Part shown: positions 1 to 23,611 of the stretch, piece after piece
Layout: every line of letters starts with the position of its first letter
Position numbering within the stretch: the first letter of the stretch is position 1
IMG/VR virus record: IMGVR_UViG_3300044613_003257
Location: 1 to 23,611 of that record
Strand: one strand, 5' to 3'
Length of the DNA: 23,611 nt
Origin: a virus
The notes under the pieces: generated by a model
The model's input: only the letters and a program-made list of their open reading frames with translations
Databases searched by the model: none
Told to the model about the DNA's origin: nothing
Made by a program: the position numbers and the translations under genes

Positions 1-631
1 CCATTTCCTGCGCGTAGGCTTCCGGCGTGAGCTTTTTGCGCATCGCGCCCAGTGCTGCCTCGCTCAGGATCCCGCTTTCGCTGGCCTTGAGCATCAGCGC
101 GTAGCTGTCCGGGTCATCCACCGCATCGCGGTAAGCGCGCCAGAACACATTGCGCCCCTTGGGCGTGCCGATCCGCGTGTGCCAGCCGTCGTAATCGAGC
201 AGGCACGGCAAAATCACGAAATCGAAAGCCGCCGGCGGAATGTCCGCATCCTCATCGCTCACCACCCCGTCAAAATACACGCCCCGCATCCGCTCGTAAT
301 TCTCGCCCGAGTAAAGCCGGATGGTCGCCCCGTTCGGGTAGGTGACTTTCAGCTCCGCCTGGTTGGCGACCGCCCCGGGAATCTTGGCCGTGTAGTCTTG
401 CAGGTAGCCCCACGCAATGTCCTTGGCCTGGTCGCGGGTGGGCGCGATGTAGGCGTAGCGCAGCGGCGGGCCGGGCCGCTGGTGGGTCAGCGCACAGGCA
501 ATGAGCTTTTGCACCACGGCCACCGTCTTGCCGGCACGGCGGTGCGCCACCAGCACACTCCACCGGTGGCGGCTTTCCAAAAACTCGCGGAAATGCGCCC
601 GCGGTTCGATTCTAATCCTGAGCGTTTCCAC
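1..631 (-). CDS. terL: Terminase large subunit, N-terminal part (runs off left edge)
   Basis: ATPase of the DNA-packaging motor that threads phage DNA through the portal into the prohead. 210 residues are visible; the C-terminal nuclease domain lies beyond the left edge. Seen: a Walker A motif HRRAGKT at residues 30-36, an adenine-binding-type YIAPTRDQAKDIAW segment at 61-74, a Walker B region ending in DE at 126-127 (the preceding residue is Ser, where a hydrophobic residue is more usual), and a coupling motif GTPKGRN at 155-161. The start is a GTG at 631. It is the only possible start, because an in-frame TGA lies two codons upstream. It overlaps the end of the small-subunit gene by 20 bases, which is typical of terS-terL pairs and suggests translational coupling. 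Confidence 0.93.
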   Translation of the reverse strand, partial: METLRIRIEPRAHFREFLESRHRWSVLVAHRRAGKTVAVVQKLIACALTHQRPGPPLRYAYIAPTRDQAKDIAWGYLQDYTAKIPGAVANQAELKVTYPNGATIRLYSGENYERMRGVYFDGVVSDEDADIPPAAFDFVILPCLLDYDGWHTRIGTPKGRNVFWRAYRDAVDDPDSYALMLKASESGILSEAALGAMRKKLTPEAYAQEM

Positions 632-1148
632 CGATCACCACTTCGTATTTCACCGTCATTTTCTCCGCCTCGTTGTAGCCGAGGATCTGCGCCAGTTGCT
701 TGGCGGCCTCGAGCTTCGGCACCATCTTGATCCGGCTGCGCACCACCTCGTCGGCCACCTCCTCGCGCGCCACCTCCTGGGCCAGATCGCTGTCCTCGTC
801 CACCCGCCCCACCGGCGTGCGCAGCACCCGGCACAAGTAGCCCACCAGCTCCCAGCGTTCCATCCGGCTGGCCTCCGCCGCCCGGCGCCGCTCGTCCTGT
901 ATGTAGCGCGAAACCTTTGGGTTTCTCAAGGCCAGGCTCGCCTGCGTATCGGCGCTCGCACCCCGGGCCGTGAACCCTGCCGCCTCATACGCGCGCCCCG
1001 CCGCCATGCCGGTCAGATACAAATCGGCAAATTTCCGCTCGCGCACGTTCAGTCCGTGCTCGTCCACCACCGGCGCACGCTTTTTCACCACTTTCTTGGC
1101 CGCCTTCTTGGCCACCTTCTTGGCAGTTACCTTTTTCGCCTTTTTCAT
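612..1148 (-). CDS. terS: Terminase small subunit
   Basis: DNA-recognition subunit of the packaging terminase, 178 residues. The core from about residue 34 has the NVRERKFADLYLTG start, a YEAAGFTARG helix-turn segment and a KVSRYIQDERR region. These are characteristic of the Terminase_2-type small subunits, in which an N-terminal HTH binds the packaging site. The first 25 residues are a lysine/alanine-rich tail resembling a histone H1 tail, which is unusual as an extension here and may add nonspecific DNA binding. The ATG start has a weak AGGATC upstream. It lies 9 bases after the winged-helix gene and overlaps terL by 20 bases. Confidence 0.88.
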   Translation of the reverse strand: MKKAKKVTAKKVAKKAAKKVVKKRAPVVDEHGLNVRERKFADLYLTGMAAGRAYEAAGFTARGASADTQASLALRNPKVSRYIQDERRRAAEASRMERWELVGYLCRVLRTPVGRVDEDSDLAQEVAREEVADEVVRSRIKMVPKLEAAKQLAQILGYNEAEKMTVKYEVVIGGNAQD

Positions 1149-1157
1149 AATTGGATC

Positions 1158-1520
1158 CTATCGTTTTCCGGCCAGATGCGCCAGCACCTTGATCCCCTCG
1201 TCACTGAGCCGGTAAGTATGGGCCAGTGGAGGCCCGCCCACCGCAATGAGCCCGTGCCCCTCGAGCCGCTCCAGGCTGTTCCAGACGCCGCTCTGGCTGA
1301 CCCCGCGCGCCAGATCCATCACCTGCACAAACCGCGGCGGCACCGCACAATGCGCCAGCGCCGTGAGGATGAGCAAATCCACGTCCGTTAGCCCATGGCG
1401 GAATTTTCGCTCCACGAATTCCCGCACAAACACCAGCAGCTTGCGCGCCGCACGCCGCGGCCGGGCCGCCGGGCACACCGGCAGCCCATCCACAATTTGC
1501 TGGAATTCAAGCTGGGTCAT
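1158..1520 (-). CDS. Winged-helix DNA-binding protein, MarR-like
   Basis: 120 residues. From about residue 44 there is a winged-helix arrangement: LTDVDLLILTALAHC, then a recognition-helix-like QSGVWNSLERLEGHGLI, then a wing (HTYRLSDEGIKVLAHL) in which YRLSDEG is typical of MarR/PadR-type domains. The N-terminal 40 residues are basic (RPRRAARK) and not recognised. It is the first gene after the hairpin element at 1531-1584 and sits 9 bases before the small terminase. It may therefore act in late-gene control or in packaging-site recognition. That role is inference; only the fold is suggested by sequence. Confidence 0.7.
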   Translation of the reverse strand: MTQLEFQQIVDGLPVCPAARPRRAARKLLVFVREFVERKFRHGLTDVDLLILTALAHCAVPPRFVQVMDLARGVSQSGVWNSLERLEGHGLIAVGGPPLAHTYRLSDEGIKVLAHLAGKR

Positions 1521-1530
1521 GTGGGTGGGT

Positions 1531-1584
1531 AAAAAATCGAACAGGTCGCATCAGCCGACCTGCGGCGGCTGTGCTTGGCTGTTC
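1531..1584 (-). terminator. Hairpin element copy A, terminator-like, early/late boundary
   Basis: Read on the minus strand, GAACAG (1584-1579) pairs with CTGTTC (1544-1539) and CAGCCG (1571-1566) pairs with CGGCTG (1557-1552). GA and six T (1536-1531) follow, the form of an intrinsic terminator. An alternative 7-bp hairpin, CAGGTCG/CGACCTG (1542-1562), overlaps the first, so two exclusive folds are possible. The methyltransferase stop codon lies within the element, and the next gene starts at 1520. A related copy is at 5060-5108. Terminator or attenuator function is inferred from the structure. Confidence 0.55.
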
Positions 1585-2150
1585 GCAAGCCTGATAACCC
1601 GGCCTGCCAGTTGGGAATTTTCCAGAGCAAGAGTATTCGCTTCATCGTAGGAGATCAGAGCGGACGGCGCTCCTGAGTTGGCGGAGGCGCGCGTTCCGTC
1701 CACGTGGTAGAAGTAAAGCCGCCCCCACAGAAACAAGATCGAGTGCGCCCGCTTCCAGACGTGCTCCACCCAGTCTTGCGTTTCCGTCCTCGCGAAGATC
1801 AGCGCCGTCGCGTTCCCGTGGTCCGCGCATCGCGCCAGCCACTTCCCCGTCTCGCGACCGTAAGGAGGATTACACCAGACGCGCCCGCTCCACTCTTTGC
1901 GGAGTCCATTGTCAAGGACCGTGAAGTGATTCGCAGCAGTAGGCCACGGGCGATTGATTGGGCTGCACGGGTCGAGATCGAACGGGCCGAGAGCGGCGAA
2001 GATTTCCGGCGGGGTCAACCATTCGTCCTTGCCCGCGCTGGCGCTATGGTGGCCGCCCATACCAACGGCTTGCGAACAAAGCACGGATGACAATCCATGC
2101 CCGTTGGGAGTTGCTAGGGAGGTGGCGTCAGGCGCGGGCATGGATGTCAT
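1551..2150 (-). CDS. Phage DNA N-6-adenine methyltransferase (Dam type)
   Basis: 199 residues. It is expected to methylate adenine in phage DNA using S-adenosylmethionine, commonly for protection against host restriction. Seen: DEWLTPPEIF at 42-51, FDLDPCS at 57-63, and the catalytic NPPY motif of amino-methyltransferases at 94-97 (VWCNPPYG), followed by TALIFARTET and FLWGRLYFY. This order matches the phage Dam family PF05869. No partner restriction endonuclease is seen nearby. I chose the ATG at 2150 because it forms an ATGA overlap with the stop of the upstream 79-codon gene; the frame is open further upstream to 2264. The C-terminus (NSQAQPPQ) is encoded by hairpin copy A and resembles the end of RusA. 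Confidence 0.88.
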   Translation of the reverse strand: MTSMPAPDATSLATPNGHGLSSVLCSQAVGMGGHHSASAGKDEWLTPPEIFAALGPFDLDPCSPINRPWPTAANHFTVLDNGLRKEWSGRVWCNPPYGRETGKWLARCADHGNATALIFARTETQDWVEHVWKRAHSILFLWGRLYFYHVDGTRASANSGAPSALISYDEANTLALENSQLAGRVIRLANSQAQPPQVG

Positions 2151-2386
2151 CGTTCGGCGTTCTCGGGACAAAATCGCTCGTTTCGACGAAGAAATTCGAG
2201 GACTCGCGGCCATGTCGGACCATCGTCCATCATATTTAGGCAGAGCACATTTAGCAGGTGCCATGCCTCTGCCAGCTCGCGCTCTAGTTGTCTTGATAGC
2301 TCGGAGCGAACTACCATTGGGTTATCCCTTTCGGGCCATGTCATAACGGGAAATTCTGCATTATCCGTTCTCGGCGTCTCACTCAT
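2147..2386 (-). CDS. Small phage protein with TPRTD...LERELAEA pattern
   Basis: 79 residues, unknown function. The N-terminal SETPRTDNA followed by RQLERELAEAWHLL is a pattern I recognise from small uncharacterised proteins in many phage early regions. There the segment is predicted helical and the rest is poorly conserved. The start ATG at 2386 is well supported by a strong AAAGGAGG ribosome-binding site 7 bases upstream. It forms an ATGA overlap with the 31-codon ORF before it and an ATGA overlap with the methyltransferase after it. No catalytic motif is visible. Confidence 0.72.
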   Translation of the reverse strand: MSETPRTDNAEFPVMTWPERDNPMVVRSELSRQLERELAEAWHLLNVLCLNMMDDGPTWPRVLEFLRRNERFCPENAER

Positions 2387-2438
2387 TGCGCGCCTCCTTT
2401 CTTGATTTCCAGCAGCGTGGTGCGGTCCATCAGGCGGC
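2379..2438. repeat. 60-bp perfect direct repeat, copy 1
   Basis: Identical to 2772-2831. It covers the last codons of the helicase-loader gene (encoding LMDRTTLLEIKKGGAQ), the AAAGGAGG site and the ATGAGTGA start context. In this copy it forms most of the 31-codon ORF upstream of the 79-residue gene. The two copies bracket the 102-residue gene with a 393-bp period. Confidence 0.95.
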
Positions 2439-2478
2439 ACCAGTTGCGGTACTCGCAGTATTCAACAGTATCACTCAT
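2383..2478 (-). CDS. 31-residue chimeric ORF ending in a copy of the helicase-loader C-terminus
   Basis: ATG at 2478 is preceded by GGAG and the ORF is ATGAGTGAT-initiated like its neighbours. It encodes MSDTVEYCEYRNWC followed by the same 17 residues that end the DnaC-like protein (RLMDRTTLLEIKKGGAQ). Its stop overlaps the next start as ATGA. It overlaps the end of the 102-residue gene by 8 bases. It probably arose when the 60-bp repeat was created. It may be translated only to couple ribosomes to the next gene; whether the peptide has a function is unknown. Confidence 0.5.
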   Translation of the reverse strand: MSDTVEYCEYRNWCRLMDRTTLLEIKKGGAQ

Positions 2479-2779
2479 TGCTACTCCTTCCACTGCGGTA
2501 AGGGGCTTGTCCGGCGTGTTCGTCATGGTCGCCGTATGCCTCGACCGCGCCTTCTGACCACATCGCCAGTTTTGCGGCCATCTGCGAGAATCGGGTTTCG
2601 AGATTGGACAGGATTTCCAGCGCGTCCGATCCGCACATTTGTCCGCCGCCGAGGTTTCCGCTCTCCGTATCGTTCACGGCCTCTCGCAGCAGGCACATCG
2701 CGCTTCCGATGTCCTCAATGGTTTCGGCCAATTCGCGGCGCACTTCACGCGGCGGAGCGCTGGCAATTACATCACTCAT
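2471..2779 (-). CDS. Unknown phage protein, 102 residues
   Basis: Not recognised. It is a mostly acidic helical protein: REVRRELAETIEDIGSAMCLLREAVND, a glycine-rich linker, then ALEILSNLETRFSQMAAKLAMW, which could form a helical hairpin, and a hydrophilic C-terminus. ATG at 2779 is preceded by AAAGGAGG and forms an ATGA overlap with the helicase-loader stop. The gene is bracketed by the 60-bp direct repeat, so it looks like a cassette added to the replication operon. Confidence 0.65.
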   Translation of the reverse strand: MSDVIASAPPREVRRELAETIEDIGSAMCLLREAVNDTESGNLGGGQMCGSDALEILSNLETRFSQMAAKLAMWSEGAVEAYGDHDEHAGQAPYRSGRSSNE

Positions 2780-2831
2780 TGCGCGCCTCCTTTCTTGATT
2801 TCCAGCAGCGTGGTGCGGTCCATCAGGCGGC
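2772..2831. repeat. 60-bp perfect direct repeat, copy 2
   Basis: This is the copy inside its original context, the 3' end of the helicase-loader gene plus the start of the next gene. It is identical over 60 bases to 2379-2438, and the flanks diverge immediately on both sides. Confidence 0.95.
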
Positions 2832-3546
2832 CGATGATGGGCTCGCGGTTGAGATCGCTCAGCACCAGCCCGAAGCCCTCCGGGTGCGCGTTGCTGGAAA
2901 ACAGCAGCGGCAGCCGGTGGTTTTTGCGGTGGTCCAGGATCTGGAAAAACTGGCTCTCAAAGGCGCTGGTCCATTCGTTTTTGCCCAGGTCATCGATCAC
3001 CAACACCCCGGCATGCAGGCACTCGGCCAGATGCTCGCGGGCGTTGGCGGCGATGGTGCGGTCCCGGCTGGAGCGGTCGTGGGCGGCCTCGAGCAGCCGG
3101 TTGGCGGTGGTCCAGGTCACCCGGTTGCCGCGCAGGATGGCCGCCTTGGCGGCCAGTGCCAGGCAGCGCGTCTTGCAGCGCCCGGCCGGGCCGATGAGCC
3201 CCAGCCAGAACGCGCTGGCCGTAGGCCGCCACGCATTCACCGCCCGCCACAGCGGCCGGTTGAAATCCGGGTGGTGCTCGTCGGTGAGCAGCAGATCGGG
3301 CGGCAGCAGGGCCGTTACCCGCGCCGCACGTTCCTCGGCCCGGGCCTGCCGCTTGGCCGCTTCCACCGCGACGTCGTTGGCCGCTTGACAGTCCGGGCAC
3401 AGCAGGCTCAGCGTGCGGCCGAAGTCATGCCCGGCGATCCAGATGCACTCGTATTGGATTTCCTGCTGGCAGTGCGCACACGGGCAGGTGGCGGTTTCCG
3501 GCTCATGCACCGGGGCGTCAAGGAGCTTGATGGCAGTCGTGTTCAT
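2776..3546 (-). CDS. DnaC/IstB-like AAA+ helicase loader with N-terminal zinc-finger-like domain
   Basis: 256 residues. It is expected to load a replicative helicase at the phage origin. Seen: a cysteine cluster CPCAHC at 21-26 with CPDC at 50-53 (zinc-ribbon-like), Walker A GPAGRCKT at 119-126, Walker B VLVIDD at 181-186, a sensor-1-like LLFSSNAHPEG at 214-224 and a conserved arginine segment GRLMDRTT at 239-246. The Walker A has Cys where the family normally has Gly (GxxGxGKT). I chose ATG 3546 because the protein aligns sensibly from there. The frame continues upstream to 3660 but would overlap the replication gene by 94 bases. It follows the initiator-like gene by 20 bases, as in lambda O-P type pairs. 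Confidence 0.85.
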   Translation of the reverse strand: MNTTAIKLLDAPVHEPETATCPCAHCQQEIQYECIWIAGHDFGRTLSLLCPDCQAANDVAVEAAKRQARAEERAARVTALLPPDLLLTDEHHPDFNRPLWRAVNAWRPTASAFWLGLIGPAGRCKTRCLALAAKAAILRGNRVTWTTANRLLEAAHDRSSRDRTIAANAREHLAECLHAGVLVIDDLGKNEWTSAFESQFFQILDHRKNHRLPLLFSSNAHPEGFGLVLSDLNREPIIGRLMDRTTLLEIKKGGAQ

Positions 3547-3566
3547 GGTCGTTGGGAGTGGGGTGT

Positions 3567-4379
3567 TCAAATGAGCGTATGGCTGGCCGGGCGGCGGCCG
3601 CCAAGGTCGAGCGTCTGCTGCGGCGCCCCGTTGCAGTGCGTGCCGGCGTTGCGCAGCCACGTTTGCGGATCGTCCTCCCAGCGCCGGTGCCGGAAGAACT
3701 GGGCGGCGCTGGGCACGTAGGCATTGAGGTGGGCACCCGGCAGCCGCGCGATGGCCGCGGCGATGGCCTGAGTGCCGCTGCGCACCGCATCCAGGTCTGC
3801 ACCCTTGCGCACATGCACCGCCAGCGCCTCGATGGCCTCGGCCACCTTCTCGCGCTTGGGGTATAGTGCCACCACATCCGGCAAATTGGTTTCCCCCTCA
3901 CCCCCTTCCTTGATATCTCTGTCTCTTTCTCTTTCTCTTACCCCATGGCATGGGGGATCGATGGGGGATCGATGGGGGATCATTTCAGATGGATTTTCCA
4001 CCAACTCTGGATAGGCTGTGGAGAATGCTTTCAGCATGGGGGATGGGAGCCCCATCGCATGCCGCACAGCAGCCACCAGCACCTTGTTTTTCGTTGATAG
4101 CTGGCCGCCTTTTCCGAATTGGTGGCGTAGGAAATGAGTCAGGAAATAGACGCCCCCGGAAAGCTTCTGGATGGAGGATGGAAGGGCCATCGATACCCCT
4201 TCTAAGGTTGATGGGGGCAAACCAGTCTCGAATGCGAACCGCTTGCTGCTCACCTTGACAAAACCGCACAAGTCACGCGCCGGATTAGTGATCAGCCAGA
4301 GCACGGCCAGCTTAATTTCCGGCGAGGTTTCCTCCAGCCGCTCGTCAGTCCAGAATGATGATTTGATAACTGCGTTCAT
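3567..4379 (-). CDS. Phage replication initiator-like protein (helix-turn-helix), carrying internal iterons
   Basis: 270 residues. The N-terminal 60 residues (KSSFWTDERLEETSPEIKLAVLWLITNP, then GFVKVSSKRFAFETGL) look like the winged-helix start of phage replisome-organiser proteins. The middle is charged and low-complexity (RERERDRDIKEGGEGE). The C-terminal part has a helical segment with NAYVPSAAQFFRHRRWEDDPQTW, an ending common in phage replication proteins. The central coding sequence contains three tandem iterons and a pyrimidine-rich tract, as lambda O contains its own origin. The neighbour downstream is the DnaC-like loader. I chose ATG 4379; a TTG at 4400 is possible, and neither has a clear Shine-Dalgarno. 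Function is inferred from position and architecture. Confidence 0.68.
   Translation of the reverse strand: MNAVIKSSFWTDERLEETSPEIKLAVLWLITNPARDLCGFVKVSSKRFAFETGLPPSTLEGVSMALPSSIQKLSGGVYFLTHFLRHQFGKGGQLSTKNKVLVAAVRHAMGLPSPMLKAFSTAYPELVENPSEMIPHRSPIDPPCHGVRERERDRDIKEGGEGETNLPDVVALYPKREKVAEAIEALAVHVRKGADLDAVRSGTQAIAAAIARLPGAHLNAYVPSAAQFFRHRRWEDDPQTWLRNAGTHCNGAPQQTLDLGGRRPASHTLI
3901..4045. other. Candidate replication origin with three 11-bp iterons
   Basis: The 11-bp unit ATGGGGGATCG is present at 3950-3960 and 3961-3971, with ATGGGGGATCA at 3972-3982. Copies are contiguous, so each is about one helical turn from the next. A diverged copy (ATGGGGGATG) lies at 4036-4045. The first unit is preceded by a perfect palindrome CCCCATG-G-CATGGGG (3941-3955) and a pyrimidine tract with CTCTTT repeats (3915-3939). 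All lie inside the replication-protein gene. Origin function is inferred by analogy with lambda O. Confidence 0.6.
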
Positions 4380-4411
4380 GTTGATTTTAAAAATTTGCAA
4401 TCAGTCTTGCT

Positions 4412-5041
4412 TCAGTCTTGAGGTTCGGGTGGCGGCCAGCCGGGCAGGGCAAAGCTCGGCTTGGGCTGCCGCACAGCCGGGCTCAGCTGCCCGGTGAGCG
4501 GATCGGCATGCGGCGCAAACAGGCTGCCGCTCGAGACGCTCAGGCGCTTGTCATGCGCCAGGATCCCCACCCCGCCGCTAAAGCGGAAAAACACCGGGCA
4601 CTGGGGCGAGAGCAGCCCGCAATACAGCTCCGCGCGCGGCAGCGCCGCGATCCGCTGCAGGTGGCTCAGGCGCGCCACCGTGTAGCCGGCCACCCGCCAC
4701 ACCGGGCTGGGCGCACAGCGGCCATTGAGCCAAGGCTCCACCGGGCCCCGGCGGAACACATAGCCGCGCACCTCATCGAGCGGCCGCCACTTGGCCTCCT
4801 GGGCGTAGTTGACCAAGCGGCCCCACGGCAGCGCCTCAAAGCGCCGCAGGAAATCCGCCGAGGGCGCCGCAAAGTCATCGTCAAACCACTGCCCCTTGTG
4901 GGCGCGCAGCGCCAAATACCCATTGCCACACAATATCTCGCGGCCATGCCGCACCGGCTGGCCAAACAAATGCTCCGCGCTCGGGTGGCAGTAATCGGCC
5001 AGCGCGTAGTAGGGTAAGGGAAAGGGATAGGATTTGCTCAT
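4412..5041 (-). CDS. Unknown phage early protein, 209 residues
   Basis: Not recognised. It is a soluble protein with many aromatics and prolines. Segments that stand out are WRPLDEVRGYVFRRG near the middle, then RVAGYTVARLSHLQRIAALPRAE and a beta-rich PVFFRFSGGVGILAHDKRL near residues 150-170, followed by a proline-rich tail. The VFFRF-GGVGIL pattern faintly recalls sliding-clamp-like strands, but this is too weak to name it. It sits between rusA and the replication initiator, which suggests a role in DNA replication or recombination. ATG 5041 lies 18 bases past hairpin copy B and has no clear Shine-Dalgarno. Confidence 0.62.
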   Translation of the reverse strand: MSKSYPFPLPYYALADYCHPSAEHLFGQPVRHGREILCGNGYLALRAHKGQWFDDDFAAPSADFLRRFEALPWGRLVNYAQEAKWRPLDEVRGYVFRRGPVEPWLNGRCAPSPVWRVAGYTVARLSHLQRIAALPRAELYCGLLSPQCPVFFRFSGGVGILAHDKRLSVSSGSLFAPHADPLTGQLSPAVRQPKPSFALPGWPPPEPQD

Positions 5042-5059
5042 AAGGATAAGAAATTTTTC

Positions 5060-5108
5060 GAACAGGTCGCACAGCCGACGCTATTGGCGCGGCTGTGCTT
5101 GGCTGTTC
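5060..5108 (-). repeat. Hairpin element copy B
   Basis: On the minus strand GCACAGCCG (5098-5090) pairs perfectly with CGGCTGTGC (5077-5069) around a 12-base loop. An outer GAACAG (5108-5103) pairs with CTGTTC (5065-5060). The rusA stop lies in the loop. It shares about 23 bases on one side and 19 on the other with copy A at 1539-1584. Here A5 then T3 follow the stem, not a T-run, so it is less terminator-like than copy A. Confidence 0.7.
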
Positions 5109-5446
5109 CACATCTCCACACTCACCCCCGCCTTGCCGGGTTGGCTGCGGTCGTGCACCAGCCCGGCCAGCGTCATCTCGCGGTCATCCATGCGCAGAGC
5201 GGCGCAGATTCCGTCCAAGTAGGCTTTGCAGGCGGCGATGCAGTTGTCATCGTCCCAGCGGCGGCGCGGTGTGGGCCAGTGGTAGGTGATGCGGTAATGG
5301 GTGGGCGCGCTGGCCGGCAGCCCGGCCTCGAGCGTGCGCAGCCGGGCCAGTGCCTTGGCGGCTTTGGTCGCCTTGGCCTTGCGGGCCCAATGCGGCCGGC
5401 TGTTGGGCCGCAGATCGGGTGGCGGCAGTGGCAGGCAAAGGGTCAT
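5081..5446 (-). CDS. rusA: RusA-like Holliday junction resolvase
   Basis: 121 residues, the usual RusA length. RusA dimers cut four-way DNA junctions symmetrically and serve phage recombination and debranching before packaging. Seen: an N-terminal PLPPPDLRPNSRPHW, matching the family start, and the metal-binding DDDN at 65-68 followed by DGICAALRMDD (D78, D87/88), which supply the catalytic aspartates. ATG 5446 overlaps the previous stop as ATGA. The C-terminus (WNSQAQPRQ) is encoded by hairpin copy B and is not part of the normal RusA fold. Confidence 0.9.
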   Translation of the reverse strand: MTLCLPLPPPDLRPNSRPHWARKAKATKAAKALARLRTLEAGLPASAPTHYRITYHWPTPRRRWDDDNCIAACKAYLDGICAALRMDDREMTLAGLVHDRSQPGKAGVSVEMWNSQAQPRQ

Positions 5447-5784
5447 ACCGCGGCAGACTGTTGGGGATACATGGCGGTATCGCCGGGCGTGGTGAGCAGT
5501 TCCCAGCCCATGCGGGTGCAGAGGAAATTGATCGCGCAGCCCTGCCCGTTGCTACGGGATGCCGCGCACACCAGTTTCAGGTCGCAGAGCCGCTCCACAC
5601 TGGTATTGACGGTGGCGTAGGGCAGCCGCAGCAGATCGGCTATGCCCTGCCGCTGCGCGCCCACAATGCCGGTGCGGCCGATGGTGGTCAGCACCATGGC
5701 ATCGGTGAGTGTCCGCAGGCCCGCCGCATGGAGCGTGTAGGGATCGGCCAGGATGGTTTTGTAGCGGGGAGATTTCGCGCTCAT
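5443..5784 (-). CDS. Winged-helix DNA-binding protein
   Basis: 113 residues. The segment DAMVLTTIGRTGIVGAQRQGIADLLRLPYATVNTSVERLCDLKLVC resembles a MarR-type winged helix: helix 1, then an HTH with a recognition helix TVNTSVERLCDL, then a possible wing. It is likely a transcription regulator or a DNA-binding accessory of replication. ATG 5784 forms an ATGA overlap with the upstream membrane-protein gene and has GAGG about 8 bases upstream. Its stop overlaps rusA. The specific role is unknown. Confidence 0.68.
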   Translation of the reverse strand: MSAKSPRYKTILADPYTLHAAGLRTLTDAMVLTTIGRTGIVGAQRQGIADLLRLPYATVNTSVERLCDLKLVCAASRSNGQGCAINFLCTRMGWELLTTPGDTAMYPQQSAAV

Positions 5785-6053
5785 AGCCGTGGCCTCACTT
5801 CCCGTTCCCATTCCCAGCGCGCCTCGATGCGGGCCAGCCGCTGCAGCCGCAGCCCTTCAGCCGTCAGCGAGGCGGCCGCCGCGATGCCCAGCAATGACAC
5901 CGTGCCAGCCCCCCACGATGCCCAGGCGCCGCCACCGCCGCACAGCAGGCCCAGCGGGGCCCAGCAGGCAGCGGCGGCCGCGCCAGAGAAAACCATGGCC
6001 GCCATTCCGTATTGGCGGCGCGCCTGTTGCAAATAGCGTTCACTTCGTTTCAT
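5781..6053 (-). CDS. Small membrane protein, two predicted helices
   Basis: 90 residues. After a basic N-terminus (KRSERYLQQARRQYG) there are two hydrophobic stretches rich in Ala, Gly and Trp (roughly residues 17-37 and 43-63), then a charged C-terminus ending REVRPRL. This predicts a membrane hairpin with both ends in the cytoplasm. It overlaps both neighbours by ATGA. It lies in the early operon, so superinfection exclusion or membrane attachment of replication are possibilities, but nothing in the sequence decides. Confidence 0.6.
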   Translation of the reverse strand: MKRSERYLQQARRQYGMAAMVFSGAAAAACWAPLGLLCGGGGAWASWGAGTVSLLGIAAAASLTAEGLRLQRLARIEARWEWEREVRPRL

Positions 6054-6232
6054 GGCAGGTATTTGTTGATCAGTTCTTGAATGCGCCGGCATTGCCTCAA
6101 GCGGCGCGTGTAGCGGCGCAGGCCGCGTTCTTCGCGGCGTTGGCGGTATTCCACCCACTCCAGCTCCGCGGCCCGGCGGGCGGCCTCGTAGCGCAGCAGC
6201 AAAGCCGCGCGGAATTCCGGGGACGTGCTCAC
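6050..6232 (-). CDS. Small basic helical protein, 60 residues
   Basis: Not recognised. It is strongly basic and Arg-rich (YRQRREERGLRRYTRRLRQCRR), probably one long helix or a helical hairpin, and could bind nucleic acid. The GTG start at 6232 forms a GTGA overlap with the upstream stop. A ribosome-binding-like AAAGGGGG is encoded in the end of that upstream gene. Its stop overlaps the next gene as ATGA. The tight overlaps support it as a real gene. Confidence 0.58.
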   Translation of the reverse strand: MSTSPEFRAALLLRYEAARRAAELEWVEYRQRREERGLRRYTRRLRQCRRIQELINKYLP

Positions 6233-6579
6233 TGCGCGCCCCCTTTCTGGTAGGCCCGGCGCTCGGCGCGGTGCAGCCGCCAGTAGGCCCAGCTCATCGT
6301 GTTGATATGATCCAGCAGCCGGTCGAAATGCCGGGCAAAGCCCGCGGACATTTCAAAAGCATCCCGCAGCTGGTCGCGGGCCGCATCCGCGTCGCCGTCG
6401 TCGCACAGCTCGCGGAATAGCTCGCGGGCCGCATCCGCATCCAGAAACCATTCCGGCACCTCATCCACCGCGCGGATCGCTGCGGTGAGCTCGCGCTGCA
6501 GTTCCTGGCGCATCGGGGCGAGCAGGCTGGGAGAGGCCGTGCCTTCAATGGCGGCGGGGTCCCACAGTTCCGCAATCAT
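6229..6579 (-). CDS. Unknown acidic protein, 116 residues
   Basis: Not recognised. It is helical and acidic, with DADAARELFRELCDDGDADAARDQLRDAF as the most regular part, then a MSWAYWRLHRAERRAYQ helix. It ends in KGGAQ, the same tail as the DnaC-like protein and the 31-residue ORF. In all three the codons for this tail carry the next gene's Shine-Dalgarno. ATG 6579 overlaps the previous stop as ATGA. Confidence 0.6.
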   Translation of the reverse strand: MIAELWDPAAIEGTASPSLLAPMRQELQRELTAAIRAVDEVPEWFLDADAARELFRELCDDGDADAARDQLRDAFEMSAGFARHFDRLLDHINTMSWAYWRLHRAERRAYQKGGAQ

Positions 6580-6914
6580 GCGTCCCCCCTTTCCCTCATA
6601 CGCAATGCCAAGCGGCCGAGCGCGGCTTTTCTGGCCATAATCCACCGGTGCTCCGGGTTTTTGCGCTCCCAGGCATTCCGGCGGTGCAGGTCCTCGTAGG
6701 CGGCCGCCACCATCTCGGGCTCGTAGCCGGCCACGGCCCGGTCATGCTCGGCCGCCTCGCGGCGCTGGATCGCCTCCAAGGCATCCAGCCCGGAGACCCC
6801 GGAGACGCTGCCGCCCGTGGTTGCGGCCGTGCGCCGCCCCACTGGTGAGGGTTTCCCCACAGTGGGCGGTGGCCGGAAATTCTGCGTGCGCACCTTGGCG
6901 ATACGGAGGCTCAT
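6576..6914 (-). CDS. Unknown protein, 112 residues
   Basis: Not recognised. The N-terminal half is low-complexity and basic (proline, glycine and threonine rich). The C-terminal half is helical: LDALEAIQRREAAEHDRAV, then AAAYEDLHRRNAWERKNPEHRWIMARKAALGRLALRM. ATG 6914 is supported by a strong AAAGGAGG site 7 bases upstream and an ATGA overlap with the 59-residue gene. An alternative in-frame extension to 6992 would overlap that gene heavily and is rejected. Confidence 0.6.
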   Translation of the reverse strand: MSLRIAKVRTQNFRPPPTVGKPSPVGRRTAATTGGSVSGVSGLDALEAIQRREAAEHDRAVAGYEPEMVAAAYEDLHRRNAWERKNPEHRWIMARKAALGRLALRMRERGDA

Positions 6915-7090
6915 GGCTGGCCTCCTTTCCTTGCTGGCTCCAGCCGGATCACCGGCCGGATCACCACCAGCCACTCGCCGCGGAATTCGCACGCGTAGTC
7001 TGCAGGGGCAGCCCTGCAGATGGCGCTGATTTCTTCTATGGTCAGCGGCAGCCGGTAGGCTGCCACCACATCATCAGTTATTTCACACAT
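6911..7090 (-). CDS. Small unknown protein, 59 residues
   Basis: Not recognised. Acidic N-terminus (CEITDDVVAAYRLPLTIEEISAICRA), then a beta-like segment CEFRGEWLVVIRPVIRLE. It ends KGGQP, encoded by the AAAGGAGG that serves the next gene. ATG 7090 sits directly at a heptanucleotide repeat and has no visible Shine-Dalgarno. The frame is open upstream to 7183, but those codons read through the repeat into the HTH gene and are unlikely to be translated. Confidence 0.52.
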   Translation of the reverse strand: MCEITDDVVAAYRLPLTIEEISAICRAAPADYACEFRGEWLVVIRPVIRLEPARKGGQP

Positions 7091-7116
7091 GGGATATGGG
7101 ATATGGGATTGGGATA
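7089..7116. repeat. Heptanucleotide tandem repeat upstream of a small gene
   Basis: ATGGGAT occurs three times in a row at 7089-7109 with a fourth partial unit (GGGAT) after one extra T. The repeat abuts the start codon of the 59-residue gene, within its untranslated leader on the minus strand. Confidence 0.85.
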
Positions 7117-7145
7117 CAGGAGAGGGAAACAGGAGCGGCCGGCAG

Positions 7146-7403
7146 CTATCCGGCCAGCAGCCGCCGCACATCGGCCGCCGCATAAAACCGCGCGCCGCCC
7201 ACGCTCTTGGCGCGCACCGTGCCCGCCGTGATCAGGCGGTTGATCTTGCTTCGGCTAAACTGACTGATCGGGCAGCGGCCGTCCGCAGCGGGCAGCCGGG
7301 TCCACTCGTCGCCATCGCGGCGGGCCGCCGCCAGCTCGCGTGCCAGGGCGATGGCCGCGCGGGTGGCCTCCTCTAGCCTGTCCAAAACAGAGTCAGCGGT
7401 CAT
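7146..7403 (-). CDS. Small HTH protein, excisionase/AlpA-like
   Basis: 85 residues. The C-terminal half (PISQFSRSKINRLITAGTVRAKSVGGARFYAAADVRRLLAG) has the form of a MerR/excisionase-type HTH: a short helix, SRSKINRLI as recognition helix, AGTVRA turn, then a wing (GGARFYAAADV). Such proteins act in phages as excisionases or as early regulators. The N-terminal half is a helix of Ala, Leu, Arg and Glu. ATG 7403 overlaps the stop of the ribbon-helix-helix gene as ATGA, so it is the second gene of the early operon. Excisionase is possible, but the gene is separated from int. Confidence 0.65.
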   Translation of the reverse strand: MTADSVLDRLEEATRAAIALARELAAARRDGDEWTRLPAADGRCPISQFSRSKINRLITAGTVRAKSVGGARFYAAADVRRLLAG

Positions 7404-7549
7404 GCAGCCTTGCGGTTTTTGGGGTCACTGGTGGCCAGACTGAGCGCCGCGCAGCGGATCACTTCCGCCAAGGTGCTGAATCCAACCGCTTTAACGCGCT
7501 TGAGCAGCGCGTGTTCTTGCTTGGTGATGCGGATTGTGATGCTCTTCAC
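7400..7549 (-). CDS. Small ribbon-helix-helix regulator, early-operon side of the switch
   Basis: 49 residues from GTG 7549 (two more GTG codons at 7555 and 7558 are alternatives). The sequence KSITIRITKQEHALLKRVKAVGFSTLAEVIRCAAL fits the Arc/MetJ/CopG fold. Alternate residues SITIRIT make the DNA-reading strand, then come helix A (KQEHALLKRVKAV) and helix B (LAEVIRCAALSLA). It is the first gene of the leftward early operon. It lies opposite the rightward ribbon-helix-helix gene across about 77 bases. By position it could act like a Cro-type or P22 Arc-type regulator; that role is inference. Confidence 0.72.
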   Translation of the reverse strand: MKSITIRITKQEHALLKRVKAVGFSTLAEVIRCAALSLATSDPKNRKAA

Positions 7550-7560
7550 GCGCACCACTC

Positions 7561-7620
7561 TGCACCGTTAGTCACCGCATGCAACAAAAAAGTTGCACCA
7601 CCCACAAAAAAATGCAACTT
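7561..7620. promoter_or_regulatory. Divergent operator region with TGCAAC boxes
   Basis: TGCAAC (7580-7585) and its reverse complement GTTGCA (7592-7597) flank six A, forming a perfect inverted repeat. A third TGCAAC (7613-7618), preceded by seven A, starts 33 bases from the first, about three helical turns. The cluster lies between two divergent ribbon-helix-helix genes, the expected place for their operators and for the two promoters. No convincing sigma-70 hexamers could be assigned. Confidence 0.6.
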
Positions 7621-7626
7621 TGGCTC

Positions 7627-7965
7627 ATGTCCGTGAGCAACCGCAAAGGAATCACCGTTCGTTTTGAGGACGAGGAGATGGCCAAGATCGACGAATTGGC
7701 CAAGCGCTACCATGTCAGCAGCGCCACCATCATCCGCTGGGCGCTCAAAGCCCTGGCCGAATACGTGGAGGTGCACCAAGGCCGCATCACCCTGCCGTTA
7801 GATTTTGCCAGCTTTTACAACCAAGCCGAAAAATACAACGCGCAGTCCACCGGCCAGCCAAGCTGCGAGGCCACCAGCCAAAGCAACAACCCGGGAAACG
7901 GATCCTCCCTTTCCATCCATGCCGCTGGTGCCGCAAAAACTAGCGGCCGCAAAAAAACCGGCTAA
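7627..7965 (+). CDS. Ribbon-helix-helix repressor candidate
   Basis: 112 residues, and the only confidently called gene on the plus strand. Residues 8-14 (GITVRFE) are the DNA-contacting strand; helix A is about 16-29 (EEMAKIDELAKRYH) and helix B about 31-47 (SSATIIRWALKALAEYV), the CopG/Arc fold. The C-terminal 50 residues are low-complexity (Ser, Asn, Ala, Lys). I chose ATG 7627 because earlier ATGs (7579, 7612) would put the operator-like repeats inside the gene; no Shine-Dalgarno is visible for any of them. Standing alone against the leftward early operon, it is the best candidate for the lysogeny repressor. Confidence 0.72.
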   Translation: MSVSNRKGITVRFEDEEMAKIDELAKRYHVSSATIIRWALKALAEYVEVHQGRITLPLDFASFYNQAEKYNAQSTGQPSCEATSQSNNPGNGSSLSIHAAGAAKTSGRKKTG

Positions 7966-7984
7966 CAGCCAGCCACGGTCCCGC

Positions 7985-8287
7985 TCAGTGCGCACCGCTG
8001 CCGGCCACCCCCGCGGCGATCAGCAGCCAGCACACCCATGCCCAAAACGCGATTTTTGTCGCAAACAATTTTCGGTGGTAATCCTGGCAATGGTAAGTCC
8101 ACCCGTTTGCCAAGCGGGCGTTTTCAACTTGGGCGCGCAACGCCAGCTCCATGCCGTGCAGCGTGCACAGGGCCACCAGCAACAAGGCCGCCGCGAAGCC
8201 CGCGGCCAACCACCGCGGCGCACCCAGCCATGGCATTGCCCAGCCGATCCCTCCCAACAGCAGATACGTGACACAGCGGGTTTTCAT
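7985..8287 (-). CDS. Three-helix membrane protein coupled to the integrase
   Basis: 100 residues. Three hydrophobic stretches are seen: about residues 6-22 (VTYLLLGGIGWAMPWLG), 26-44 (WLAAGFAAALLLVALCTLH) and the C-terminal AFWAWVCWLLIAAGVAG. A hydrophilic segment with YHCQDYHRKL lies before the last. ATG 8287 overlaps the integrase stop as ATGA, so it is translated with int. It converges on the repressor gene with a 19-base gap. The position, between int and the immunity region, is where phages often carry lysogenic-conversion or superinfection-exclusion genes, but function is unknown. Confidence 0.62.
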   Translation of the reverse strand: MKTRCVTYLLLGGIGWAMPWLGAPRWLAAGFAAALLLVALCTLHGMELALRAQVENARLANGWTYHCQDYHRKLFATKIAFWAWVCWLLIAAGVAGSGAH

Positions 8288-9396
8288 AAGGTTGGCATTT
8301 TTTCGAGTGCTTGGCGCATGGTGGCCATGTCCAGGTGAGTGTATTGGCGGGAGACGGCGGCACTTTCGTGACCGATGATCGCGCGCGCGATGGCGTCGGA
8401 CACCCCGGCTGCCTTGAGCAACGAGGTGGCCGTGTGGCGCAGCGAGTGGAACGAGAGCTCGAGCGTGGTGCGGCGCGTGACCCGCTGGTTTTTGCGGCTG
8501 CGGCCGATCACCGGCGCCAGCCCCACCTCCGCCAGCAAGCCGCGGAACGTATTGCTGCGGGAGCTGGCCGCCTGCCCTGCAATGCCCGGAAACACATAGG
8601 CATCCGGCGCATCCGCGGCTGGCAGTGCCAGCAGCGCGTCGCAGGCCCGGGCCACCAGCGGCAGCGCCACCAGCCGCCCGGTCTTGGCGGTGGTCAAGGT
8701 GATGGTCCCATTGGCCAGATCCACCTGCCGCCACCTCAGCACCGCCAGGTCCCCCAGCCGCTGGCCCGTGTAGAGCCCCAGCGCCACGATGGCCTGCCAC
8801 TCGCCCGTCAGGCTGGGCAGCAGCAGCTCGAGCTCCGCGGGGCGGAACTCCCGGCGCACCGTCGTTTGGCATTTCAGCGTGCCCACCTCGGCGGCCGGGT
8901 TGTGATCCAGCAGCCGCGCCTTGACGGCATCGCCCAGCGCCACCCGCAGGTGCTTGAGTTTCGAGTTGGCGGTTGGTGGGTTATTGCGCGTTGCCCAATA
9001 ATCGCGCAGCGCCGTGACCTGGCGCGCCGTCAGCGCCCCGAAGCTGCGAATATGGGCCCGCGCCAGCCAGCCGGCCACCTCATCCATCGTATTGCGGTAA
9101 GTGGAGAGCGTCTTGGGTTTCACCTCGCCCGCGCGACTCGCCGCCCACGCCTGCAGCCACGGCCCCGGCGCCGCATCCTGTGCCGGCACAAAATCCTCCG
9201 CCAGCCGATCCAGCGCCCGGCGCAGCTGGTGCGGTGTCTCGGCATGCTTGCGCCCCGCCCGCTCCGCCGCGGTCGCCACAGCCAGCGCCTCGAGCCGGTC
9301 GTGCAGCCCCGTGGAAAATTGCTTCTGCCGCCCATCCGGCAGCGTCACACACGCATACCAAAACCGCGACCCTTTACGCTGCCTTACCGAAGCCAT
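8284..9396 (-). CDS. int: Tyrosine-family phage integrase
   Basis: 370 residues. It catalyses site-specific recombination between attP and the host tRNA gene. All catalytic residues are present: R213 (GQRLGD), K238 (TAKTG), H317 and R320 (FHSLRH), H343 (GHES) and the nucleophile Y352 (SRQYTHLD). The N-terminal 50 residues (RKGSRFWYACVTLPDGRQKQFSTG) form the small arm-binding strand domain. The SAM-like core-binding domain spans about 75-165. ATG 9396 is chosen over a TTG at 9405. The gene reads away from the att core, which starts about 120 bases upstream, the usual arrangement. A membrane-protein gene is coupled downstream. Confidence 0.95.
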   Translation of the reverse strand: MASVRQRKGSRFWYACVTLPDGRQKQFSTGLHDRLEALAVATAAERAGRKHAETPHQLRRALDRLAEDFVPAQDAAPGPWLQAWAASRAGEVKPKTLSTYRNTMDEVAGWLARAHIRSFGALTARQVTALRDYWATRNNPPTANSKLKHLRVALGDAVKARLLDHNPAAEVGTLKCQTTVRREFRPAELELLLPSLTGEWQAIVALGLYTGQRLGDLAVLRWRQVDLANGTITLTTAKTGRLVALPLVARACDALLALPAADAPDAYVFPGIAGQAASSRSNTFRGLLAEVGLAPVIGRSRKNQRVTRRTTLELSFHSLRHTATSLLKAAGVSDAIARAIIGHESAAVSRQYTHLDMATMRQALEKMPTL

Positions 9397-9436
9397 GCCT
9401 GACAATAGACTTCCAATAAATCATGTCAATCCATGC

Positions 9437-9451
9437 TGTTCGCCGCGAACA
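9437..9451. promoter_or_regulatory. 15-bp palindrome upstream of integrase
   Basis: TGTTCGC-C-GCGAACA is a perfect inverted repeat with 7-base arms, 41 bases upstream of the integrase start and within the presumed P arm. It could bind a regulator of int or an excisionase. No matching copy was noticed elsewhere in the window. Confidence 0.4.
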
Positions 9452-9513
9452 ACAAAGCCACAAGCCATTGATTACCAACACCCCAATTTTTCACCACCCC
9501 CCACAATACGTCC

Positions 9514-9540
9514 CGTGGGTTCGAATCCCACCCTCTCCGC
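9514..9540 (+). other. attP: Attachment-site core: 3' end of a serine-type tRNA
   Basis: GTGGG-TTCGAAT-CCCAC is a perfect T-arm (stem 5, loop 7). It is followed by CCTCTCC, the 3' acceptor strand, and a G discriminator, matching the end of bacterial tRNA-Ser. No CCA is encoded. The matching 5' acceptor (GGAGAGG), D arm and anticodon arm are absent upstream, so this is a tRNA fragment carried as the phage half-site. The exact core limits cannot be set without attB, and it may extend through the terminator. Confidence 0.8.
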
Positions 9541-9564
9541 TCCCTTGTTTTACAAGGGATTTTT
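9541..9564 (+). terminator. Intrinsic terminator of the tRNA fragment
   Basis: TCCCTTGT-TTT-ACAAGGGA forms a perfect 8-bp stem with a 3-base loop, followed by TTTTT. It lies directly after the tRNA 3' end, so integration probably restores both the tRNA end and its terminator. It also separates plus-strand transcription from the lysis genes. Confidence 0.8.
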
Positions 9565-9599
9565 GGCATGGACTGCCAATGGGCTGCCAATGGTGGTCG

Positions 9600-10184
9600 C
9601 TACAGGTTGTCCAGCCACTCGTCTATCCCGTTGGCGATGGCGTTGGCGAATTTGGATTGCTGGGTGGCGGCCAGGTGCCAGTCCTCGGCGTTGGATCCGA
9701 AAAATGGCTCGGCAATGGCGGCCGGGCAGTGGGTGAGGCGGAGGAATTCCGCGCCGCGGGATTTGCTGTTGCGCGGCTTCGGGCCGCGGGCGGGCAAAAT
9801 GTCGGGCGGAAGTTGCATCTGCGTGGAGGTATCCAGCTCCTCGGCCAGCAGGCGCGAGTTTTGGCTGCTGTGCCAGTAGAGCCATTCATGGCCGCGGGCG
9901 CTGCTGGTGGCGGAGTTGAAATGCAGCTCGATGGCTGCTGTGGCGCCTGCCTCTTTGAGGTGCCCGGCCAGCCAGCGCATGGCAGAGCTGTAGCCGCCCC
10001 CCTGGTAATGCGAGACAATAATGCTGCGCACGCGGAAGTCCGAGAGCCGGCTGGCAATGCGCTCGGCCAGGGGCAGGTGGTAGTCCCACTCGCTGATGCC
10101 ACCGACACTGACAGCCCCGCCGTCCCGGCGCGCACCAATGAAACGGCTGTGGCCAACACACAGGGCGATAAGCGGGGATTTCAT
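9600..10184 (-). CDS. N-acetylmuramoyl-L-alanine amidase (endolysin)
   Basis: 194 residues. It is expected to cut the amide bond between MurNAc and the stem peptide at lysis. The order of motifs fits the zinc-dependent Amidase_3 family: CVGHSR (H12), EWDYH (E32), IELHFNS (H88) and the catalytic glutamate in AIAEPFFG (E159). No signal peptide or membrane anchor is seen, so release would depend on a holin. I chose ATG 10184, which overlaps the hydrolase stop as ATGA; the frame is open to 10247 but would overlap that gene further. It is the last late gene before the att core. Confidence 0.87.
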   Translation of the reverse strand: MKSPLIALCVGHSRFIGARRDGGAVSVGGISEWDYHLPLAERIASRLSDFRVRSIIVSHYQGGGYSSAMRWLAGHLKEAGATAAIELHFNSATSSARGHEWLYWHSSQNSRLLAEELDTSTQMQLPPDILPARGPKPRNSKSRGAEFLRLTHCPAAIAEPFFGSNAEDWHLAATQQSKFANAIANGIDEWLDNL

Positions 10185-10771
10185 ACGGGCTCGGCTTTCG
10201 GGGGATGGATCCAGTGCGTCAGCTCCGCCTTGACCAACTCGAACCATTCCGGCGCGTTGTCGATGGAGGTGTGGCTGTATGGGAGCACCAATGGCTTCTG
10301 GACGTAGGTGAGCGGGCTGTTGGCTTTGAGGTCATGCCCCTGCGGCCGGCTGATCTTCTGGCGCGTCCACACCACGCGCCGGACGTTAGAGGGGATCTTG
10401 ATTTTTGCGTATCGCCCCAGTGCCCGAAACGCGAGCGGCTGTAGCAGGTTTTTACGCGGCAGCCATGCGGGCCGATACACGGGATCGCAGGCGCACCATA
10501 GGTCAATGGAAATGCCCAACTCGGTACAGTGCCGCGCGAAATCGCAGGCCGCCGCCTGGCCGTGCGAGTAGCTGACCATTGCCGCGTGGCGCAGGCCCTG
10601 ACGGTTGAGCTGGTAAGCCAGCGCTTTGACGTTGCTTGTCCACGTGCGTGGCTGGTAAGTCGTGACATCCTCGCGGGCGAAGCGGCGGATGACCGAAAAA
10701 TAAAGGTCTTCCATCCCGGTGCGCGCTGCGTCCGACTCGGTAAAGCCTTGGAATGACACGATGGCTTTCAT
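10181..10771 (-). CDS. Alpha/beta-hydrolase-like protein in the lysis operon
   Basis: 196 residues. A nucleophile-elbow-like MVSYSHGQAAACDFA places S69 in an S-x-S-x-G context, a variant of G-x-S-x-G. D97 (CACDPVY) and H167 (PYSHTSID) are in the right order for the acid and base of the triad. The family acts as esterases or lipases. It has no signal peptide. Both ends overlap neighbours by ATGA, between the membrane protein and the amidase, so it is made with the lysis proteins. Mycobacteriophage LysB is a lysis esterase in a comparable place, but no homology to it is claimed. Substrate is unknown; an envelope-lipid esterase is inference. Confidence 0.66.
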   Translation of the reverse strand: MKAIVSFQGFTESDAARTGMEDLYFSVIRRFAREDVTTYQPRTWTSNVKALAYQLNRQGLRHAAMVSYSHGQAAACDFARHCTELGISIDLWCACDPVYRPAWLPRKNLLQPLAFRALGRYAKIKIPSNVRRVVWTRQKISRPQGHDLKANSPLTYVQKPLVLPYSHTSIDNAPEWFELVKAELTHWIHPPKAEPV

Positions 10772-11085
10772 GGCTGCTTGTGCAGTCGATGCAGCGCCTC
10801 TTCAAGTCGCGCCGTCGCGGCATTGCTCGACTCGATCTTTGCGGCCAGCGCCTCCATCGCGCGCACGTTCTGCGTGGACACTTCTGCGGATCTCTCGATG
10901 ATCCCGTAGATGCGGGCGTTGGATGTTTTCAGATCCTGATAGACCGGAACCAGCAGCGCCAAGAAAACGATACCGATGCCCCATTTCCCCAGCGCCCATA
11001 CAACGAGCCCGGCCCATGTGCGTGGCACGTTTATGTCGGGCGGCGTGGTGGATTCCGCAATATCGTGGATTTCTTCTTTGGACAT
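10768..11085 (-). CDS. Single-pass membrane protein with coiled coil, holin candidate
   Basis: 105 residues. An acidic N-terminus (SKEEIHDIAEST), one hydrophobic segment at about 24-48 (AGLVVWALGKWGIGIVFLALLVPVY), then a C-terminal helix with heptad-like spacing (ARIYGIIERSAEVSTQNVRAMEALAAKIES). This arrangement is common for holins or holin-associated proteins placed just before the endolysin. The ATG has no clear Shine-Dalgarno. The stop overlaps the hydrolase gene as ATGA. No spanin pair is recognised nearby. Confidence 0.6.
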   Translation of the reverse strand: MSKEEIHDIAESTTPPDINVPRTWAGLVVWALGKWGIGIVFLALLVPVYQDLKTSNARIYGIIERSAEVSTQNVRAMEALAAKIESSNAATARLEEALHRLHKQP

Positions 11086-11135
11086 GGTGGGTGGTGGTTA
11101 GGAAATAGACATCACAGCTTTGAGCAGCGGGACCA

Positions 11136-11240
11136 TTATTGTATCCGTGGCGGATGTTGATGGATGATCGCGGCCAGCGTCGAAATAACGGTGGCGAGTG
11201 CGATCAGCACGGTTAAAATCCATTCAGTGGGGACGGTCAT
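11136..11240 (-). CDS. 34-residue single-helix membrane protein, small holin/antiholin candidate
   Basis: A short open frame reading MTVPTEWI, then a continuous hydrophobic stretch LTVLIALATVISTLAAII, then HQHPPRIQ and TAA. One transmembrane helix with a short basic tail fits a small holin or antiholin. It lies in the gap between the tail fibre and the 105-residue membrane protein, in the same orientation. No clear ribosome-binding site is seen, so the call rests on composition and position. Confidence 0.5.
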   Translation of the reverse strand: MTVPTEWILTVLIALATVISTLAAIIHQHPPRIQ

Positions 11241-11300
11241 TGGTCGGGAGAAGATGTAATGATTTAGCGAGGCGGGGGCGGGGCGGGTGTTTGGGGTGGT

Positions 11301-13631
11301 TCATGGCTCGGTGGCGATGATTTGCACGACCCCCGAAGGAAATTTCGCGCAAAACTCCATTTTGGATGATCCGTTGAGGCGCATAAAAATGATGCCGTGT
11401 TCGGCTGCTACCTCGCCATCAGTTGGATCAGCCCCGGTGGATCGTTTCATCCTGATTCTGAGCGGCCACGAGGACGATTGCGTGATCTTCCCGGTTATAG
11501 TCGATCCACTGGAAACCGCGAATGACATCCAAGTTACAGTGGTCGCCTCGGGAAACCATTTTAGTTCGCCGTCTTGTCCGGCGATGGTGCCGGAAAATGA
11601 GCAATGCAGACTGTTAGCCGGAACAAAAGATGATGTGCTACCGAGCTGTATGGAGTTAAATGCGTTACCCCCCGGCAGGTAAATCCCACCTTGATGCTCA
11701 TTGTTTTGTAATCCTTGGCCAATCCAGATTTTACTATTTGTAGTGTTGTTTTGCCGCATGATGGCGCGGCGGGAAATTCGCACTATGCTGCCACCGTTGC
11801 GCCCGATTGCAGCCTCTACGATTTGCTCGATGAGATAATTCCGCATCTGGTATCCTGCGGTTGTCATATGGACATCTACGCCTCCCACTAGATATCCATC
11901 AGCAACGCCCGCAGCCCAACTGTGGAACATGCGTTTTGTCGAGATGTAGGATTCGTTATTACGAGCCGCCCATGCGTCCATCGTCGCGTCCTGATCGCCG
12001 TAAGTAGTGTAGTAGGAATCCGTTTGCGGAGGTGGGCCAATGAGCAGGAAATCACAAGTGCTGTGTCCGGCTTTGATTTTATCGTAAAGCGTGTCATATG
12101 TGCCGCCCTCATCCCATCCGGCAGGTGTGTCGAGCCATGATCCCATGACAATATCGGGAAGCAACCCAGCAACCACGCCGGACACGGTAGCGGCGGGACA
12201 GGTGGAAATGAATGCGTTATCAAGCCCGCCTTGGTCGCATCGGCTGATTACATATCCGCCGTAGTTTTCCAGCCAGAATCCGCAGCCTATGATTTTTGCA
12301 GTTGCGCCGCCGCCGCCCGATCCCGCCACCACGTTTGTGACTCGCACCTTGACGGTCTCAAGTGCGGCGTTGGTGATGGTGTAAGTCAGATAATTACCCC
12401 CTGCTGACGCAGAATATGTGCTGATCCCGGATGCAGCCACCGTCCAGCTCCCTGATCCGAGTTGATATTCCAAATCGAATGTCGCTCCGGTCGGGCCAGT
12501 AATAAAACCGACCCCTATCCGGTTTGCGCGGAAATCAATCGTGCCCGCTGTCGATGGCGCGTATAGGATTGTGGCTCCGATAGATACGTTGCGATACCTC
12601 CCTTGCAGCCATTCGTTACTCTCGACCACCACCGGAGCAGTGCCTGCCGTCACCGATGACCGTTGATCGAGTTTATAGCCGACCAAATCCTGTCCGGGCA
12701 AGGGGGACTCCTCGGCAATCCTGCTAGATACCGAATCTCCGAAAACCATGATGTTGATGGCGGTGGCAGGCACTCCAGAAGCTGCCGACTCTCGGGCAGC
12801 GAGCTTGATTCTGGTGTTTTTGAGCTGCACCTTTTTTACGATGTCAGCATCTATGATCTTCGCCGCCGCTCGCGTCGCCGCCGGATCGGTGGCGATGGCG
12901 GCGTTGACGGCGGTGTTGGTGACATCGGCCAAAACAGCACTGGCGGCCGCTGCGCTGGCACTGGCACTAGCAGCGCTGGCTGAATTGCTGGCACTGGCGG
13001 CGCTGGCACTGGCGGCACTGGCTGAACTGCTGGCGCTGCTGGCGCTGGCGCTGGCTGAACTGCTGGCGCTGCTGGCGCTGGCGGCACTGGCGCTGGCGGC
13101 GGACACGGCGGCCTGCGCGTCTCCCAGCACCTCGCTTGCAAGAGCCGCCTTGGACAATTCTTCCATGGCCCCAGTGTTGTTATTGAATGCCAGCAGTTTG
13201 CCTTTGCGCTGGGCGGGGGCTGACAAGGTGGTGGGGTTGCCGGCTGGTTCCGCGCCGGGGAAGGCGATGGTCGCGCGAGCGTCCAGATCGCGGATCATGC
13301 GCACCAGGGCGTCGAGCTGGGCCTCGATCTGGATGCTGGGCAGGCGCTCGTTGTAGGTGAGATCCAGAGCTTGCGCGATGGCGGTTTTGCGCAAAAAGGT
13401 AACGGTGCTGCCGGCTGGGGGTGCTGTCTGGAACACAATGGTGGCAGTGCCACCCAAATTGGAAAACGTGTAATCGACTCCCGCGACTTGGGCGGTCACT
13501 GCGCCTGCGGCCGTGGTGATCCATACGCCGATTTCACTGGCCCCCCCGGCTACGAGCAGCGTGGCAAAGGTGGTGTTGCTGCCATTGCCTGCGGCTTGGT
13601 ATTTGACATTTTCGTTGGTTCCTACAGCCAT
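11301..13631 (-). CDS. Tail fibre with T7-fibre-like N-terminus, Ala/Ser stalk and SGNH hydrolase domain
   Basis: 776 residues. Residues 1-120 (NENVKYQAAGNGSNTTFATLL through ALDLTYNERLPSIQIEAQLDALVRMIRDLDA) resemble the virion-attachment domain of T7-type fibres. About 170-230 is an Ala/Ser repeat, probably a trimeric stalk. An SGNH/GDSL hydrolase follows: block I FGDSVSS with S300 as nucleophile, and DVHMTTAGY with D586 and H588. About 150 residues of beta-rich sequence sit between block I and the later blocks. The C-terminal 150 residues are beta-rich and may bind receptor. It probably deacylates host surface polysaccharide during attachment. I chose ATG 13631; a TTG at 13667, 16 bases after the previous gene with GGGGGAAA before it, is an alternative. 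Confidence 0.82.
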   Translation of the reverse strand: MAVGTNENVKYQAAGNGSNTTFATLLVAGGASEIGVWITTAAGAVTAQVAGVDYTFSNLGGTATIVFQTAPPAGSTVTFLRKTAIAQALDLTYNERLPSIQIEAQLDALVRMIRDLDARATIAFPGAEPAGNPTTLSAPAQRKGKLLAFNNNTGAMEELSKAALASEVLGDAQAAVSAASASAASASSASSSASASASSASSSASAASASAASASNSASAASASASAAAASAVLADVTNTAVNAAIATDPAATRAAAKIIDADIVKKVQLKNTRIKLAARESAASGVPATAINIMVFGDSVSSRIAEESPLPGQDLVGYKLDQRSSVTAGTAPVVVESNEWLQGRYRNVSIGATILYAPSTAGTIDFRANRIGVGFITGPTGATFDLEYQLGSGSWTVAASGISTYSASAGGNYLTYTITNAALETVKVRVTNVVAGSGGGGATAKIIGCGFWLENYGGYVISRCDQGGLDNAFISTCPAATVSGVVAGLLPDIVMGSWLDTPAGWDEGGTYDTLYDKIKAGHSTCDFLLIGPPPQTDSYYTTYGDQDATMDAWAARNNESYISTKRMFHSWAAGVADGYLVGGVDVHMTTAGYQMRNYLIEQIVEAAIGRNGGSIVRISRRAIMRQNNTTNSKIWIGQGLQNNEHQGGIYLPGGNAFNSIQLGSTSSFVPANSLHCSFSGTIAGQDGELKWFPEATTVTWMSFAVSSGSTITGKITQSSSWPLRIRMKRSTGADPTDGEVAAEHGIIFMRLNGSSKMEFCAKFPSGVVQIIATEP
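12935..13115 (-). repeat. Ala/Ser codon repeat in the tail-fibre stalk
   Basis: GCTGGCACTGGCG-type units recur on the plus strand. On the coding strand they give runs of SAS, SSAS and SAASAS. The repeat is degenerate at the third codon base, which indicates selection on the protein and not recent slippage. Confidence 0.85.
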
Positions 13632-13683
13632 GCCGGAACACTGCCGCAGGAGGCCCACCAGCCTCAATTTCCCCCAAAGGAAA

Positions 13684-13992
13684 TCAGATGGTGCCGTCGT
13701 GCAGCAGCCGGTAGGTGGCGCCGCCGATGGTCAGCAACACATATTGACTGCCGGATCCTGCGCTCCCGGTGCCGCCGGTGGTGCCGTCGCTGGTGGCCAC
13801 GCCGGGGCCGGTGTAGTAAGGCAGCGCCGCCCATGCCGTGGTGCCGTCGCCCACTTTGATGTATCCGGTATCGCTTTCGATGCCCATTTGTCCGGCTGCC
13901 AGCGTCGGATCTGCCGCCGTCCATTCCGCGGCGGTGTTGACCAGGGGCGTTCCAAATGGCGCGGGCGGGGTGATGCTACGGCTCAGGGACAT
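13684..13992 (-). CDS. Short tail/fibre-associated structural protein
   Basis: 102 residues. The central segment AAEWTAADPTLAAGQMGIESDTGYIKVGDGTTAWAALPYY is the widespread phage motif (AxGExGxETDTGxxKxGDGxTxWxxLxY) found at the N-terminus of tail fibres, baseplate proteins and the major tropism determinant. It forms a small beta-rich attachment domain. A Gly/Ser/Thr linker and a short beta segment (YVLLTIGGATYRLLHDGTI) follow. ATG 13992 lies 4 bases after the stop of the giant gene. It is a likely adaptor or decoration protein made just before the fibre. Confidence 0.7.
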   Translation of the reverse strand: MSLSRSITPPAPFGTPLVNTAAEWTAADPTLAAGQMGIESDTGYIKVGDGTTAWAALPYYTGPGVATSDGTTGGTGSAGSGSQYVLLTIGGATYRLLHDGTI

Positions 13993-13996
13993 TGGC

Positions 13997-16900
13997 TCAG
14001 TCTTCGGTGGTGTTTTTGTAAATGGCCTCAAGATCGCGCGCAATGTGGCTCCACGACGCGGCGGCGGCTGCGGTGGGGCTGGCCACGCCCACGCCCATCA
14101 AAATGCTTTCCGCGTCCTTGATGGCGTCTTCCCAAGATCCCTTGCCGGTGGCGAGCTTGCGGATGGTGCCCGCGGCCTTGGACGGGCCGGAAATGAGGGT
14201 GCTGCCAGGCATGTATTCGCCCGCGCCGGCATAAATCATGTTTTCGATTTCCTTGCCGACGATGGGCAAGCCACCGATGGGGCCGGAGAGCGCCATGAGC
14301 GCCAGCCGCGTGGGATCCCAGTTTGTTTCATCGAACACCTCATCGTCCTCGCCATCGTCGCGCAGATCGCGCACGGCGGCGCGCACCACCGCGGCGAGCA
14401 GGCCGGAAACCGTCCAGGTAATGGCCGCGGCGCGGAAGCGCTCGAGGCCGGTCTTCTGCATCAGGCCGTAGGCACTGAGGGCGATTTTCTGGCGCGGTTC
14501 GGACGCGAAGGCCCACATCATGCGGAATGCCGGATTGGTGGCTGTGACCTCGATGAGCGAGCGGGCCCCGGCGCGCATGGGCTGGGCCACCTGGTCGGTG
14601 AGGAGAATGGTTACCTCTTGGGCCCACTGCTCGGGACTGGGCATGCCGCGGTCCTTGGCCAGCTTGAGCTGGTAATCGTAGATGATGGCGTAGGTGCCGG
14701 CGGTGAAGAGCGCGTCGGCGCCGGATATCAGGCTGCCGAGGCGGGCGGTTTCGTGCTTGAGGCGGCTGGGCGGGCCGCTGGCCAGTCCCTGCATGGCCTG
14801 CTGCACGGCGGGCGGCATCTGAGCCAGGCGGCGCTGGATGTAGTCGGAGCGGATCGCCTTGCCCCAGCCGAGCTGGCCGGTGGTGAGTTTTGCCAGGCGC
14901 GTAAGGTAGCTGCCCACCGGCATCTGGTAGGTGGCGGCGCCGAGCTGCACGCTCTGGATGGCCAGCACGCTCACGCGGCCGACGAGCGCCATTTGGGAAA
15001 TCCGGTCCAGCCCGCGCTGGAACCAGCCGGAAACGGCCAGGTGCGCCGCGGCATCGCGGGTGCCACCCTGGGCGAAGTAGTCGGTCCATGCGCGCAGGAT
15101 GTTGAGCGCTTCCTTGCCGGCCTTGGCCTCGATGCTGTTCCCCAGCTCGCGGTTGTTGACAATGGCCATCAGCTCGCTGGACAGCTGGCCGTAGGCGATA
15201 AAGTGCTCCATCTGCTTCACGTGGGCCACGTAATGCTGCAGCGCGTCCATGCGCTGCGGCTCGGCCACGGCGGAATGGCTGCGGTTCTTGAGGCTGCCGG
15301 GCGTAAGCCCCGGGCCCTGCATGGTGCCGGATACCGGATCTGCCATCTGGCCGCCGGGGGCGTGCTGCGGTGCCACCGCGATGGGGCTGTAGTCCTTGTG
15401 GCGCGGCATGTTCACTCCGTAGAGGTCGGAAAACACCGCGTTGATGCGGTCATACTCGGCGCCGTAGTTCTCGCGCAGATGCAGGCGGATGGCCTTGGCC
15501 TCCTTGGAAAGCTGGCGCTCGATGGCCGCCACGTCCTCTTCGCGCCAGTGCCAGTCCGAGGTCACGGTGGTGGAGCCGTCGGCGTTTTCCTCAATCTGCC
15601 CTTCCATGTGGCGCCGCCCATCGGCCTGGGCCCACCACAGCGTGTAGGATACCGCCTCCATTTCGGTGGCAGTCTGCTTGCGGCCTTGCCAGTCAATCCA
15701 CTCCACCCGGCGCTCGGTGGCCAGCTTGTAGCGGAGTTTTTCGCCGGCCAGCGGATTGCCGGCCAGATCGTTGAGCAGCGCCTCCACGGCATTGTGCGTG
15801 CGCTGGATGGCATTCTCCTTGGCATTGGCGGCGCGCAGTTCCCACTCGGCAAACGAGCGGGCGGTGGCGCTGCCTTCGCCAAACACCAGCCCGAGCATCT
15901 GATCGAAGCTGAAGATAGAGAGCAGTGCCTCGCGGGTGCGGCCCAGCTTGGTGCCGCGGGCCTTGATCTCCGCATTCACCCGCTCCATGCGCTCCCCGGC
16001 CCGGCCGGTGTCGTGTTTGAGATCCGCGCGGCGGCGGGTGATGCGCTCGCGCTTTTGGGCGGCTTTGATTTGGGCCTGCAGGTAGCCACCGGCATAGGCG
16101 CTGGTCGCCTCCGCCAAGGCCATTTCCCGCCGGGCGGCATCCGCCTTGCGCCAGTCGCCCACCAAGCGCACCAGATTGGCCTCCAAGGTCAGGTGGGCGG
16201 CCTGCTCTGCGGTGGTGGCCTCGGCCTCGGCCAGGCTTTCCAGGCGGGTGGCCTCGGCCTCGGTTTCCGCGGCGTCCAGGAACATGGCATCCTCGATGGA
16301 CCGAAACAAGTCATGCACGTTGGCGCCGATCTTGCCCTTGGGCCGCTTGCCCGCCTCATCGCGCTCGGGGCGCGTGCGCTCGAGCAGTTCGCGGAATTCG
16401 CGGTCGAGCGTCTCGCGCATCCATTTTTCCAGCTCGCGGTCGCTTTTGGCGATGGTGTCTTTGAGAATTGCCAGCCGCGCCTCCTCACTGCCAGCCCGGG
16501 CAATGTCCATGATCCCGCCGATTTTGGCCCGCACCGGCGGCGGCAGCGCGCGCAGGATCGCCTGCATCGATGCCAGGGCGCGCAGGATTTCCTGCTTGGG
16601 CGAGTAGTTGGCCGCCTGCCCCTCGCCAGCCTGCCGCAGCCAGTCATTGGCCTCCTGCTTGGCGGTGGTGCGCGCGGCGCGCAGCTGCTGCTGCACTTGG
16701 GCCAGTTGCTCTTTCATGCCGGCCACTTGCGCCTGCTCGCTGTGAAGCGCCTGCCAGAGGGTGTCCACATCGGGGCTGTTGATGAGCCCCTCGTCGTAGA
16801 GCTCTTGGGCCGCCTGGTCGGGCGTGAGAGTGCCGCCAAAGATCGAGCGGGAAAGCCCGTCGCTGCCGTCCCACTCGCCGCCCTTGTAGTCCTCGCCAAA

Positions 16901-19900
16901 CAACTCCGCGCGGTGCTTCATGGCCGCGCTGCGGCTCATCAGGCGGCCGCGCAGCGGGCTGTCAGGATCGGCCAGCGCGGCGTGCACCGGCTGGCTCTTG
17001 ATGCGCACCAGATCCTCGTTGCTCAATAGCTCCCAGTGCCGCGCATACACGTCGTTTTCCAGCTCCTCGCGCCGCACCGCTTCGCGCATGGCCGCCTCCT
17101 TGAGCAGGCTCTTGCGCATGCGCTTGCTGCCGGCCACCAGCTCGAAGCGCTCGGCATCCAGCTTGAGCCGCTCAAACTCGCGGGAAATGCGCTGGAATAT
17201 CTCCGCCCGGCGACGCGGGTTGCGCACCCGGTCGAGCGCATTCATGCGCATCAGGTCGAGGCTGCGCGATGGGGCCAAAGATGCCGCCCCGGAATCCGCC
17301 GGGGGGGACTGGTTAAAAGGATGAGCGATCAAATCAGGCTTTGGACTAACTCCACCATATAGCCAAGGGGCTGACTTTGAAGCATTGGAAAAAAAGAATT
17401 TTTCACTCAGCTTGCGCGGGCGGTCTTCCCATTCACCGAGTTTTTTGACCAGCGTTTCATAAGTCGTAAGTGATCCGATTGGCCTGGCCGTTGCCGCGTC
17501 CAGCACAGGTTCCCCATCGGTGCCAGTCGTGATTCTTTCCCCTTTTACCAGGTATGCGTATTTTGCAGGAAACTCGAAATATCTGGAAACGCTGATACCA
17601 CCTTCATTCGGGTCCGTTTCTGTGTCGAAATCATTCAATCCATGATTTTTGCTTCCATGGTGAATTCCTTCCTTCAAATATTTGAAATCATCCTTTGAAT
17701 TTGTCACCCTGATATAAGTGTCTGGACCTAGCTTTTCGCGGCCGATCACTTCTTGGAAAAGTCGGAATAAATGATTTTCAATTCTTTGCGGCCAGCGGTG
17801 AGAACTTTCCGATATTACAGCGACCATTCCGTCCCCGTGCCTGAATGCATGCTCTTTCACTCCATAATCTTCAACAATAGCGATGGCATATTCCCCATTT
17901 GCTTGTAGCGGAATTACTTCCTTGATTCGTTGGTGCAGCTTGCTTTCCGGCAGGGCCGCGTCACCGATGTTGGCCCCGCCGGGCTGGTTGGGATTGATGC
18001 CGCCAAGTTGCCCGGCCGCCCCGGGCCTGCCAAGCGAAAAGCTTTGCAGACTCATGCCGGCAAATATGCTTGCCTCGTCGGACTTGGAAAGTATGCGACC
18101 AGATCCGCCTTTTTTCGCCTCATCGCCGATCCGTTCATACAAGGTGCCTGCGCGGATTCGCTCGTAAGTGATGCGCGCGGCGTCTTCGTAGTCGGCTGGA
18201 GCGGAATTTTTGGTGGAAGATCCCAGCATCTTGAACAAATCCTTCTCATTGTACCACAGCGCGGCCTGCATGTCCGCTATGGTAATGTCGATGCCGGCAC
18301 GCTTGAGCATCTTCTGGGCCTTCTCCATCACAGCCTGCTGAAAATCACGCTCGAGGTCGGTGCGCGGTGCCTCAAGCACGTTCTCGCGGTTTTCTACCCA
18401 GTTTTTTGCGGCCCGGCGCAAGTCGCTTTTCTGTTTGTATTGACCCTTGCGAAATACCTCTTCAAGACGCGAGGCAAGTGCCAGCATCTGCTCGGGATCA
18501 TTGATCAGACTGTCAAATTCCTCGGGCGTCATCTCCTTGAGTTCATCGCCATTCTCCCATAGTACTGGCTGGCCTTTCTCGAATTTTTTGGGTCCAGTAT
18601 CTTTGGTGAATTCCGCCACTGCCGCATCGCGCATTGCCAGATATTGCGTGGCTTCTAGTTCTGGAGAATGCACGAATGACCATCCTAAAATGCGGTTCCA
18701 TGTCCGGCTGAACCAAAGGTCGGCCGTCAGGGTGGTATAATCGCCGTGCAAATTGTTGATAAACGAGCCAATCTTGGGCCCAAAGACCATCCAGCCTGTC
18801 ACTTTTTGGGTCGATTTGCCTTCAACAGAAAGCGGCTTCCCATTGAACCACAGTTTCTGATTCTTGCGCAAATGCGCGTTGATGTTGCCAACGGTATCTT
18901 TCTTATTGAGAAACTTACGAAGCTCCGCGTAAGTATTCTGGTCTAGCAGGGCCTGCAGCTTGGCAAAGTTGTTTTCGATTGCCACGGTCTTGCTACCGAA
19001 TGACTCGGACAGCGGAGCCACGGCTTCCAAAATGGTCATGCCTCCTTTTCTCCAGCGAGCATACACCCTTGTGGACATCACACTGTTGTCGGTGACCGGA
19101 TTGCCCTGCGATGCGATGCCAAGCATAGCGTCAAAAACAAGTGCTTTGTCGATATCGTATCCGGCACCTCCTTCCTCAAGTTCTGCAAACATCCGCGAGT
19201 AGATTGCCTTTGCCGCTTTGAGGGCACGGTCATACCACCCGATCGCAGACCTCAGTCCATGCTCCTTGGCATTGTTCACATGCCACTGCACCTCGTCGTA
19301 AATCGTTTGCGCGATGAGCTTCTTCGCTCTTTCGGAGTAGTCTCCTGGAGATATCAATCCATGCTTGGCTGACCAGTTTTGCAAGGCCCATACCACATTG
19401 GTGACAGAGGCCTTAAAGACTCCTTTCTTGGTGAACCGCCCTTGGACTTCGAGCTTTTCCTGCCCGGTCATTATCCTGGCCGCGCTCTTGAGACTCCCGT
19501 GTTTGGGGTAGAGTGCGTCCCTGACGATCTCCGCCTGAGTATCGTTCAGTCCGAATCGCTTGGCGAAGAGGTCGATGTTGAAGCGATAACCCTCTGATCC
19601 GACTGCTTTGGCATACGGGGCGACAAACGAATCGATGACTCGTTCCAGTAAGGCGAGTCCTTCGGCAGTGGTTTGAATCCATGCTTGGCCCGACCCTCCT
19701 CGAGGCTCTGGCGAGAAATCAGTTTCCGTTTCATTGAGGTCTGAAGATACGAGTTCACTGTAAGCATTCGGCAAGCCGACCGCCTGCTGGATGTCGCGGA
19801 TCGCTTGCTCGAAATCGTTTTTCCCCGCTTCGTCCCCAAAATATAAAAACTTTGCGGACTTACCGTCTGCGGTGGTGGCGAAATCAATGCCTCGCTTCTG

Positions 19901-22900
19901 CGACTCCGCGAAGATGGCATTTACCTGCTCCTTTGTCAATCTCTTGGGTTGTCCTAAAAAATATGCAGGGATGCCCTCGGTGAGGCTTTCGTTGGGTCTC
20001 CCCACGATGGTGGCGTCCTGCGCCCAGGCAAAGCCGAAAAGAGCCCCTATACCGGCGGCCTGCTCATCGCTGAGGCTCTTTGCGGTCAGCTCGAAGGAGG
20101 GCTCCAGATTGCCCAGCCAAGAACCGATCGTCGGCCGCACTTGAAGGCCTTCAACCCCAAACAAATCTTTTATCAGAGCTTTTGCCTTGGCCGCGTTAAG
20201 AATTTTGTTCGTCGCAGCGCCCACGCGCTCGAGACGCGGCTTACTCTGTGTGGGATGTGTGATCGGGCCGGGTGTCGTTCTGCTGGCAATTGAGCGCTGC
20301 TCTTCCTCGATCTCCCGGATACGCTCAGCATTCTCCTCGGGATTGTTCTGCAGTCCGGCCAGTTCTTTGCGCAAAGCGCGCTCTTGCTTTTCTGTCTGGG
20401 CAATGCCACCTGGCGTCCAGCCGTATTCCCCAGGCCGCGCGCCGATCGTCACCGTCGATCGGCCAAGCGAAAACGCCAGATCGGGCTGCAGATCCATATC
20501 CGGCAGCCGCGCAAAGCGTGCCTGGCCGGTGTCGTTGCGCAGGGCCAGCACGGTGCCGTCCGGGGCGATTGGCACGTAATGGTGCTGGTCAGCGCCGCTG
20601 TCGCGCTCGCTGGCATACCATTCCAGCTGAAAAATATCCACCAGCAGGTCCATGGTATCGACCGGATCGATGCCGCGGAAAAAGTCGCTGTTGAGCGTGT
20701 CGCGCAGCCAGTTCCAAAAGCCCGTTACGCTGGGGTCGGTGGGGTTGGCGCCGGGCTCGATGAGGGCGGGGCGGATCCAGTCTTCGGCCAGTCCCCGGCC
20801 TTCGTAGGCTTCCCATGCACCCAATACGGCGGCGTGTCTTCCGTCTTTGGAAAGTTGATTCCAAAATTCTCCTCCACCATCGGGTATTTGAGCGGGCGCT
20901 TGGTTTTGGCTGAGGTCGATTTCATGGCCGTCTGGATACAGCACCCCGGTGTGGCTGGTCAAACTTGGCACGGGGCCGAATTGTGACAAGCGGAATTCCG
21001 GGTAGCGCATGCCGCTGCGTGCAATGGAAAACGGTATATCATCCGCGTCCACGTCGTAGTCGGAATTCAAGGCCGCGGCGAAGGCCTCGGGCGAAAGCGG
21101 ATCGGCAATGCGGGCGGCCTCCTGGGCGGTTTGCCGGTTGAAATCGTCTTGCACGTCGAGCCCCAGCAGCTTGGCGAGAAAGGCGTCGTAGCTGTCGGCA
21201 TCGAATTTCCCCTCGCGCTCGGCTTTTTTGATTGCGAGGGCGCGGGCCATCGCTTGGCCAAAGTGGGCGCGCACGCTTTCGATGAAGGCGGAGAACTTGC
21301 GGGTGGCCTCCGGTGCCAGGCGGGCCAGTGCGGTGAGGTTGCGGGTGACAAAGCCGCTGGGGACATTGCCGGCACCGGGACGCTGCGGCATCCGGCGCTT
21401 GGTGCCGCCAGAGCGGCTGCGCAGGATTTCCATTTCCATTACCTCGGAAATCGCCTCGTCGATCATTTCTTCGGTGATCTGCTCGTCGGTGATGCCCTCG
21501 GGCAGGAAGGAAAGGCGCTCGCCCTCGCGGGTGCGCTTGCCGGCCAGCACAGCGTCAATCGCGCGGACGAATGAAACCTCCTCCTCGCGGCTCAGTTGGC
21601 CGGCTTCCCGCAGGGCCCGGCGCCGGCCGTGGGTGAATTCGTGAAAGACGGTCAGCACGCTGCCGCCTTGGAAAATTCGGTTCACGGTCTGCCGCAGGTT
21701 GTCGCGTATCTGGGACTCGCTCCAGCCGTTGACGGTGTAGGAAATTTCCCCGGTGCCGCCGGCCGCCTGTTCTTTCAGTTCGACTTGCTTGGCGAAGCGG
21801 GCGGCCATTTCCGGGCGCTCGGCCTCAAGCAGCGCGCGGTCCATCACGGTGCCCAGTTCAAGGCGCGTCTCCTGATTCGGATCGAGCTTCTGCACGAAAT
21901 CCGCGCTTTCGAGCAGGGATTTCATGTAGGCCACGGCATCGGCATCCAGATCGGCAAGGAAATCAGAATGCGCTTGGGCCATGGTCCACGCGGCGCCCAT
22001 GCTCGGGGCAGTGCCCACGGTTTCCTCAGTGCGGCCGTCCAGCACAGTGTATCCTTCGCGTCCCGCCACGATGATGGGCAGATCGCCGGACGCGCGCAGT
22101 TGGTTGGCAGCCTCACGGCGGGCGCGCTCCCTGACGGCCAGCTCCTCCGCCGCGGCCTTGGCCTCGGGGCTGTTGGCGTCGCGGTTTGGCCAGCTGTTAT
22201 TGATTTCGGTGTTGGCGCTGTCGTATCCTGGCGCGTTTTTAATCCGGTCGATCGCCTCGGGCTGCAGCCCCAGCGCGCGCAGCTCCAGCTCGCTGGCCTC
22301 GCGGAACGCATTGGCGCGGGCCTCTGCATTGATGCCGCCTGCCGCCCCAAACATAGACAGCAGCACCATCGTGCCGGCGTATTCGGGATAATTCGCCCAA
22401 GCCCCCTTGAATTCCTGCACCAAGTCCACATCGGGCAGTGCTGGGTTCAATGCCGCGGCAATGTCATGCACAATGGATTCCGTGAAATCCTCGCCCACCT
22501 CGAGGGTGGCTTCCACCCCAGTGATGGCACCGGTGCGGGCAGCGAAGCGCAGCCCGCGGTTCACAATCTTGTCGCCTATCTGATTGAGCGCCTTGTTGGC
22601 CCAAGGGATTTTGCGCGCCCATATTCCGAACTGGATTTTATTGAGCACAAATTGCGGCACCATCACGAATGGTGCCACCGTGTTGGCGGCCGTCATTGCG
22701 TCTGCCTCGGTAAGCCCGTGATCGCGGAATTTCAAATACGCGCTTTCCCTCGCGCTGCCGTGCAGCATGGCAGCCATTGCCACCTGCCCCACCACCGGCA
22801 CAAAAAACGTCATGCTGGTTGCCGTCACCCCCGGGGTTTTCTGCAATATCCCCTGCCCCTGGTAATCGATCGGATCGTAGTCCGAGCGCAGGATCCGCCG

Positions 22901-23611
22901 GATTTCCATGGCCCGCCCTTCCTGCCGGTTCATGTCTGCCGCGTCCGCTTGCCTTTGCTGTTCCATGCCGCGCATCGTGCCGGCATTCACGCCCAGCGGC
23001 CCGCCGGTGCCCAGTGGAGTGCCCGCCATCACTCGGCCGCCCACGCTTTCGCCAATGTTGCGGCTGTAGTCTTCCATCACGCGCAGCAAATCCTTGCGCA
23101 TCCCGGCCAGAAACCGCTCTTGCTCTGCATCGGGCAGGGTAGTGACCCGCAGCCGCAGCGACTCCAAAAATTCCCCAAACAATTCATCCGGCACCTGCCC
23201 GATCAGTTCCAATGGCAAATTGGCACCGTTCACCGCGGCCAGCCAGGTAGCCTCCAGCGCCTCGCCAATCGGCTCCTGGCGCTCTGCAAGCTGCCGCCGC
23301 ACTTCGGTAAAACTTTCGGCATAGTCACCCACCCGCTCCATATCAAATCCCGGGTGCTGCATCGCCGTCTTGAGCCAATCCCCAAAAGTCCCGGCATGCT
23401 CACTTGGCATGGCCGAGGCCCGCGCCGCGTGAGTCACCAGCCCCCCAATCAGCTCCCGCTCATCCACGCGGAATTGCGCCGCGGCTTGCCCTTGCTGGAA
23501 AAATGCCTCTTCGCTCTCCGCGCCCTGCCCCTTGAATTCCTCCTCGGCCACCCGCAGCCGCAGCAGGTAGCGGCCCAGCTCATCGGCCGGCGGATCCTCG
23601 CCTTGGTTGTA
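13997..23611 (-). CDS. Giant polyvalent-type phage protein, at least 3204 residues (N-terminus beyond window)
   Basis: One uninterrupted frame of 9.6 kb. A GTG at 23551 (residue 1 here) could start it, but 20 further codons to the window edge are open and read as plausible protein (DELGRYLLRLRVAEEEF), so it is treated as partial. Seen: hydrophobic segments near 247-264, 290-310 and 395-413; a zincin-like HEFTH at 637-641; FSIARS, FSLGRS and FSLGRP linkers near 840, 1026 and 1836; a GPKIGSFINNLHGD segment near 1585-1600; an AT-rich patch near 1880-2070 with HHGS (about 1963) and GISVSRYF; Glu/Ala/Arg coiled coils about 2270-2480; and a C-terminal 330 residues (QMALVGRVSVLAIQSVQLG and following) typical of large polyvalent phage proteins. 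Such proteins are thought to be packaged and injected with the DNA. Exact enzymatic roles are inference. Confidence 0.82.
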   Translation of the reverse strand, partial: YNQGEDPPADELGRYLLRLRVAEEEFKGQGAESEEAFFQQGQAAAQFRVDERELIGGLVTHAARASAMPSEHAGTFGDWLKTAMQHPGFDMERVGDYAESFTEVRRQLAERQEPIGEALEATWLAAVNGANLPLELIGQVPDELFGEFLESLRLRVTTLPDAEQERFLAGMRKDLLRVMEDYSRNIGESVGGRVMAGTPLGTGGPLGVNAGTMRGMEQQRQADAADMNRQEGRAMEIRRILRSDYDPIDYQGQGILQKTPGVTATSMTFFVPVVGQVAMAAMLHGSARESAYLKFRDHGLTEADAMTAANTVAPFVMVPQFVLNKIQFGIWARKIPWANKALNQIGDKIVNRGLRFAARTGAITGVEATLEVGEDFTESIVHDIAAALNPALPDVDLVQEFKGAWANYPEYAGTMVLLSMFGAAGGINAEARANAFREASELELRALGLQPEAIDRIKNAPGYDSANTEINNSWPNRDANSPEAKAAAEELAVRERARREAANQLRASGDLPIIVAGREGYTVLDGRTEETVGTAPSMGAAWTMAQAHSDFLADLDADAVAYMKSLLESADFVQKLDPNQETRLELGTVMDRALLEAERPEMAARFAKQVELKEQAAGGTGEISYTVNGWSESQIRDNLRQTVNRIFQGGSVLTVFHEFTHGRRRALREAGQLSREEEVSFVRAIDAVLAGKRTREGERLSFLPEGITDEQITEEMIDEAISEVMEMEILRSRSGGTKRRMPQRPGAGNVPSGFVTRNLTALARLAPEATRKFSAFIESVRAHFGQAMARALAIKKAEREGKFDADSYDAFLAKLLGLDVQDDFNRQTAQEAARIADPLSPEAFAAALNSDYDVDADDIPFSIARSGMRYPEFRLSQFGPVPSLTSHTGVLYPDGHEIDLSQNQAPAQIPDGGGEFWNQLSKDGRHAAVLGAWEAYEGRGLAEDWIRPALIEPGANPTDPSVTGFWNWLRDTLNSDFFRGIDPVDTMDLLVDIFQLEWYASERDSGADQHHYVPIAPDGTVLALRNDTGQARFARLPDMDLQPDLAFSLGRSTVTIGARPGEYGWTPGGIAQTEKQERALRKELAGLQNNPEENAERIREIEEEQRSIASRTTPGPITHPTQSKPRLERVGAATNKILNAAKAKALIKDLFGVEGLQVRPTIGSWLGNLEPSFELTAKSLSDEQAAGIGALFGFAWAQDATIVGRPNESLTEGIPAYFLGQPKRLTKEQVNAIFAESQKRGIDFATTADGKSAKFLYFGDEAGKNDFEQAIRDIQQAVGLPNAYSELVSSDLNETETDFSPEPRGGSGQAWIQTTAEGLALLERVIDSFVAPYAKAVGSEGYRFNIDLFAKRFGLNDTQAEIVRDALYPKHGSLKSAARIMTGQEKLEVQGRFTKKGVFKASVTNVVWALQNWSAKHGLISPGDYSERAKKLIAQTIYDEVQWHVNNAKEHGLRSAIGWYDRALKAAKAIYSRMFAELEEGGAGYDIDKALVFDAMLGIASQGNPVTDNSVMSTRVYARWRKGGMTILEAVAPLSESFGSKTVAIENNFAKLQALLDQNTYAELRKFLNKKDTVGNINAHLRKNQKLWFNGKPLSVEGKSTQKVTGWMVFGPKIGSFINNLHGDYTTLTADLWFSRTWNRILGWSFVHSPELEATQYLAMRDAAVAEFTKDTGPKKFEKGQPVLWENGDELKEMTPEEFDSLINDPEQMLALASRLEEVFRKGQYKQKSDLRRAAKNWVENRENVLEAPRTDLERDFQQAVMEKAQKMLKRAGIDITIADMQAALWYNEKDLFKMLGSSTKNSAPADYEDAARITYERIRAGTLYERIGDEAKKGGSGRILSKSDEASIFAGMSLQSFSLGRPGAAGQLGGINPNQPGGANIGDAALPESKLHQRIKEVIPLQANGEYAIAIVEDYGVKEHAFRHGDGMVAVISESSHRWPQRIENHLFRLFQEVIGREKLGPDTYIRVTNSKDDFKYLKEGIHHGSKNHGLNDFDTETDPNEGGISVSRYFEFPAKYAYLVKGERITTGTDGEPVLDAATARPIGSLTTYETLVKKLGEWEDRPRKLSEKFFFSNASKSAPWLYGGVSPKPDLIAHPFNQSPPADSGAASLAPSRSLDLMRMNALDRVRNPRRRAEIFQRISREFERLKLDAERFELVAGSKRMRKSLLKEAAMREAVRREELENDVYARHWELLSNEDLVRIKSQPVHAALADPDSPLRGRLMSRSAAMKHRAELFGEDYKGGEWDGSDGLSRSIFGGTLTPDQAAQELYDEGLINSPDVDTLWQALHSEQAQVAGMKEQLAQVQQQLRAARTTAKQEANDWLRQAGEGQAANYSPKQEILRALASMQAILRALPPPVRAKIGGIMDIARAGSEEARLAILKDTIAKSDRELEKWMRETLDREFRELLERTRPERDEAGKRPKGKIGANVHDLFRSIEDAMFLDAAETEAEATRLESLAEAEATTAEQAAHLTLEANLVRLVGDWRKADAARREMALAEATSAYAGGYLQAQIKAAQKRERITRRRADLKHDTGRAGERMERVNAEIKARGTKLGRTREALLSIFSFDQMLGLVFGEGSATARSFAEWELRAANAKENAIQRTHNAVEALLNDLAGNPLAGEKLRYKLATERRVEWIDWQGRKQTATEMEAVSYTLWWAQADGRRHMEGQIEENADGSTTVTSDWHWREEDVAAIERQLSKEAKAIRLHLRENYGAEYDRINAVFSDLYGVNMPRHKDYSPIAVAPQHAPGGQMADPVSGTMQGPGLTPGSLKNRSHSAVAEPQRMDALQHYVAHVKQMEHFIAYGQLSSELMAIVNNRELGNSIEAKAGKEALNILRAWTDYFAQGGTRDAAAHLAVSGWFQRGLDRISQMALVGRVSVLAIQSVQLGAATYQMPVGSYLTRLAKLTTGQLGWGKAIRSDYIQRRLAQMPPAVQQAMQGLASGPPSRLKHETARLGSLISGADALFTAGTYAIIYDYQLKLAKDRGMPSPEQWAQEVTILLTDQVAQPMRAGARSLIEVTATNPAFRMMWAFASEPRQKIALSAYGLMQKTGLERFRAAAITWTVSGLLAAVVRAAVRDLRDDGEDDEVFDETNWDPTRLALMALSGPIGGLPIVGKEIENMIYAGAGEYMPGSTLISGPSKAAGTIRKLATGKGSWEDAIKDAESILMGVGVASPTAAAAASWSHIARDLEAIYKNTTED

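Follow-up and report, generated by a model that had tools for sequence, protein, structure and literature searches.

The analysed window is the whole of the viral contig IMGVR_UViG_3300044613_003257 (23,611 nt; 23.6 kb), which encodes a tyrosine integrase. A gene for a replisome-organizer-like initiator occupies positions 3567–4379 of the minus strand (270 aa, with an ATG start at 4379 and a possible TTG start at 4400). It is adjoined by a gene for a DnaC-like helicase loader (2776–3546, minus strand; phrog_50, E = 4.7e-17; Pfam IstB_IS21, E = 4.6e-11), an adjacency that belongs to the layout of the lambda ori; the loader shares 52% identity with its counterpart in the related phage L003. Near these replication genes lies a gene for a Dam-type N6-adenine methyltransferase (1551–2264, minus strand). 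Most of the distal part of the contig is taken up by a minus-strand ORF of 3184 aa (13997–23551; 3204 aa where the same frame is followed, still open, to the contig end), which probably specifies a virion or injected protein of very large size. The 23.6-kb window is rich in tandem repeats with periods from 6 to 42; one of 42 bp (12948–13100, 3.6 copies) encodes an Ala/Ser-rich stretch in a 788-aa minus-strand ORF.

By its profile matches the initiator is assigned to a DnaD-like family (PHROG 1701) and not to the lambda O family. The N-terminus matches phrog_1701 ('DnaD-like helicase loader', E = 1.7e-8) and phrog_6251 ('replisome organizer DnaA-like', E = 6e-7), and residues 141–239 match phrog_270 ('replication initiation protein', E = 2e-4). 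All 27 aligned members of the family match PHROG 1701. Searched against Pfam with a cut-off of E = 1, the window initiator matches no family, and hence not the lambda O family (Pfam Phage_rep_O); the lambda O model is likewise listed for none of the 27 family members scanned, some of which match O-like PHROGs. A sequence search against solved structures returned no homologue, only low-complexity or weak matches, and the DNA-binding fold of the N-terminus is a prediction from the PHROG matches only. The C-terminal parts vary across the family, some matching DnaT, Phg_2220_C or O-like models, which suggests that the N-terminal domain with its embedded origin acts as a module with different downstream partners.

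Within the initiator coding sequence several repeats of one sequence are found, again as in the lambda ori layout. The preliminary description had reported three contiguous head-to-tail 11-bp iterons at 3950–3982, and repeat detection and TRF bear this out: two copies of ATGGGGGATCG (3950–3960 and 3961–3971) are followed by ATGGGGGATCA (3972–3982), with the core exact and all three on the plus strand (TRF: 2.9 copies, 100% match, score 64). The fourth copy, which it had placed at 4036 in the same low-complexity linker, is present with an exact core ATGGGGGAT (4036–4044, plus strand; the 11-mer at 4036–4046 reads ATGGGGGATGG), but sits upstream of the linker, near codons 112–115, and no counterpart of it is seen in the sequences of the relatives L003, L005 and L007. 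This pseudo-palindromic 9-mer core is identical in all four copies and absent from the rest of the 23.6-kb window on both strands. The longest perfect periodic run reaches 21 matches at lag 11. When the gene was shuffled 1000 times among synonymous codons, keeping the protein and codon usage, the mean was 7.8 and the maximum 14, and none of the shuffles contains an array like the observed one. The four core copies compare with a mean of 0.30 and a maximum of 3 in 3000 synonymous shuffles. Single 11-mer matches with 2 mismatches are uninformative as evidence, 9 being seen where 10.4 are expected. GC skew has no minimum at the array, which in a fragment of 23.6 kb speaks neither for nor against an origin; the skew minimum of L272 (at 3998) is near its initiator and is confounded by transcription. 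The iterons contain GATC (GGGGATCG), which, if methylated, could matter for origin control.

The palindrome previously noted at 3941 and the pyrimidine tract beside the iterons are both present. The palindrome, CCCCATGGCATGGGG, spans 3941–3955 with 7-bp arms around a 1-nt centre; it overlaps iteron 1, joins it to the tract, and is the counterpart of a perfect hairpin, CCCCTTCCGATTTTTCGGAAGGGG, common to L003 and L005. The junction GGGGTAAGAG (3935–3944, minus strand) is identical in all four close relatives. It leads into a purine tract, TAAGAGAAAGAGAAAGAGACAGAGATATCAAGG (3908–3940, minus strand), which reads TAAGAGAAAGAGAAAGAGACAGAG on the strand of the gene, forms the pyrimidine tract of the plus strand, and repeats with a 6-bp period (62% match at lag 6). 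We regard it as a candidate unwinding element. Of all 30-bp stretches in the 23.6 kb only five are less stable than 3910–3939, which is also a stability minimum inside the gene, so that a helically unstable tract adjoins the iterons, as it does in lambda. The tract stands out by its purines more than by its A+T content, which counts against reading it as the melting part of an origin.

A second site, absent from the preliminary description, is found in the N-terminal coding region. Site A, as we call it to distinguish it from the linker array (site B), is a degenerate iteron pair, AAGGGGTAT-CG-ATGGCCCTT, at 4182–4202 on the minus strand (codons 60–66), and its place is kept in relatives as roughly AAGGGGCTTNNAAGGSSCTT. 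Comparison of four phages reveals constraint on the DNA beyond that on the protein, a further trait of the lambda ori layout: codons 60–66 have 25 of 27 same-codon pairs against 9.8 expected, and codons 145–151 (3927–3947, at site B and the tract) have 27 of 27 against 9.0. Nowhere else in the gene is codon-level constraint as strong. The inner letters of site A are shifted in the window in the same way as the core of site B, and the residues encoded there, V62, S63 and M64, occur in the window only, the other three phages having A, C and K. A parallel shift of both sites at the cost of these residues is one case and suggestive only.

Protein searches yielded a near-identical phage (L002) and three diverged initiators (L003, L005 and L007; 53–57% identity over a 27-sequence alignment). 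The preliminary description had made its reading depend on the presence of iterons in close relatives with the same initiator, and related elements are found in all three of these, as direct repeats in L003 and L005 and as inverted ones in L007. The junction GGGGTAAGAG and the linker purine tract are likewise present in 3/3. L005 carries three units of the ATCCCCCATAG type and L003 two AAGCCCCTT units, both at 11-bp spacing; in L007 the CCCCTT copies at site B are inverted, and a tandem AAGGGGCTTGCAAGGGGCTT occupies codons 60–66, the place of site A. The place and, in direct arrays, the period are constant among the relatives while the letters change. The core differs even between phages with closely similar initiators, the window and L005 standing against L003 and L007. 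A search for residues that determine iteron specificity gave only S7/A and T31/S as positions that split the users of ATGGGGGAT from those of AAGGGGCTT, and four relatives are too few for such a comparison.

More distant initiators also carry the repeat that two of the close relatives have, AAGGGGCTT at 11-bp spacing. When viral contigs were scanned for the L003 repeat at this spacing, at least 120 matches were obtained, and among the matches listed a rough motif filter picked approximately 101 loci in which a candidate ORF of initiator type surrounds the repeat; we do not use this count as evidence, because four of the loci failed the N-terminal motifs and at least one of these (L050) looks like an unrelated frame. 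To avoid selection on the repeat, homologues were gathered by protein, which resulted in 56 loci from bacterial genomes (the RDY set) and 80 viral loci (KRF); the RDY seeds were taken from repeat carriers, while the scan itself relied on protein patterns. A first scan of genome contigs with the alignment of the close family gave no match, no plasmid homologues were found, and at megablast sensitivity no E. coli genomes with the region of phage Fraca were seen. The RDY hosts include Citrobacter, Proteus, Acinetobacter, Burkholderia, Janthinobacterium, Stenotrophomonas, Bradyrhizobium, Gemmata and others, and thus span Proteobacteria and Planctomycetes. Exact AAGGGGCTT on either strand is found at site B of 47/54 RDY prophage genes (synonymous shuffles: mean 2.8, maximum 9) and of 77/77 KRF viral genes (mean 3.8, maximum 13), and pairs of it spaced by 11 bp occur in 32 RDY genes against 0.08 expected and in 50 KRF genes against 0.02. 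The RDY figure is the better one, because the KRF set has many near-identical sequences. The site A of the window is matched by a site A in the distant RDY family, where most of the highest z-scores of codon bias fall at codons 62–68 and 148–156 of the reference, and in the prophage relatives the two sites are about 255 bp apart. The complete phages B1251, Fraca and LMessi have no exact core outside the initiator gene, bar one just upstream of it in B1251.

Downstream of site B the 6-bp period of the tract is also retained: the match at lag 6 is 0.58 in RDY and 0.66 in KRF genes, as opposed to 0.27–0.29 elsewhere in the genes. The dipeptides encoded by the tract are diverse, including (QE)n in RDY, (KD/MD)n in KRF, (RE)n in the window and (SN)n in L049, besides others. 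The tract consists mostly of 5'-NAR-3' triplets in RDY and SFW genes, in Tenacibaculum phage JQ and in phage D6E, and the register of these triplets relative to the codon phase is 0 in RDY, 1 in the window and 2 in L049; the triplet rule does not hold for KRF tracts, periodic though they are. Three RDY-type loci (L185, L190 and L191, the latter two alphaproteobacterial) have CTAGAG, AATAAC and CACTGT, respectively, in place of CAGGAA. We take the periodic tract to be a candidate melting tract under selection as DNA; that a protein reads it in triplets is a guess. The same layout is spelled in other letters in two further phages. In the thermophilic phage D6E (L277), which has a distantly related initiator, ACGATACGT repeats at 12-bp spacing are followed by (AAAAAG)n around 1600–1700 of the locus. 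In Pseudanabaena phage Pan5 (L275), ATGGGGCAT, ATCCCCCAT and ATGGGGGTA units at 11-bp spacing, of the ATGGGG/ATCCCCCAT type, precede an AAAGAT tract at 1300–1450. The Pan5 initiator is KRF-type and carries the window-type core ATCCCCCAT, which may represent an independent shift of iteron specificity.

Tandem repeats could arise by slippage in a linker that tolerates them, and have no function. The low complexity of the linker and the abundance of repeats of period 6 to 42 in the window would agree with such an origin of the array, but a period of 11 is not a multiple of 3, and the same period recurs at the same place with different letters in L003 and L005. Moreover, site A is situated in the conserved N-terminal region, and both sites are under codon-level constraint and are not reproduced by the shuffles. 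Together, the shuffle comparison and the codon-pair test refute slippage at the sequence level, and we give it next to no weight. It is about equally improbable that the repeats are recognized by a host protein, such as a nucleoid or chromosome-handling factor, instead of the phage initiator. A core AAGGGGCTT common to phages of many hosts could be explained in this way; however, these hosts range from Proteobacteria to Planctomycetes, the cores of complete phage genomes cluster in the initiator gene, and the core varies among phages with closely similar initiators.

Somewhat less improbable, though still very unlikely as the main role of the repeats, is autoregulation of the initiator, either through a DNA operator or through mRNA structure formed by a hairpin or by pairing of sites A and B. 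Plasmid iterons also serve in autoregulation, in many relatives the two sites have opposite orientations, so that the mRNA could pair, and L003 and L005 have the perfect hairpin. Against this, 11 of the 47 RDY genes have site B oriented as direct copies of site A (35 are inverted and 1 has both), where pairing is impossible, and this rules out RNA pairing of the two sites as a general rule. The occurrence of both orientations agrees with recognition of a near-symmetric core by a protein and speaks against mRNA pairing. In addition, the sites lie inside the gene and not at a promoter, and the 11-bp spacing with an adjoining weak tract is a feature of origins. The sites may still have a regulatory role of a secondary kind.

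The reading that we prefer is that the array and its neighbouring elements constitute the replication origin of the phage, embedded in its own initiator gene and working like the lambda ori, and we consider this highly probable. It draws on the sequence elements themselves, the DNA-level constraint at two sites, the period, place and order conserved in distant initiators, and the clustering of cores in the initiator gene. In such an origin the N-terminal domain of the initiator would bind the 11-bp iterons on one face of the helix, recognizing the pseudo-palindromic core ATGGGGGAT in the window and AAGGGGCTT in most relatives; binding would take place at site B in the linker, helped by site A in the N-terminal coding region. 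The nucleoprotein complex would strain the DNA, and the adjoining weakly paired purine tract with its 6-bp period would melt. The C-terminal part of the initiator and the DnaC-like loader could then put the host helicase on the opened strand.

We propose only tentatively, as a possibility we would rather doubt than assert, that these loci represent a widespread and apparently undescribed class of origins. Such origins would combine DnaD-like initiators with two intragenic clusters of 11-bp iterons, whose core is AAGGGGCTT or a variant of it, ATGGGGGAT for example. A 6-bp-phased tract would complete them, under selection as DNA through a stepwise reading of the opened strand, 3 or 6 nt at a time, by the initiator or loader; this reading in steps is the speculative part of the proposal. 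No description of the AAGGGGCTT iteron class or its layout was found in open-access text. What began as a single array in an uncultured phage becomes an origin signature, with AAGGGGCTT-type iterons of 11 bp at two places of the initiator gene and a 6-bp-periodic tract, by which the probable origin can be located from sequence in metagenomic viruses and in many phages and prophages, the latter two mostly of Proteobacteria. The isolated E. coli phages LMessi and Fraca carry the signature and can serve as test cases. The locus also presents one stretch of DNA under the double constraint of a protein code and a probable binding site, and the natural iteron variants of its relatives are material for studying shifts of specificity.

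Elements of this arrangement are known from other systems. DnaA-trios have the sequence 3'-(G/A)AT-5', or 3'-(G/A)A(T/N)-5' in the looser form used for comparison here, with a polarity that reads away from the boxes. The 5'-NAR-3' triplets of the window family read away from the iterons with the opposite polarity, and KRF breaks the triplet rule, so the tract is not a DnaA-trio. The likeness lies in the triplet-phased A-containing repeats beside predicted binding sites, as DnaA-trios are such repeats beside double-strand binding sites (PMC10797057). In the origins of Gram-negative PICIs iterons flank a presumed melting site (PMC6092414); these differ in lying 3' of the initiator gene, in having two sets of iterons around an AT-rich region, and in their protein. 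SPP1 gp38, TP901-1 Rep and PLE RepA are comparable through the annotation of the window N-terminus as DnaD-like or replisome organizer by PHROG. All three have DnaD/RepA_N-like N-domains to which the window protein can be compared. The PLE iterons lie in a non-coding region and differ in sequence and spacing from those of the window. RepA_N proteins bind semi-palindromic iterons (PMC7145576). RepA_N homology of the window initiator was not detected with Pfam; initiators of the RepA_N/DnaD type are plausible fold relatives of it.

As in the lambda ori within O and its equivalents in lambdoid Stx phages, the iterons of the window and its putative melting tract lie midway in the initiator gene, with the helicase-loader gene next to it. 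Lambda iteron units measure about 18–20 bp, whereas those of the window are 11 bp long, are built on a 9-bp core and follow one another with hardly any spacer. The window further differs from lambda in having iterons at a second site, inside the N-terminal coding region, in its 6-bp-periodic, purine-rich tract, and in an initiator that falls outside the lambda O family of Pfam. Iterons number 4 in lambda and 6 in Stx phages, flanked by an AT-rich region (PMC7466680). 'Lambda-O-like origin', the name given in the preliminary description, therefore does not suit the protein, which has no Pfam match and a PHROG 1701 N-terminus, but in terms of sequence it does suit the arrangement of iterons and putative melting tract in the linker with the loader encoded next.

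Follow-up and report, generated by a model that had tools for sequence, protein, structure and literature searches.

The window analysed here, a stretch of 23,611 bp, encodes on its minus strand a giant protein that is probably the polyvalent ejection protein of a temperate podovirus, in which constant cores surround exchangeable candidate effector cassettes bordered by a short peptide tag. This modular design of constant cores and tag-delimited cassettes has apparently not been described before. The preliminary description of this DNA missed the cassette design with its tagged borders, which is the main point of this report.

Extent and architecture of the giant protein

The minus-strand frame runs from 23611 to 13997 through 3204 codons without a stop and reaches the right edge of the window, as first described. 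As the window is the entire IMG/VR record, which is classed as linear, this edge is the end of the contig. In the relatives L002 and L003, whose giants (P0002, 3545 aa, and P0003, 3532 aa) are full-length and 97-99% identical to the window protein in the shared parts, the ATG start lies 100 codons upstream of the first codon of the window. The GTG at 23551 is therefore not the start, and the earlier statement that the true protein is longer than the starts inside the window imply was right. Judged from these relatives, the full protein would comprise about 3300 aa, with about 100 N-terminal residues, or about 300 bp, beyond the edge. The gene is real, since its product is conserved, down to about 33% identity, in many phages, with a constant place in the morphogenesis operon. 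The plus strand holds an open frame of 1063 codons opposite the C-terminal core (window 13838-17029); it is probably a shadow of GC-rich coding, and nothing marks it as a gene.

An all-against-all comparison revealed two constant blocks, the N-core and the C-core, and a variable middle. This middle is a row of cassettes, each opening with [APS]-F-S-[IL]-[GA]. The features of the protein are as follows.

13997..23611, minus strand: giant protein, probably of the polyvalent ejection type, 3204 residues and stop (open frame, full-length relatives)
21032..23611, minus strand: N-core, residues 1-860 (all-against-all homology)
21629..21643, minus strand: HEFTH, metallopeptidase-like HEXXH, residues 657-661 (motif search, family alignment; fold not confirmed)
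21017..21031, minus strand: border tag 1, FSIAR preceded by P, residues 861-865, end of the N-core (F and S invariant in 10 relatives; predicted disordered)
20474..21031, minus strand: cassette A, residues 861-1046, candidate effector (homologue in L112)
20459..20473, minus strand: border tag 2, FSLGR preceded by A, residues 1047-1051 (end of DNA identity to L002 and L003)
18041..20473, minus strand: cassette B, residues 1047-1857, with the GWY/GPKIG domain at residues 1395-1857 (18041-19429) (similarity to DC33, ctEw122 and ctQRb9; model)
18026..18040, minus strand: border tag 3, FSLGR preceded by S, residues 1858-1862 (renewed DNA identity to L002)
17285..18040, minus strand: cassette C, residues 1858-2109, candidate effector (replaced in L003)
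14000..17284, minus strand: C-core, residues 2110-3204, most conserved block (33-61% identity in relatives)
14372-14428, minus strand: hydrophobic segment, residues 3062-3080 (hydropathy)

The C-core corresponds to the conserved C-terminal region noticed before. Membrane segments were proposed at the same time; a single segment, at residues 3062-3080, passes a strict hydropathy cut. The N-core before about residue 475 is itself exchanged relative to L002 and L003, with DNA breaks at nucleotides 126 and 1425 of the reverse complement. Cassette A is homologous to the last cassette of L112 (38% identity).

When the cassettes of 12 relatives were delimited from tag to tag, they formed 14 groups, several with a single member, and within the groups most pairs can be aligned over their whole length, starting at residue 1; very short spacer cassettes join the RadC group only via a shared stretch. 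Their order is free: the RadC cassette opens the row in L012 and L109 but takes the second place in L002, the fourth in L112 and the fifth in L016. In L270, residues 1765-2020 and 2021-2231 are adjacent cassettes with near-identical starts (FSIGPAQDAEYLELAKDPEKNRSILQQMVD); read from their sequences, they are a recent tandem duplication of an ART-type cassette.

Cassette exchange and the border tag

Comparison with L002 locates one exchange precisely. DNA identity of about 97% ends inside the FSLGR codons at 20459-20473 and resumes at the FSLGR codons at 18026-18040, and the 811-residue stretch between these tags is replaced in L002 by RadC, ART-like and PRTase-like cassettes. L002 and L003, with flanks 97-99% identical, both carry cassettes of these three types in this slot. 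A second exchange, relative to L003, extends from residue ~1888 to 2098, where an ART-like cassette is found instead, and its joint lies away from the tag. The unit that is replaced, duplicated or moved to another place in the row runs from one tag to the next. Within one protein, the tags are encoded by different synonymous codons, which differ at most of the third positions; the tag is therefore conserved as a peptide and not as DNA, and a DNA repeat is ruled out.

In family members bearing HExxH, 28 of 83 homology breaks lie at most 12 residues from FS[IL][GA], compared with a mean of 2.4 after rotation, and rotated breaks never placed more than 9 at the tag in 2000 trials. Seven of eight classes of control tripeptides were at chance, the other being [FY]N[IL] (3 vs 0.4 expected), and an unbiased ranking of k-mers at breaks gave FS, FSL, PFS, SLG and FSI at the top. 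An earlier run had placed 38 of 193 breaks at the tag (5.0 expected) and 33 of 37 tags at a break. In 19 held-out relatives, which were fetched after the tag hypothesis had been formed, there are 18 tags where composition predicts 3.1, and 14 of the 18 fall at breaks. At position -1, which played no part in the search, 34 of 36 residues are Ala, Pro or Ser. The first tag lies in a stretch that is predicted to be disordered. In the capsid and other structural proteins checked, FS[IL]G is absent save for one occurrence (FSLGLDKI) in a gene upstream of the L010 giant (2155 frame). We found no published description of the tag, which is weak evidence as the literature was searched mostly without subscription papers; the text of Iyer et al. 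2017 (PMC5512222) mentions neither a linker nor a border motif.

Genome context and relation to polyvalent proteins

The genes of the window include terminase, integrase, Dam methylase, IstB/DnaC-like ATPase and amidase genes and a gene at the tail-fibre position. As an integrase is among them, the phage is probably temperate. The flanking features used here are as follows.

2-631, minus strand: terminase large subunit, partial (PHROGs)
612-1148, minus strand: terminase small subunit (PHROGs)
8284..9405, minus strand: tyrosine integrase (Pfam)
11301..13667, minus strand: downstream gene at the tail-fibre position, weak GDSL-lipase match (position as in L002)

L002 extends further upstream than the window and exhibits the order major head protein, gp11-like protein, gp12-like tail tube protein, internal virion protein, gp15-like protein with a lysozyme, giant and tail fibre. 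This corresponds to the T7 order gp11-gp12-gp14-gp15-gp16-fibre, and a closely similar order is found in phages DC33, ctEw122, ctQRb9 and vir555. The giant lies among the late virion genes, where polyvalent proteins are expected, and tail genes follow immediately downstream of it, in agreement with the first reading of the window. It is this gene order that points to a virion protein, as had been proposed. The 1222-aa gp12-like protein of L002 (L002:3444-7112) holds an inserted CBM_5_12 carbohydrate-binding module. It is precisely this part (about L002 3740-4861) that is different in L003, which makes a tail gene the site of a second module exchange. Limnohabitans phage DC33 (L005, PQ492659.1) is filed under the Inoviridae, which are filamentous, whereas its gene order and its giant are those of a podovirus.

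The giant shares with T7 gp16 the position after gp14- and gp15-like genes and a hydrophobic segment near the C terminus. T7 gp16 has 1318 residues compared with about 3300, and it lacks the cassettes; in phages of the window type, the peptidoglycan hydrolase is in the gp15-like protein, unlike in T7 gp16. No gp16-family similarity was found for the window protein among PHROG, Pfam or PDB sequence matches. We retain the view that the giant works like gp16 and do not claim homology to it.

The window protein has no significant match in Pfam, PHROGs, NCBIfam, PADLOC or PDB sequences, and its direct annotation from these five databases was dropped; the earlier remark that its exact domain set looked unassigned was correct. 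None of the published polyvalent set (LPD, ART-PolyVal, PBECR) is detected in the window copy by Pfam. Relatives sharing the C-core, in contrast, exhibit ART-PolyVal, PBECR5, LPD3 and RadC above the Pfam cut-offs: RadC (4e-27), PBECR5 (7e-20) and LPD3 (2e-10) in L280, ART-PolyVal in L270 (5e-21) and in L015. In L002 and L003, RadC is above the cut-off and the ART-PolyVal-like and PRTase-like domains are below it, and L112 has RadC with weaker ART and PRTase. Disparate activities are therefore combined in one chain within the family (RadC, ART and PRTase in L002 and L112; RadC, PBECR5 and LPD3 in L280). The cassettes of the window are mutually distinct and have no assigned activity. The PRTase cassette of L002 (L002:15506-16297) also weakly matches the XopC type III secretion effector family (E 1.5e-5) and the ShosT defence protein (E 0.007); the PRTase core common to these proteins is the probable reason.

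The model of residues 1395-1857 (pLDDT 87, pTM 0.79) is all-helical. Its fold matches 'Large polyvalent protein associated' and ART-PolyVal giants in BFVD (TM 0.68, E 2e-15); in a structure search of the PDB, nothing similar was found (best E 0.2, TM ~0.1). This domain (18041-19429; loci L188-L267), which is marked by conserved GWY and GPKIG..NL.GD motifs, is present in at least 200 viral contigs. It has no Pfam or PDB match and is a candidate for a new domain family.

As relatives carry ART-PolyVal, RadC, PBECR5 and LPD3 and the predicted fold of residues 1395-1857 matches polyvalent giants, the assignment of the window protein to the polyvalent proteins of Iyer et al. (PMC5512222) is supported; this part of the preliminary description holds through the relatives and the model, and not through significant matches of the window's own sequence. 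Both are giant multi-domain proteins among virion genes with an HEXXH domain, and the relatives share ART-PolyVal, RadC, PRTase, PBECR5 and LPD3 with the published set. The window family adds the constant N- and C-cores around a row of tag-delimited cassettes, and the window copy is without a Pfam domain. Polyvalent proteins of the N4 virion RNA polymerase type are likewise giant injected-type virion proteins with an HEXXH domain (PMC5512222), but no N4-type RNA polymerase domain was detected in the window protein by Pfam, PHROGs and NCBIfam scans. The giants of DC33, ctEw122 and ctQRb9 share position, size (2792-3209 aa), HEXXH, ART-PolyVal and the GPKIG domain of cassette B, and LPD22 is present in those of DC33 and ctQRb9. 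In contrast, they lack FS[IL]G border tags, their domain order differs, and their C-core is only faintly similar to that of the window protein (hhalign E 4e-4, probability 34%). In Dickeya phage LIMEstone1, a small protein with an ART-PolyVal match (L027:5941-6399) is annotated as 'confirmed structural protein', which places an ART of this type in virions.

Taken with the family, the gene order suggests that the giant is carried in the virion, in the position of T7 gp16, and is delivered into the host together with the DNA. The N-core and C-core form the constant part, which would serve packaging and envelope crossing, and up to ~8 interchangeable cassettes lie between them, with effector roles suggested by the domain names.

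Possible roles of the border tag

The proposal of 2017 was that polyvalent proteins are cleaved into individual effectors, at sites that it left open, with HEXXH domains suggested as the cutters by Iyer et al. (PMC5512222). Our preferred but tentative reading takes the tag for an exposed processing site, where cutting, whether it precedes or follows injection, would release the cassettes one by one. The HEFTH motif and a downstream conserved Glu are present in the family alignment, and the position of the first tag, beside the HEXXH domain in a probably disordered stretch, fits cutting. A metallopeptidase role is suggested by the motif noted initially, which is present at residues 657-661; a structure search of the PDB for a zincin or metallopeptidase fold gave no match.

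In the held-out set, the coupling between tag and HExxH looked near perfect (5/6 vs 0/13). Nevertheless, the co-occurrence of HExxH and FSIG is clade-bound, with three changes on the tree. The HExxH of L016 is degenerate (LEETIH) and six tags are kept, and that of L015 is also degenerate (VEETVE), with one full tag. A clade without HExxH keeps YSI/FSI at its borders (15 YSI vs 1.9 expected; 14 of 108 breaks vs 2.7). Strict coupling therefore fails as proof, and cleavage by the HExxH domain alone is unsupported; cutting by the neighbouring HExxH domain appears attractive but weakened. A virion-maturation protease is not supported as the cutter: the 'protease' PHROG match (L002:20-1000) is by eye more like a scaffold, and the capsid and other structural proteins checked are nearly tag-free. 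If the tag is a processing site, the HExxH domain could do the cutting in some members, and the others would need a different protease.

A hinge or docking strand is nearly as likely as a processing site. The tag would then stay uncut and act as a structural joint, either a strand or hinge for unfolding, tail passage and refolding or a docking element on the gp15-like tunnel. We regard this as somewhat doubtful: T7 gp16 exits the capsid, crosses the envelope and must unfold and refold (PMC8954989), and the tag is retained by relatives whose HExxH is lost or missing, but the first tag lies in a predicted-disordered stretch and not in a strand, and the constraint to A/P/S at position -1 resembles a recognition sequence. 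It is improbable that the tag is a mere recombination joint, a shared coding stretch for crossover with no role in the protein. The DNA breakpoints of near-identical phages fall on the tag and L270 holds tandem cassette copies, as such a joint would predict; against this, most third codon positions differ, the peptide is kept where the flanks are unrelated, position -1 is also constrained, and some real swaps lie away from the tag. An ordinary structural or tape-like internal protein with no injected enzymes, which the gp16 position and cassettes A-C without an assigned enzyme would allow, is very improbable given the ART-, RadC-, PRTase- and PBECR5-type domains in the same slot of close relatives and a rapid domain exchange that resembles an effector arsenal.

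The tag may extend beyond the family. Among 28 non-redundant giants of unrelated phages, about half have FSR, FSIG or FSLG ahead of the PRTase cassette (FS 14 vs 2.6 expected, Bonferroni 3e-4), and in 88 giants FS is the top of 400 dipeptides at homology breaks. With the window family left out, the signal is weaker but present (FS[RIL] 27 vs 13.7, z 4). An independent set, collected from the GPKIG domain, gave FS[RIL] 12 vs 5 (z 3.1), a level that single rotations also reached, and FS was not its top dipeptide. In both sets outside the window family, FSR reaches 2.4-2.5 times its expectation from composition. Distant members of a RadC set showed no enrichment, because their domain starts, being extrapolated, cannot be relied on. 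Since borders taken from homology ends are blurred, the true effect outside the family may be larger, or limited to some groups. The tag is not universal in polyvalent proteins: DC33, ctEw122, BL94 and vir555 are without it, and phage P1 DdrB and DarA, taken as processed yardsticks, exhibit no clear tag. A search of genome contigs for relatives of the N-core found none. That [FY]-S-[I/L/R] is a general border signal in unrelated polyvalent families, as FSIG in this family, YSI in its sister clade and FSR in others, marking the cuts that free injected effectors and defining the cassettes that are traded, is conceivable and remains speculative.

If the tag is a processing site, it gives an exact cut-site prediction for polyvalent proteins. 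The tag rule offers natural boundaries along which giant phage proteins of obscure content can be divided for expression and screening, and the trading of cassettes between near-identical genomes becomes visible. The layout suggests how such proteins swap their parts and may release them.
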